Below, in pieces: positions 1 to 64,000 of a stretch of 64,000 nt of DNA (the stretch's first letter is position 1; each line of letters starts with the position of its first letter). A program made the position numbers and the translations under genes. The notes under the pieces are model-generated. The model had not been told where the DNA came from. It made no database searches and saw only the letters and a list, made by a program, of their open reading frames with translations. Origin of the DNA: Cyanobium sp. PLM2.Bin73 (GTDB taxonomy: Bacteria; Cyanobacteriota; Cyanobacteriia; PCC-6307; Cyanobiaceae); NCBI GenBank assembly GCA_007694915.1, contig REEV01000066.1:62001-126000 (forward strand). Direction: 5' to 3'.

Positions 1-83
1 CATGAAGCGATGCCGTGCGTTGCTGGCTCCCTGTCGTTGCTGCTCACCGCGCCGTCCTCACTGCCACGCGCTCACCGGCCCTC

Positions 84-677
84 CTAGCGACGTGGAACAA
101 CAGGCCAGGATTGAACCGTGCCAGGGGCTTTCGACGCTGTCACGGGCTCTCCGGCAGCTTTCCATCCAGCAAAGCTGGGTGGAAATCCTTGCACATTGGT
201 GTAGCCCTGCAGGCGAAGAGCCATCACTCCCATTGCCGATCGATAACCCGTTGAGCAGTAGAGCACAACAGCTTGATCAGTGGGGATATCTTCCAGGTGA
301 CGATCCAGCTCTGGAAGAGGAATATTGATCGCTCCGATGATATGGTCGGCTTGGAACTCAGAAGAAGTCCGCACATCAATCAGAAAAGGGCTTGAACTTG
401 CCATCAAACTCTTCAAGGCAGCAACCGTCCCAAGCGCATAGTAATCGGTCGGGATAGAACTAAGATAGTTATCAATAGCTAGTTCGAATATTGAGAGCTG
501 TTCTTGTTTCGAAAGTGCCGGACCATGCAATCGTTCTGTCTCGATACTGGCTGCAACGGCTTGGCTTGGATACAAGCTAATCAGGATATAAACTGCGATG
601 GCGAAGCAGCCAAGCGCCGCTGATAGTGAAGCCCACAGCTCAGTCAAACTGAGCCGATGATGAGAAAGTCTGTTCAA
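84..677 (-). CDS. Rhodanese-like domain protein with N-terminal membrane segment
   Basis: Translation has FLIDVRTSSEFQADHIIGAINIPL and active-site-like VVLYCSTGYRS; hydrophobic N-terminus. Confidence 0.85.
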   Translation of the reverse strand: MNRLSHHRLSLTELWASLSAALGCFAIAVYILISLYPSQAVAASIETERLHGPALSKQEQLSIFELAIDNYLSSIPTDYYALGTVAALKSLMASSSPFLIDVRTSSEFQADHIIGAINIPLPELDRHLEDIPTDQAVVLYCSTGYRSAMGVMALRLQGYTNVQGFPPSFAGWKAAGEPVTASKAPGTVQSWPVVPRR

Positions 678-703
678 TTGTAGTGCTCAGAAAACAGCAG
701 GCC

Positions 704-1381
704 TCAGGGATTGACGGCAAGGGCTTCTTGCACTTCCGGCAAGTAGACCGCATACATGCCGCGCAGGTCGCCGGGCTTGAAGTTGAAGGCCTTGTCGGCG
801 GGATACTTCTCGGTCACAAAAGCGGGCCTGCTGTCCTTGCTGCCGTGGCAGGCCAGGCAGCTGGCCTGCACATCGATGCGGCGGTAGTAATTGACCCCCG
901 CGCCCTGCTCCGCCGTGGCGGGTTCCCAAAGGCCCGTGATCTCGGGATAGCGGGCGAACAGATCGATCACCCCGGTTTCCTGGGCACCGGATGGTGCGTG
1001 GTCGGGGTTGCGGTATTTGCTGGCAACTTGGCGCACGGTCCAGCCGTTCTCCTGGCCGATGGCCTTGGCCCGCTTGCCCACGGGCATGCACACCTCGCGC
1101 ATGGTGTCCATGGTGGGCTCCTCGCTGCTGCCCTCCAGGGTGGAGGCCAGTGAGATGCGCATGCGGTCGAGCTGCTCCATCTGGTCCACGGCCTTGGCGA
1201 GCGTGGCCGGATCCACCGGTGCTTCGCCGGCCACCGCCAGGGCCGCGGCGGGCGCCAGGCCCAGCAGCAGCACGGCGAACACACAGCCCAGCAGCAGGGT
1301 CGCCAGGGGTTGCCAACGGATCGGGATCTGCAGGGATGTGATCTCAGCCACAAGCAATCCGCGAAGGCGGTCTCGTTTCAA
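704..1381 (-). CDS. DUF3365 / Tll0287-like heme-binding domain protein
   Basis: ASCLACHGSKDSRPAF (CxxCH heme motif) in a DUF3365-like context, N-terminal TM/signal. Confidence 0.8.
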   Translation of the reverse strand: MKRDRLRGLLVAEITSLQIPIRWQPLATLLLGCVFAVLLLGLAPAAALAVAGEAPVDPATLAKAVDQMEQLDRMRISLASTLEGSSEEPTMDTMREVCMPVGKRAKAIGQENGWTVRQVASKYRNPDHAPSGAQETGVIDLFARYPEITGLWEPATAEQGAGVNYYRRIDVQASCLACHGSKDSRPAFVTEKYPADKAFNFKPGDLRGMYAVYLPEVQEALAVNP

Positions 1382-1531
1382 TCTGGTTGGCAGGCCGATG
1401 GGCGAATCGGTAGAGATCCTGGAGATAGGCCCGGGCCCGGGCCTGGGATCAGGCTCTGTTGCCTGCTGAGATCAGCTGGGCGGGAGAGGGCCCAGAACCC
1501 TGTTTATTCATAACGGTAGTATTAAAAAATA

Positions 1532-2032
1532 ATGGGCGTGATCGTGTTCATGGCTTTCATGGCTCGGTGCTCGCGATCGCGCCGGGCTGCAGGCGTCGCC
1601 GGGGTCATCCCCTCCCTGCTGGGGCTGATGCTGGGAGTTGTGGTCTCGGGGATCGCGTCGCCATCGGTGCGGGCAGACCCCCAGGCCATCGACGCCCAGA
1701 CCACCACATGCCTGGATCAGGCCATGGACACGACAGCGATGCTCGCCTGTCTGGCCCAGGGCAGCCAGGCCTGGGAGCGCGAACTGGAGCGCACGCTGCC
1801 GGCACTGGCGTCCAGGTTGCCGCCGCAGGACCAGCGGGTCCTGGAGGCATCCCAGCAACGCTGGCAAGCCTACCGAGACGCCCAGCTGCAGTTGCTGGGG
1901 GCGGCCTTTGGACGCATGGACGGAAGTCTCTACCGGGTGCTGCATGCCAGCGATCGGCTGGAGATCGTCAGGGCCAGAACCCTGGGGCTTGCCGGCCTGA
2001 TCCGTCTGCTGGATGAGCAGGACCTTCGCTGA
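1532..2032 (+). CDS. LprI-like (DUF1311) secreted protein
   Basis: N-terminal signal, TTCLDQAMDTTAMLACLAQ...WQAYRDAQLQ pattern typical of LprI/DUF1311. Confidence 0.65.
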   Translation: MGVIVFMAFMARCSRSRRAAGVAGVIPSLLGLMLGVVVSGIASPSVRADPQAIDAQTTTCLDQAMDTTAMLACLAQGSQAWERELERTLPALASRLPPQDQRVLEASQQRWQAYRDAQLQLLGAAFGRMDGSLYRVLHASDRLEIVRARTLGLAGLIRLLDEQDLR

Positions 2033-2054
2033 CCGATCGGCAACGGGCGGGGAT

Positions 2055-2423
2055 TCAGCGCCTGGGGCAGCGCACCCGGTCCATGGCCCCCTCCACGCCC
2101 ACGGTCTCCAGCGTCAGCCGCTCACCCGTGGCATCCAGCCGCAGGCTGAGCGGGTGCAGCCAGGTGCTGCCCTCCCCGGAGAGTTCCGTGATCACCGCGA
2201 TCTCAGCGGGCCCCCCGGCCACCACCGCGAGCACGGGCCCGCTGCTCTCGTAGAAGCTGAGCCGGCCGGCCTCGATCTGCAGCCACGACTCGTCGGTGGG
2301 CCCCGCCTGACACTGCCAGAGCTGCGCCATCCAGAGTCCCTGAAACGCGGCGGGGATCTGGGAGAGCCGCTCGGCCGGCGGCACGGTGGAGCTCTCCGAG
2401 CTGCTGCCCTTGCTGCGCCGCAA
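2055..2423 (-). CDS. Hypothetical protein
   Basis: ORF with plausible protein composition; fits between neighbours; 5' end overlaps divergent ORF at 2386. Confidence 0.45.
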   Translation of the reverse strand: MRRSKGSSSESSTVPPAERLSQIPAAFQGLWMAQLWQCQAGPTDESWLQIEAGRLSFYESSGPVLAVVAGGPAEIAVITELSGEGSTWLHPLSLRLDATGERLTLETVGVEGAMDRVRCPRR

Positions 2424-2751
2424 GCCCGACCTGAGCGGCTTTCTGTTCCAGGCCTACGACCTGCCCGCCAGTGCCTTCGCCGCCGTGCGACTGGCCTCCT
2501 ATTTCACCCAACTGGGCGGCGCGCGGGTGGGTCCCTACCTGTTTGAAGCCAGGCCCCGTGACCCCTCGGCGACCGGGGCGGCGCTGATCAGCCTCTGCAC
2601 CGAGGCGCAGTTTCTCGACAGCGCGGGCGATCCATTCCCCTCCGGCGAACAGGACCCGCCACCGGTCGAGGCCACCACGGTGCGAGAGGAGCTCACCGCC
2701 ATCGTGATCCGCGAACCTGCCGCCATTGAACGGGGGTTTGGCTGCCCCTAG
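2386..2751 (+). CDS. Hypothetical protein
   Basis: ORF with ordinary protein-like composition (SGFLFQAYDLPASAFAAVRLASYFTQLGG); start uncertain. Confidence 0.45.
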   Translation: MELSELLPLLRRKPDLSGFLFQAYDLPASAFAAVRLASYFTQLGGARVGPYLFEARPRDPSATGAALISLCTEAQFLDSAGDPFPSGEQDPPPVEATTVREELTAIVIREPAAIERGFGCP

Positions 2752-2836
2752 CCGCAGCGGGGGCCACTGCCGCCGAGATGGCCGTGATGGTGATGGCCCG
2801 AGCACACGGTGCCGTTCGGTCCCTGATCGCTGAGGC

Positions 2837-3673
2837 TCACGCCGCCGGCAGCACCTGGTGGTAGCCGTTGGCGCTGCACACCCGCAGCGGGGTGGCGAAC
2901 AGGTCGCTCAGGGGGCCGTCGCACAGCAGGTGCTCCACCGGGCCGTCGCCCACCACCCGGCCCGCCCGCAGCAGCACGGCGCGGCGGATCTCCGGGATGA
3001 TCGCCTCGATCTGGTGGGTCACCAGCAGCAGGGTGGTGCCGGCGCGGGCCAGATCCCTGAGGATCGCCAGCAGCTGGTGCCGGGCCTGCAGATCCAGGCC
3101 ATTGGTGGGCTCATCGAGCACCAGCACCTCGGGCTGGTGCACCAGGGCCCGGGCCAGCAGCAGGCGGCGGCGCTGACCGTCGGAGAGCTGGCCGAAGGGC
3201 CGATCAGCCAGCTCCGCCAGCCCCAGCTGCGCCATCAGCTCCGCCACCCGCGCCTCCATGGCAGCGCTGGGCTGCTGGCTGCGGCCGATGCCCACCGAGC
3301 CGAAGAAGCCCGACAGCACCACAACGGCGGCCCTCACCTGGGGCCGGTAGTGGGCCTGCAGATCCGGCGACACCAGCCCCACGCGGCCGCGCAGCTCCCA
3401 GAGATTCACCGTGGTGCTGCCGAAGATCCGCAGCCACGAACCCGGTTTCACCACCGGGTAGAGCTCGCGGCTGAGCAGCTTCAGCAGCGAACTCTTGCCG
3501 GAACCGTTGGGGCCCAGGATCACCGTGTGCTCACCACGGTGCAGGCACAGGCTGAGGTCGGTGAACACGGGCCGGGGCCCGAGCCAGGCCTCCACGGCCT
3601 GGAGCTCGAGGTAGGCGCTGAGGTCGCTGGCGGGGGACATGGCGCTCACCGTAGGCAGGGACGCGGCCGCCAT
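2837..3673 (-). CDS. ABC transporter ATP-binding protein
   Basis: Walker A GPNGSGKSS, signature LSDGQRRR, Walker B VLVLDEPTNGLD. Confidence 0.93.
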   Translation of the reverse strand: MAAASLPTVSAMSPASDLSAYLELQAVEAWLGPRPVFTDLSLCLHRGEHTVILGPNGSGKSSLLKLLSRELYPVVKPGSWLRIFGSTTVNLWELRGRVGLVSPDLQAHYRPQVRAAVVVLSGFFGSVGIGRSQQPSAAMEARVAELMAQLGLAELADRPFGQLSDGQRRRLLLARALVHQPEVLVLDEPTNGLDLQARHQLLAILRDLARAGTTLLLVTHQIEAIIPEIRRAVLLRAGRVVGDGPVEHLLCDGPLSDLFATPLRVCSANGYHQVLPAA

Positions 3674-3707
3674 CGCTCATCTCGCCATCGCTCAGTGTCG
3701 CCATGGA

Positions 3708-4535
3708 TCAGGGCCGCCGGAAGCGACGCAGCTCCCAGGCCGCCAGCCGCTGATCGGCGTCGAACTGCACGCTCACCTGGTGGAAGGTGTCAGGGTCGAG
3801 GCGGCAGCCCACCTGCAGCAGGAAGGCTTCGGCCGGCAGCTGCTCAGGCACGGAGCACACCAGGCCATCGGCAAACCCTGCCGTGCGCTCGTGCAGGGCG
3901 AAATCGGCGGCGCGGAAGGGGGCGCAGGGCTGGAGCGGTGGATCCTCGGCGGGCCAGTGGTGGGGCACGAGGCGCTCCACGGTCGCAGGCCAGCCCTCCT
4001 GCTCCGCCAGCAGCTCAGGCCAGGCGCAGGCCGGGGGCCGCGGCGGATCCACCGGGCTGGAGAGGCTGCAGCGGAACGCCACCGCCGCCACGGCGTCGAG
4101 GCGCCAGCGCAGGGCCTCGGCGCTGCCCTGGGGCGCGTAGAGCAGCACCAGCATGGAGCGGGAGCGGCCGTGAAACAGGTTCAGCTCGTGGCCGAAGCGG
4201 GGCTGGGCGGGGTCCACCACCAGGCTCGACTGGCCGCCGGCGCCGGCGAACTGCCAGCACATCCCGCCGCGGTTGTAGGTGGCACGCGAGAGGGGCAGCT
4301 GGCGGCGGCCGCCGGGGGCCAGCAGCAGGCCGCGGCCATCCCAGAGGCCGGTATCGCTGTCGCTGAAGCTGATGGCGTAGCAGGTGTCCGGGATCGTGCG
4401 GCTGGGCTGGGCGAGATCCAGGGGTGCGGCCGCTCCGTCACCACCTCGAGGGCGCAGATACCAGTGGCTGGGGCCGCACCAGCGCCCCTCGAAGTTGCGG
4501 CGGTTGAGCGCCCACTGGCGGTCGTGACCGGTCAT
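3708..4535 (-). CDS. Conserved cyanobacterial protein, tentatively DUF3598-like
   Basis: 275 aa; WEGRW-like start (NRRNFEGRWCGPSHWY), lipocalin-like pattern, RELRRFRRP end; family assignment from memory. Confidence 0.55.
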   Translation of the reverse strand: MTGHDRQWALNRRNFEGRWCGPSHWYLRPRGGDGAAAPLDLAQPSRTIPDTCYAISFSDSDTGLWDGRGLLLAPGGRRQLPLSRATYNRGGMCWQFAGAGGQSSLVVDPAQPRFGHELNLFHGRSRSMLVLLYAPQGSAEALRWRLDAVAAVAFRCSLSSPVDPPRPPACAWPELLAEQEGWPATVERLVPHHWPAEDPPLQPCAPFRAADFALHERTAGFADGLVCSVPEQLPAEAFLLQVGCRLDPDTFHQVSVQFDADQRLAAWELRRFRRP

Positions 4536-4586
4536 GGCGGCGCTGGGGTGGGATTCCTAGGGTCGGCTCTGCGGCGCGGAGCGTCG

Positions 4587-5016
4587 ATGCGGATCACCAT
4601 CCTGGGCTGCGGCTACGTGGGCACCGCCCTGGCCCGCCACTGGCGGGACACCAGCGTTCATCAGCTGCGGCTGACCACCACCTCGCCGGAGCGGCGCGCG
4701 GAACCGGCAGAGCTCGCCGATGCGGTGCATGTGCTCGAGGGTGGGGGCGGAGGGCTACGAGGCCACCTACCTGCGCACCTTCGAGGCCCTGGAGCCGGTG
4801 CTGCCGCGGTTGCCGCAGCTGCGCCAGCTGATCTACACCGGCAGTTGCTCGGTGTATGGCGACACCGGCAGCACCCGGGCAGGGGATGACACCAGCTACA
4901 CCAGCTGGATCCACCGCGACGACGTGGTGGAAGCCCTGGCCTGGGCCGCGGCCAGCGGCTGCATAGCCTCGGCTACCAGCTGCGCCATCCCCGCCTGGAA
5001 CCCGACGCATGAGCCA
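4587..5016 (+). pseudogene. Degenerate NAD(P)-dependent epimerase/SDR (frameshift plus internal deletion)
   Basis: MRITILGCGYVGTALARHW in one frame; continues as EATYLRTFEALEPVLPRLPQLRQLIYTGSCSVYGD in the frame of ORF 4720..5268, then directly to SWIHRDDVVEALAWA, missing the usual central portion. Confidence 0.7.
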
Positions 5017-5203
5017 AACCCTGTTCCTGGTCCTGGTGATCCCCCTGGCCCTGCTGCTGCTGGGCACGGTGCTGCTGGAGCGCCACCAGGGCCGTCTGCC
5101 TGCCTGGGTGGAGCGCCTGAGCCGTCACCAGGGATGGATCTGGAATGGCGGCATCGGCCTGATCATCGCCCTGTCGCTGCTGCGCTTTCTGCTGGGCCGC
5201 TGA
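5009..5203 (+). CDS. Small membrane protein, hypothetical
   Basis: 64 aa with two hydrophobic stretches (LFLVLVIPLALLLLGTVLL; GGIGLIIALSLLRFLLG). Confidence 0.6.
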   Translation: MSQTLFLVLVIPLALLLLGTVLLERHQGRLPAWVERLSRHQGWIWNGGIGLIIALSLLRFLLGR

Positions 5204-5227
5204 GCTGGGCCGCTGACGATCTCAGTC

Positions 5228-5845
5228 TCAGCTCACGCTGTAGCCCCGCCCCTCCAGGCAGGCGGTGACGGCGCGGTTGAAGGCCTGGCGCCGGTACTGC
5301 AGCAACTGCTGACCCTCGGCTTCGCGAATCTGTTGCTGCCGCTCCAGGTCGCGGGAGGCCTGCTGGCGGTCACGGCGCTGATCCGCCTGCCGTCCAACTC
5401 CGACGATGGCGCCACCAGCTGTACCGGCCAGTGCGCCTCGACCCGTGTCACCCATGATCGCGCCTGCGGCCGTGCCCACCAAGGCACCGCGAGCAGTGGA
5501 CCGGACGACGCCAGACCCCCCCTGGCTCCTGACCCGGGGTTCCGGTGTGATCTCAGACCGAGTGTCTGGAATCGGAGCGGTGGGATCAAAACCGGTCTGG
5601 TCCATCGCCCACAGCCGGCACTCGAGGCTGTCCTGCCGCTGCTGCTCGGCGCTCTGGCCAGCAGCGGGGTAGATGAACAGGTCCTGGGCCGAAGCGCGCA
5701 GCGGCAGGCCGGTGGCCAGGCCCCCCCAACAGAGAAGCGTCGCGCCAACCCGGGCCGCACGAGAGGCAACACCAGAACAATCGGGAAACAGGCGCAGCGG
5801 CAGATCGGGCAACACGGACAGGGCCTGAGGGAGAGGGATGGCCAT
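5228..5845 (-). CDS. Glycine-zipper domain secreted protein
   Basis: GALVGTAAGAIMGDTGRGALAGTAGGAIVGVG repeats; start chosen at MAIPLPQ inside the longer ORF. Confidence 0.75.
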   Translation of the reverse strand: MAIPLPQALSVLPDLPLRLFPDCSGVASRAARVGATLLCWGGLATGLPLRASAQDLFIYPAAGQSAEQQRQDSLECRLWAMDQTGFDPTAPIPDTRSEITPEPRVRSQGGSGVVRSTARGALVGTAAGAIMGDTGRGALAGTAGGAIVGVGRQADQRRDRQQASRDLERQQQIREAEGQQLLQYRRQAFNRAVTACLEGRGYSVS

Positions 5846-5879
5846 GAGCTTGACAGAGCTCTGCTCGGTTCCAGGCCCC

Positions 5880-6839
5880 TCAGGCCGCCACGGTGACGTC
5901 GCCCAGATCCTGGGAGAGCCGCTCGCGGGCCGTGCTGCAGAGCTCCTCACTCGCCTGCCACAGGCGCTCACATTGCGCGGAATCCAGAGCTGCCGGAGCC
6001 ACGCGGGCTTCAGCCGGCCAGCCGCGCATGCCGCCGAACTCGCCGGGGCCATAGTGACCGGCCGGCTGGGCCTGGGGGGCGGTGGCCGCATAGAGCTGGG
6101 GCAGGGCGCCCTTGGCGGCGCTCTGGAACAGCGGCGCCATCAGCCGGTAGGCCAGGGGTTCGATCCAGGAACCGCTGGCGGACACCGACGCGGGCTGGAG
6201 GTTGGTGCGGGCCACGCCAGGGTGAGCCGCCAGGGAGCGCAAGCCGGCATCTTCGGCATCGAGGCGCCGCTGCAGCTCCCGGGCGAACATCACATTGGCC
6301 AGCTTGCTCTGGCCGTAGGCCTTCCAGCGGTCGTAGCGGCGCTCACCCTGAAGGTCGTCGTAGTCGATGCGGCCGAAGTACTGGGCGCCGGAAGTCACGG
6401 TGACCACCCGGGCATCGGGCCGGCCGCGCAGCAGGGGCACCAGGGCCTGGGTGAGGGCGAAATGGCCCAGATGGTTGATGCCGAACTGCAGCTCGAAGCC
6501 ATCACGGGTGAGGGCCCGGGGCAGTCCCATCACACCGGCGTTGTTGATGAGCAGATCCAGCCGGCCGTAGCGCTCAGCCAGCTGCTGGGCAGCGCCCAGC
6601 ACCGAGGCCAGGTCGGCCAGGTCGAGATCGAGCAGATCCACCGCGCCGCCGTCGGCCACGGCACCCAGCAGCTCCTGGCGGGCCCGTTCGGCCCTGGCGC
6701 GGGACCGGCAGCCGAGAATCACGGTGGCGCCGCGGGCCACCAGGGCCCGGGCGGTCTCCAGCCCGAGTCCGCTGCTAGCGCCGGTGATCAGGGCCAGGCG
6801 GCCCGACTGGTCGGGGATGTCAGCGGCGGTCCAGGACAT
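5880..6839 (-). CDS. SDR family oxidoreductase (protochlorophyllide reductase-like)
   Basis: ALITGASSGLGLETA, INNAGVMG, YGQSKLANVMF (YxxxK). Confidence 0.9.
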   Translation of the reverse strand: MSWTAADIPDQSGRLALITGASSGLGLETARALVARGATVILGCRSRARAERARQELLGAVADGGAVDLLDLDLADLASVLGAAQQLAERYGRLDLLINNAGVMGLPRALTRDGFELQFGINHLGHFALTQALVPLLRGRPDARVVTVTSGAQYFGRIDYDDLQGERRYDRWKAYGQSKLANVMFARELQRRLDAEDAGLRSLAAHPGVARTNLQPASVSASGSWIEPLAYRLMAPLFQSAAKGALPQLYAATAPQAQPAGHYGPGEFGGMRGWPAEARVAPAALDSAQCERLWQASEELCSTARERLSQDLGDVTVAA

Positions 6840-6862
6840 GACAACCGTGAACAGAATCTGCT

Positions 6863-7606
6863 GTGAATGTAACGGTGTATGAACAGCCGTTGCGGCGTCT
6901 CCTGCCCGCCCTGGCCTGGGGCCTGGTGCTGCTGCTCAGCCGGCCGCTCTCCTGGTTGATCCGCGGGCTGCTGGCGCCGCTTGTGCCCGAGGTGCTGTTC
7001 TGCGCCAGGGGGCCGGCGGCGGCGGGCCGCCGCCAGCTGGCCCTCACCATCGATGACGGCCCCAGTGGCAACGGCAGCCAGGAGCTGCTCGATCTGCTCC
7101 GCCAGCTGCAGGTGCCGGCCACCCTGTTCCTGATCGGCAGCCACCTGCCCCGGGGCGGCGCTGGCTTCGTGGAGCGGGCCCTGGACGATGGGCACCAGAT
7201 CGGCAACCACATGCTGGAAGACCAGATCTCCGCGCGCCTGCCGCCCGAGCAGTTCCTGGATCAGCTGCGCCGCACCGACGCCGCCCTGCGCAGGGCGGCC
7301 GCTCCCCGCTCACCGGCGCTGCGCTGGTTCCGGCCCGGCGGCGGCTGGTTCCACCGGGCCATGGTGAAGGCCGTGGGCGCCGAGGGCTATCGGCTGGTGC
7401 TGGGCTCGGTGTTTCCCTTCGACACCAACCACCCGCCGCTGTGGTTCCTGCGCCGGTTCCTGCTGACCGGCGTGCATCCCGGAGCCATCGTGGTGCTGCA
7501 CGACCGCCCGGACACCATCGCCGCCACCCTCGCCACTCTGCGGACCGTGGTGCCGGAGCTGCGGCGGCGTGGCTACCGCTTCGTGAGCCTCGATCAACTC
7601 GACTGA
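6863..7606 (+). CDS. Polysaccharide deacetylase family protein
   Basis: LALTIDDGPSGNGSQELLDLL, QIGNHMLED, RWFRPGGGWF, IVVLHDRPDT motifs of the NodB domain. Confidence 0.88.
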   Translation: MNVTVYEQPLRRLLPALAWGLVLLLSRPLSWLIRGLLAPLVPEVLFCARGPAAAGRRQLALTIDDGPSGNGSQELLDLLRQLQVPATLFLIGSHLPRGGAGFVERALDDGHQIGNHMLEDQISARLPPEQFLDQLRRTDAALRRAAAPRSPALRWFRPGGGWFHRAMVKAVGAEGYRLVLGSVFPFDTNHPPLWFLRRFLLTGVHPGAIVVLHDRPDTIAATLATLRTVVPELRRRGYRFVSLDQLD

Positions 7607-9282
7607 CGCGCCAGCAGGCTGGCGGCATAGGAGTGCACGGCCTCCGCGTCACCCCCGGCCAGCTCGGCCAGCTCGCTGCGGCGCTCGCCAGTGTCCCGCA
7701 GGTGGGACACCCGGGTGTGGGTGTGGCCGTCCAGCACCTGCTTGGACACGCGGAAGTGGTGGTCGGCCGCCGCCGCCACCAGGGGCTGGTGGGTGACGCA
7801 GAACACCTGCCGCTGCCGGGCCAGCCGCTGCAGCAAGGCCGCCATCGCACCGCTGACGCGGCCGCTGACACCGGCGTCGATCTCGTCGAACAGCAGGGTG
7901 ACGTGGGGATCGGCCGCCGCCAGGCAGGTTTTCAGGGCCAGCAGAAACCGGCTCATCTCGCCGCCGGAGGCCACCTCGGCCAGGGGTGCCAGGGGCTGGC
8001 CAGGATTGGCGGAGAACAGGAACTGCACGGCGTCGGCCCCCTCCTCGCCGGGCTCACAGGGCTGCAGCGCCACTGCAAAACGCACCTGGGCCAGGCCCAT
8101 GGGCCGCAGGGCCTCCATCAGCTGGTCCTGCAGGGCTTCGGCGGCGGCGGCCCGGGCGGCGCTGAGGGCGGCATTGGCCTGGTCACGGTGGGTCCGGGCG
8201 CTGGCCTCGGCGGCCGCCAGCCGCTCCAGCTCGGCAGCGCCACCACCCGGGGCGAGGGCTTCCCGCAGGCGATCACGCAGCTGAATCAGCTCGGCCAGCT
8301 CCAGGCCGTGGCGGCGCTCCAGGCCACGCAGCTCGGCGATGCGCTGCTGCAGCTGCTCAAGGCGCTCGGGATCGCTCTCCAGGCTGCCGCCATAGCGGTC
8401 GAGTTCGCGGCTGAGCTCCTGCAGGTCGGCCAGCGCCCCGGCCAGGCGCTCCCGCAGCGGCTCTAGGGAGCCATCGAGGGCACCCATCAGCTGCAGTTCC
8501 TGATCGCAGGCGGCCAGGTGGTCGAGCACGGGCGGTGCCGCCTCGGCCCCCTCCTGCAGGCGGCCCAGCAGGGTCATCACCCCCTCCTGCAGGCGCACGC
8601 CGTGGGCGAGCCGGTCCTGCTCCTGCTGCAGCCGCTGGCGCTCCTGGGGATCCTCGAGCCCGGACGCCTCCAGCTCAGCCAGCTGCTGCTCCTGCTGCGC
8701 CCGCTCGTGCTCCCGCTGCTGCCAGTGGCAGCGGGCCTGCTCCAGGGCAGCGGCGGCGGCCCGCCAGGCCCGCCAGGCGCTGGCTGCCGGCTCCAGGGCC
8801 CGCTGCACGGCCTCGGCGCCGAAACGGTCCAGCCAGCGCCGCTGCTGACCGGGACGGGCCAGCTGCTGGGTCTGGCCCTGCACGGTGAGATCGAGCAGCA
8901 GCGGCCGCAACTCCTGAACCTGGGCGCGATTCACAGCCACGCCGTTGAGGCGGTGGCGGCTGCTGAGGCGATCGTCCCCCAGCCGCCAGTCGCGGCTGAG
9001 CAGGAGCTCACTCTCGTCAGCGTCCAGCTCCTGCTCAGCCAGCCAGGCCAGCAGCGGGGGCGTCAGAACGAAGCTGGCCTCGATCCGGGCCTGGCGGCAG
9101 CCCGGGCGCAGCAGGCGGCTGCCGCCGCCGGGCTGGCCGCCGCCCAGCAGGGCATCGAGAGCATCGAGCAGGATCGACTTGCCGGCGCCGGTCTCGCCCG
9201 TGAGCACCGTGAACCCGGCCTCGAAGTCGAGCTCGAGCCGCTCGATGAGGGCGATGTTCTCCAGGCGCAGTCCGGTGAGCAC
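7594..9282 (-). CDS. recN: DNA repair protein RecN
   Basis: MLTGLRLENIALIERLELDFEAGFTVLTGETGAGKSILLDAL; FDEIDAGVSGRVSGAMAALL; VFCVTHQPLVAA. Confidence 0.95.
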   Translation of the reverse strand: MLTGLRLENIALIERLELDFEAGFTVLTGETGAGKSILLDALDALLGGGQPGGGSRLLRPGCRQARIEASFVLTPPLLAWLAEQELDADESELLLSRDWRLGDDRLSSRHRLNGVAVNRAQVQELRPLLLDLTVQGQTQQLARPGQQRRWLDRFGAEAVQRALEPAASAWRAWRAAAAALEQARCHWQQREHERAQQEQQLAELEASGLEDPQERQRLQQEQDRLAHGVRLQEGVMTLLGRLQEGAEAAPPVLDHLAACDQELQLMGALDGSLEPLRERLAGALADLQELSRELDRYGGSLESDPERLEQLQQRIAELRGLERRHGLELAELIQLRDRLREALAPGGGAAELERLAAAEASARTHRDQANAALSAARAAAAEALQDQLMEALRPMGLAQVRFAVALQPCEPGEEGADAVQFLFSANPGQPLAPLAEVASGGEMSRFLLALKTCLAAADPHVTLLFDEIDAGVSGRVSGAMAALLQRLARQRQVFCVTHQPLVAAAADHHFRVSKQVLDGHTHTRVSHLRDTGERRSELAELAGGDAEAVHSYAASLLARQSS

Positions 9283-9368
9283 GGCCGCCTCGGGGTAGAA
9301 CAGGTGTACGCAGCGACCGTAGCGGCAGTTTCTGTCGTTTAGAAGAGACCATCACCCTGCCGGGGGCG

Positions 9369-11489
9369 ATGACCACTCCACCCTTGCCCCCGTCGATGTC
9401 GCCCTCAGCGAATGCCCACACCGTGGTGAGCCGTTCCGCCGCCCCAGACACCAGCACCGTCGCCCCGGTCAACACCGGCGACACCGGCACCCCGGAGCGC
9501 ACGGCGCTGGAGGCGGCAGCGGCGGCGATGGAGGCCGCCGTGCACCAGCCGTCCCCGGCGTCTCCAGCAGGATCGGCGGCTGGGACAGCTCTGGCGGGCA
9601 GGCCTGAGCTGGCCGACTTCATCGAGGCCTCCGGGCTGCTGGCCTACGACCCGGCGGCGATCAGCCGCATCTACGCCGGCCGACCGGAGCGGCTGCTGCG
9701 GCGCCTCTGGCAGACCCTGGTGCCGATCGGCCTGTTCCTGCTCGGTGTCGGTTTCGACTGGCTGACCCGGCGCCTGCGCAACCCCCGGCGGGCCCGGGAG
9801 CGGGCCAGCGAAGCGGCCGATCTGGTGGCTTCCCTCGGCCCGGCGTTCATCAAGGCCGGCCAGGCCCTCTCCACCCGCCCGGACATCGTGCCCCCGCTGC
9901 TGCTGGAGGAACTGGCCCAGCTGCAGGACCAACTGCCGGGCTTCGATTCCGCGCTGGCCATGGCCTGCATCGAGGAGGACCTGGGCGCCCCGGTGGGCGA
10001 GATCTACGCCGAACTGGAGCGCGAACCGATCTCGGCGGCATCCCTGGGCCAGGTGCACCGCGGCAGGCTGCACAGCGGCGAACGGGTGGCAGTGAAGGTG
10101 CAGCGGCCGGGCCTGCGCGAGCAGATCACGCTCGACCTCTACATCGTGCGCAACCTCGCCGGCTGGCTGAACCGCAACGTGCGCCTGATCCGCAGCGATC
10201 TGGTGGCCCTGATCGACGAGCTCGGCACCCGCGTGTTCGAGGAGATGGACTACCTCAACGAGGCCTCCAACGCCGAGCGCTTCGCCCAGCTCCACACCCA
10301 CAACCCGCGCATCGCCGTTCCCCGCATCCACCACCAGGCCACCAGCCGGCGGGTGCTCACGATGGAGTGGATCGATGGGGTCAAACTCACCAACCTGGAG
10401 GCGGTGCGGGAGCTCGGCATCAATCCCGACGACCTGGTGCAGGTGGGGGTGAACTGCAGCCTGCAGCAGCTTCTCGAGCATGGCTTCTTCCATGCCGATC
10501 CCCACCCAGGCAACCTGCTGGCCCTGCCCGACGGGCGTCTGGCCTACCTCGATTTCGGCATGATGAGCTCGGTGAGCCGCGAGGCGCGCACCGGCCTGAT
10601 CCAGGCCGTGGTGCATCTGGTGAACCGCAACTTCGGCAAACTCAGCAAGGATTTCGTCAACCTTGGCTTCCTGGCTGAAGACGTGAATCTCTCTCCGATC
10701 GTGCCGGCCTTCGAGGGCGTGTTCGGCCAGGCCCTGGAGATGGGTGTGAGCCGCATGGACTTCAAGGCCGTCACCGACGACCTCAGCGGGGTGATGTACC
10801 GCTTTCCCTTCCAGGTGCCGCCCTACTACGCCCTGATCATCCGTTCCCTGGTGACCCTGGAGGGCATCGCCCTGAGCGTGGACCCCGACTTCAAGATTCT
10901 CGGCGCCGCCTATCCCTACTTCGCCCGGCGGTTGATGGAGGACCCCGATCCCAGCCTGCGCCAGAGCCTCAAGGAGATGCTCTTCGACGGCGAGGTGTTC
11001 CGCTGGCAGCGGCTCGACAACCTGATCGCCAGTGCCGCCCAGGGGTCCCAGCTCGATCTCGACAGCCTGCTCGATCAGGTGCTCGACTTCCTGTTCTCCG
11101 CCAACGGTGGCCTGCTGCGCCGCCAGCTGGTGGACTCGGTGATCACCCGCGTGGACGCGTTGGCCTGGCAGACCACCCTGCGCCTGGGCAAGCGCCTGCC
11201 GGAACGGCTGCAGCCTCCGGGCCTGCGCCGGCGGCAGCCCGAAGAGGCCAGCGAGGTGCTGCTCAGCCTCGAGCCGATCCGCCAGCTGGTGGCGATCCTG
11301 CGGGCCCTTCCCGGCTTCGAGCCCCGGCTGCTGGTGAAGCGCCTGCCACGCCTGCTCGGTGAACGGGAACTGCGGAGGATGGGTGTGGATGTGGCCCGCG
11401 GCCTGGCCGAACGGGGCGTGGTGCGGCTGCTGCGCGACGTGCTCGTGGACCCCTCCCTGCGACCATCATCGAGGGTGGTCAGCGCCTGA
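9369..11489 (+). CDS. ABC1/UbiB-family atypical kinase (AarF-like)
   Basis: LGPAFIKAGQALSTRPDIVP, AAASLGQVHRG-type ISAASLGQVHRGRL, VAVKVQRPG, FFHADPHPGNLL, YLDFGMM. Confidence 0.95.
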   Translation: MTTPPLPPSMSPSANAHTVVSRSAAPDTSTVAPVNTGDTGTPERTALEAAAAAMEAAVHQPSPASPAGSAAGTALAGRPELADFIEASGLLAYDPAAISRIYAGRPERLLRRLWQTLVPIGLFLLGVGFDWLTRRLRNPRRARERASEAADLVASLGPAFIKAGQALSTRPDIVPPLLLEELAQLQDQLPGFDSALAMACIEEDLGAPVGEIYAELEREPISAASLGQVHRGRLHSGERVAVKVQRPGLREQITLDLYIVRNLAGWLNRNVRLIRSDLVALIDELGTRVFEEMDYLNEASNAERFAQLHTHNPRIAVPRIHHQATSRRVLTMEWIDGVKLTNLEAVRELGINPDDLVQVGVNCSLQQLLEHGFFHADPHPGNLLALPDGRLAYLDFGMMSSVSREARTGLIQAVVHLVNRNFGKLSKDFVNLGFLAEDVNLSPIVPAFEGVFGQALEMGVSRMDFKAVTDDLSGVMYRFPFQVPPYYALIIRSLVTLEGIALSVDPDFKILGAAYPYFARRLMEDPDPSLRQSLKEMLFDGEVFRWQRLDNLIASAAQGSQLDLDSLLDQVLDFLFSANGGLLRRQLVDSVITRVDALAWQTTLRLGKRLPERLQPPGLRRRQPEEASEVLLSLEPIRQLVAILRALPGFEPRLLVKRLPRLLGERELRRMGVDVARGLAERGVVRLLRDVLVDPSLRPSSRVVSA

Positions 11490-11510
11490 AAAGCCCCTAG
11501 GGTTGCCCCC

Positions 11511-12089
11511 ATGACCTCCCTCCATCTGCGCCGGCGGTTGCTGGCTCCTCTCATCGTCCTGGGTCTGGGCCTGGCCGCCCCGGCCGTTCAGGCCGCCGAC
11601 AATCTGGTGTTCGTGAGCGGTGCCTTCCGGCGCTCGATCGCGGTGGACGATCTGGAGCATCTGGCCGAGACCGGGGAGGCCCGGGGTCTGCTCTCCGATG
11701 TGATCCGCATCAGCGAGCAGGATCCGGCCACCGTCTCGGAGCTGCTCAACCAGTCGATCAGCCTGCCGGTGAGCCTGGTGAGCCGCCTGCTCGGCACCCG
11801 CATCGGCGAAGCGCTGCTCGACCGGCTGGCCCAGATCTTCCACCCCCTCAACGCCCCCGGGGTGGGGGTGCCGGCCCTGCGCTCGGCGATCGTGATGGGA
11901 CTGGTGGAGGGTGACGGTGAGATCTCGGCGATCTCCTTCCTGCGGGCTTACCCCACCAGTGAGCTGATGGTGAACATTCCTAACCTGATCGCGGTGGCGG
12001 AGCAGGCCAGCTCAGTGACCGAACTGGTGCGGTTCTTCTCCGAATCCCCCCTCGACGGGCTGCGTGGCAGCGAAGGAGCCGAGAACTAG
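11511..12089 (+). CDS. Alpha/beta hydrolase-type DUF1400 protein
   Basis: Signal peptide; AADNLVFVSGAFRRSIAVDDLEHLAETGEARGLLSDVI..LPVSLVSRLLGTRIGEALLDRLAQIFHP pattern. Confidence 0.75.
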   Translation: MTSLHLRRRLLAPLIVLGLGLAAPAVQAADNLVFVSGAFRRSIAVDDLEHLAETGEARGLLSDVIRISEQDPATVSELLNQSISLPVSLVSRLLGTRIGEALLDRLAQIFHPLNAPGVGVPALRSAIVMGLVEGDGEISAISFLRAYPTSELMVNIPNLIAVAEQASSVTELVRFFSESPLDGLRGSEGAEN

Positions 12090-12116
12090 ATTGAAGGCTA
12101 CCGCCGGCCCCTCCCC

Positions 12117-13235
12117 TTGCCCCTGCTCCATTCCCTGCGGCGTCTGAGTTTGGGACCCGGCAGCGCCCAGCCCACCCTGCAGGACTGGCCGGGCCTGATC
12201 GAGGCCTACAGGAGCTGGCTGCCGGTGAGCGAGCACACGCCGGTGATCAGCCTGCGCGAGGGAGCCACCCCGCTGATCCCCGCTCCGTCGATCGCCGAAC
12301 GGGTGGGAAGCCGGGTGCGGGTGCTGCTCAAGTACGACGGCCTCAACCCCACCGGCTCGTTCAAGGACCGGGGCATGACCATGGCCATCTCCAAGGCCCG
12401 CGAGGCGGGCTCGGAGGCGGTGATCTGCGCCAGCACCGGCAACACCTCAGCAGCCGCAGCCGCCTACGCCCGGCGCGGCGGGATGCGGGCCTTCGTGCTG
12501 ATCCCCGACGGCTACGTGGCCCAGGGCAAGCTGGCCCAGGCCCTGCTCTACGGCGCCGAGGTCATCGCCATCCAGGGCAACTTCGACCGCGCCCTTGCGA
12601 TCGTGCAGGAGGTGGCGGAGCGCTACCCGGTGACCCTGGTGAACTCGGTGAATCCCTACCGGTTGCAGGGCCAGAAAACAGCCGCCTTCGAGGTGGTGGA
12701 CGCCCTCGGCGAGGCTCCTGACTGGCTCTGCATCCCGGTGGGCAACGCCGGCAACATCAGCGCCTACTGGATGGGCTTCAACGAATACCGCGACGCCGGT
12801 CACTGCCGCACGGTGCCGCGCATGATGGGCTTCCAGGCCGCAGGCTCGGCCCCCCTGGTGCTGGGCCACACGGTGGAGCAGCCCGACACCATCGCCACCG
12901 CCATCCGCATCGGCAACCCGGTGAACCGGGACAAGGCCCTGGCGGTGCGCAGCGAGAGCGGCGGGGACTTCACCGCCGTCACCGACGCCGAGATCATCGA
13001 GGCCTACAAGCTGCTCGGCAGCGAGGAGGGGGTGTTCTGCGAACCGGCCAGCGCCGCCTCAGTGGCAGGGCTGCTCAAACGCCGGGAAGAGGTGCCGGCG
13101 GGGGCCACGGTGGTGTGTGTGCTCACCGGCAACGGCCTCAAGGACCCCACCACCGCAATTGAGCACAACGAGGCCCGCTTCCACACCGGGCTGGAGGCCG
13201 ATACCGCCAAGGTGGCCGAGGTGATGGGCTTCTAA
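12117..13235 (+). CDS. thrC: Threonine synthase
   Basis: KYDGLNPTGSFKDRGMTMAISKA (PLP lysine), CASTGNTSAAAAAYARRGG; TTG start. Confidence 0.96.
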   Translation: MPLLHSLRRLSLGPGSAQPTLQDWPGLIEAYRSWLPVSEHTPVISLREGATPLIPAPSIAERVGSRVRVLLKYDGLNPTGSFKDRGMTMAISKAREAGSEAVICASTGNTSAAAAAYARRGGMRAFVLIPDGYVAQGKLAQALLYGAEVIAIQGNFDRALAIVQEVAERYPVTLVNSVNPYRLQGQKTAAFEVVDALGEAPDWLCIPVGNAGNISAYWMGFNEYRDAGHCRTVPRMMGFQAAGSAPLVLGHTVEQPDTIATAIRIGNPVNRDKALAVRSESGGDFTAVTDAEIIEAYKLLGSEEGVFCEPASAASVAGLLKRREEVPAGATVVCVLTGNGLKDPTTAIEHNEARFHTGLEADTAKVAEVMGF

Positions 13236-13255
13236 GACCAGCCCGCCCTGCCCTG

Positions 13256-13279
13256 CCCCCGCCCGGCGGGGGTTTTTTT
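13256..13279 (+). terminator. Rho-independent terminator downstream of thrC
   Basis: CCCCCGCCCGGCGGGGG GC-rich inverted repeat followed by TTTTTTT. Confidence 0.85.
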
Positions 13280-13691
13280 ATGCCTGTGATCCGGTTGCAG
13301 GGGCCTGTGCCGATCCACGAGGCGCCTGCTGACGGCCCGGGAAAAGGGCAGACGAATCCGGGGAAAGGGAAGCCCGTGCTGACGGCCCAGAGCCCCCTCC
13401 CCATTCCCCAGGACCGGGAAAGCGGGGAAAACCCGGTGCCCTCCCCATCACGGGCCGCTGATTCCGCAGCGCTCAAACGCCAACAACCCGGAGCCAGCGT
13501 TGCTGGCGGGGCATTTTCCACGCTTTCCGCAGGCCCTACGACTACGGGTTCATTGGTTTTGAAGGTCAATCCTTTTCAATCCGTAGACGGGCCAAAGACC
13601 CCGGAAGTCCGGCGTTGCGCAATCAGCCGCCCTGTGGAAGCGTGGGAGCCCCTCAGCGCAGCCGCTCAACACCGGTCTGAACGCCCTCGCC
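13280..13691. other. oriC: Candidate chromosomal replication origin region
   Basis: Non-coding gap immediately upstream of dnaN; TTTTCCACG at 13514-13522 (8/9 to TTTTCCACA) and TGTGGAAGC at 13633-13641 (reverse complement GCTTCCACA, 7/9). Confidence 0.55.
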
Positions 13692-14858
13692 ATGAAGCTG
13701 GTCTGCTCCCAGTCGGAACTCAGCGCCAGCCTGCAGCTGGTGAGCCGCGCCGTCGCTGCCCGACCCACCCATCCGGTGCTGGCCAACGTGCTGCTCACCG
13801 CCGACGCCGGCACCGGCCGCCTCAGCCTCACCGGCTTCGACCTGAGCCTCGGCATCCAGACCAGCCTCCCCGCCGAGGTGGAGAGCAGCGGCGCCATCAC
13901 CCTGCCGGCGCGGCTGTTCGGCGAGATCGTGCAGCGCCTCCCGTCCGACAGCCCCATCGGCCTCCACTGCCCCGAGGGCACGGAGCAGGTGGAGCTCACC
14001 TCCCGCTCCGGCAGCTACCAGATGCGGGGCATGGCCGCCGAGGACTTCCCCGACCTGCCCCTGGTGCAGACCGGCCAGCCCATCCGCCTGGAGGCCGAGG
14101 CCCTGGTGAAGGGTTTGCGCGCCACCCTGTTTGCCAGCAGCGGTGATGAGGCCAAGCAGTTGCTCACCGGTGTGCACCTGCGCCTGCAGGGCGCGGGCCT
14201 GGAATGCGCCGCCACCGACGGTCACCGCCTGGCCGTGCTGCGGCTGGCGGAGGGGGTGGAGGCCGCGGCGCCGGATGGGGCGGCCGAGCCGGAGCGCTTT
14301 GCCGTCACCGTGCCCGCCCGCTCGTTGCGCGAACTGGAGCGGCTGCTCTCCGGACGCCAGTCCAGCGAGCCCCTCAGCCTGTTCTGTGATCGTGGCCAGG
14401 TGGTGTTCCTGTGGGCCGATCAGGTGCTCACCAGCCGCAGCCTCGATGGCACCTACCCCAACTACGGCCAGCTGATTCCCGAGAGCTTCAGCCGTGGCAT
14501 CAGCCTCGACCGTCGCGGCCTGGTGGCGGCCCTGGAGCGGGTGGCCGTGCTGGCGGATCAGCACAACAACGTGGTGAAGCTCAGCACCGAGGCCGGCAGC
14601 GGCCAGCTGCAGGTGCAGGCCGACGCCCAGGACGTGGGCCGGGGCTCGGAGGCCGTGGCCGCCGAGATCAGCGGCGAGCCGATCCAGATCGCCTTCAACG
14701 TGCGCTACCTGCTGGATGGCCTCAAGGCCATGGCCTGCGACCAGGTGGCCCTGCACTGCAATGCCCCCACCACCCCGGTCGTGCTCAAACCCGCTGCTGA
14801 TGGACCGGACGACTCCGACTTCACCTATCTGGTGATGCCGGTGCAGATCCGGGTCTGA
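13692..14858 (+). CDS. dnaN: DNA polymerase III subunit beta
   Basis: MKLVCSQSELSASLQLVSRAVAARPTHPVLANVLL ... TYLVMPVQIRV C-terminus (beta clamp). Confidence 0.97.
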   Translation: MKLVCSQSELSASLQLVSRAVAARPTHPVLANVLLTADAGTGRLSLTGFDLSLGIQTSLPAEVESSGAITLPARLFGEIVQRLPSDSPIGLHCPEGTEQVELTSRSGSYQMRGMAAEDFPDLPLVQTGQPIRLEAEALVKGLRATLFASSGDEAKQLLTGVHLRLQGAGLECAATDGHRLAVLRLAEGVEAAAPDGAAEPERFAVTVPARSLRELERLLSGRQSSEPLSLFCDRGQVVFLWADQVLTSRSLDGTYPNYGQLIPESFSRGISLDRRGLVAALERVAVLADQHNNVVKLSTEAGSGQLQVQADAQDVGRGSEAVAAEISGEPIQIAFNVRYLLDGLKAMACDQVALHCNAPTTPVVLKPAADGPDDSDFTYLVMPVQIRV

Positions 14859-14863
14859 CCCCC

Positions 14864-15757
14864 GTGGCCCTTCCCGAGCAGCTCCTGCTCAGCGATCTGC
14901 TGAAGCGCCGGGTGCGCGATGCCGACGGCCTTGAGCGGGGCACTGGCCTGACGGTGTGGATGCATCCGCCGGTGCACCGCGTGCTGGGCTGGGCCAGCCG
15001 TCCTTCGATGTTCGGCAACCGCCGGCTGGTGTGGCGCCTCAACCAGCTGGCCGGTGTGCTGGAGCTGGAGGCCCTGGTGAAGGGCGAGCCGGCCGAAACC
15101 GACCAGGCCACCCTCGAGCGCCTGCCCACCCTCATCGATGCCGCCCTGCTCGATCGCGATCAGCGACCGATCGGCACCGTGGCTGATGCCGCCATCGAGC
15201 TGCGCACCGGTGCCATCCGCCACTACCTGGTGAGCCGCAGCGATCCCCGCCTGCCCGGCAGCAGCCGCTGGCGCCTGAGCCCGGAGCGCATCGTCGACCA
15301 GCAGCCCGGCCTGGTGTCCACGGCGCTCACGGGCCTCGACGACCTGCCCCTGGCCCGGGCCAGCGTGCGCCAGGACCTGCTGCGCCGCTCTCGGCGCTGG
15401 CGCGAGCAGATGCAGGTAGCGGGCGAGCAGCTGGAGTCGCGGGTGGAGGGCTGGCTGGAAGAGCCCCCCTGGGAGGGGGCCGAGCCGCTGCGGCGCCTCT
15501 GGACCCCCGAGGACGACGGCCCCGATCTCCCCCTGGACGACGACGAGGCGTGGGCGGAAGCGAACGACCGCCCGGGCCCATCGGATCTCGAGCCCTGGGA
15601 TGACGGCGACTGGGACTGGGACCGGGAACCAACCGGCCGGGCAGAGCCGCACCCTGGGGAGCCCTGGGAGGACCGCGACGATGCCGAGCCTGAACCGTGG
15701 CCCCGGCGCTGGGCCGACCGGGCAGAAGAGGAAGAAGAGGAGGATCCCTGGGTCTGA
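14864..15757 (+). CDS. PRC-barrel-like conserved cyanobacterial protein with acidic Trp-rich C-terminal tail
   Basis: [16 protein letters not shown]...[26 protein letters not shown]; tail [13 protein letters not shown]...[13 protein letters not shown] start. Confidence 0.75.
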
Positions 15758-15822
15758 GGCCGGCTGCCGCGCCGTCTGCTGCAACCTGCTCGGCCACACT
15801 GGGGCGATCCGATCCGCTGGCT

Positions 15823-18228
15823 GTGGTGGCTGCCCCCGACTTTCCCCTCGCCGAGGCGCTCAGGAAAGAGAACCTCAGCCAGGCCGACTACGACGAGATC
15901 TGCCGCCGCCTCGGCCGCCCTCCCAACCGCGCCGAACTGGGCATGTTCGGGGTGATGTGGTCGGAGCACTGCTGCTATCGCAACTCACGGCCCCTGCTGC
16001 AGGGCTTTCCCACCAGCGGCCCGCGCATCCTGGTGGGCCCCGGTGAGAACGCCGGCGTAGTGGATCTGGGCGAGGGCCAGCGGCTGGCCTTCAAGATCGA
16101 GAGCCACAACCACCCCTCGGCGGTGGAGCCGTTCCAGGGCGCGGCCACGGGTGTGGGCGGCATCCTGCGCGACATCTTCACCATGGGCGCCCGGCCGATC
16201 GCCCTGCTCAACGCCCTGCGCTTCGGGCCCCTGGAGGACGAGCGCAATGTGGGCCTGATGGAGGGGGTGGTGGCCGGCATCGCCCACTACGGCAATTGCG
16301 TGGGCGTGCCCACCGTGGGCGGTGAGGTGGCCTTCGACCCCAGTTACTCCGGCAACCCGCTGGTGAATGCCATGGCCCTGGGGCTGATGGAAACCGAGGA
16401 GATCGTGTGCTCCGGCGCCCGTGGCGTGGGCTATCCGGTGGTCTACGTGGGCAGCACCACCGGCCGCGATGGCATGGGCGGCGCCAGCTTCGCCAGCGCT
16501 GAGCTCAGTGCTTCCTCCCTTGATGACCGCCCCGCCGTGCAGGTCGGCGATCCCTTCCTGGAGAAGGGGCTGATCGAGGCCTGTCTGGAGGCCTTCCAGA
16601 GCGGGGATGTGGTGGCCGCCCAGGACATGGGAGCCGCCGGTCTCACCTGCAGCTGCTCCGAGATGGCCGCCAAGGGGGGCCTGGGCATCGAGCTCGATCT
16701 CGACAGGGTGCCGGCCCGTGAGGCCGGCATGGGGGCCTACGAGTTTCTGCTCAGCGAATCCCAGGAGCGGATGCTGTTCGTGGTGCAGCCGGGCCGCGAG
16801 GAGACGCTGATGGCGCGCTTCAGCCGCTGGGGTCTGCAGGCGGCGGTGGTGGGCCGGGTGCTGGAGGAGAACGTGGTGCGGGTGCTTCAGCACGGCCAGG
16901 TGGCGGCCGAGGTTCCCGCCAGCGCCCTGGCCGATGACACCCCGATCAACCACCACGACCTGATCAGCGAGCCGCCGGCCGAGATCCAGGCCCACTGGGG
17001 CTGGAGCGAGGCCCAGCTGCCTCAGGCCACGGCCGCCGGCATCACCCCCGGCTCAGGCCCCAGCGCCGGCCGGGCCCTGAGCTGGAACGCGGTGCTGCTG
17101 GCCCTGCTCGATGACCCCACCATTGCCTCCAAGCGCTGGGTGTACCGCCAGTACGACCACCAGGTGCAGGCCAACACCGTGCTGCCCCCGGGCGGTGGCG
17201 ATGCGGCGGTGGTGCGCCTGCGGCCCCAGCAGGGGGAGGGCTCCCTGACCCCCGGCCGGCGGGGGGTGGCTGCCGTGGTGGATTGTCCCAACCGCTGGGT
17301 GGCCCTCGATCCGGAGCGCGGCGCCATGGCGGCGGTGGCCGAGGCGGCCCGCAACCTCAGCTGCGTCGGCGCCGAGCCCCTGGCCGTGACCGACAACCTC
17401 AACTTCCCCTCCCCCGAAACCCCCACCGGCTACTGGCAGCTGGCGATGGCCTGCCGGGGCCTGGCGGCCGCCTGCCGGGAGCTCGACACGCCCGTCACCG
17501 GGGGCAATGTGTCCCTGTACAACGAGACCCGCCGGCCCGATGGCGCCATGCAGCCCATCCACCCCACCCCGGTCGTGGGGATGGTGGGCCTGGTGCACGA
17601 TCTGGCCCACGTGCGCGGGCTGGGCTGGCGGACCGCCGGCGATGCCATCTGGCTGCTGGGGGTTCCCCTGGCCGAGGCCCCAGACGCTGGTGGTGTCGCC
17701 GCCGATGACCGCCTTGGCCTGGCGGGTAGCAGCTACCTGGCGGCTATCCATGGCCAGGTGAGCGGCCGCCCCCCCGTGATCGACCTGGCCCTGGAGAAGC
17801 GGGTGCAGGCCTTCCTGCGCGAGGCCATCGCCGCCGATCTGGTGGATTCCGCCCACGACCTCAGTGACGGCGGCCTGGCGGTGGCTGCGGCCGAGGCCTG
17901 CATCGCCAGCGATCTGGGTGCCGATTTGGCTCTGCCGGCCGCCTCGGCGCTGCGCCTCGACCGGCTGCTGTTCGCCGAGGGCGGGGGCCGCATCCTGGTG
18001 AGCGTGCCGGCCCAGCGCGCCGAGACCTGGCAGGCCGCCCTGGAGGCCGCCGCCGCCGCTGGTGATCCGATCCCCGCCACCCAGCTGGGTAGCGTGCAGT
18101 CAGGCCCCCGGCTGCGGCTGCGCCACGGGGAGCAGGGCCTGGTGGATCTGGCCATCGGCGAGCTGCGGGCCAGTTTCGAGCGGGCGATCCCGCGCCGCCT
18201 GGGGCTGGATCTGCCGCCCAGCGGCTGA
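15823..18228 (+). CDS. purL: Phosphoribosylformylglycinamidine synthase subunit PurL
   Basis: [59 protein letters not shown] start chosen inside ORF 15697..18228. Confidence 0.96.
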
Positions 18229-18335
18229 ACCAGGCCAGAGGCTCGAGCAGGCGGCCGCACCCCCAGCCACCGGATCGCTGGTGCAGAATGGTTCTTCGGC
18301 TCGCGTAACGAGAGGCCTGCGCTGATGGTGTTCTC

Positions 18336-19865
18336 GTGACGACTGTGCCCTCAGCGCCCTCAGCTGTGACCTCAGAGGCGACGCCCCTCCCGGAGCGGCC
18401 CGACAAGCCTGAGGAGGCCTGCGGCGTCTATGGGGTGCTGGCGGCCGACCAGCCCGTGGCCAACCTGGCCTACTTCGGTCTCTACGCCCTCCAGCACCGC
18501 GGCCAGGAATCGGCCGGCATCGCCGTGTTCGACGACGACGGTGAGGTGCGTCTACACAAGGACATGGGTCTGGTGAGCCAGGTGTTCGACCAGGACGTGC
18601 TGGCGCGGCTGACGGGCTCCCTGGCCATCGGCCACAATCGCTACTCCACCACCGGCAGCAGCAAGGTGTGCAACGCCCAGCCGGTGTTGCTCAACAGCCG
18701 TCTGGGTCCCTTTGCCCTGGCCCACAACGGCAACCTGGTGAATGCCGCCGAGCTGCGCCATGAGCTGGCCGACCTGGCCAGTGAACTCACCTCCACCACC
18801 GATTCCGAGCTGATCGCCTTCGCCATCCAGCGGGCCGTCAATGACGGCCTCGACTGGGAGGCCGCCATCCGCGCTGCCGCCAGCCGCTGTCGCGGGGCCT
18901 TCAGCCTGGTGATCGGCACCCCCGAGGGCCTGTTCGCCCTGCGCGACGGCCACGGCATCCGGCCCCTGGTGTTCGGCCACCTGGGCGAGCAGGAGCAGGC
19001 CCGCTGGGTGGTGAGCAGCGAAACCTGCGGCCTCGACATCATCGGCGCCAGCTTCTGTGGTGATGTGCTCCCCGGCGAGCTGATCCACTTCCGCCTCCAC
19101 GACCCCGAACCCCGCCGCCTGCGCTGGTGTGACGAACCCACCAAGCTGTGCGTGTTCGAGATGATCTACTTCGCCCGGCCGGACAGCCGCTTCTTCGGCG
19201 AGTCGCTGTACAGCTACCGGGTGCGCATCGGCGAGGTGCTGGCTCGGGAAACCCCCGTGGCGGCCGACATCGTGATCGGCGTTCCTGATTCCGGCATCCC
19301 CGCCGCTATCGGCTATTCCCAGGCGAGCGGTATTCCCTTCGGCGACGGCCTGATCAAGAACCGCTATGTGGGCCGCACCTTCATCCAGCCCACCCAGGCG
19401 ATGCGCGAGGCCGGCATCCGCGTGAAGCTCAATCCCCTGCCCGACGTTCTCGCCGGCAAGCGGGTGGTGGTGATCGACGACTCGATCGTGCGTGGCACCA
19501 CCAGCCGCAAGCTGGTGGCCGCCCTGCGCGACGCCGGGGCCAGTGAGGTGCACATGCGCATCAGTTCGCCGCCCGTCACCCACCCCTGCTTCTACGGCAT
19601 CGACACCGACACCCAGGACCAGCTGATCGCCGCCCGCCTCACCCTCGCGGAAATTGCCGCCCATCTCGGCGTCGATTCGCTGGCCTACCTCAGCAAGGAG
19701 GGCATGCTGGAGGCCGCCCAGGCCCACTCCGGCAACTTCTGCACCGCCTGCTTCGACGGGGCCTATCCGATCGAGATGGACGAGGAGGTGCGTGCCAGCA
19801 AGCTGATGCTGGAGCCCTCGGGCCTGGCGGCCAACCGTCAGGCGCTTGCCTCCGCCGCCCGCTGA
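18336..19865 (+). CDS. purF: Amidophosphoribosyltransferase
   Basis: EEACGVYGVLAADQPVANLAYFGLYALQHRGQESAGIAV; VVVIDDSIVRGTTSRKLV. Confidence 0.97.
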   Translation: MTTVPSAPSAVTSEATPLPERPDKPEEACGVYGVLAADQPVANLAYFGLYALQHRGQESAGIAVFDDDGEVRLHKDMGLVSQVFDQDVLARLTGSLAIGHNRYSTTGSSKVCNAQPVLLNSRLGPFALAHNGNLVNAAELRHELADLASELTSTTDSELIAFAIQRAVNDGLDWEAAIRAAASRCRGAFSLVIGTPEGLFALRDGHGIRPLVFGHLGEQEQARWVVSSETCGLDIIGASFCGDVLPGELIHFRLHDPEPRRLRWCDEPTKLCVFEMIYFARPDSRFFGESLYSYRVRIGEVLARETPVAADIVIGVPDSGIPAAIGYSQASGIPFGDGLIKNRYVGRTFIQPTQAMREAGIRVKLNPLPDVLAGKRVVVIDDSIVRGTTSRKLVAALRDAGASEVHMRISSPPVTHPCFYGIDTDTQDQLIAARLTLAEIAAHLGVDSLAYLSKEGMLEAAQAHSGNFCTACFDGAYPIEMDEEVRASKLMLEPSGLAANRQALASAAR

Positions 19866-19880
19866 CGCCTCACCTTCGGA

Positions 19881-22415
19881 TCACTCTCGGATCAGCGGCA
19901 CCAGGGCCTGCAGATCCTCCCGCTCCGCCAGGTTCAGGCTCACCCCGGGTCCGCCGGCGTCCTGGCCCTCCAGATCGGCAGGCTGCAGCCGGGCACTGCG
20001 GCCGCTGCTGAGCAGGGCCGCCACCAGCGGCGCTTCGGCGTCACAGAGGTCGGCCAGGTGGTCGTGGCGCTGGCTGAAGCGCAGGCCGATCTGGCCCAGA
20101 TCGCCGCGTCGGCAGAGGCGCAGCTGATCCACCCCCAGGCGTTTGATCCAGCCCCGGCGGCTGGCCAGCAGCACGGCCCCATCAGGCCCGCCCACACCAG
20201 CGGCACCCACCACCACTTCCCCCGGCAGCAGCCGCAGCAGCACCGGTCCCTGGGCCGCGCGGCCCATCAGCGGCAGGTTGGCCTCGTTCACCGCCAGCCG
20301 CAGCAGCCGGCCGGTGCTGCTGGCCACCACCAGTTCCCCCCCGTCCCGGCAGGGCAGCACACGGCTGAGCTGCACCCCTTCCTTCAGTTTCAGCACCGTG
20401 GCCGCCCGGCCCGAGAGCTCGCGGAACAGTTCCAGGGGCAGACGCTTGCAGCGACCGTCGCTGCTCAGCAGGCCCAGGCTGGTGATGGCCCCGCCAGGCC
20501 CTGCGGTGGCCCCTTCCTCTGCGGCGGCGGGCAGGGCCAGCAGCTGCACCACCGGGCTGCCGCCGAGGCTGTCGGGCAGGAAGCGCTCCAGCGAACCCGG
20601 CTGCTGGCCGGCAAATTCCCAGCGCAGCAGCGCCACCCGGCCATCGGCGCTGAAAGCCAGCACCTGGGGTTCGCTCTGCACCGGCAGGATCAGCCGCGCC
20701 GGCGCCGGGTGCTCGCCGGCCTCCGCCGCCACCTCCAGGTGCAGGCGGCCGAGGGTCTGGGGGGCCACGATCTTCACCGCGCCGTCGGCCTGGATCAGCA
20801 GCCGGGCATCACCGGCCAGGGCATCGAGGGCCTGGCGGCGCTGCAGTTCGGTGTTGGGGCGCTGGGCTGCGCTGCGCTGGGCCGTGAGCTCATCGCCCCC
20901 CTCCACCAGCCGGGTGCGCCGGGGGGTGGCGTAGCGCTTCCTGAGGGCCCGGAATTCGGCCACCAGGGTGTCCAGCAGGGTGGCGCGGTTGTCGAGAAGG
21001 TGGCGCAGCCGGGTGCGTTCCCGGCCCAGCTCCTCGGCCTCCTGCCGCAGGCTGTCCTGCTCCAGGGCGGTGAGGCGGCGCAGCGGCATGGCCAGCACCG
21101 CATCGGCCTGCCGCTCGCTCAGATCCAGATGCACCTGCAGGCTGGCCCGGGCGCTGGCGGCGTCGCGGGCCTCCTGGATCATGTCGATCACGCGGCGCAG
21201 GTCGTTGAGCGCCTTGATCAGACCCTCCACCACCTCCAGCCGGTCCGCGCACTTGCGCAGGGCATGGCGGGTGCGGCGCACCAATGTGTGCTCCCGGTAC
21301 TCCAGGAACCGCTGCAGCAGCTGCCGAAGGCTCAGCTGCACGGGCTGGCCGTCCACCAGCGCCAGCAGGATGGCCCCGAAGTTGCTCTGCAGGGCCGTGC
21401 GCCGCTGCAGATCGGCCAGCACCTGCTGGGGATCGGCGTCGCGGCGCAGCTCCACCACCACCCGCATGCCCTCACGGTCGCTCTCGTCGCGGATGTCGGC
21501 GATGCCGCCCAGGCGGCCCTCGTTCACCAGTTCCGCCAGCTTCTCGATCCAGCCCGCCTTGCTGAGCTGGTAGGGCAGCTCCGTCACCACCACGGCGCCA
21601 CGGCGGTGGCGGCCCTTGCCGGGCTGCACCTCTTCGATGTGGGCCACCCCCCGCATCGGGATGCTGCCGCGGCCGCTGAGGTAGGTGTCGCGCACGCCGC
21701 TGCCGGTGAGCACCTCGCCGCCGGTGGGAAAGTCGGGCCCCGGCACCAGGTGCAGCAGCTTCTCGTCGGAGAGCTCCGGATTGCGCACCAGGGCGATCAG
21801 GGCATCGACGACTTCACCGAGGTTGTGGGGCGGGATGCTGGTGGCCATGCCCACGGCGATGCCGCTGCAGCCGTTGAGCAGCAGGAAGGGCAGCTGGGCC
21901 GGCAGCACGGTGGGCTCCTGCTGGGAGCCGTCGAAGTTGGGCGCGAAATCAACCGTGTCGTCGCCGATCTCATCCAGCAGGGCCTGGTTGGCGATCGGGG
22001 CCAGCCGCGTTTCCGTGTAGCGCATGGCCGCCGGCGGGTCGTCGTCCACCGAGCCGAAGTTGCCGTGGCCATCCAGCAGGGGATGGCGGCTGGCGAAGGT
22101 CTGCACCAGCCGCACCAGGGCGTCGTAGACCGCCTGGTCGCCATGGGGGTGGTATTTGCCGAGCACGTCGCCCACCACGCGGGCGCATTTGCGGTAGGGG
22201 CGGTCGGGGGTGAGCCCCAGCTCGTGCATCGCAAAGAGGATGCGCCGCTGCACGGGTTTGAGGCCGTCGCGCACGTCGGGCAGGGCCCGTCCCACGATCA
22301 CGCTCATGGCGTATTCGAGGTAGGAGCGCTGCATCTCCTGATGCAGAGCGATCGGCTGAATCCGAGGGTCGTCCGGCCGCTCGCCGGATCGCTGTCCTGG
22401 TCGCTCCTCAGGCAT
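19881..22415 (-). CDS. gyrA: DNA gyrase / topoisomerase IV subunit A
   Basis: [62 protein letters not shown]; gyrA versus parC not resolvable here. Confidence 0.93.
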
Positions 22416-22510
22416 CCGGTGCGGCGGTGGGAGGGCGAACTGTGGCGCTCAGCCTACCGATGCAGCCCAGACCCGCCGGTGGGCGGCGGCTGCCTGCCGG
22501 ATGCCGGGGT

Positions 22511-23392
22511 TCAGGGGGTGGCGTTGGCCTCGGCGCGCTCCACATCGGCGCGCAGCTCCTCCAGCTCGAGCAGGCGCTGGGTGGTGCGGCGCAGCTTCAC
22601 TCCCCAGAGCTGCTCCTCCTGGTGGCTGTCGAGCACGTAGTCGGGTTCGGAGGCGAGGGCCTTTCTGGCCAGCTCCAGGGCCTCCCGGCGACCCTCGGCG
22701 CCGCGCTCGAACAGGGCGGCGGCCAGGGCCAGGTTGGGCTCGGCGGCCTCCGGCTGGATCTGTAGCACCCGTCGCCAGTGGACGATCGCCTGGTCCACCT
22801 GGTCGAGTTCGTAGTGCACCAGGGCCTTGTTGTTGATGGCCTCCCAGAAGTCGCGCCGCAGGTCGGCCGCACGCGCGAAGGCCTCCAGGGCCTGGCGGGG
22901 CTGGTTCAGCAGGATGTGGGCATTGCCCACATCGAAGTAGGCGTTGGCATTGCGGGGGTCGCGGCGCAGCCCCTGGCGCAGCAGCTCCAGGCCCTCCGAG
23001 GGCCGGCCGTCGCGCAGGGCCAGCGAGCCCTGGGCGAACCAGATGCCGGCGTTGTCGGGATCGAGCTCCCGGGCCCGGGACAGCGACACTCCGGCGGCTT
23101 CGGTCTGGTTGCTGCGCAACTGGGACTCGGCCAGCAGTACCCAGCCGCGGGGATCGGCCGGCAGCAGCTGCACCGTGAGGGCCGCCAGCCGCGCCGCGTC
23201 CTCAGCCTGGCCCAGCTGCAGCAGCCTGGCCGCGGCCTGGGCGATGCCCAGCCCGGTGGCTTCCAGCGCCGGCCGCTGGGGTGTGTACACATAGGGCACC
23301 AAGGCCTGGGCCGCCGGCATGCCGCTGAGGCCGGTGCCGAGCGCCAGGAGCGGGAGGGTGCGCACCAAGGTGCGCCGCCAGCGCGACGGCAT
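22511..23392 (-). CDS. Tetratricopeptide repeat protein
   Basis: Repeated TPR pattern (LELLRQGLRRDPRNANAYFDVGNAHILLNQPRQALEAFARA). Confidence 0.88.
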   Translation of the reverse strand: MPSRWRRTLVRTLPLLALGTGLSGMPAAQALVPYVYTPQRPALEATGLGIAQAAARLLQLGQAEDAARLAALTVQLLPADPRGWVLLAESQLRSNQTEAAGVSLSRARELDPDNAGIWFAQGSLALRDGRPSEGLELLRQGLRRDPRNANAYFDVGNAHILLNQPRQALEAFARAADLRRDFWEAINNKALVHYELDQVDQAIVHWRRVLQIQPEAAEPNLALAAALFERGAEGRREALELARKALASEPDYVLDSHQEEQLWGVKLRRTTQRLLELEELRADVERAEANATP

Positions 23393-23418
23393 TGAAACAA
23401 GTGGGAATTCAGCCCAGC

Positions 23419-24402
23419 CTAGGGATCCGCTTTCGCGTCACCCTCCAGAGCCGCGCGGATGTTGCGCCGCCACATCCAGGGCTTGATGCGCCGCAGGGCC
23501 GAGGCCCGCAGGCACTCGTCCCACTGCCCATCGCTCCAGCCCAGAGCCTCCTCCGCCCGCAGATCCAGCCACCAGGGGCGCGGCTGCAGATCCGCCTCGT
23601 CGCTGGCCTGCAGCGGCTGCCGGTTCCAGGGACAGGCCTCCTGGCAGAGGTCGCAGCCGGCCACCCAGCCCTGCAGCCGCTTGCGGATCGACGCCGGCAG
23701 CACGTCGTCGCGGTTTTCGATCGTGTGGAAGGCGATGCAGCGGCGGCTGTCCACCACGAAGGGTTCGCTGATGGCGCCGGTGGGGCAGGCGGGGATGCAG
23801 AGACTGCAGCTGCCGCAGAGGGATTGGGCCGGCCTGTCGGCCGGCAGCTCAAGGGTGGTGAGCAGGTGGCCGAGCAACAGCCAGGACCCCCGGCGGCGGT
23901 GAATCAGGTTGCCGTGCTTGCCGATCCAGCCCAGGCCCGCCTCCTCGGCCCAGGCCTTGTCCATCAGCGGTGCGCTGTCCACGCAGGCGCGCCAGCGCAC
24001 CGACTCCACCTGACCCTCCAGCCAGCTGCCCAGCTGCCGCAGCCGGCCATCGATCAGCCGGTGGTAGTCGCGGCCCCAGCCGTAGCGCGCCACCTTCAGC
24101 GATCCGGGTGCGGGCTGCTCGGCCACGTGGTAGTTGAGCCCCACCGCCAGCAGGCTGCGCACCCCCGGCAACAGGGTGTCCACCGCCCGCCGGCGCGGGT
24201 CGGCCATCCAGCCCATGGCGGCGTGATGCCCCCGCTGCAGCCAGCGCTCCAGGGCGGCGCTGCGCAGGGCCATCCTCCCGCTGCCCGGAACGGCGGCGAT
24301 GCCCACCGGATCGAAGCCCAGTCGGCGGGCCTCCTCCCGGAGCCTCCCCGCCAGCGCGCTGGCCGTGCCGGCAGTCACCCGTACAGTTCCTTCACTTCTC
24401 AT
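23419..24402 (-). CDS. queG: Epoxyqueuosine reductase
   Basis: GLGWIGKHGNLIHRRRGSWLLLGHLL, CGSCSLCIPACPTGAI and CDLCQEACPWN ferredoxin-type clusters; start MRSEGT within longer ORF. Confidence 0.94.
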   Translation of the reverse strand: MRSEGTVRVTAGTASALAGRLREEARRLGFDPVGIAAVPGSGRMALRSAALERWLQRGHHAAMGWMADPRRRAVDTLLPGVRSLLAVGLNYHVAEQPAPGSLKVARYGWGRDYHRLIDGRLRQLGSWLEGQVESVRWRACVDSAPLMDKAWAEEAGLGWIGKHGNLIHRRRGSWLLLGHLLTTLELPADRPAQSLCGSCSLCIPACPTGAISEPFVVDSRRCIAFHTIENRDDVLPASIRKRLQGWVAGCDLCQEACPWNRQPLQASDEADLQPRPWWLDLRAEEALGWSDGQWDECLRASALRRIKPWMWRRNIRAALEGDAKADP

Positions 24403-24412
24403 TCTATAACGC

Positions 24413-25087
24413 TTGACTTCAACGTCCGCCTCCTCGAGCCGCATCGCCCTGTTGCTGCGCTGGCTGGGTCTCACCCTTGTGGTGCTGATGGGGCTGCAGC
24501 TCACCGTCCTGCTGGTGAACTGGAACTGGGACCTGGAGCCCTTCCGCCAGGTGTTCCTCGACCGCCTCGTGGGCGAGGGCCCCATGGCGCTGGTGGGGCT
24601 GCTGCTGATGCTGATCGGCCAGCGGCTGGACGGGGCCACCGGCCGCACTCCCCTGCGCTGGCTGGCGGGGGTGATCGCCATCGTGCTGGCGATCGCCATG
24701 GTGGTGGCTGTGCCCCTGTCGCTGGCCAGCGAGTCGGCCCTGGCCGAGGAGGCCCAGCAGCAGGACGCGGCCATCGCCCAGCAGGCCATGCAGCTGGAGA
24801 TGCAGAAGCAGCAGGTGGAGGATCCCGGATTCGTGGATCAGCTGATCGCCGAGGCTGAGATGGAAGGCCGGATCCCCGCCGGGGCCAGCGATGAGGAGAA
24901 GAAACAGCGGGCCCGGGAGTTCATCGACACCCAGATCAAGCCCCAGCTCGAGCAGGCGGAGCAGCAGGTGGCTCAGGCCCGCTTCGGCCGCAACCTGGCT
25001 CTGCAGCAGCGTCGCTTCGGGGTCACCGGCCGCGCCGTGGCCCTGGCCATCGCCTTTGTGCTCGTGGCGGTGGTGGCCCTGGTCTGA
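24413..25087 (+). CDS. HpsJ-like membrane protein with coiled-coil
   Basis: Four hydrophobic segments flanking a Gln/Glu-rich coiled coil; TTG start 10 nt from divergent queG start. Confidence 0.6.
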   Translation: MTSTSASSSRIALLLRWLGLTLVVLMGLQLTVLLVNWNWDLEPFRQVFLDRLVGEGPMALVGLLLMLIGQRLDGATGRTPLRWLAGVIAIVLAIAMVVAVPLSLASESALAEEAQQQDAAIAQQAMQLEMQKQQVEDPGFVDQLIAEAEMEGRIPAGASDEEKKQRAREFIDTQIKPQLEQAEQQVAQARFGRNLALQQRRFGVTGRAVALAIAFVLVAVVALV

Positions 25088-25170
25088 TGGCCCTTGACCT
25101 GACGGTCGGGGCGGGGGGTCGGCTGGCTAGGTTGATCAACTGATCTGATGGCTAGAACGCGGGGTTTGCC

Positions 25171-25899
25171 TTGGTCCAGTCCAATCCCAGACCTGACCTG
25201 CCCCTGGGCGACCGTCTCCAGCAGGACCTCAAGAACGACCTGATCGCCGGTCTGCTGGTGGTGATCCCGCTGGCCACCACCATCTGGCTGGCCACCACGG
25301 TCAGCCGTTTCGTGCTGGCTTTCCTCACCACGATTCCCAAGCAGTTCAATCCCTTCAATACCCTCAATCCGCTCCTGCAGGAGCTGATCAACCTGGGGGT
25401 GGGTCTGCTGGTCCCCCTGCTCGGAATCCTGTTGATCGGGCTGATGGCCCGCAACATCGTGGGCCGCTGGTTGCTGGAATTCGGGGAGGGCACGCTGCTG
25501 CGGATCCCCCTGGCAGGGTCGGTCTACAAGACCCTCAAACAGCTCCTGGAAACTGTCCTGCAGGGCCAGTCCAGCCGCTTCCGCCGCGTTGTGCTGGTGG
25601 AGTATCCCCGCGAGGGGCTCTACGCGGTGGGTTTTGTCACCGGCACCGTGGGCACGGCCCTGCAGAGCGGTTTTGACGAGCCGATGCTGAGCGTGTTCAT
25701 CCCCACCGCTCCCAACCCCACCACCGGCTGGTACACGGTGCTGCCCGAGCGTCTGGTGAAAGACCTCGACCTGTCGGTGGAGGATGCTTTCCGCACGATC
25801 ATCTCCGCAGGCATCGTCACCTCCGACGAGCGTCCTGATCGCTCCAGCCGCAGCTTCTCCAGCCTGCTGGCCCAGCTGCGCGCCCCCCAGATGTCCTGA
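25171..25899 (+). CDS. DUF502 family membrane protein
   Basis: LKNDLIAGLLVVIPLATTIWLA...IPLAGSVYKTLKQLLETVL...VVLVEYPREGLYAVGFVTG. Confidence 0.9.
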   Translation: MVQSNPRPDLPLGDRLQQDLKNDLIAGLLVVIPLATTIWLATTVSRFVLAFLTTIPKQFNPFNTLNPLLQELINLGVGLLVPLLGILLIGLMARNIVGRWLLEFGEGTLLRIPLAGSVYKTLKQLLETVLQGQSSRFRRVVLVEYPREGLYAVGFVTGTVGTALQSGFDEPMLSVFIPTAPNPTTGWYTVLPERLVKDLDLSVEDAFRTIISAGIVTSDERPDRSSRSFSSLLAQLRAPQMS

Positions 25900-26549
25900 T
25901 GTCCAGCCGCAGTCTTTCCCGCGAACTGGCCCTGCTGATGCTGGGCCAGACCAACGACCGCGGCCAGAGCGGCTCTGCGCGGCAGGGCGCCGGCTCCGAG
26001 CCGGCCCTCGACCGACTGCTGCACCAGGCCCTGGCCAGCCTCAGCCAGCACGTGCGCGAGTCGCTGGATCGCTCCGCCTCCGATCTGCAGACCGCGCAGC
26101 AGGAGCTCCTCGACAGTGAACTGCAGGACCAGGGTGCCCAGCAGCTGCCGCGGGTGCGCCAGCACCTCCAGCAGGGTCTGGCCGCCGCCGAACAGGCGCT
26201 CAACCGGCTGTCGGCCAGCCTGGAGCTGCCGCGCCTGCTGCTGCTTGCCGACCAGGAGGAGGTGCGCCGCGGCGCCGTGGAGCGCGCCCGGGCGGTGCTG
26301 CGCGACCGGGAGGACATCGACCGCCGCCTCGATGCGGTGATGGAGGGCTGGCGTCTGGGCCGGCTGCCGCGCATCGACCGCGACATCCTGCGCTTGGCGG
26401 TGGTGGACCTGGCCGAGTTCGCCACTCCCCCCGCCGTGGCCTGCAACGAGGCGGTGGAACTGGCCAACCGCTACAGCGATGAGCAGGGCCGGCGCATGAT
26501 CAACGGGGTGCTGCGCCGCTTCACCACGGCGGCAGGGAGCGGGGCCTGA
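25899..26549 (+). CDS. nusB: Transcription antitermination factor NusB
   Basis: SRSLSRELALLMLGQ...IDRDILRLAVVDLAEFATPPAVACNEAVELANRYSDEQGRRMINGVL. Confidence 0.93.
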   Translation: MSSRSLSRELALLMLGQTNDRGQSGSARQGAGSEPALDRLLHQALASLSQHVRESLDRSASDLQTAQQELLDSELQDQGAQQLPRVRQHLQQGLAAAEQALNRLSASLELPRLLLLADQEEVRRGAVERARAVLRDREDIDRRLDAVMEGWRLGRLPRIDRDILRLAVVDLAEFATPPAVACNEAVELANRYSDEQGRRMINGVLRRFTTAAGSGA

Positions 26550-28093
26550 TGGTGTTCGACTGGTTCCGCCGCCAGGCCGCGCCCGAGCCGGCCACTCCTG
26601 AGCAGGCCTCTGCCGCGCCGGCCGCTCCGGAGACGGCTGAGGCCAGGCCCGAGCCCGCTGCCCCTGAGCAGCCCGCTGCCCCTGAGCACCCCGCCGAGCC
26701 CCCCGAGCCCGCGTCCGCCAGCCCCCCATCCCAGGATGCGCTCGAGTGGGCCCGCCAGGCCTATGCCCGCCTCAAGGCCCAGCAGGAGGCCGCCCGCCTC
26801 CAGGACACCCAGCCGGCCCCTGAGCCAGCCGCTGCTCCTGAGCCGCCGCCCGCCCCCGAATCGCAGGCCGCCCCCGAGTCGCCACCTGCCCGGCCCGAGC
26901 CCGAGCCGTCCCAGGAGCCCGAGCGGCCCCCTGCCGCCGGTCCGTCGCTGCTGGAGCAGGCGGCCGCCCGCCGCGCCGAGCGCCAGCAGGCCCTCACCGC
27001 TCCAGCTGCTCCAGCCCCCAGCGAGCCGGCCTCCCCGGCCGGGCCGGCCGCGGCTGTGGCCGACAGCCCCGAGCCCCGGCTGGGGGCCTTCGATGACACT
27101 TTCACCTGGTCGGCCGAGGTGCTGGCGGCCCAGGGCCGGAGTCTCGATCAGGTGTCGCTGGAGGAGATCGACTGGCTGGGCCGGCTGCGCCAGGGCCTGG
27201 AGAAAACCCGCCGCGGCTTCGTCACCCAGCTGCTCGATACCCTCGGCGACGACCCCCTCAGCCCCGAGCTGCTCGACGACCTGGAAACCGCCCTGCTGCG
27301 GGCCGATGTGGGGGTGAGTGCCACCGACCGGGTGCTCGAGGCCCTGCGCCAGCGCCTTAATGAGGAGGTGGTGGACTCCGCCGAGGGGCTGCGCTTCCTC
27401 AAGGAGCAGCTGCGCGCCATCCTCGACGGCCCCATCGAGGCCAGTGCCGCATCCCTGCTGGCGCCCCAGAAGGGTCGCCTGAACGTGTGGCTGATGGTGG
27501 GCGTGAACGGCGTGGGCAAGACCACCACCCTCGGCAAGCTCGCCAACCTGGCCGTGCGGAGCGGTTACAGCTGCGTGATCGCCGCGGCCGACACCTTCCG
27601 GGCCGCCGCCGTGCAGCAGGTGCAGGCCTGGGGGGACCGCAGCCAGGTGCCCGTGATCGCCAACCCCAGCGCCAACGCCGATCCCGCCGCCGTCGTCTAC
27701 GACGCCATCGGTGCCGCCCAGGCCAAGGGCACCGAGCTGGTGCTGGTGGACACCGCCGGCCGCCTGCAGACGAAGCACAACCTGATGGAGGAGCTCAGCA
27801 AGGTGCGACGGATCATCGACAGGCTGGCCCCCGAGGCCGTCGTGGAATCCCTGCTGGTGCTCGATGCCAGCCAGGGCCAGAACGGCCTGCGGCAGGCCAT
27901 GGCCTTCGCCAGTGCCGCCGGCCTCACCGGGGTGGTGATCACCAAGCTCGATGGCAGCGCCCGCGGCGGCGTCGCCCTGGCGGTAGCCTCGGAGGCCGGA
28001 CTGCCGATCCGCTTCATCGGTGCCGGCGAGGGCATCCGAGACCTGCGACCCTTCAACAGCTTCGAATTCGTGGAAGCCCTGCTCGCCGGCTGA
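26549..28093 (+). CDS. ftsY: Signal recognition particle receptor FtsY with long A/P/E-rich N-terminus
   Basis: MVGVNGVGKTTTLGKLANL, VDTAGRLQTKHNLMEELSKVRRII, ITKLDGSARGGVAL, FIGAGEGIRDLRPFNSFEFVEALL. Confidence 0.96.
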   Translation: MVFDWFRRQAAPEPATPEQASAAPAAPETAEARPEPAAPEQPAAPEHPAEPPEPASASPPSQDALEWARQAYARLKAQQEAARLQDTQPAPEPAAAPEPPPAPESQAAPESPPARPEPEPSQEPERPPAAGPSLLEQAAARRAERQQALTAPAAPAPSEPASPAGPAAAVADSPEPRLGAFDDTFTWSAEVLAAQGRSLDQVSLEEIDWLGRLRQGLEKTRRGFVTQLLDTLGDDPLSPELLDDLETALLRADVGVSATDRVLEALRQRLNEEVVDSAEGLRFLKEQLRAILDGPIEASAASLLAPQKGRLNVWLMVGVNGVGKTTTLGKLANLAVRSGYSCVIAAADTFRAAAVQQVQAWGDRSQVPVIANPSANADPAAVVYDAIGAAQAKGTELVLVDTAGRLQTKHNLMEELSKVRRIIDRLAPEAVVESLLVLDASQGQNGLRQAMAFASAAGLTGVVITKLDGSARGGVALAVASEAGLPIRFIGAGEGIRDLRPFNSFEFVEALLAG

Positions 28094-28132
28094 GGGGAGA
28101 GCTCAACTCGCATTGGGCAGAACGCGGCTATC

Positions 28133-29563
28133 TTGCGTCTCCATCGCGGCAGCTCGGTGAGCCAGACGCCGCCAGCCCTGCCCCAGCCCCCGCTCTCGCC
28201 CGGCGCCTCGCTTCGGCAGCTGCTCGACAGCCTCAACCGCGAGCAGCGCCGCAACCAGGAGCTGTTGGCGTCCCTTGGCTTCGTGCTGCGCAGCTTCACC
28301 AACATCAGCCGCCTGCTGGAGCTGGTGCCGCTGCTGGCCGCCCGCCTGGTGGAGGCCGATGGGGCCCTGTTGCTGTGCTTCCGCGAGGACGGGCGCCTGT
28401 GGCGGGAGCAGGTCCACGCCGCGCCGCTGGAACACAGCGCCGATCTGGTGCGCCGCCTGGTGGCCCTGCCGGAGACTGATCTGCAGGTTGTCGCCCACGA
28501 CGGCGGTGAGGCCGGCCTCGACCAGGCCGCCCGGCTGGATCAGCGGGTGGTCGGCCTGCTGGGCAGGGCCGAGATCTTCTCCACCTCCGTGGTGGCCCGT
28601 GGCCGCCAGCGCGGACGGCTGATTGTGTTCAGCCGGCGGGAGGGGTTCTGCTGGAGCGAGGTGCACCGCCGCCATGTGCAGCTGGTGGCCGACCTCACCG
28701 CCGTGGCCCTGGAGAACGAGGTGCTGCAGCAGGACATGCGCCGCCACGAGCGGGTGGACCGCCAGCTCAGCGTCGGCGCCGAGATCCAGGCCCAGCTGGT
28801 GCCCGACCACTGTCCGGTGATCGAGGGGGTGGACCTGGCGGCCCGCTGCCGCCCCGCCTTCGAGGTGGGGGGGGATTACGTCGACTTCATCCCAGCCCGC
28901 CCCCGCCTGCAGGGCCGGCGCCGCGAGCGCGGCCGCTGGGCGGTGGTGGTGGGCGATGTGATGGGCAAGGGGGTGCCGGCGGGCCTGCTGATGACCCTGC
29001 TGCGGGGCATGCTGCGGGCAGGCGCCCTGAGCGGCCATGCCCCCGACCGGATCCTCCACGACCTCAACCAGCTGGCCCAGGAGGACCTCTCCCAGTCGCA
29101 CCGGTTCGTGACCCTCTTCTATGCCGACTTCGACCCCCTGACGCGGCTGCTGCGCTACAGCAATGCCGCCCACAACCCGCCCTTGCTCTGGCGGCGGCGC
29201 CTCAACCGTGTCGAGCGCCTCGATGCCGCCGGGCTGCTGATCGGCCTGCAGAGCGAGGCCGACTACGGCCTCGAGTCGATCGTGCTCGAGCCCGGTGATG
29301 TGGTGCTCTTCTACACCGATGGCGTCACCGAGGCCAGCAGCCTCAGCGGCGAGCGCTATGAGGAGGAGCGCCTGCAGCGCAGCCTGCTGGTGGCCAGTCG
29401 CGCGGGGCTGGAGGCCCAGGGCATCCTCGAGCAGCTGTTCGCCCGCCTGGACCGCTTCGTGGGCGCCGACCGGGCCCGCCAGGACGACGCCTCCATGGTG
29501 GTGTTCAAGGTCCGCGACGAGGTGATGCTTCCCCCCCTGCGCCCGGGCGCTCCCGGGAGCTGA
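28133..29563 (+). CDS. GAF-containing SpoIIE/PP2C-type protein phosphatase
   Basis: LSVGAEIQAQLVPDHCP, WAVVVGDVMGKGVPAGLLMTLLRGMLR, VVLFYTDGVTEASS. Confidence 0.9.
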   Translation: MRLHRGSSVSQTPPALPQPPLSPGASLRQLLDSLNREQRRNQELLASLGFVLRSFTNISRLLELVPLLAARLVEADGALLLCFREDGRLWREQVHAAPLEHSADLVRRLVALPETDLQVVAHDGGEAGLDQAARLDQRVVGLLGRAEIFSTSVVARGRQRGRLIVFSRREGFCWSEVHRRHVQLVADLTAVALENEVLQQDMRRHERVDRQLSVGAEIQAQLVPDHCPVIEGVDLAARCRPAFEVGGDYVDFIPARPRLQGRRRERGRWAVVVGDVMGKGVPAGLLMTLLRGMLRAGALSGHAPDRILHDLNQLAQEDLSQSHRFVTLFYADFDPLTRLLRYSNAAHNPPLLWRRRLNRVERLDAAGLLIGLQSEADYGLESIVLEPGDVVLFYTDGVTEASSLSGERYEEERLQRSLLVASRAGLEAQGILEQLFARLDRFVGADRARQDDASMVVFKVRDEVMLPPLRPGAPGS

Positions 29564-29608
29564 GTGGCAAGCTGAGCCCCAGCCCGCCCAGCCGCCGCGC
29601 GCCCGTCC

Positions 29609-31021
29609 ATGGCCGTTGACTCCTCCGCGTCCACCTGGAGCCAGCGCTTCGAGCAGGGTCTGCACCCGGCCATCGAGCGCTTCAACGCCTCGATCGGCTT
29701 CGACATCGCCCTGCTGCAGGAGGACCTGGACGGTTCGATCGCCCATGCCCGCATGCTCGGCCAGCGCGGGGTGATCAGCGAGGCGGAGGCCACTGAGCTG
29801 ATCGCCGGGCTGGAGCAGGTCCGCGCCGAGGCTGCGGAAGGCCGCTTCAATCCCGGCCTGGAGGCCGAGGACGTGCACTTCGCGGTGGAGCGGCGGCTGA
29901 TCGAGCTGCTGGGGTCCCTGGGCAAGAAGCTGCACACCGGCCGCTCCCGCAACGACCAGGTGGGCACCGACCTGCGCCTCTGGCTGCGGCGCCAGATCGA
30001 TGCCATCGATGTCGATCTGCTGCGCTTCCAGCGGGCCCTGCTGGATCAGGCCGAGCGCCACGCCGACACCTTGATCCCCGGCTATACCCACCTGCAGCGG
30101 GCCCAGCCCCTCTGCCTGGCCCACCATCTGCTGGCCTACATCGAGATGGCCGAGCGCGACCGCTCACGCCTGGCGGATGTGCGCCGGCGGGTGAACCTCT
30201 GTCCGTTGGGGGCGGCGGCCCTGGCCGGCACGCCGGTGCCGATCGACCGCCGCGCCACGGCGGCGGAGCTCGGCTTCGAGGGGATCTACGCCAACAGTCT
30301 CGATGCCGTGAGCGACCGGGATTTCGCCGTGGAGTTCATGGCCTCCGCCAGCCTGGTGCTGGCCCACCTCAGCCGCCTGGCGGAGGAGGTGATCCTGTGG
30401 GCGAGTGAGGAGTTCGGCTTTGTCTCCCTCACTGATCGCTGCGCCACCGGCAGCAGCCTGATGCCCCAGAAGAAGAACCCCGACGTGCCCGAGCTGGTGC
30501 GGGGCAAGAGCGGCCGCGTGTTTGGCCACCTGATGGGGCTGCTCACCATGATCAAGGGCCTGCCCCTGGCCTACAACAAGGACTTCCAGGAGGACAAGGA
30601 GGCCCTGTTCGACGGCGTGCGCACCCTGCGCGACTGCCTGGAGGCGATGGCGATCCTGTTCGAGGAGGGTCTGGAGTTTCGTCCCCAGCGGCTGGAGGCG
30701 GCGGTGGCGGCCGACTTCTCCAACGCCACCGACGTGGCCGATTACCTGGTGGCCAGGGGGGTGCCCTTCCGCGAGGCCTACCAGCTGGTGGGCGCTCTGG
30801 TGAAGAGCTGTCTGACGGAGGGGGTGCTGTTGCGCGAGCTGCCCCTGGAGCGCTGGCGGCAGCTGCATCCGGCCTTCGAGGCTGACATCGCCGCGGCCAT
30901 CGCCCCGCGCCAGGTGGTGGCCGCCCGCCGCAGCGAGGGGGGCACCGGTTTCGAGCGGGTGCGGGAGCAGCTGCTGGTGGCGCGCCAGCGGCTGGGTGCG
31001 GCGGGCCTGACTCCCGCCTGA
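29609..31021 (+). CDS. argH: Argininosuccinate lyase
   Basis: [56 protein letters not shown]. Confidence 0.97.
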
Positions 31022-31094
31022 ATCCCGGCTGACTCCGGCCCTAGGCTGCAGGAGTTCCAGGGCAGGGTTTCCTTCCCCCGCCTACCCCCAAGAC

Positions 31095-31634
31095 GTGAGT
31101 ATCTTCGTCGGCAATCTGCCCTTCCGCGCTGAGCAGGAGGATGTGGTGGAGCTGTTTTCTCCCCATGGGGAGGTGGTCAACTGCTCCCTTCCGCTCGAGC
31201 GCGACACCGGCCGCAAGCGCGGCTTCGCCTTTGTGGAGATGGCCGATCCCGAGATGGAGAGCCGGGCCATCGAGGCCCTCCAGGGCGCTGAGCTGATGGG
31301 CCGTCCCCTGCGCATCAACAAGGCAGAACCCCGCGGCAGCGCTCCTCGCCGCAGCCCTGGCGGCGGTGGCTATGGCGGGGGCGGCTCCGGTGGTGGTGGA
31401 GGCTATGGCGGCGGCGGGTACGGCGGTGGTGGCGCCGCCCCCGGGGCAGCTGATGTGTCCAGGGGTTCCGGGGCCCGTGGCTGGGAAGACCGCAGCTATG
31501 GTGGAGGCTCCCCCGATGGCGGCTTCGAGGCCGGCCGCACCCGCCGCCGCCGCAGCGGCAGTGCCGGCGGCGGCGGCGGCTTTGACGGCGGCTTCCAGGA
31601 CAGCGACGGGGGCTACCCCGGCGCCGAAGACTGA
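31095..31634 (+). CDS. RNA-binding protein, RRM domain with glycine-rich tail
   Basis: IFVGNLPFRAEQEDV, RKRGFAFVEM (RNP2/RNP1), GGYGGGGSGGGGGYGGGG tail; GTG start. Confidence 0.93.
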   Translation: MSIFVGNLPFRAEQEDVVELFSPHGEVVNCSLPLERDTGRKRGFAFVEMADPEMESRAIEALQGAELMGRPLRINKAEPRGSAPRRSPGGGGYGGGGSGGGGGYGGGGYGGGGAAPGAADVSRGSGARGWEDRSYGGGSPDGGFEAGRTRRRRSGSAGGGGGFDGGFQDSDGGYPGAED

Positions 31635-32725
31635 GCCTGCTCCAGCTGCACGGCGGCCCGCTCCAACACCTCGGCACCGGCCTGGCGCTCACCGGCGGCC
31701 TGGCTGAGCTGGTGCCGCCAGCTCCGGGCCCCCGGCACCCCCTCCACCACCTTCACCAGGTGGCGGGCCAGGGGCCAGAGCCGCTCGCCCCGGCCGCACC
31801 AGCGCTCGGCATAGGGCACCAGCCCTCGCAGCACCGCCGCGGCGCTGGCCAGCTGGGGTCTGCCGGTGTGGGGGCTGGCGACGCCGTGGATCACCGCGTC
31901 CACGGCGAGCCAGCGCAGGGGATGGTCGTAGGCGGCGCGCCCCACCATCGCCCCATCCACGTGTTTCAGCTGCTGCAGGCAGTCGTCCAGGCTCTGCAAT
32001 CCGCCGTTGGTCTCGATGATCAGCCGCGACCGATCGACCTTCAGCCGGTGCACCCAGTCGTGGCGAAGGGGCGGGATGGTGCGGTTCTGCTTCGGGTCGA
32101 GGCCCTGCAGCCAGGCCTTGCGCGCGTGCACGCTGAAGCGCTGGGCCCCGGCGGCCGCCACCGTGTCCACAAAGGCCAGCAGCTCCGGGTAGGAGTCCCG
32201 CGCGTCGATGCCGATGCGGTGCTTCACCGTCACCGGCAGCGGGCTGGCCGCCGCCATCGCCTCCACGCAACGGGCCACCTGCGCCGGCTCGGCCATCAGG
32301 CAGGCCCCGAAGCGGCCCTGCTGCACCTTCTCGCTTGGGCAGCCCACGTTGAGGTTGATCTCGTCGTAGCCCCAGTCGGCCGCCAGCCGGGCGGCCTCGG
32401 CCAGCAGATCCGGCTGATCACCCCCCACCTGCAGCGCCAGGGGCCGCTCGCAGGGATCGAAGCCGATCAGCCGCTCCAGCCGCCCGCCCGGCCGCTCCGC
32501 CCCTGGCTCCCGGCGGGCATGGTGCAGGGCCCGAGCCACCACCATTTCGGTGTAGAGCAGGCTGTGGCGGGTGATCTGACGCATCAGCACTCGGAAGTGC
32601 CGATCCGTGCAGTCCATCATCGGCGCCACACTGAAGCGGTAGCTGGCACCCTGCTGGTCCTGTGTCTGGCCTGTGTCTTGGCCTTGCTCCCCGTGCTGCT
32701 CCATCCCCCCATGCTGCCCAGCCAT
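31613..32725 (-). CDS. dusA: tRNA-dihydrouridine synthase (DusA-type)
   Basis: FSVAPMMDCTDRHFRVLMRQITRHSLLYTEMV, NLNVGCPSEKVQQGRFGACLM; start at MAGQHGG proposed. Confidence 0.93.
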   Translation of the reverse strand: MAGQHGGMEQHGEQGQDTGQTQDQQGASYRFSVAPMMDCTDRHFRVLMRQITRHSLLYTEMVVARALHHARREPGAERPGGRLERLIGFDPCERPLALQVGGDQPDLLAEAARLAADWGYDEINLNVGCPSEKVQQGRFGACLMAEPAQVARCVEAMAAASPLPVTVKHRIGIDARDSYPELLAFVDTVAAAGAQRFSVHARKAWLQGLDPKQNRTIPPLRHDWVHRLKVDRSRLIIETNGGLQSLDDCLQQLKHVDGAMVGRAAYDHPLRWLAVDAVIHGVASPHTGRPQLASAAAVLRGLVPYAERWCGRGERLWPLARHLVKVVEGVPGARSWRHQLSQAAGERQAGAEVLERAAVQLEQAQSSAPG

Positions 32726-33974
32726 GCATCCTGAGCGGCTGCCGGTGGTGGTGGCCGGTGGCGGTCCGGCCGGGTTCATGGCCGCGATCGTCGCCGCCGA
32801 GGCCGGTGTGCAGGGCGTGCACCTGCTGGAGGCCACCCCCGAGCCCCTGTCCAAGGTGCGCATCAGCGGCGGCGGCCGCTGCAACGTCACCCACGCCTGC
32901 TGGGATCCCCGCGAGTTGGTGGCCCACTACCCCCGGGGTAGCCGGGCGCTGCGCGGTCCCTTCTCCCGGTTCGCGGCCGGGGATGCCCTGGCCTGGTTTG
33001 ACGACCACGGCCTGGAGTTGGTGGAGGAGCCCGACGGCCGCCTGTTTCCCCGCTCCAACCGCTCCAGTTCAGTGGTGGACACCCTGCGGCGGGCTGCCGA
33101 GCAGGCAGGGGTGACCCTGCACACCGGCCTGGCCCTGCAGGCGGCAGCCCCCGCTGCGCAGGGCTTCGCCCTGGAGCTGCGGGGGCAGACCCACCCGCTC
33201 ACGTCCGGTCAGCTGGTGCTGGCCACCGGCAGCCACCCCAGTGGCCGCCGCCTGGCGGGGGCCCTGGGGCACAGCCTGGTGTCGCCGGTGCCCTCCCTGT
33301 TCACCCTGGCCCTGGCCGCTGAACCCCTGCTGGCCCTGGCCGGTGTGGCCGTGGATCCGGTGGGCCTGATTCTGGAGCTGCCCGATGGCGGCAGCCAGCG
33401 GCAGCAGGGGCCGGTGCTGATCACCCACTGGGGGCTCAGCGGGCCGGCCACCCTGCGGCTCACCGCCTTCGCCGCCCGCCAGCTCCACACCAGCCGCTAC
33501 CGGGCCCGGCTGCGGGTCGACTGGAGCGGCGGCCGCTCCCAGGCGGATCTGGAGCAGCTGTTCCAGCAGGCCCGCTCCACCCAGGCCCGCCGCTTGCTGG
33601 CCAGTGCCCGCCCCTGGCCGGAACTCAGCCGCCGCCTCTGGCAGCACCTGCTCCACCGGAGTGGCGTGGAGCCTGAGCGTCGCTGGGCCGATCTCACCCG
33701 GGAGCAGCAGCGCCATCTGATCAGCGCCCTGCGCGATTCCGTCTACGCGATCAGCGGCCGGGGACCGTTCGGGGAGGAGTTCGTCACCGCCGGTGGGGTT
33801 CCCCTCGGGGAGGTGAATCTGGCCACGATGGAGAGCCGGCGCCAGCCCGGCCTGTTTCTGGCCGGTGAGCTGCTGGATGTGGATGGCATCACCGGCGGCT
33901 TCAACTTCCAGCACTGCTGGACGTCCGGATGGATTGCCGGCCAGGCCCTGGCGCTGCAACTCAGCGAATCTTGA
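32724..33974 (+). CDS. NAD(P)/FAD-dependent oxidoreductase, HI0933/YhiN-like
   Basis: VVVAGGGPAGFMAAI, VRISGGGRCNVTHA, ITGGFNFQHCWTSGWIAGQAL. Confidence 0.92.
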   Translation: MHPERLPVVVAGGGPAGFMAAIVAAEAGVQGVHLLEATPEPLSKVRISGGGRCNVTHACWDPRELVAHYPRGSRALRGPFSRFAAGDALAWFDDHGLELVEEPDGRLFPRSNRSSSVVDTLRRAAEQAGVTLHTGLALQAAAPAAQGFALELRGQTHPLTSGQLVLATGSHPSGRRLAGALGHSLVSPVPSLFTLALAAEPLLALAGVAVDPVGLILELPDGGSQRQQGPVLITHWGLSGPATLRLTAFAARQLHTSRYRARLRVDWSGGRSQADLEQLFQQARSTQARRLLASARPWPELSRRLWQHLLHRSGVEPERRWADLTREQQRHLISALRDSVYAISGRGPFGEEFVTAGGVPLGEVNLATMESRRQPGLFLAGELLDVDGITGGFNFQHCWTSGWIAGQALALQLSES

Positions 33975-35234
33975 TCAGCGAATCTGATCAAAGATGCTGA
34001 ACATCGGCAGATACATGGCCACCAGAATCACACCCACGATTCCCCCGACAACGATGATCATCATGGGCTCCAGGAGGGAGGTGAGGGCCTTGGTGGCATT
34101 TTCAACTTCGTCTTCGTAGAAGTCGGCAACCTTGGACAGCATCGTGTCCATCTCGCCGGTTTCCTCGCCGATCGAGAGCATGCTCAGGGCCAGTTCGGGG
34201 AAGGCCTTGGTGCGCCCCAAGGCCACGCTCAGAGGAATCCCCTGCATTACATCATTACGGCTGTTGGCGATGGTATCGGAAATGATCGAGTTGCCGGTGA
34301 TCTCGCGCACCACATCCAGGGAAAGCAGGATCGGCACGCCGGCTCGGTTGAGGGAGCTGAAGGTGCGGCAGAAGCGGGCCGTGGCCGTTTTCTGGATCAG
34401 ATCGCCGAACAGCGATAGTTTCAGAATTAGGGCATCGATGCGCCGCCGCCCGTAGTGGGTTCTGTAAAATCGCACCAGCAAGAAGACGGCCAGCGCCAAG
34501 CCTGCAGTCAGAAATAGGGCAGCACTCGAGCGCAGCAGATTGCTGACATTCACGAAAAACTGTGTGAACGCCGGGAGCTCGCCGCCCAGTTGGGCATAGA
34601 GGTCGGCGAAGATCGGGATGATGAACAGCATCATCCCGAGGAACACCGCAATCGCAATCACCAGAACGGCGATCGGATAGGCCAGCGCCCCTTTGATCTT
34701 GTTTTGCAACTTGGCATTTTGTTCAAGGAGCTGTCCAAGGCGACGAAGGGCTTCGTCCAGTACGCCACCAGCCTCGCCGGCTTCAACCATGGCGATTGTG
34801 AGGCGATCGAACACGTTGGGCCACCCCCGCATCGCCGTGCCGAGGCTGTTGCCCTGGTTCAGCTCCAGGCTCACGGATTCCAGGGCGCGTTTGAACAGCG
34901 GCAGCTTCTGCTGCGAGGCCATCAGATCGATGCTGCGGATGATCGGCACCCCGGTGCTCACCAGGGCGCCCATCTTGCTGGCGAACACCGCCCGGTGCTT
35001 GATGCCCGGCCGGCGTTCGAAGATGCTTTTGAAGCCGGAGAAGCGCAGCTTCTGATTCAGTTCGCGCTGGGCGCGCTGGCTGCTGGCGGAACGGCGCGGC
35101 TTGACCTTGATGTCGGTGACCCGGATGCCGCGCTGACGCAGGCGCCGCTTGGCCTGCAGGGCATCGCCGGCGTCCACGTCGATAGCCTGGGTCTTGCCCC
35201 GGCTGTTGGTGTAGCTGGCGGTGAAGGTGGGCAT
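33975..35234 (-). CDS. pilC: Type IV pilus inner-membrane platform protein PilC
   Basis: GIRVTDIKVKPRR, VFASKMGALVSTGVPIIRSIDLMA, AGEAGGVLDEALRRLGQLLEQ, IGEETGEMDTMLSKVADFYEDEVE. Confidence 0.94.
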   Translation of the reverse strand: MPTFTASYTNSRGKTQAIDVDAGDALQAKRRLRQRGIRVTDIKVKPRRSASSQRAQRELNQKLRFSGFKSIFERRPGIKHRAVFASKMGALVSTGVPIIRSIDLMASQQKLPLFKRALESVSLELNQGNSLGTAMRGWPNVFDRLTIAMVEAGEAGGVLDEALRRLGQLLEQNAKLQNKIKGALAYPIAVLVIAIAVFLGMMLFIIPIFADLYAQLGGELPAFTQFFVNVSNLLRSSAALFLTAGLALAVFLLVRFYRTHYGRRRIDALILKLSLFGDLIQKTATARFCRTFSSLNRAGVPILLSLDVVREITGNSIISDTIANSRNDVMQGIPLSVALGRTKAFPELALSMLSIGEETGEMDTMLSKVADFYEDEVENATKALTSLLEPMMIIVVGGIVGVILVAMYLPMFSIFDQIR

Positions 35235-35271
35235 GGGTGTTGGGCCTGGGCGGTGATCGACGCAGGGGGGT

Positions 35272-36342
<1,071 letters not shown>

Positions 36343-36373
36343 CACGGCCACGGGGAACCTGAAACGGCGGTAC

Positions 36374-38158
36374 TCAGAGCTGGGTGCTGGTGAGGCAGTA
36401 GGGACATTCAAGCCACTCCTCGCGCAGTCCGGCACCGCAGCTCCTGCAGGTGAGTCCATGGATGGAACGGGCCCGGCGCTCGCTCTCCAGGCTGGAATCG
36501 GTCAGCAGGACGCGTTCCACCTCCGCCAGGGTGGTGTGACCCTCGCGCACAAGCTGCAGCCCGTAGCCCAGCAGGGTCTTCATGCCGGTCTCCAGGGCCA
36601 TGCGCCGCAGCACATCGGTGCTCTGGCGCTTGGCGATCGCTGCCGAGAGGTCGTCGTTCATGCGCAGGATCTCGAACACCCCGATGCGACCCTTGTAGCC
36701 GGTGCCGTTGCACACCGGGCAGCAGCCATCCATGCCCACGCGGGTGGTGTTGGCCCGGTAGAAGGTGATCTCCGCCTCCTGGCTGCCCACCATCCCGAAG
36801 CGGCCGAGTTCAGCCGGCTCGGGATGGTAAGGGATGCGGCAGGCGTTGCACACCCTCCGCACCAGGCGCTGGGAGATCACCCCCAGCAGCGATGCACTCA
36901 CCAGGAAGGGCTCCACCCCCATCTCATCGAGCCGGGCGATGGCGCTGGGGGCGTCGTTGCAGTGCAGGGTGGTCATCACCAGGTGACCGGTGAGGGCCGC
37001 CTCCATAGCTGTCTTGGCAGTCTCCAGGTCGCGGGTCTCGCCAACCAGCAGTACGTCAGGGTCCTGGCGCATGAAGGCCCGCAGGGCCTTGGCGAAGTCC
37101 AGTCCCTTCTCCCGGTTCACCTGGGTCTGGGTGATGCCGGGCAGGGTGTACTCGATCGGATCCTCAACAGTGGAGATGTTGATGCCCGGATCGTTGCGCT
37201 CCGCCAGCAGGGCATAGAGCGTGGTGGATTTACCCGATCCCGTGGGCCCCGTCACCAGCACCATGCCGTAGGGCTTGGAACCCAGCTTGCGCAGGCTTTC
37301 CCTCGCCTCGGGGTCGGTGATCAGCTTGTCCAGGCCCAGTTCGGTGGCGCCGCTGTCGAGCAGCCGGAGCACGATCTTCTCGCCGTTGCGGCTGGGCAGG
37401 GTGCTCACCCGGAAGTCCATGCGGCGGCCGCGGAATCGGCGCCGGATGCGCCCGTCCTGGGGCATGCGCCGTTCGGCGATGTCCAGGTCGGCCATGATCT
37501 TGACCCGTGATGTCACCGCCGGGGTGAGGCTGCGGGGCAGGTCCTCGAAGCGTTTCTGTAAGACGCCGTCGAGCCGGAAGCGCACTTCCAGCGTGTGTTC
37601 CTGCGGCTCGATGTGGATGTCACTGGCCTCGGCGCTGAGGGCCTCCACCAGCAGGCGGTTCACCAGATTGATGATCGGGGAGGCGTTGGCATCCTTCGCG
37701 GCCTTGGCCAGGTCGGCCTCCAGATCCTCGAGCTCGGAGATCTCCTGCAGTTCCTCGCTGTCCGTGCGCAGCCCGAGCTCATCGGTGAGCGAGTGCAGGG
37801 GGATGGCGACGTCCGGGATCTCCAGGGTGCGGCCCACGGCTTCCTGGATGTCCGGGCTGAGGGCGAGGCGGAACTCGGGCACGTAGCCCTTGCGGTTGAG
37901 CTCGACGGCCAGGTGCTGGCGCTGCTCCTGGTCCCAGTGGCTCGGGACAGCCACGGGCAGGCGTCCGGCCTCGGGCTCCCCGGCCGGGCAGGCGCCCAGC
38001 TGCAGCCAGCGCTCCAGGGGGAGCACCGGGTTGTTGAGCAGGTCGGGTTGGAGCTGCTCGGCGCTCATCACCGGCTCACCGCGCAACAGTTCGATCTCCA
38101 GGCGCTGTTGGACCGCACTGACGGCCTCCGGTACGGGCCTGGACGGGGTGAGGGTCAT
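36374..38158 (-). CDS. pilB: Type IV pilus assembly ATPase PilB with C-terminal zinc ribbon
   Basis: [62 protein letters not shown]-terminal [18 protein letters not shown]. Confidence 0.94.
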
Positions 38159-38245
38159 GCTCCGAAGGTGCGGGCTTCCCCCGCTTGTGGGGTGAGGCCC
38201 TCAAGTTCCAACATGTCTAGAACCAATACAGCGCGCCTGTCAGCC

Positions 38246-39025
38246 ATGAGTGGAGAACCTGCGGTGGGGCCCGAGTCCAGTGCCGGAGCTGATCTGCAGC
38301 AGCCACTTCATCAGGAGGCTGCCGGCCAGGAAGCTTTCGGCCGGGAGGATGTCAGCAGTGTCCCCGAGGCCCAGCCCGCTGAGGGAGCCGCTACGGGCGG
38401 TCATTCCTGGCCCGACCCCGGCGCCACCGGCTCCAGCGACGCCGACCCCGCCGGGCGGGCCACCCGGCTGGAGGCCGAGCTGGCGGCCCTGAAGGCAGAG
38501 CACGAGAACCTCAGCAGCCAGTACATGCGCCTGGCGGCCGACTTCGACAACTTCCGCAAGCGCCAGAGCCGCGACCAGGACGATCAGCGCCTGCAGATCA
38601 CCTGCAGCACGCTGAGCGAGATCCTGCCGGTGGTGGACAACTTCGAGCGCGCCCGCCAGCAGCTCACCCCCCAGCACGAGGAGGCCCAGAACCTCCACCG
38701 CAGCTACCAGGGGCTCTACAAACAGCTGGTGGAGGTGTTCAAGCAGCTGGGGGTGTCACCGATGCGGGTGGAGGGCGAACCCTTCGATCCCAGCCTGCAT
38801 GAGGCGGTGCTGCGGGAGGAGAGCCATGAGCATCCCGAGGACGTGGTGATTGCCGAGCTGCAGCGCGGCTACCAGCTCAACGGCCGGGTGCTGCGCCACG
38901 CCCTGGTCAAGGTGTCCATGGGTCCGGGCCCCGCTGAAGGATCCGGCTCCCCGGCTGGGGCCGAGCCGGACGGCGCTGACGCCCAGGGCGACGGCTCCGC
39001 CGGGGCGCCCCCCTCCGACTCCTGA
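38246..39025 (+). CDS. grpE: Nucleotide exchange factor GrpE
   Basis: [66 protein letters not shown]. Confidence 0.95.
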
Positions 39026-39028
39026 TCC

Positions 39029-40153
39029 ATGGCTGATTACTACGACCTGCTCGGGGTCAGCCGGGACGCCGACGCCGACACCCTCAAGCGGGCCTACCGC
39101 CGTCTGGCGCGCCAGTACCACCCCGACATCAACAAGGAACCGGGGGCCGAAGACCGCTTCAAGGACATCGGCCGGGCCTACGAGGTGCTCAGCGACCCCC
39201 AGACCCGCGCCCGCTACGACCAGTTCGGGGAAGCCGGCCTCGGTGGCCCCGCCGGCATGCCGGACATGGGTGACATGGGCGGTTTCGCCGACCTGTTCGA
39301 GACCTTCTTCAGTGGCTTCGGCGGTGCCGCCGCCGGCGGACCCCGGCGCCGGGGTCCGCGCCAGGGCGACGACCTGCGCCTGGACCTGACGATCAGCTTC
39401 CAGGAGGCGGTGTTCGGCATCGAGAAGGAGGTGCAGATCCGCCATCTGGAAACCTGCAGCACCTGCAACGGCAGCGGCGCCAAGGCCGGCAGCGGCCCCA
39501 CCACCTGCCCCACCTGCGGCGGGGCGGGCCAGGTGCGCCGCGCCACCCGCACCCCCTTCGGCAGCTTCACCCAGGTCACCACCTGCCCCACCTGCGAGGG
39601 CACCGGCGAGGTGATCGCCGATCCCTGCAACGCCTGCGGCGGCCAGGGGGTGCAGCAGGTGCGCAAGAAACTGCGCATCAACATTCCCGCCGGCGTCGAC
39701 TCGGGTACCCGCCTGCGGGTGGCCAACGAAGGCAATGCCGGCCAGCGGGGAGGCCCGGCCGGCGACCTGTACGTGTTCCTGAGCGTGCAGAGCCATCCCC
39801 ACCTGCGCCGCGATGGCATCACCATCCAGTCGGAGGTGACGCTCAACTACCTGCAGGCGATCCTTGGCGACACGATCGAGGTGGAGACCGTGGACGGCCA
39901 TGAGCAGCTGACGATTCCGGCCGGTACCCAGCCCGGCGCCGTGATCAGCCTGCAGGGCAAGGGGGTGCCCAAGCTCGGCAACCCCGTGGCCCGCGGCAAC
40001 CACCAGTTCAGCGTCAAGGTGCAGCTGCCCACCAAGATCAACGACCACGAGCGCGAGCTGCTTGAGGAGCTGGCCGGCCACCACACCAGCAAGGGCCACA
40101 AGCATCCGCACAAGAGCGGCCTGTTCGGCGGCCTCTTCGGCCACCGCGACTGA
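39029..40153 (+). CDS. dnaJ: Chaperone DnaJ
   Basis: [34 protein letters not shown]; CxxCxGxG zinc-finger repeats. Confidence 0.97.
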
Positions 40154-40431
40154 TGCCATTGCCCACCCCCAGCAGCTGCCTGGATCTGCGCGGCACCCCC
40201 TGCCCGCTCAACTTCATCCGCTCCCGGCTGGCCCTCGAGGCGCTCGAACCCGGGGCCTGGCTGCAGGTGGACCTGGACGCCGGTGAGCCGGAGCGGATGG
40301 TGGCCGAGGGGCTGCGCCAGGCCGGTCACGACGTGCACCCGTTGAACCTGCAGGAGCCCGCGGCCGCCGGCGGCGATGTCCCCCTCCCCCCCGGGGCCGC
40401 GCGCCTGCTGGTGCGCCGCCATGGCGGCTGA
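40153..40431 (+). CDS. TusA-family sulfurtransferase-like protein
   Basis: CLDLRGTPCPLNFIRSRLALEALEPGAWLQVDLDAGEP. Confidence 0.88.
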   Translation: MPLPTPSSCLDLRGTPCPLNFIRSRLALEALEPGAWLQVDLDAGEPERMVAEGLRQAGHDVHPLNLQEPAAAGGDVPLPPGAARLLVRRHGG

Positions 40432-41536
40432 TCCCGGCCCGCAGGCGCGCACCGCCAGCGGCCTGGTGGTGGCCCTACAGGCCAACTACTGCCGGGTGGA
40501 GCTCGACCAGCCGGGTCCCGCAGGCCGGCAACGTCTGCTCTGCACCCGCCGCACCCGTCTGGCCAAGGGCGGCCAGAGCATCTGCACGGGTGATCGCGTG
40601 CGCCTGGAGGGCATCGACTGGCCCGCCGGCCGCGGCGCCGTGGCCGCCGTGCAGCCGCGCTCCTCGCTGCTGGTGAGGCCGGCGGTGGCCAACGTCTCGC
40701 GGGTGGTGGTGGTGGTAGCCCTGGCGGAACCGCTTCCGGATCCACTGCAGCTCACCCGCTTCCTGCTCACCGCCGAGGCCAGCGGCCAGGCTGTGGAACT
40801 GGTGTTCTCCAAGGCGGATCTGCTGCCGGCGCCCGAGGTGGAGGCCTGGTGTGAGCGGGTGCGGGGCTGGGGCTACGACCCGCTGGCGGTGTCCGAGCGC
40901 AGCGGGCTGGGCCTGGAGCCGCTGCGCCGCCGCCTCTCCCGGGCCGGCATCGCCGTGCTCTGCGGCCCCTCCGGTGTGGGCAAGAGCAGCCTGCTCAACC
41001 GTCTCAGCCCTGCCCTGGAGCTGCGGGTGGGGGCCGTGTCCGGCCGCCTGCAGCGGGGCCGCCACACCACCCGCCACGTGGAATTGTTCGCCCTGGCTCC
41101 AGGGGCCCTGGTGGCCGATACGCCGGGTTTCAACCGCCCCGAGCTGCCCGCGGATCCGGCCGTCCTGGCGGGGCTGTTCCCCGAGATGCGTCAGCGGCTG
41201 AGCGGGGCGCGCTGCCGCTTCAGCAACTGCCTGCACCAGGGCGAACCGGGCTGTGCCGCCGCCGATCCGTGGGACCGCCAGTCCCACTACCAGCACTGCC
41301 TGGAGCAGATTCAGGCCCAGCTCAGCCGGCAGCAGCAGGCAGGGCCCGGCGAGGGCTCGGATCCGCCGGTCCTGAAGCGGCGGGGCCACCGCCTGGAGCC
41401 CAGGCTCGATCCGCGCCTGCGCCAGCCGTCACGGCGCAGTCGCCGGCAACGGCTGGGGCGCGAGAGCAGCGCCGAGCAGGCCGGCGCCGGGCCCGAGGGG
41501 CCCCCGCGCCTCAGCCCCCGACCCCCGGAAGGTTGA
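40421..41536 (+). CDS. rsgA: Ribosome small subunit-dependent GTPase A
   Basis: [35 protein letters not shown], circularly permuted GTPase order. Confidence 0.95.
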
Positions 41537-41852
41537 GGTTGAGGCCCCCGGTGAGCTCCTCCATGCGGCCTTTCATGGTGCCGGTGGAGGTTTCATAGGC
41601 CGCCTGCAGGGCCTCGAGCACGGCCGCCTCGCAGCTGGCCGCCCCTTCGGCCAGCAACTCCGGCGCCAGGCGCACCTTCAGGGGCTGCTGGTTGCCCGAT
41701 AACCAAACGCTGGCCCGGCCGTCGGCGCTGCGACCCTCCAGCTCCATGGCATCCAGTTCCTCCTGGAGCTTCTGGGCGTTCTGCTGCAGTTCCTGGGCCT
41801 TCTTGAAGGCTTCGGTGAGCTGACCGAAGTTGGGAAGTCCGAATCCGGCCAT
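41511..41852 (-). CDS. YbaB/EbfC family nucleoid-associated protein
   Basis: [51 protein letters not shown]. Confidence 0.92.
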
Positions 41853-41894
41853 GCCTGGGCAATCGTTTGCCGCAGGCTAAGCGCTGGCGGGGGC

Positions 41895-42806
41895 TCAGAA
41901 CCCCAGGCGTTTCACCTCGGGGTGCAGCCGCAGCTGGTGGGCAGCCTCCACCCGCTCCTGCACCACCGCGATCAGGGCGGCGATGTCGGCGGCCGTGGCG
42001 TTGCCGGTGTTGACGATGAAGTTGGCGTGCAGCGGAGACACCTGGGCGCCGCCGATGCTCAGTCCCTTGAGGCCCAGGTCTTCGATCAGCCGTCCCGCCT
42101 TGAGCGGTTCAGGGTTGCGGAAGACGCTGCCGCAGCTGGGCTGCTGGTAGGGCTGGGTGCTGGTGCGGCTGTGCAGGTTGGCGCTGGTGCGGGCCGTGAC
42201 GGCGGCCGGATCGTGGCCGGGTTCGAGGCGGAAGCGCGCCGACAGCACCACCAGGGGGTCCTGCTGCAGGCGGCTGTGGCGGTAGGCGAAGCCCAGCTCG
42301 CTGGCCGCCAGGGTGAAGGGCTGGTCCGGCCTGGCCGGATCCAGCACCTGCAGCGAGTGCAGGCAGTCGGCCGTGCAGCCACCTTGGGCGCCGGCGTTCA
42401 TCACCGCCGCCCCGCCCACCGTGCCGGGGATGCCCACGGCCCACTCCAGACCGCTCAGGCCCGCCCGGGCGGCCTTGCGGGCCAGGGTGGGGATGGGTTC
42501 ACCGGCCTCGGCCTCCACCCAGCCCTCCTGGGCATCGAAGCGGCTGCCCTGCAGGCGCCGCAGACACAGGGTCAGGCCCGCCAGGCCGCTGTCGGCGATC
42601 AGCAGGTTGGAGCCGGCTCCAAGGCACTGCAGGGGCAGACCCGCCTCCAGGCGCCAGCGCAGTAGCGCCAGCAGTTCGGCTCCGGCGGCGGGTTCCGCGA
42701 ACCACTCGGCCTCCCCGCCCACCTTCCAGGTGGTGAAGTCCCGCAGGGGCACGCCGGAGCGCAGGGATGGGCGCAGGCTCGACGATGGGCTGACGGGGGC
42801 TGCCAT
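41895..42806 (-). CDS. murB: UDP-N-acetylenolpyruvoylglucosamine reductase
   Basis: [79 protein letters not shown]. Confidence 0.96.
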
Positions 42807-42813
42807 GGCAGGA

Positions 42814-44331
42814 CTAGGCCACCAGCTCCCGCAGATCAGTGGAGAGGCTGCTGAGGCGCTCCCAGAGGCTGTTCACATCCCCGGCGCCCATGGCCAGCAC
42901 CAGGTCACCGTCGGCTGTCTCCCGGCTGATCGTTTCTGCCAGCTGGTCCATGCTGGCCGCAGCCCGCACCGGCAGCGTCGGTGCCAGGCGCCGCACGGCC
43001 TCGGCCAGAGCCTCACTGGTGACACCCTCGATCGGCTGCTCACCGGCGGCGTAGAGGGGGGCGATGTGCACGGCGTCGGCCTGGGTGAGGGCCGCGGCGA
43101 ACTCCTCGAGGAACTGGGCCGTGCGGCTGTAGCGGTGGGGCTGGAACACCGCCACCAGGCGCTTCGGGGGGGCAGGCAGGGGACTGCGGCCGCTGCTCAC
43201 CATCAGCCGTGCCATTGCCAGGGTGGCGGCGACTTCGCTGGGGTGGTGGGCGTAGTCGTCCACCACCAGGCGCCCGTTCCAGACGCCGCGCAGATCGAAG
43301 CGCCGCCCCGGCGGCAGCAGGCCGGCGACGGCCTCGGCCAGGGCACTGAAGGGCACCCCCTCCAGCCGGCAGGCGGCCAGGGCGGCAGCGGCGTTGCTGA
43401 GGTTGTGGCGGCCGGGGAGGGGGAGATCCAGGTGGCCCACCAGCTCGCCCTTCTCGTAGAAGGCCACCCGGCTGCCATCCCCCCGCTCCTCGATGGCGAT
43501 GGCGGCGAAGTCCACCCCCTCGGGCGATGTCGTCGACCACCAGTGGCCGGCGGCGAAGTGCTCCTGCAGGATCGGGCAGTCGCGGTTGGCCAGCAGCCGG
43601 CGGCTGCCGCCGGCGAAGCGCTGCAGGGTGGCGATCAGGGCCTCCAGATCCGGATAGTGGTCGGTGTGGTCGAGCTCCAGATTGGTGATCACGCCCAGCT
43701 CGGGCTGGAACTTCACCAGCGAGCCATCGGATTCATCCGCCTCGGCCACCAGCAGCCGGCCGGCGCCATGGCGGCCGTTGCTGCCGAAGGCGGGCACCAC
43801 ACCACCGATCACCGCCGTGGGGTCCCCTCCGGTGGCTGCCAGCAGGCTGGCCACCAGCGTGCTGGTGGTGGTTTTGCCGTGGCTGCCGGCCACGGCGATG
43901 GCGGGCTGACCGTTGATCAGGGCCGCCAGCACATCGGAGCGATGGCAGATGGTCAGACCCAGCCGCCGGGCCTCGCCGAGCTCGGGATTGGAGTGCGGCA
44001 CGGCCGAACTGATCACCACCAGAGGGGGCTGGTGCCGACCACTGTCCACCGCCGCCAGGGTGGCTGCGGTCTGCTCCAGGAACACCCGCACACCCAACTG
44101 CCGCAGCCGCTCCAACACCGCGCTGTCGCGTCGGTCGGAGCCGCTCACCCGGTGGCCCCGCTCAGCCAGGATCCCGGCCAGGGCAGACATGCCGATGCCG
44201 CCCACTCCGATGAAGTGCAGGGGCTGCTGTCGGCAGAGCGGGGGAATCAAGGGTGGGCTCCGGTCTGATGACTCAACGCGGGTGGCGTGGATGACTGCGG
44301 GCGACAGGGATGCTGCCTGATGGCCCGGCAA
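42814..44331 (-). CDS. murC: UDP-N-acetylmuramate--L-alanine ligase
   Basis: [47 protein letters not shown]; exact start uncertain. Confidence 0.95.
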
Positions 44332-44512
44332 GGTTCTGGGGGGAAATTAAGCCGTCGGGGTCACCGTTGCCGTGAACACTTGCAACGCCCCTTCCGCCAG
44401 GATGTTTTACCGCTGGGCTGGCGATGCTCCGCCAGGGGGGCTGTGACGGTGATTTCTGTATGATCGGCACCAAAATCTCCCTGCCGCCGGCGGATTCCGC
44501 CGTGCCTTTGCC

Positions 44513-45535
44513 ATGACCTTGAAAGTTGCGATCAATGGATTCGGCCGCATCGGTCGCAACTTCATGCGCTGCTGGCTCAGCCGCGGTGCCAACACCGGCA
44601 TCGAAGTGGTGGGTCTGAACGACACGTCCGATCCCAGGACCAACTCCCACCTGCTGCAGTACGACTCGATGCTGGGTCACATCCGCGATGCGGAGGTGTC
44701 CTACACCGATGATGCCATTGTGGTGAATGGGCGTGAGATCAAGTGTTTCTCCGATCGCAATCCGCTCAATCTTCCCTGGAAGGAATGGGGTGTTGATCTG
44801 GTGATCGAGAGCACGGGTGTGTTCGTCGATCAGGCCGGCGCCGGCAAGCACATCCAGGCCGGTGCCTCCAAGGTGCTGATCACGGCTCCCGGCAAGGGCG
44901 ATGGCGTGGGCACCTTCGTGGTGGGTGTGAATGATCACGAATATCGCCACGACGACTGGCAGATCGTCTCCAACGCCAGCTGCACCACCAACTGCATGGC
45001 CCCGCTGGTCAAAGTGCTCGATCAGGCCTTCGGCATTGTTAAGGGCACGATGACCACCACCCACAGCTACACCGGGGATCAGCGCATCCTCGACGCCTCC
45101 CACCGTGATCTGCGCCGGGCCCGCGCCGCCGCTGTGAACATCGTGCCCACCAGCACCGGTGCCGCCAAGGCCGTGGCTCTGGTGTATCCCCCGGTGAAAG
45201 GCAAGCTCAATGGCATTGCCCTGCGCGTGCCCACCCCCAATGTGTCGGTGGTGGACATGGTGCTGGAGGTGAACCGCTCCACCACCGCCGAGGAAGTGAA
45301 CGCCACCCTCAAGGCCGCTGCCGAAGGGCCGATGAAGGGAATCATCAAGTACTGCGATCTGCCCCTGGTCTCCTCCGACCACGCCGGCACCGATCAGAGC
45401 GCCATCGTCGATGCCGATCTCACCCTGGTGATGGGCGACAACATGGTGAAGGTGATCTCCTGGTACGACAACGAGTGGGGTTACAGCCAGCGGGTGGTGG
45501 ACCTGGCCGAGGTGGTGGCCCGCAATTGGAAGTGA
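44513..45535 (+). CDS. gap2: Glyceraldehyde-3-phosphate dehydrogenase (Gap2-type)
   Basis: [51 protein letters not shown]. Confidence 0.96.
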
Positions 45536-46545
45536 GCGAAGCCGGCACCCGTCGTCAGGCCCCCCTCCTCCCCCAGCCAGCCCACCGCCCCGCTGGCGGG
45601 GGAGCGCTCAGCCAGCGAGCCGATGACCCGGGCCCCGGGCAGCGCCGCCACCAGGCGCTCGGCCCAGGCCGGCTCCAGGGCCAGCACCAGTTCGAAATCC
45701 TCCCCCCCCTCCAGGCACCAGCTGACCGCCTCCGGTAGTCCGGCCATGGCCGGATCCAGGGGCAACCACTGGCGCTCCAGCAGGGCGCAGCAGCCACTGG
45801 CCCTGGCCACGGCCCCCGCGGCCGCCACCAGGCCGTCGCTGCTGTCGGTGCCGCCCACCCGCCAGGGCAGCCCCTCGGGCTGACTGGTGTGCAGGGCCGC
45901 CACCGCATCCAGCCGTGGCCGTGGCCTTTGGTGGGCGGCGATCGCCCGCTCCCGCAGGGCGGCATCCAGGGCCTCCCCGCTGTCTGCGGGGCGGGGCTCC
46001 TGCAGCAAGGCCAGGCCGAGGCGGCTGAGCCCGTGGTCACCGGTGCTCACCAGTCGGTCACCGGCCCGCCCATCGGCCCGGCGGATCGGCGCCGGCCCGC
46101 CGCTGCGGCTGCGGGCCAGGGGGCCGATGGCGGTGACGGCCAGCAGGCGCTGGTCCCCGCCGCTGCAGTCGCCCCCCAGCAGCCGGCCACCATGGGGCTC
46201 CAGGCAGGCCCGCAGACCGCCGTAGACGGCCTCCACCCAGCTCCAGCGGGTGTCCCCCGGAGCCACCAGTCCCACGGTGAGGCCCCAGGCGCTGCGGCAT
46301 CCCATCGCCGCCAGATCCGAGAGGTTGGCGGCGGCGGCCCGCCAGCCCACGTCGAAGCCGCTGGTGGTGGCCTCGCTGAAGTGCACCCCCTCCACCAGCA
46401 CGTCGGTGTTGAGCACCTGGAGACCCTGCAGCTCGAGCAGGGCGGCATCGTCGTGAAACTGGCCCGCAGGGGCGAAGGCGGCCAGCCGCTCGATCAGGGC
46501 CTCCTCGCCGAGCTCGGCCAGGCCGGGGTCCTCAGGGGCGCCCAT
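45481..46545 (-). CDS. thiL: Thiamine-phosphate kinase
   Basis: [57 protein letters not shown]. Confidence 0.94.
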
Positions 46546-47615
46546 CAGCCATGGGGCTGGAGATTGGCAGCGCCTTCGATCACCTGGGCCTTGACGATGG
46601 CGTCATCGACCCCGAGTTCCTCGAGCACCTCGAAGCCGTCCACCACGTAGCCGAAGGCGGCGTAGCGGCCATCCACCAGGTTCAGGCCCGCCGGGGTGAG
46701 TTCCGCTTCGTAGAGAAAGAAGAAGAACTGCGACGAGCCATCATCGAGGCGTTCGTCGGAATGGGCCCAGCCCAGGGTGCCCAGGGTGGCGAAGGGCAGC
46801 ACCGCGGTTGCCTTGTAGCGGCCCAGATCCTCGAAGGTCTGGTTGTAGAAGGGGGCGGCCTCCTCCGGCACCCGGATCTCCAGGGGCACGCTGCGCAGCT
46901 GCCCGGTCCTGGGGTCCACGTAGCCCTCCTCGGGGCCCTTGGGATCACCGGTCTGGAGCACGTAGAAGTCCTCGGCGCGGATGAAGGGCAGACCGTCGTA
47001 GAAGCCGCGCTGCACCAGGTCCACGAAGGCGCCGGCCGTGAGTGGGGCGTTGTAGCCGTCCACCACGGCGGTGAGGTCGCCCTTGGAGGTGGAGATCAGC
47101 ACGCTGGCGCGGCCCAGCAGCCGCGGCAGGGCGTCGAATTCAGGGGGGATGGCGAAGGGGAACTCGCCCACCAGCAGGGCCTCGGCCTCGCCGATGCCGG
47201 CCAGGGCCTCGCGGCGGGCGCTCAGGAAGGCGTCCCGCTGCTGATCGGCCGCGGCCGCGGCCATCCGCTGCAGCTGTCCGTCCAGGTCCTGCAGCAGCGT
47301 CTGGGCCCGGCTCTGGTCGCCTGGCTGGAAGGCCTGGAGGATGGCACTGCGGTTGCTGCTCAGCTGCGACTGGCTACGGCGTACGGAGTTGGCCAGGGCC
47401 GACCAGCGCTTGGCGCGCAGATCGTCACTGGTGTCCTCCAGACGGTGCTGCAGCTCCTGCAGCCTGGGGGCGTCCACCGGCAGGGCGTTGCGGAGGATGG
47501 CCGCCGGATCCTTCACGGCGTTGCCCTGGGGCAAGGCGGCCCGGGCGGCCGGGGCGATCAGCAGCAGCGCCAGGGCCAGGGTGAGGGTCGCCGCCGCCCG
47601 CCGCAGCCAGGCCAT
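46545..47615 (-). CDS. Cyclophilin-type peptidylprolyl isomerase (TLP40/CYP38-like)
   Basis: Signal peptide, helical N-terminal half, then [53 protein letters not shown]; start uncertain (ORF opens to 47774). Confidence 0.85.
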
Positions 47616-47797
47616 CGAGGGACGCGCCGGTGGTCGCTTCCAGGCCCCCCCCAGGGGCCGGGGAACGGGGCGAATCGGGCCCTGGGCCATGGCCTTGCAA
47701 CCTCTCTGGCCGGACTTTGGCATGGCTGCAGGGCGCTGGGTGCGGATCTTCCCTTGCTGTAGCCAGCCGTACAATCCGCCTGATCCGAACCGCCGGA

Positions 47798-48358
47798 ATG
47801 ATCTCCAGCAACGACTTTCGAACCGGCACCTCGATCGAGCTGGATGGGCAGGTCTGGCGAGTCGTTGAATTCCTGCACGTGAAGCCCGGCAAGGGCTCCG
47901 CCTTCGTGCGCACCAAGCTGAAGGCGGTGCAGAGCGGCAACACGGTGGAGAAGACCTTCCGTGCCGGCGAGATGGTGCCCCAGGCCATGCTCGAGAAGAG
48001 CACCCTCCAGCACACCTACATGGAGGGCGATGAGTACGTGTTCATGGACATGGGCAGCTACGAGGAGACCCGCCTCAGCGCCGCTCAGATCGGCGATGGC
48101 CGCAAATACCTCAAGGAGGGAATGGAGGTGAACGTGCTCACCTGGAACGACAAGCCTCTGGAGGTGGAGCTGCCCAATTCGGTGGTGCTGGAAATCACCG
48201 AGACCGATCCCGGCGTCAAGGGTGACACGGCAACCGGCGGCACCAAGCCGGCGATCGTGGAGACCGGCGCCCAGGTGATGGTGCCCCTGTTTCTCTCGGT
48301 GGGGGACAAGATCAAGATCGACACCCGCAGCGACAGCTATCTGGGCCGGGAGAACTGA
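47798..48358 (+). CDS. efp: Elongation factor P
   Basis: [42 protein letters not shown]. Confidence 0.97.
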
Positions 48359-48363
48359 TCGCC

Positions 48364-48858
48364 ATGCAGCTCGATCACGATCAGCTCAAGGCCCTGCTGG
48401 CCCTGCTCGAGGACAGCGACATCCAGGAATTCAAGCTCGAGGGCGACGATTTCCGTCTGGAGGTGCGCCGCAACCTGCCCGTTGCCGCCCCCCAGGCCCA
48501 GCACCTCCCCGCGCCAGAGGCCCTGGCCGCCCCGGTTCCGGCGACCTCGGCCCAGCCCAGCGCCATGGCCGAGGTGCCCTCCGCTCCGCCGCCGTCCGCA
48601 GCCGCCAACCGCGGCGATCTGCTGGAGATCACGGCCCCGATGGTGGCCACCTTCTACCGCGCTCCGGCCCCCGGCGATCCAGCGTTCGTGGAGCTGGGCA
48701 GCCGCATCCGCGAAGGCCAGACCGTTTGCATCCTCGAGGCCATGAAGCTGATGAACGAGCTCGAGGCCGAGGTGAGCGGCGAGGTGGTGGAGATCCTGGT
48801 GGAAAATGGCTCTCCCGTGGAGTTCGGCCAGGTGCTGATGCGCGTCAAGCCCGGCTGA
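48364..48858 (+). CDS. accB: Acetyl-CoA carboxylase biotin carboxyl carrier protein
   Basis: VCILEAMKLMNELEAEVSGEVVEILVENGSPVEFGQ (biotinyl lysine motif AMKLM). Confidence 0.97.
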   Translation: MQLDHDQLKALLALLEDSDIQEFKLEGDDFRLEVRRNLPVAAPQAQHLPAPEALAAPVPATSAQPSAMAEVPSAPPPSAAANRGDLLEITAPMVATFYRAPAPGDPAFVELGSRIREGQTVCILEAMKLMNELEAEVSGEVVEILVENGSPVEFGQVLMRVKPG

Positions 48859-48866
48859 GCGGGGCC

Positions 48867-48914
48867 TCAGCCCAGCTCCCCTCTCAGCCCAGCTCCCCTC
48901 TCAGCCCAGCTCCC
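48867..48914. repeat. 17-bp tandem repeat (TCAGCCCAGCTCCCCTC x about 2.8)
   Basis: Copies at 48867-48883 and 48884-48900, partial third 48901-48914 inside the pdxA 3' end. Confidence 0.95.
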
Positions 48915-49971
48915 AGGCCGTTTCGATCGCCGCCGCCATGCTCAGGGGCCGGGCGATGCCGCGCCCGGCGATGTCGAAGCCGGTGCCGTGGTCGGGGGAG
49001 GTGCGCAGAAAGGGCAGGCCAAGGGTGGTGTTCACGGCGGCGTCGAAGGCCAGCAGCTTCACCGGGATCAGGCCCTGATCGTGGTACAGGGCCAGGTAGC
49101 CGTCGGGTCCCTGGCCCTGCCCGTGCCAGGCGGCGGCCGCATCCAGCCAGCAGCTGTCCGGGGGGCGGGGGCCGTCGAGCCGCACCCCGGGCTGGGCGCT
49201 GCGCCAGGTGTCCAGGCAGCCCTCGAGCCAGTCGCGCTCCTCATGGCCCAGGCTGCCGGCTTCGCCGGCGTGGGGGTTGAGGGCGGCCACCACCAGGTGG
49301 GGCTCGGGATTGAAGCGCCGGCAGAAGGCCAGCAGCAGGTTGAGTTTGCGGTGCAGCAGATCAGCGTTGAGCCTGGCGGGCACGGCGGCCAGGGGGATGT
49401 GGGTGGTGGCCAGCAGGGTGTTGAGGCGCCAGCTGCCCGATGGGGCGCGGGCGGTGAACAGCATCGCCGCCTCGCCGCTGCCGGTGAGTTCCGCAAGCCG
49501 CTCGGTCTGCCCGGGGTAGGGGTGCCCAGCCGCATGCCAGCTGGCCTTGGCGATCGGTGCGGTCACCAGGGCCCGGCAGTCGCCGCTCTGCACCAGGCCG
49601 GCTGCCGCCTCCAGCCAGGCGAAGCTGGCGGCACCGGCGGCGGGGCCGCTCTCGCCCGGCAGCACTGGGTGCTCCAGGGGTTGATCGACGATCTCCAGGC
49701 TGGCGGGATCGCGCAGGGGCGCCTCGCTGCGCTGTCGCAGGGCGGCGTGGCTGGCCTCCAGCCAGCGGCGGCAGCCCACCAGCACCGGCTCCAGGCCTGG
49801 CGGCAGGGGGCGGGCCAGGGCCTTGAGCACCACCTCGGCGCCGATGCCGGCGGGGTCGCCCAGGGCGATGGCCAGCCGCCCTGCGGTCGAGTTGGATGGC
49901 CCTGGATTGCCGCTGCCGTTGCCCATGGTGCGCTGGTTGTTGCTGTTGGCGTTGCTGTGGGGGATGGGCAC
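48901..49971 (-). CDS. pdxA: 4-hydroxythreonine-4-phosphate dehydrogenase
   Basis: IALGDPAGIGAEVVLKAL, VTAPIAKASWHAAGHPYPGQTERLAEL, ALYHDQGLIPVKLLAFDAAVNTTLGLPFLRTSPDHGTGFDIAG. Confidence 0.96.
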   Translation of the reverse strand: MPIPHSNANSNNQRTMGNGSGNPGPSNSTAGRLAIALGDPAGIGAEVVLKALARPLPPGLEPVLVGCRRWLEASHAALRQRSEAPLRDPASLEIVDQPLEHPVLPGESGPAAGAASFAWLEAAAGLVQSGDCRALVTAPIAKASWHAAGHPYPGQTERLAELTGSGEAAMLFTARAPSGSWRLNTLLATTHIPLAAVPARLNADLLHRKLNLLLAFCRRFNPEPHLVVAALNPHAGEAGSLGHEERDWLEGCLDTWRSAQPGVRLDGPRPPDSCWLDAAAAWHGQGQGPDGYLALYHDQGLIPVKLLAFDAAVNTTLGLPFLRTSPDHGTGFDIAGRGIARPLSMAAAIETAWELG

Positions 49972-50089
49972 GGGGATCAGCCGCGGCTGGATCGAGCTGC
50001 GCTGGGGCCGGATGCTTCAGGACCTGGGCCTGCCCTTCGTGGCTGATCCTGGCTCGCCCGAGAACTGCCCGCCGGCCAGCGACATCTAG
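49925..50089 (+). CDS. Small hypothetical membrane protein
   Basis: MVRWLLLLALLWGMGTGISRGWIELRWGRMLQDLGLPFV; start overlaps divergent pdxA start region. Confidence 0.55.
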   Translation: MVRWLLLLALLWGMGTGISRGWIELRWGRMLQDLGLPFVADPGSPENCPPASDI

Positions 50090-50994
50090 GGGAGGCCCTC
50101 CTCCTCCCTCAGGCAGGCCCGCAGCCCCTCCCGGTAGCTGGGGTAGCGCAGCCGGTAGCCCAGCCCTGCGCAGAGCAGGCGGTTGGTGGCACGCCGGTTC
50201 TCGGCCCAGAAGCTGCGGGCCATCGGGCTGAGGTCGGCGGCGATGGCGTCGTAGCGCTCCACGGCCGGCAGCTTGAGATTCAGCAAATGGCTGGCGTAGC
50301 CCAGGATCTCACTGGAGGGGCAGGGATAGTCGTCGCAGACGTTGAGCACTGGAGGCCGGAGCTCGGCCGGCAGGGTGAGGCAGTGCAGCAGGGCGCCGAC
50401 GATGTCGTCCACATGCACCCGCGAGAACACCTGGCCGGGCTTGTGGATCAGCCTGCTGCGGCCCGACCGCAGGCCCGCGAACGGGCTGCGGCCCGGGCCG
50501 TAGATCGCCGGCAGCCGCAGGATCTGCACGGGCAGGCCGCTGGCCCGCCAGGCCTCCTCCGCCTCCAGGCGGGCCTGGCTGCGCCCCGCCCTTGGGCGGG
50601 GCGGGGCGGTTTCATCCACCCAGGCGCCCCCCGTGCAGCCGTACACCCCTGTGGTGGAGAGGTAGCCCACCCACGCCAGGGGCAGATCGGCGAGCAGGGG
50701 GGCCAGGCAGCGCAGGCTGGGATCGCCGGGCCCGCCGTCCGGGGGTGCGCTCACCAGCACGTGGCTCACGCCCGCCAGGTCACCGGGCTCAGGGAGCCGG
50801 GGGGCCTGGCTGTCGAACGGCAGCCAGCCGAATTCAGCCGGCAGAGCGGCCAGCTCCTCCGGGGGCTTGGGTTGGCGGCTGGTGAGCAGCGCCGTGAAGC
50901 CCAGTGAAGCGGCGGCCAGGGCGAAGCGCCGGCCGGTGTAACCGCCGCCCACCACCAGTAGGCGCCCCGCCGGCTTGACAGCCGCCTGGGTCAT
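50086..50994 (-). CDS. NAD(P)-dependent epimerase/SDR (YeeZ-like)
   Basis: LLVVGGGYTGRRFALAAASLGF, GYLSTTGVYG, FSRVHVDDIVGAL; start MTQAAVKPAG. Confidence 0.88.
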   Translation of the reverse strand: MTQAAVKPAGRLLVVGGGYTGRRFALAAASLGFTALLTSRQPKPPEELAALPAEFGWLPFDSQAPRLPEPGDLAGVSHVLVSAPPDGGPGDPSLRCLAPLLADLPLAWVGYLSTTGVYGCTGGAWVDETAPPRPRAGRSQARLEAEEAWRASGLPVQILRLPAIYGPGRSPFAGLRSGRSRLIHKPGQVFSRVHVDDIVGALLHCLTLPAELRPPVLNVCDDYPCPSSEILGYASHLLNLKLPAVERYDAIAADLSPMARSFWAENRRATNRLLCAGLGYRLRYPSYREGLRACLREEEGLP

Positions 50995-51132
50995 GAGTAC
51001 ACCTGTACCACTTGCTGCCGTTCCATGGCCCGACACCTCGTCCCTGGTTTCTCCACCGGCGCTCCGCGGCGGCTTGCCCGGCCGTCGTGCGGGCGGGTGC
51101 CAGCCGGTCCGCCGCTGCTTCGCTCCGTCCCC

Positions 51133-51339
51133 ATGCCACCGGCCAAGGTTCAGCCCCAGCTTGCCGCCAGCGCTCACCGGGTGGGGGACGGGGCTGCAGC
51201 GCAGCCCCTGGGGCTGCCCACCCTGCTGGCCGTGGGGCTGCTGGTGCTGCTGGCGGCAACCCTGGCGCCGGAGCGGCCCCAGGATCAGGCGGCGATCTGC
51301 CAGCGGCACAACGGCCCGGTGGCCTGTCGGGTGTGGTGA
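51133..51339 (+). CDS. Small hypothetical protein with one TM segment
   Basis: [43 protein letters not shown]. Confidence 0.45.
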
Positions 51340-51686
51340 GGAGCTGACCACTCCAGCAGGCGGATCGCCAGCCGCAGGTCGCCCTCCACCCAGGCGCGGA
51401 TCGCCATGGCCCGGCGGGGGTCGTAGAAGGGCTGTTGCCGGTACCACTGGAACACGTCGCCGTCGCCCTTGTGGCCATTGCAGGCCAGGCAGGCGGGGAC
51501 GCAGTTCTCGGTGACGCTGGAACCGCCGCGGCTCTGCGGGTGCACGTGGTCGATCGATTCCGACCGCCGGCCGCAGTAGACGCAGCTGTGGTCGGTGAGT
51601 TCGTGCAGGGAGCGGCGCCAGCGCCGCTGTTTGAGTTTGGGACAGAGCTCCTCGAGGGAGACGGCGTTGAGGGCCGGGGACGGCAT
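51285..51686 (-). CDS. HNH endonuclease
   Basis: [41 protein letters not shown] (CxxC, DH, N, CxxC HNH fold). Confidence 0.93.
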
Positions 51687-51780
51687 CCCGGCAGAGAGCG
51701 ACCCCAACAATCCCCTGTCCCTGGCCTGCATCCGCGTGGCTCGGTTGGCACAGTTATGCCGCAACACGAGCGGAGGCACT

Positions 51781-53394
51781 GTGTCCGGGGCTGCAGTCTC
51801 ACCGCCTCGTTGCTGCCTGCGCCTGGGTGCCACCGGACGGATCGAGGTGATCAGCCCCTTTGATGCCGTCACCCAGGCCCAGCTGCGGGCGGTTCGCCCC
51901 CGGGGCCAGTGGAACGGCCAGCGGCGCTGCTGGGATTTCCCCCTGGAGGCGGCCGCCGCCCTGCGCCGCACACTCCAGGACCGGTTTCCGGTGGAGCCGG
52001 AGCTGGCCCAGTGGCTGGCCTGGCTGGAGCAGCCCCTGCCGCCGCTGCCAGCCCACCGCCTGTTGGTGGCGGCCGCCGGCCTGAGCGAGCCGCTGGCGGA
52101 CGGCCGCCGCCTGTTTGCCCACCAGCGGGCCGCGGCCCGCTGGCTGCTGGCCCGCCGTGGCGCCGTGCTGGCCGACGCCATGGGTCTGGGCAAGACCCTC
52201 TCGGCCCTGGCCGCCGCCAGGGCCATGGTGCGCCTGGCCGACTGCCGCGTGCTGGTGCTCGCCCCGGTGGGCCTGCACGATCACTGGCGCAGTGAGGCCC
52301 TGGCCCTCGGCCTGCGCCTTGAGCTGCACAGCTGGGCGCGCCTGCCGGAGTCGCTGCCGCCGGCCGGCACCGTGCTGATCGCCGACGAGGCCCATTTCGC
52401 CCAGAACCTGCACACGGCACGCAGCCGCGGTCTGCTGCGGCTGGCCCGCCACCCCCGCCTGCGGGCCGCCTGGCTGCTCTCCGGCACGCCGATGAAGAAC
52501 GGCCGGCCGGCCCAGCTCTATCCCCTGCTGGCCGCCATCGACCACCCCCTCGCCCGCGACCGGCGGGCCTTCGAGGAGCTGTTCTGTCAGGGCCACTGGC
52601 GCGAACGGGGTGGCCGGAGCCTTTGGCAGGCCACCGGCGCCAGCAACCTGGCCGAGCTGCAGCGCCTGATCCGACCTCTGCTGCTGCACCGCCGCAAGCA
52701 GGATTGCCTCGACCTGCCCCCCAAGCAGCGCCAGCTGCACCCGCTGCAGCTCGATGCCGCCCGGGGGCGTGGCTTCCAGCACCAGCTGGAGCTGCGGGTG
52801 CGCGACTACCGCCGCCGCGCCGCCCGCGGGGAGGTGCGGCGGGACGCCGAGGTGCTGGCGGTGCTCACGGCCCTGCGCCAGATCGGCTCCGACTACAAGC
52901 TGGCGGCGGCACGGGAGCTGGTGGGTGGCCTGCTGGGGCGGGGGGAGGCGGTGGTGGTGTTCACCGCCTTCGTGCGCACGGCCCGGATGCTGCAGCGCGA
53001 ACTGGGCCCCGCCGCCCTGCTCAGCGGGGCGGTGCCGGTGGCCGAACGCCAGCGCCTGGTGCACCGCTTCCAGGCCGGGGAGCTGCCGCTGCTGATCGCC
53101 ACCTTCGGCACCGGCGGCCTTGGCTTCACCCTGCACCAGGCCCGCCATGTGGTGCTGATCGAGCGGCCCTGGACCCCCGGCGACGCCGAGCAGGCCGAGG
53201 ACCGCTGCCACCGCATCGGCATGGGCGGCAGCCTCACCAGCCACTGGCTGCAGCTGGGGGTGGCCGATCAGCTGGTGGACGGGCTGATCGCCAGCAAGGC
53301 CGAGACCATTGCCCTCACCCTGCACCGGGGCGAGACCCAGATGCGCCGCCGCCGGCTCACGGCGATGGTGCGGGAGGTGTTGGCGGCGATGTGA
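51781..53394 (+). CDS. SNF2-family DEAD/DEAH helicase with HARP-like N-terminus (SMARCAL1/ZRANB3-like)
   Basis: [19 protein letters not shown] (Walker A), [61 protein letters not shown]-terminal [25 protein letters not shown]; exact start uncertain. Confidence 0.92.
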
Positions 53395-53794
53395 GCGGCC
53401 CTTCGGCGCAGAGCTCCCGGCGCACCTCCAGGTCGCTGCGCAGCTGGGCGTCCAGCTCGTCCTCCGGCAGCCGCTCCGCCAGGCGAAGCGCCTCACGCAG
53501 GTCCTCACAGGCCTGCTCGTCGTTGCCGGCCAGGCTGTGCAGGAGATAGCGCTCGTTGCGGGGGCCGGGATCGTCGGGATAGGCGGCCACCACCTTGTCA
53601 CAGACAGCGATCTGCTCCTCCAGTCGGTCCAGGGTCACCTCCCGCAGGCAGTCGTCGCGGCTCACCCCACCCTGCTGGGGCAGCGGCTGCTCCTGGCAAC
53701 CCAGCAGAGAGCTTGCCGCCAGCAGCGCCGTGAACCCCAGGACAGCGACCCTGAGGGGGCTGAGCCGGCTGTCAGTAGCCGTAGCGTTCACCAC
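53357..53794 (-). CDS. Putative lipoprotein with TPR-like region
   Basis: Lipobox-like SLLGC; helical repeat CDKVVAAYPDDPGPRNERYLLHSLAGNDEQACEDLREAL. Confidence 0.65.
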   Translation of the reverse strand: MVNATATDSRLSPLRVAVLGFTALLAASSLLGCQEQPLPQQGGVSRDDCLREVTLDRLEEQIAVCDKVVAAYPDDPGPRNERYLLHSLAGNDEQACEDLREALRLAERLPEDELDAQLRSDLEVRRELCAEGPLTSPPTPPAPSP

Positions 53795-54197
53795 GGGTCA
53801 TGGCACCACCGCCGGGCTGCGGTGTGGCCTGCGTCTCCTCCCGGCGGTAGAGATCGCCCAGGTACATGCCGCAGTTGGGGAAACTCGCAGGGCTCTGGAC
53901 CACCGACTCGGTGATCATCACCGCCGCGTGCTGTGGCGAGGTGCGAAACATGCCGCTTCCCTGTCGCTTGATCACTTCATAGGCGGCGTCCCAGCTCACC
54001 TGGTGATCGTTGCCGTTGTCGCGCATGAAGCAGTAGATCTGCGCACCCTTGTCCCCTGGTGTGGACATCACCCCCACAGGGACCACCGCAACCTGCTGGG
54101 CAGTGGCATTCGCGGGGAAGCATGCGGCGGCCAGCAATGTCAGCGGCAGCAGCCACCGTCGCACCCTGGCAGGCCGGGAATCGGGGTGACCAACCAT
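53772..54197 (-). CDS. Secreted cyanobacterial protein, DUF6554-like
   Basis: Signal peptide; IYCFMRDNGNDHQVSWDAAYEVIKRQ...SPQHAAVMITESVVQSPASFPNCGMYLGDLY; family name from memory. Confidence 0.65.
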   Translation of the reverse strand: MVGHPDSRPARVRRWLLPLTLLAAACFPANATAQQVAVVPVGVMSTPGDKGAQIYCFMRDNGNDHQVSWDAAYEVIKRQGSGMFRTSPQHAAVMITESVVQSPASFPNCGMYLGDLYRREETQATPQPGGGAMTRGERYGY

Positions 54198-54310
54198 GGT
54201 CTTTGAAGGGCGTCGGGGGTCCAAGGTATCGATGCCCCCCGGCAGCGTCGAGGGCGGCCGCGGCGGGAACTGTCCTCCCCGATCAGGTCCGGGTGGACGG
54301 TCAGAAGGCC

Positions 54311-54883
54311 TCAGGGTGGCGGCTGGGCGATCGGCAGCATCAGCCGCAGCAGCAGGGGCGTGACGATCAACACCGTGATCAGGCGCAGGGCATGCAGCAG
54401 GGCCACGGCGGCGCCAACGCCGAACTCGGCCCCGGCCAGGCTCATGCCGGTGATGCCCCCCGGGGCGGAGCCCAGCAGGGCGATCACCGGATCGATCCCC
54501 AGCAGGCGGCTGCACACCAGGGCCACGGCCAGTCCGGCCAGCACCAGCGTGCTGGTGATCAACAGGGCGGGCCGCCACAGCTGACGCAGATCCACCAGGG
54601 CGGCGGCGCTGATGCTGGTGCCGATCACCGTGCCGATGGCGATCTCCAGGGCCGTGCGGGTGCCCGCCGGCCACTGGGCCGGCTCCAGGCGGCCAGTGGC
54701 GCTCACCAGCCCGGCGGCCAGCAGCGCTCCCGCCAGGGGCGCGGCCGGCAGACCACTGCGCAGGGCCAGCAGACCACCGGCCGTCCCTGCCAGGGCGTAG
54801 AGCAGCAGGGTTGCGGGCACCACCATCTCCCCATCATCGCCAGGCCCGTCAGGGGTGCGGAGGGCGTGGGGATGTGTTGTCAT
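54311..54883 (-). CDS. AbrB-type membrane protein, single-unit form
   Basis: GLLALRSGLPAAPLAGALLAAGLVSATGRLEP...LLGSAPGGITGMSLAGAEFGVGAAVALLHALRLITVLI. Confidence 0.78.
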   Translation of the reverse strand: MTTHPHALRTPDGPGDDGEMVVPATLLLYALAGTAGGLLALRSGLPAAPLAGALLAAGLVSATGRLEPAQWPAGTRTALEIAIGTVIGTSISAAALVDLRQLWRPALLITSTLVLAGLAVALVCSRLLGIDPVIALLGSAPGGITGMSLAGAEFGVGAAVALLHALRLITVLIVTPLLLRLMLPIAQPPP

Positions 54884-54906
54884 CGGCTGCAGCGCATCGC
54901 CCCCCC

Positions 54907-55272
54907 ATGGCCACCCCTTCCGTGTCCTTCCGGATCACCCGCAGCACTGAAGATCTGGCACAGACCACCCATGCCCTCTCTCAGCGGCTGGTGAAGCTCG
55001 AGCAACGCCTTGAAGGGCTGGAACGTCAGCTCAGCGTGGCCCTGGAGCGTCGCGAGCAGCACGACCCCGACGAGCTCAGCAGCCTGGAAACCGTGGAACA
55101 ACTGCTGTCGGACTGCCGACTGTTGCTGGGGCTGGATGATCAGCAGCCTGGCCTGGGCGATGGGGCTCTCGATGAGGCCTCCGCGCCTGTCCTGGCCGGC
55201 CTGGAGGGCCAGGCTGAACCCTGCGACGACTGGGGAGATGACAGCGCAGAGGATCCGGCCCAGGCGGCCTGA
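54907..55272 (+). CDS. Hypothetical coiled-coil protein
   Basis: TTHALSQRLVKLEQRLEGLERQLSVALERREQ. Confidence 0.6.
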   Translation: MATPSVSFRITRSTEDLAQTTHALSQRLVKLEQRLEGLERQLSVALERREQHDPDELSSLETVEQLLSDCRLLLGLDDQQPGLGDGALDEASAPVLAGLEGQAEPCDDWGDDSAEDPAQAA

Positions 55273-55330
55273 TCACCAGCGCTCTCGCCTTCGGGGCTTG
55301 CTGCTGCCAAAATGGGAAGAAAGTGAGCGC

Positions 55331-55573
55331 ATGACATTCCCCACTTCCGCCCACACCACTCCCGGTCACCCCAGTGGCTCTCACCGCGGCGGCTCACCCA
55401 CCTGCACGAACGCGGCTCCTCCGATCTCCCGCAGCGATGAAGGGGATCATCAACTGGAGAAGTTGCAATTTGCTCTCGCGATTGCCCTGACCAGGGGTGA
55501 CCGTCAGCGGGAACAGCTGTTGCGTGAACAGATCGCCGCCCTGGGCGGCTACTGCGAAGAACCCGGCACCTGA
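55331..55573 (+). CDS. Small hypothetical protein
   Basis: C-terminal helix EGDHQLEKLQFALAIALTRGDRQREQLLREQIAALGG. Confidence 0.5.
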   Translation: MTFPTSAHTTPGHPSGSHRGGSPTCTNAAPPISRSDEGDHQLEKLQFALAIALTRGDRQREQLLREQIAALGGYCEEPGT

Positions 55574-55952
55574 CGTTCATTCCGTCTGAGCCGCCGCAGG
55601 GTCGACCGGCCCGGTTCGATCGGTTCTCCTCTACCGGTCGATCGGTATGGCCCTGGTGACAGCCTGCTTGCTTTGATGACTCGACATAAGGCCAAAGTGC
55701 AGATCCTAGTCCTGGGACTACCCCAGGACGTTTCCGCCGGTCTTAAGCCTGCAGTCCTGCGGGTTCATGGTCTGGAGCCATGGAGGATTAAGGCCACTAT
55801 CGCTACGCTCATCGGGCCGGGATCAGATGCGGCCGGTTCAGGCTCTCGTTCTCTTGCCTTCCATCGTGACCACAACCACCCTGCCCTCTTCACGTCCCAG
55901 GCCCGCAATCGCTGTTGCTTCAGCTGCCGTTCAGGGCGATCGCGATCAGAAG

Positions 55953-56120
55953 ATGGAACTCAAGGCCCGCATCCGAGAACTCGACAACCAGGCCAGGGCT
56001 GCCGCTGCCGCCGGCGAGATTGAACAGTCGGCGAGGGCAATCCTGGCGGCCTTGGACTGTGAACGCCGCCTGGCGGCCACCGGGCCCCAGGTGCTGCAGC
56101 TGATCAAACCCCGCGCCTGA
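55953..56120 (+). CDS. Small hypothetical protein
   Basis: MELKARIRELDNQARAAAAAGEIEQSARAILAALDCERRLAATGPQVLQLIKPRA; helical, protein-like. Confidence 0.5.
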   Translation: MELKARIRELDNQARAAAAAGEIEQSARAILAALDCERRLAATGPQVLQLIKPRA

Positions 56121-56266
56121 GCCAGGCGCCCCATGCGTTTGGTCGTCCCCTCATCCAGCGGGCGGCCTCAGCGGTAGTCAGGGCGTTCCCGTCGCGCTCG
56201 CGCCACTCACGGTGTTCCCCACAGACTGGGAATGCAGCGAGCCTGCTGATTCGTCCTTGACGCCCC

Positions 56267-58453
56267 ATGGTGTGCCCACCCATCACCGGCGCGGTTCAGG
56301 AAGGGGACAGGCGGGTCTCGTTCTTCAGCAGACGCTGGGTGTTCTGGTTGGCGATCCTGCCTCCCCTGGCCGCCCTTGTCCTGCTCAAGTTCGCGGATGG
56401 CGGTGCACCGGTCTGGATGCCATCCCTGCTGGTGCTGGCCTGGGTTCTATGGCTGCGCCGCCGCCCTGAGGCCAGCCTGCCCATGGCCGCGCGCCGCAGC
56501 GCCATCGCCCTGATCGTGCTGCTCAGCCTCGGCTACCTCGCCTGGCGCGCCACCAGCACCCTCAACCTGAGCACGCCGCTGGCCACGGCCATCAGTCTCA
56601 CAATGCTGGCGGCGGAAACCAGCCTGCTCGGCCATGGCCTGCTGCAGCTGCTGCTGGCCTGGTTCCGCGAGCCGCCGGTGGCCCGCGAGGCGGAGCAGGC
56701 GGCCCAGCGGCTGGCCCAGCGCTGGACCCACGATCTCCGGGCCCTGCCCGCCGTCGATGTGCTCGTGACCAGTTGCGGTGAGCCGCTGGAGCTGGTGGAG
56801 CGCACCCTGGGCGGCTGCCTGGCCATGGCCTACCCGCGCTTCTCGGTGTGGTTGCTCGACGACGCGGCCCGCCCGGAGCTGGAGAGGCTCTGCTCCCGGC
56901 TGGGCTGCCGCTACCGCAGCCGGGTCGAGCGCCACCAGGCGAAGGCCGGCAACCTCAACCATGTGCTGCCGGAGCTGGATGGCGATCTGCTGGCGGTGTT
57001 CGACGCCGATGTGGTGCCTCAGCACGACTTTTTGGCCCGCTGTGTGGGCCTGTTCGACGATCCGCGGGTGGCACTGGTTCAGACCCCCCAGAGCTACATG
57101 AACGCCGATCCTGTGATCCGCAATCTGGGCCTCGAGCGCTGGCTGATGCCGGATGAGGAGCACTTCTACCGCTGGATCGAGCCCGTTCGTCAGGGGGTGG
57201 GTGCCGTGGTGTGCGCCGGCACGTCCTTCGTGATGCGCCGCCTGGCGCTGCTGCAGGTGGGCGGGTTTGAAACGGCCACCTCCTCGGAGGACCTGGCCAC
57301 CGGGATCCGGCTCAGTGCCGCCGGCTGCCGCTGCGTTTATCTCAACGAGAAGCTCAGTGCAGGCCTGGCACCTCCCACCATTGCGGCGATGGCCCGGCAG
57401 CGCAGCCGCTGGGCCAGCGGCACGCTGCAGATCCTGCGCACCTCAGCCAGCCCGCTCACCATCGCCGGGCTTTCCCCGCTGCAGCGCCTGGCCTACCTGG
57501 AGGGAATCCTGCACTGGTTGAGCGTGCTGCCCCAGCTGTGCCTTCTGCTGCTGCCGCTCAGCTTCGGGGTGTTGCGGGTGCCGCCCCTGCTGCTGCGCGA
57601 TGACGGCTGGCTGACGCTGGCCCTGCCCATGGTGCTGGCCCAGCTGCTGCTGGTGCGCTGGTTCAGCCGCGGATCCCGCTCGGCTCTGCTGCCTGAGCTC
57701 TACCGCTGGGTGTTTCTGGCGCCGCTGCTGCACGCCGTGCTGAGCACCCTGGCGGGGCGGCCCCGGCGCTTCCGCGTCACGCCCAAGACGGCATCGCCGC
57801 AACGCCGGATGCCGGCAGCCGCCCTGGCGATCCCGCTCGTCGCTCTGCTGGCCCTGCAGCTGTTCAATCTCCAGCTGCTGCTGCGGGGGGGCGCTCCCGC
57901 CCTGCCCCTGGTGTGGAGTGGCCTGGCGATGCTCAGCCTGCTGGCAGCCCTGCGGGCCTGCTGGGATCGGCCTGCCAGTGGCGTGGAGGTGTGGTTCCAG
58001 CCCATCGCTGGCCAGGTGTGGCTCGAGCAGCACGGCCGGCGCTGGCCGGCCCGGCTCACGGCCATCAGTGAACAGGGGCTTGAACTCGCCTGGCGGCTTG
58101 TTGACCATCCCGGCCCCGGACCAGACCTGCAGCGGCCCCTGTCCCTTCTGAGTCCGGCACTGACCGGGAACGACTGGCCGCTGCAGGCCCAGCGCCTGGA
58201 GCGCCGCGGTGAGCAGATGCGGCTGGGGGCCGGCTGGCTGGGCCAATCAACCGCCGCGCGTGAACGGCGCCTGAGCCTGCTCTACCGCCAGGGCGGTCGC
58301 TGGCCGGTGCGGCAGGCCCCCAGGGAACCCCTGGCGCTGCTGGCGGTGCTGGTGGCCCTGTTGCGTCCCCTGCCGGCGCAGGGCTGGTTCCGGCGCAGCG
58401 CCCTGCCCATCCAGTTGGCGCCGGCGGCCGCGGTGCCCGAGCTGGTGGGTTGA
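56267..58453 (+). CDS. Membrane glycosyltransferase family 2, cellulose synthase (CesA/BcsA)-like, with PilZ-like C-terminal region
   Basis: VDVLVTSCGEPLELVERTL, LLAVFDADVVPQHDFL, ATSSEDLATGIRL, MARQRSRWASGTLQIL (Q/RxxRW), multiple TM segments. Confidence 0.9.
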   Translation: MVCPPITGAVQEGDRRVSFFSRRWVFWLAILPPLAALVLLKFADGGAPVWMPSLLVLAWVLWLRRRPEASLPMAARRSAIALIVLLSLGYLAWRATSTLNLSTPLATAISLTMLAAETSLLGHGLLQLLLAWFREPPVAREAEQAAQRLAQRWTHDLRALPAVDVLVTSCGEPLELVERTLGGCLAMAYPRFSVWLLDDAARPELERLCSRLGCRYRSRVERHQAKAGNLNHVLPELDGDLLAVFDADVVPQHDFLARCVGLFDDPRVALVQTPQSYMNADPVIRNLGLERWLMPDEEHFYRWIEPVRQGVGAVVCAGTSFVMRRLALLQVGGFETATSSEDLATGIRLSAAGCRCVYLNEKLSAGLAPPTIAAMARQRSRWASGTLQILRTSASPLTIAGLSPLQRLAYLEGILHWLSVLPQLCLLLLPLSFGVLRVPPLLLRDDGWLTLALPMVLAQLLLVRWFSRGSRSALLPELYRWVFLAPLLHAVLSTLAGRPRRFRVTPKTASPQRRMPAAALAIPLVALLALQLFNLQLLLRGGAPALPLVWSGLAMLSLLAALRACWDRPASGVEVWFQPIAGQVWLEQHGRRWPARLTAISEQGLELAWRLVDHPGPGPDLQRPLSLLSPALTGNDWPLQAQRLERRGEQMRLGAGWLGQSTAARERRLSLLYRQGGRWPVRQAPREPLALLAVLVALLRPLPAQGWFRRSALPIQLAPAAAVPELVG

Positions 58454-58506
58454 GGGCAATCCGAACGGGAGTGCTGGCGGTAGACAGCACGGTTGCCATT
58501 CGGTTC

Positions 58507-58713
58507 ATGCCTTCCCTCTCTTCCCGCCTGCGCTCCGGCCTGGCCGTCGCGGCCCTGTCCGCCGCTGCCCTCACCCTTCCCGCCTGCGCCGGCCTCTGCG
58601 GACCCCGCGGGGGTTGTGGGGGCAAGCAGGAACAAAAGGCCGGCGGCTGTGCGGCGGGCAAGAAGGGCGGTTGTGGTGCGGCGAAAGCCGGTGGCTGCGG
58701 CCCTGCCCAGTAG
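58507..58713 (+). CDS. 68-aa Cys/Gly-rich putative lipoprotein (candidate metal-binding peptide)
   Basis: MPSLSSRLRSGLAVAALSAAALTLPACAGLCGPRGGCGGKQEQKAGGCAAGKKGGCGAAKAGGCGPAQ; four GGC motifs, last three spaced Cx7Cx7C. Confidence 0.75.
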   Translation: MPSLSSRLRSGLAVAALSAAALTLPACAGLCGPRGGCGGKQEQKAGGCAAGKKGGCGAAKAGGCGPAQ

Positions 58714-58716
58714 CCC

Positions 58717-59355
58717 ATGCGCCAGCGCTACCAGGCCGGTTGCCGCAGCCTCCGCCACTGGCTCAGGGTCAACGAGCAGCATGGCTCGCTGGTTCGCGCC
58801 TGCACCGGCGACGGGGTGGTGCTGGCCGAGCGCCATTACCCCGAAGACGACTGGCGTGATCCGCGCGGCGGCGGCCAGGCCTACTACCACTGCCACCGGC
58901 CCGGCGCTGAGCACGGCCATCTGCATCTGTTCATGCGCGCCGAGCCCGGCGCCGAGCTCACCCATCTGCTGGCCATCGGCCTCGATCCGCGGGGATTGCC
59001 GCTCAGCCTGTTCACCGTGAATCGTTGGGTGGCCAAGGATGCCTGGTTGCCGGCTGGCCCGTGCGCCGAACTGGTGCAGCGCTTCAGCCTGGCGGGCAGC
59101 GACGCCCACCCCCGCTTCAGCGGCTGGCTGGAGCAGTTCCTGCGCTTCTATGCGCGGACGATCGAGGCCCTGCTGCTGCAGCGTGACCGGGCCCTGGCGG
59201 CCCGGGACGGTTCGCTGGAGCAGGCCCTCGAGAACCGTGACCTGGAGATCCCCAGCCAGGTGGCCATCGACTGGGGCGCCGATCTCGATGCCGTGCAGCA
59301 GCAGTGGCGAGCCCACGGGGAGCAGCTGCGGTTCAGCAGCAGGAGCCGCTCGTAG
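58717..59355 (+). CDS. Conserved protein with His-rich motif (DUF6969-like)
   Basis: YYHCHRPGAEHGHLHLFMR, HLLAIGLDPRGLPLSLFTVNRWV; family assignment from memory. Confidence 0.65.
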   Translation: MRQRYQAGCRSLRHWLRVNEQHGSLVRACTGDGVVLAERHYPEDDWRDPRGGGQAYYHCHRPGAEHGHLHLFMRAEPGAELTHLLAIGLDPRGLPLSLFTVNRWVAKDAWLPAGPCAELVQRFSLAGSDAHPRFSGWLEQFLRFYARTIEALLLQRDRALAARDGSLEQALENRDLEIPSQVAIDWGADLDAVQQQWRAHGEQLRFSSRSRS

Positions 59356-60487
59356 CGCTGGCTGCTGCTGGTGAGACAATGGTCCCCGAGGCCGATCCAT
59401 CGAAGGGCATGGCCGTGCCGCAGCCCTCGAACAGGCCGTAGTGGCGGCTGAAATCGCCGATGAAGCTGAAGTGGGGTGCCAGCCGGCTGTCGGCCAGCAT
59501 CCGGAAGGTGTTGCCGCACACCGGAAACACCCTGCCGGCCTCAATCCAGTGGTGCTTGTCGAAGGGCAGGGCGTGGGGGTGTTCGGCGATGGTGCCGCGG
59601 TAGATCACCGCCTGGCCGTGGTCTTCGCAGGCGTCCTCCAGCTCGGGGATGGAGAACAGGCGGTAGGTGGCGGAGAAGAAGCGGATGGCGCCGGTGCGGG
59701 CGGCCAGCTCCGGGTCGGTGATCTCCAGGGGCCGGTCGCTCACCAGGCGGGGGTCGGCGAAGCCGGCCTGGCGGGCCAGGCGCAGGAAGTCGTTCCAGTA
59801 GAGGGCCCCGCTGAGGCATTCGCCGTAGAGCACCGGATCGTGGCGCAGCGCCTCGGGCACGCGCCGGTCGGCGTACACGTCGGCGAAGAAGAACTCACCG
59901 CCGCTCTTGAGCAGGCGCCGCACCCCGCTGAGCACGGCCAGCTTGTCGGCCGAGAGGTTCACCACGCAGTTGGAGATCACCAGATCGAAGCTGCCCGGCT
60001 CCAGGGGCAGCTGCTCGAGCTGCTCGATGCGGCCCTCCATGAGCGTCACGTTGGCGAAGCCGAACTGCTCGGCGTGGTGTTGCTGGTGCCGGCGGGCCAC
60101 CGCCAGCTGCTCCGGGGTCATGTCGACGCCCACCACGGCGCCGCTGGCGCCCACCAGCTGGGCCAGCAGGTACACATCCCTGCCACTGCCGCAGCCCAGG
60201 TCCAGCACCCGCAGGCCCTCCAGCAGCGGCGGCACCACCAGTCCGCAGCCGTAGTAGCGCGCCAACACTTCGGGGTGGATGCGGGCCAGCAGGGGCCGCA
60301 GCGCTGCGGGCACGCTGCTGGCGTCGCAGCAGGCGTCGGTGCGCAGGTCGGCGCTGCTGCTCAGGGTGGCGCCGTAGTACTCCTGCACGCCGCGGCTGAG
60401 GTCGGGGCTGCTGGTGTCAGGGGTGCTGGTGTCGGGGCCGCAGCAGCTGGTGCCGATGGGGGTGGTGATCTCGGTGCTGCTGGACAT
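59333..60487 (-). CDS. arsM: SAM-dependent methyltransferase, arsenite methyltransferase (ArsM)-like
   Basis: YYGATLSSSADLRTDACC, LDLGCGSGRDVYLLAQLVG, DLVISNCVVNLSADK, EFFFADVYADRRVP, C-terminal SGSCC. Confidence 0.85.
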   Translation of the reverse strand: MSSSTEITTPIGTSCCGPDTSTPDTSSPDLSRGVQEYYGATLSSSADLRTDACCDASSVPAALRPLLARIHPEVLARYYGCGLVVPPLLEGLRVLDLGCGSGRDVYLLAQLVGASGAVVGVDMTPEQLAVARRHQQHHAEQFGFANVTLMEGRIEQLEQLPLEPGSFDLVISNCVVNLSADKLAVLSGVRRLLKSGGEFFFADVYADRRVPEALRHDPVLYGECLSGALYWNDFLRLARQAGFADPRLVSDRPLEITDPELAARTGAIRFFSATYRLFSIPELEDACEDHGQAVIYRGTIAEHPHALPFDKHHWIEAGRVFPVCGNTFRMLADSRLAPHFSFIGDFSRHYGLFEGCGTAMPFDGSASGTIVSPAAASATSGSCC

Positions 60488-60547
60488 GGGTGTTGGAGGA
60501 ACTTGGTGGGCGAACGGCCTGCTTGCGCCGATGCTGGCGCTGTGGGC

Positions 60548-62749
60548 TCAGCCGCGCCGCCGCCAGGCGTGGTACCGGCGCAGCCAGGGCATCAGGCGGT
60601 GGGGCACCCGCTGCTTCTTCCAGCTGGCGGCGGCGACCTTGTTGGCCTCCGCCATGGTGGGGTAAGCGTGAATGGTGGCAAAGATCTTGCCCAGGCCCAG
60701 GCCCCACTTCATCGCCAGCACAAACTCGGCCAGCAGCTCGCCGGCATGCTCGCCCACGATCGTGGCGCCGAGGATGTGGTCGCCGCCAGGCCGGGTGAGC
60801 ACCTTCACGAAGCCCTGTTCGGCGCTGTCCACGATGGCGCGGTCGAGCTCGTGCAGGGGGAAGCGGGTCACCTCCACCGCCACCTTCTGCGCTGTGGCCT
60901 CGGCCTCGGTGAGCCCCACCGTGGCCACTTCCGGTTCGGTGAAGGTGGTGCGGGGGATCACGCGGTAGTCGGCCTTGAAGGAGCGCAGGTTGCCGAACAG
61001 GGCATTCACCGCCGCATACCAGGCCTGGTGGGCGGCGGTGTGGGTGAACTGGAACGGTCCGGCCACATCGCCGGCGGCGTAGATGTTCGGGTAGTTGGTC
61101 TGCAGGAAGGCGTTGGTGGTGACCGTGGCGCCGGTGGGGATGCCCAGCTCCTCGAGGCCGTAGCCCGTGAGCCGGGCGCGCCGGCCGAGGGCGCAGAGCA
61201 CGGCATCGCAGGCGATGGCCCGCTCCTCCTCCCCCTGCTGCACCCGCACCGTCACCGCGCCCTGGGGGCCGCTCTGTCGCTCGAAGCCGAGCACCTGAGC
61301 CCCCATCAGCAGGGTCACGCCGTCGGCCTCCAGGGCCTGCTGCACTTCGGCGGCCACATCGGCGTCTTCCTTCTTCAGGAGGCGCTGGCTGCGCTGGATC
61401 TGGGTGATCGGCAGGCCCAGCTGGGCCAGGGCCTGGGCCAGTTCGCAGGCGATCGGGCCGCCCCCCAGCACCGCCAACCGCGGCCGCTCCAGGGCGCAGC
61501 GGCCCAGCCAGCTCCACACCGTTTCGCTGGTGAGCAGGGGCACGGCATCGCTCCCCGGCCAGTGGGGCACAACCGGCTCGGCGCCGGTGGCCAGCACGAT
61601 CGCGCGCGCCGTCAGCCGCTGCTCCTGCCCCTGGGGACCCTGGATCACCACGGTCCAGGGATCGAGCAGGCGGGCCTGGCCGCGCAGCACCTCCACCCCC
61701 AGGCCCTCGTAGCGCTCGACGCTGTCGTGGGGCGCGATCGCCTCCACCTTGGCGGCCACCCGCGCCAGCACCTGGCGCATGCTGAGGTGCGGCTCCACTG
61801 GCTCGAGGCCGTAGCGGTCGGCCCGGCGCATGCGGGCCGCCAGCCGCGCCGAGCTGATCAGGGCCTTGCTGGGCACGCAGCCGGTGTTGAGACAGTCGCC
61901 GCCCATCTCGGAGCGCTCCACCAGCGTCACCCGCGCCTTCACCGTGGCGGCGATGTAGGAGGTCACGAGCCCCGCAGCGCCGGCGCCGATCACGATCAGG
62001 TTGCGGTCAAAGTGGCGCGGCCGCCGCCAGGGGCGGTAGAGCCGCCAGGTCTGCCAGCGGCGGGTGGCCGCCTTCGCCAGCCAGGGGAACAGGGCCAGCA
62101 GCAGCAGCGAGCCCAGCAGGGGCGGGCTGAGGATGCCGCCCAGGCCGCGCAGCTGGGCCAGCTGGGTGCCGGCGTTCACGTACACCAGGGTGCCGGGCAG
62201 CATGCCCAGCTGGCTGGTGAGGTAGAAGCTGACGGCCCGCATCGGCGTCAGCGCCATCAGCAGGTTGATCAGAACGAAGGGGAACACCGGCGCCAGCCGC
62301 AGGCTGAGCAGGTAGAGCACCCCGTCGCGGGCCACGCCCGCCTCGATCGGCGCCAGCTGGCGCCCGAAGCGCCGCCGCACCAGATCGCGCAGCAGGGTGC
62401 GGGCCACCAGGAAGGCCAGCAGGGCGCCCAGGCTGGAGGCGAACGACACCAGCAGCGTGCCCAGCCCCAGGCCGAAGATCGCCCCGCCGGCCAGGGTGAG
62501 CACCGCGGCCCCCGGCAGCGACAGGGCCGTGACCAGCACGTAGATCAGCATGTAGGCCCCCGCCACCAGCAGGGGCGACTGGGCCCGCCGCTCCAGCAGG
62601 GCGCTATGGGCACGCTGCAGGCCCTCGAGGGTGAGCTGGCGGTGCAGGCCCAGGCCGAAGAACACGACCACCACCAGGGCGATGGCGGCGATCAGCAGCA
62701 GCTGGCGCCAGCGGTGCCGGCCGGCAGGTGGTGAATCAGGCGAGTGCAT
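60548..62749 (-). CDS. Fusion of TVP38/TMEM64 membrane domain and FAD/NAD(P)-disulfide oxidoreductase
   Basis: N-terminal PGAAVLTLAGGAIFGLGLGTLLVSFASSLGALLAFLVAR; C-terminal LIVIGAGAAGLVTSYIAA, GGDCLNTGCVPSKALI, IYAAGDVAGPFQFTH. Confidence 0.93.
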   Translation of the reverse strand: MHSPDSPPAGRHRWRQLLLIAAIALVVVVFFGLGLHRQLTLEGLQRAHSALLERRAQSPLLVAGAYMLIYVLVTALSLPGAAVLTLAGGAIFGLGLGTLLVSFASSLGALLAFLVARTLLRDLVRRRFGRQLAPIEAGVARDGVLYLLSLRLAPVFPFVLINLLMALTPMRAVSFYLTSQLGMLPGTLVYVNAGTQLAQLRGLGGILSPPLLGSLLLLALFPWLAKAATRRWQTWRLYRPWRRPRHFDRNLIVIGAGAAGLVTSYIAATVKARVTLVERSEMGGDCLNTGCVPSKALISSARLAARMRRADRYGLEPVEPHLSMRQVLARVAAKVEAIAPHDSVERYEGLGVEVLRGQARLLDPWTVVIQGPQGQEQRLTARAIVLATGAEPVVPHWPGSDAVPLLTSETVWSWLGRCALERPRLAVLGGGPIACELAQALAQLGLPITQIQRSQRLLKKEDADVAAEVQQALEADGVTLLMGAQVLGFERQSGPQGAVTVRVQQGEEERAIACDAVLCALGRRARLTGYGLEELGIPTGATVTTNAFLQTNYPNIYAAGDVAGPFQFTHTAAHQAWYAAVNALFGNLRSFKADYRVIPRTTFTEPEVATVGLTEAEATAQKVAVEVTRFPLHELDRAIVDSAEQGFVKVLTRPGGDHILGATIVGEHAGELLAEFVLAMKWGLGLGKIFATIHAYPTMAEANKVAAASWKKQRVPHRLMPWLRRYHAWRRRG

Positions 62750-63185
62750 GGAAGAGGCGCTTCCCTCCAGCTACCGGCGAACGCGTGGGGCGGATTGGCC
62801 GGCAGGGGACGGGTTTCAATCCAGATGGGTTGTTGATCGGTGGTGCCTTCGGGGCCCGCGTGAGAGCCAACCTCCGCAACCTTGGCTTCTGTCACAGCCT
62901 GCACCAGTGGCTGCGGTGTGCTGCTGCTCAGCGTGGCCGCCCACACTGATCGGGTGCCAGAGCAACGGCAGAAAACAGCCCTCCCCCCCCAGCCGCAGCT
63001 GGATCCAGCCCCCCAATGCTGCGCCGCAATCCCGGCCGGCTGGATCGCTTCTTCAAGGAGCTGGTCGTGCTTTCGGCCCAAGGCTTTGCCTGATGGCCTG
63101 AGGCCGATCAGATCGCCATTCTGCGATTCATCGCTCGCTACCGGCTGGCCGAAGAGCAGACGCTTTGGGGGACGACCCGCTGCAA

Positions 63186-64000
63186 TCAGCGATCGTTTTC
63201 GATCAGGGCCTCGACCCTGCCAGCGCGGACAGCTGCCTTGAGGCTGGCGTGGTCGCGCTCCATCTGGTCGGCGTAGGCGATGGCGAAGGTTTCAATCGCC
63301 TGATCGGCTGTCTCCCCCTGGCCCAGGTAACCGCTGATCGTGGCAGCGTCTCCACCGCGGGCGTGGGCGCGGGCCAGAGACCAGCCGCAGTAGTCGGCGT
63401 AATGCTGGAGCCGCAGGGGGGAGATGTCCTCGATCGGATACGACATTTTCATGTCACGCAGCTGGCGCACGAAGAAGTCGTTGCCGATCCGACTGCGAAA
63501 CCAGCCGAGAAACAGATCACTGCCGGATTGCATCAGCCGCTGGCCCATCACGACACGTTGGCCATGGTTGGGCAGGCTGCTGGGCTGGGTGTAGGGCTCC
63601 AGCACGGAAGGGCTGGCCTGCTTGATCTGCAGGATCAGAGGATGGCCATCCTCGGAGAGGTAGAGGGCCACCAGACAGCGGGTGCCGACGCTGCCGATTC
63701 CCACCACCTTGAGGGCCACATCCTCGAGGGTGTAACGGCCCAGCAACACCCGCAGATCATCGGACAGGGACTGTTGGTAGTCCTCCAGGTCTTCGCTGAT
63801 CCGCTGCTCCAGTTCGCCATGACAGACATGGGTGAGCACGGGAGGTTGATCGGTGAGTCGGCAATGGCCATCCGCCAGGGTTGTGATTTTCGGAAACAGG
63901 TGATCGGCAATCCGCCGGCGCGCCTTGGCAGCCATCGACTGACGGGACCGTCTGATGGCCTTGGTCGGTGCGGTCTCGATCAGATCGTCGGCATCAAAAC
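63186..64000 (-). CDS. DUF2252 family protein, 5' end beyond the window
   Basis: VALKVVGIGSVGTRCLVALYLSEDGHPLILQIKQASPSVLEPY, GQRLMQSGSDLFLGW, GWSLARAHARGGD; frame stays open upstream of Met at 63935 (FDADDLIETAPTKAIRRSRQS). Confidence 0.88.
   Translation of the reverse strand, partial: FDADDLIETAPTKAIRRSRQSMAAKARRRIADHLFPKITTLADGHCRLTDQPPVLTHVCHGELEQRISEDLEDYQQSLSDDLRVLLGRYTLEDVALKVVGIGSVGTRCLVALYLSEDGHPLILQIKQASPSVLEPYTQPSSLPNHGQRVVMGQRLMQSGSDLFLGWFRSRIGNDFFVRQLRDMKMSYPIEDISPLRLQHYADYCGWSLARAHARGGDAATISGYLGQGETADQAIETFAIAYADQMERDHASLKAAVRAGRVEALIENDR

Follow-up and report, generated by a model that had tools for sequence, protein, structure and literature searches.

Our analysis indicates that P0001, a small Cys/Gly-rich peptide encoded in the 64,000-nucleotide window (the whole stretch of Cyanobium sp. 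PLM2.Bin73 DNA that was analysed), is one half of an apparently undescribed two-gene unit, in which a predicted exported Cys-array peptide is paired with a protein of the DUF6969 family. We assign a probability of roughly 0.55 to the reading that this unit combines a bufferin-like periplasmic thiol trap for soft metals and metalloids with a cytosolic DUF6969 protein acting as its dedicated partner or maturase. The DUF6969 partner gene is the main finding, and lay outside the frame of an earlier sequence-only reading of this DNA; a literature search found no publication naming DUF6969. The features discussed below are collected in Table 1.

Table 1. Features of the P0001-DUF6969 region, in window positions.
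Feature	Position	Strand	Basis and remarks
P0001, 68-aa Cys/Gly-rich peptide, predicted exported; Cys at residues 27, 31, 37, 48, 56 and 64	58507..58713	+	Exact translation; homologs in four cyanobacterial genomes; dN/dS about 0.02-0.08
Predicted Sec signal peptide of P0001 (residues 1-28), cleavage between ACA and G (signal peptidase I); alternative lipobox, cleavage between LPA and C at Cys27	58507..58590	+	By eye
Predicted mature Cys tail of P0001 (residues 29-68), Cys 31, 37, 48, 56 and 64	58591..58710	+	Sequence; Cys number and spacing differ among species
DUF6969 (PF22308) protein, 212 aa, probably cytosolic	58717..59355	+	Pfam E 2.5e-46, 158 bits against a cut-off of 27
ArsM-type arsenite methyltransferase-like	59333..60487	-	NCBIfam PRK11873 best, E 4.8e-49, below cut-off; Methyltransf_31
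VTT (TVP38/DedA) domain fused to MerA-like FAD disulphide oxidoreductase	60548..62749	-	Pfam; context

The P0001 gene is real, conserved and coding. The 68-aa sequence given for it by the sequence-only reading matched our translation letter for letter, and the gene was found in four cyanobacterial genomes, i.e., the genome of the window (G000), two other Cyanobium genomes (G012, with 96% identity, and G004, with 86%), and G546, which belongs to another genus of the same family. Between G000 and G004, the first 46 codons carry 13 synonymous and 2 non-synonymous changes, against a random expectation of 26% synonymous (0 of 5000 simulations were as high as observed), and NG86 dN/dS was 0.02/0.42 for this comparison and 0.05-0.08/1.2-1.3 against G546. 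An alternative upstream TTG start would give an ORF of 87 aa; sequence conservation begins at the ATG chosen by the earlier reading, and not at the TTG. P0001 had no match in Pfam or NCBIfam, weak matches in two further genomes (G008 and G059) were discarded as unrelated reading frames, and no RNA families, sigma-70-like promoters or terminators were found near the gene.

The partner gene begins 3 nt past the P0001 stop codon. In fact, a P0001-type peptide lies within 5 nt of DUF6969 or overlaps it in all four cyanobacterial DUF6969 loci, with spacings of 3, 3, 5, and -1 nt, which suggest translational coupling, and the two genes are probably coupled in this way.

Moreover, the peptide-DUF6969 pair recurs in distant lineages, namely cyanobacteria, Burkholderia, Rhizobiaceae, and Skermanella. 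A tblastn search of plasmids located DUF6969 in Neorhizobium (a single record) and in Sinorhizobium, Burkholderia, Azospirillum, Ciceribacter, and Skermanella, and the flanks were read in the latter five genera. On Burkholderia glumae plasmids, an 89-aa KCAPKCAPKC peptide (MKKSSMVALS...KCASKCAPKCAPKCAPKCAAQ) is encoded 100 nt upstream of DUF6969; in Ciceribacter, a 12-Cys APCAAA array peptide (...NPCSAAAPCAAAAPCAAAAPCAAS...) lies 34 nt upstream; in Sinorhizobium, an APCAAGAPCAA peptide (...APCAAGAPCAAAAPCAAG...) overlaps DUF6969 by 8 nt; and in Skermanella, a ANPCAAKAANPCA peptide (...ANPCAAKAAANPCAGK...) is found 110 nt downstream. These arrays (KCAPKCAPKC, APCAAAAPCAA, ANPCAAKAANPCA) are unlike P0001 in sequence, and the design they have in common with it is a basic/hydrophobic export signal followed by closely spaced Cys in a background of Ala, Gly, Pro, Lys, and Asn.

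Furthermore, five replicons, 1.32 Mb in all (Cyanobium C125, 180 kb; B. glumae bglu_2p, 140 kb; Skermanella pSM-3, 300 kb; an Azospirillum plasmid, 400 kb; and the Ciceribacter plasmid, 300 kb), were scanned in six frames for ORFs that combine a signal-like start with at least three [AGPKNS]C[AGPKNS] sites, a Cys content of 5% or more, and a tail of low complexity. Exactly four ORFs conformed to this rule and all four adjoin DUF6969, a result that is weakened, and not removed, by the rule having been drawn up after the examples had been seen; among 20 codon-shuffled windows, none yielded an ORF satisfying it. For the S. meliloti array ORF overlapping DUF6969 (L030:3589-3963), no CDS is given in the gene table of PLSDB, itself incomplete, and such peptides may therefore escape annotation.

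The exception to this pairing was Azospirillum, where DUF6969 follows a Mla-type lipid transport operon (MlaE/ABC/MlaD/auxiliary-lipoprotein; loci L021-L023, L027, L036, and L037), and no Cys-array peptide was found near DUF6969 or in 400 kb of one Azospirillum plasmid; a search elsewhere on Azospirillum plasmids gave no convincing match. This is a second context for the family, and DUF6969 can consequently have another role. In the DUF6969 tree, Skermanella (linked to a peptide) and Azospirillum (unlinked) form a clade with starred support (98/96), which makes a loss plausible, so that the peptide link may have been lost in Azospirillum; the tree has two long branches, and the deep placement of this clade is unsure. 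Among viral contigs, one partial Azospirillum-like DUF6969 was seen, with no Cys peptide in the part in view, and two further viral-contig scans and a phage collection returned no DUF6969 match.

In an alignment of 15 DUF6969 sequences, the residues Y41, P42, Q54, H58, H60, G67, H68, H70, H83, T100, N102, W104, W110, R156, D157, R174, and E177 were invariant. Two HxH motifs (H58-x-H60 and H68-x-H70) and H83 account for five invariant His, which suggest a metal site, and the invariant residues together look like a site of metal binding or catalysis. DUF6969 showed no evident signal peptide, and its action is therefore likely to precede export. An AF2 model built from 4 sequences was poor (mean pLDDT 55), a fold search with this model gave no significant PDB match, and no match to the PDB was obtained by sequence; the enzymatic nature of DUF6969 is thus a guess from the invariant His. 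The possibility that DUF6969 is a divergent MNIO or DUF2063-type partner was rejected, as hhalign comparisons with individual sequences from B. glumae gave probabilities of less than 1%.

In this context, it is conceivable, and we propose it tentatively, that DUF6969 represents a new enzyme family that is metal-dependent and modifies peptides, its substrates being Sec-exported Cys-array peptides; this would constitute an MNIO-independent class of metal- or metalloid-binding RiPPs in cyanobacteria and proteobacteria. Conserved pairing of precursor and putative enzyme across lineages, as a new RiPP class calls for, was observed in cyanobacteria, Burkholderia, Rhizobiaceae, and Skermanella, and not in Azospirillum. 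Rather unlikely, in our view, is that P0001 is an unmodified secreted thiol buffer of the metallothionein kind, for which DUF6969 would serve only as a chaperone, holdase or reductase-like partner keeping the tail reduced and export-competent. Low-complexity tails with variable Cys spacing require no precise recognition by an enzyme, translational coupling is compatible with a chaperone, and the B. glumae island includes a thioredoxin/CcdA pair that would suit a thiol-reduction route; however, the five invariant His, along with Q54, T100, N102, R156, D157, R174, and E177, look catalytic or metal-binding and not holdase-like.

Regarding export, all P0001 homologs display, as judged by eye, a basic start, a hydrophobic core and an AxA site, and an (A/G)xA site (ACA, GCA, AYA or AQA) is present in every homolog and paralog. 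The proposal of the sequence-only reading that P0001 is a lipoprotein is weak at best: four orthologs do carry LPAC or LPGC, followed by AG, but the usual lipobox rule (the PROSITE pattern) does not allow the Pro that this places at -2, and the Cys is not kept in paralogs, since a G546 paralog has LPAYAG where P0001 has LPACAG, and the second paralogs in Cyanobium have LAAQA-MP or LTAQA-MP at the lipobox place. A signal-peptidase-I site, (A/G)-x-A, would fit all members, whereas the lipobox Cys does not.

Likewise, the C-x7-C-x7-C array highlighted by the same reading is present in P0001 (C48-x7-C56-x7-C64), but the spacing is not kept in G004 and G546, whose homologs end in ...KAGCCAAGKKGGGCAAQ and ...KAGGCGAAKSGGCGAER, respectively. 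Because tail length and spacing change between species, the array, on the sequences compared, characterises this allele and the relative nearest to it, and is no conserved motif. A lack of homologs with conserved Cys spacing had been named in advance as refuting the earlier proposal and, taken literally, this is what was found; the gene is nevertheless clearly conserved and coding. The variable number and spacing of Cys disfavour a precise metal site.

As regards a mechanism for the preferred reading of a trap with its dedicated partner, P0001 would be synthesized in the cytosol, where DUF6969 would handle it. DUF6969 would most likely be a metal-dependent enzyme or else a dedicated partner, with the Cys tail as its target prior to export. 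The peptide would be exported via Sec, cleaved after ACA, and serve in the periplasm as a bufferin-like thiol trap for soft metals or metalloids, for example As(III), Cu(I), or Cd. Export and metal binding are inferred here, as are any modification of the peptide and a role of DUF6969 in acting on it. The interpretation of the sequence-only reading is upheld in part: its notion of an exported thiol- or metal-reactive peptide is supported by an N-terminus resembling a signal, by conservation of the Cys/Gly/Lys tail, and by the metal/arsenic gene context.

Bacterial metallothioneins are small Cys-rich proteins that act as soft-metal ligands. P0001 resembles them in size and Cys content, with soft-metal ligation expected, and differs in its predicted export, its low complexity, its variable Cys spacing, and its dedicated partner gene. 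Bufferins, which comprise Buf1/DUF2282, Buf2, and Buf_EGKCG/oxazolin, are MNIO-modified copper-binding RiPPs (PMC12452194); the text of that paper holds only two "DUF6" terms, both of them DUF692. The P0001 unit is similar to bufferin systems in that short Cys precursors, here predicted to be Sec-targeted, are encoded beside cytosolic partners in metal-stress/sigma-factor contexts. In contrast, it has no MNIO (PF05114), DUF2063 or DUF2282, its partner being DUF6969, for which no similarity was detected either to the MNIO of B. glumae or to the DUF2063-type partner there. The assignment of P0001 to the HvfA/bufferin type, suggested by the sequence-only reading, did not hold: the peptide has no DUF2282 match, MNIO was found in none of the four cyanobacterial genomes (a Caulobacter control was positive), and DUF2282 (Buf1) was equally absent from all four.

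In Cyanobium and G546, the pair is located inside an arsenosugar-type island with genes for an ArsM-like methyltransferase, a VTT/FAD-oxidoreductase fusion, a glycosyltransferase, DUF547, ArsS (TIGR04167, E 1e-136 in Cyanobium), and ECF sigma/anti-sigma factors; the G000 island also has a heavy-metal P-type ATPase. The ArsM-like gene is convergent to DUF6969 and is part of the island context, outside the two-gene unit. The upstream glycosyltransferase gene (56267-58453) was rejected as a member of the unit, as the G546 pair has no glycosyltransferase upstream. The B. glumae bglu_2p island (L031:1-28720) carries a TVP38/FAD-oxidoreductase fusion, arsS, DUF547, CMD, TIGR04282/4283, and sigma/zf-HC2, and the VTT/TVP38-FAD disulphide oxidoreductase fusion is common to the Cyanobium and B. 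glumae islands. In the latter, the DUF6969 + KCAPKC pair stands alongside an independent full bufferin cluster (DUF2282/DUF692/DUF2063-like/DoxX). In Sinorhizobium, rhodanese and YeeE/YedE (Sulf_transp) transporter genes lie directly upstream; the Ciceribacter locus has a YeeE-like gene, and the Skermanella locus has DUF302 and sigma-70/NrsF. The common denominator of these contexts is thiol, sulfur or soft-metal stress.

An arsenic-specific accessory of the arsenosugar pathway, with a Cys tail that would capture As(III), or methylarsenite, within the envelope, appears improbable. The islands of Cyanobium and B. glumae do associate the pair with arsenosugar clusters, through ArsM/ArsS (TIGR04167), glycosyltransferases of TIGR04282/4283, and a TVP38/FAD-oxidoreductase fusion common to both, but ArsS is near universal in cyanobacteria (44/60 genomes over the family cut-off) and DUF6969 is rare (3/60 relatives, and 1/386 genomes sampled over the phylum, this one being G000). 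Most ArsS genomes are therefore without the pair, and the arsenosugar pathway does not need it; in addition, the alphaproteobacterial regions read (Sinorhizobium, Skermanella) have the pair and no arsenosugar genes were seen there. A role as sulfur or persulfide carrier, with the Cys array storing or relaying sulfane sulfur in the envelope, is highly improbable, because the rhodanese and YeeE/YedE genes of Sinorhizobium and the YeeE-like gene of Ciceribacter that speak for it have no counterparts seen in the Cyanobium, Burkholderia, and Skermanella loci.

If the reading of a thiol trap with a dedicated DUF6969 partner is correct, DUF6969, a domain of unknown function, would gain a testable role; exported Cys-array peptides, so far mainly associated with MNIO enzymes, would gain a second independent partner family; and a thiol-trap system would be tied to cyanobacterial arsenosugar islands. 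Should DUF6969 modify the peptide, the pair would define a new RiPP class.

Besides P0001, a second Cys peptide, a predicted exported paralog, was observed in the same island of the three Cyanobium genomes (L012:13227-13415 in G000, L013:13871-14095 in G004, and L080:6105-6335 in G012), before a CMD-like gene and DUF4079, with 2 to 4 tail Cys depending on the species. A third paralog, in G546 (L079:717-947, reverse strand), has 8 Cys, ends in ...KGCCAAKPSGGCAGKAKSCCAAN, is the one bearing LPAYAG, and does not adjoin DUF6969. On the reverse strand of L081 (within 2900-3600; G543), an ORF with a signal-like start and a tail with two GGCG motifs lies directly before a DUF4079-like frame, and the second paralog family therefore seems to reach another genus.
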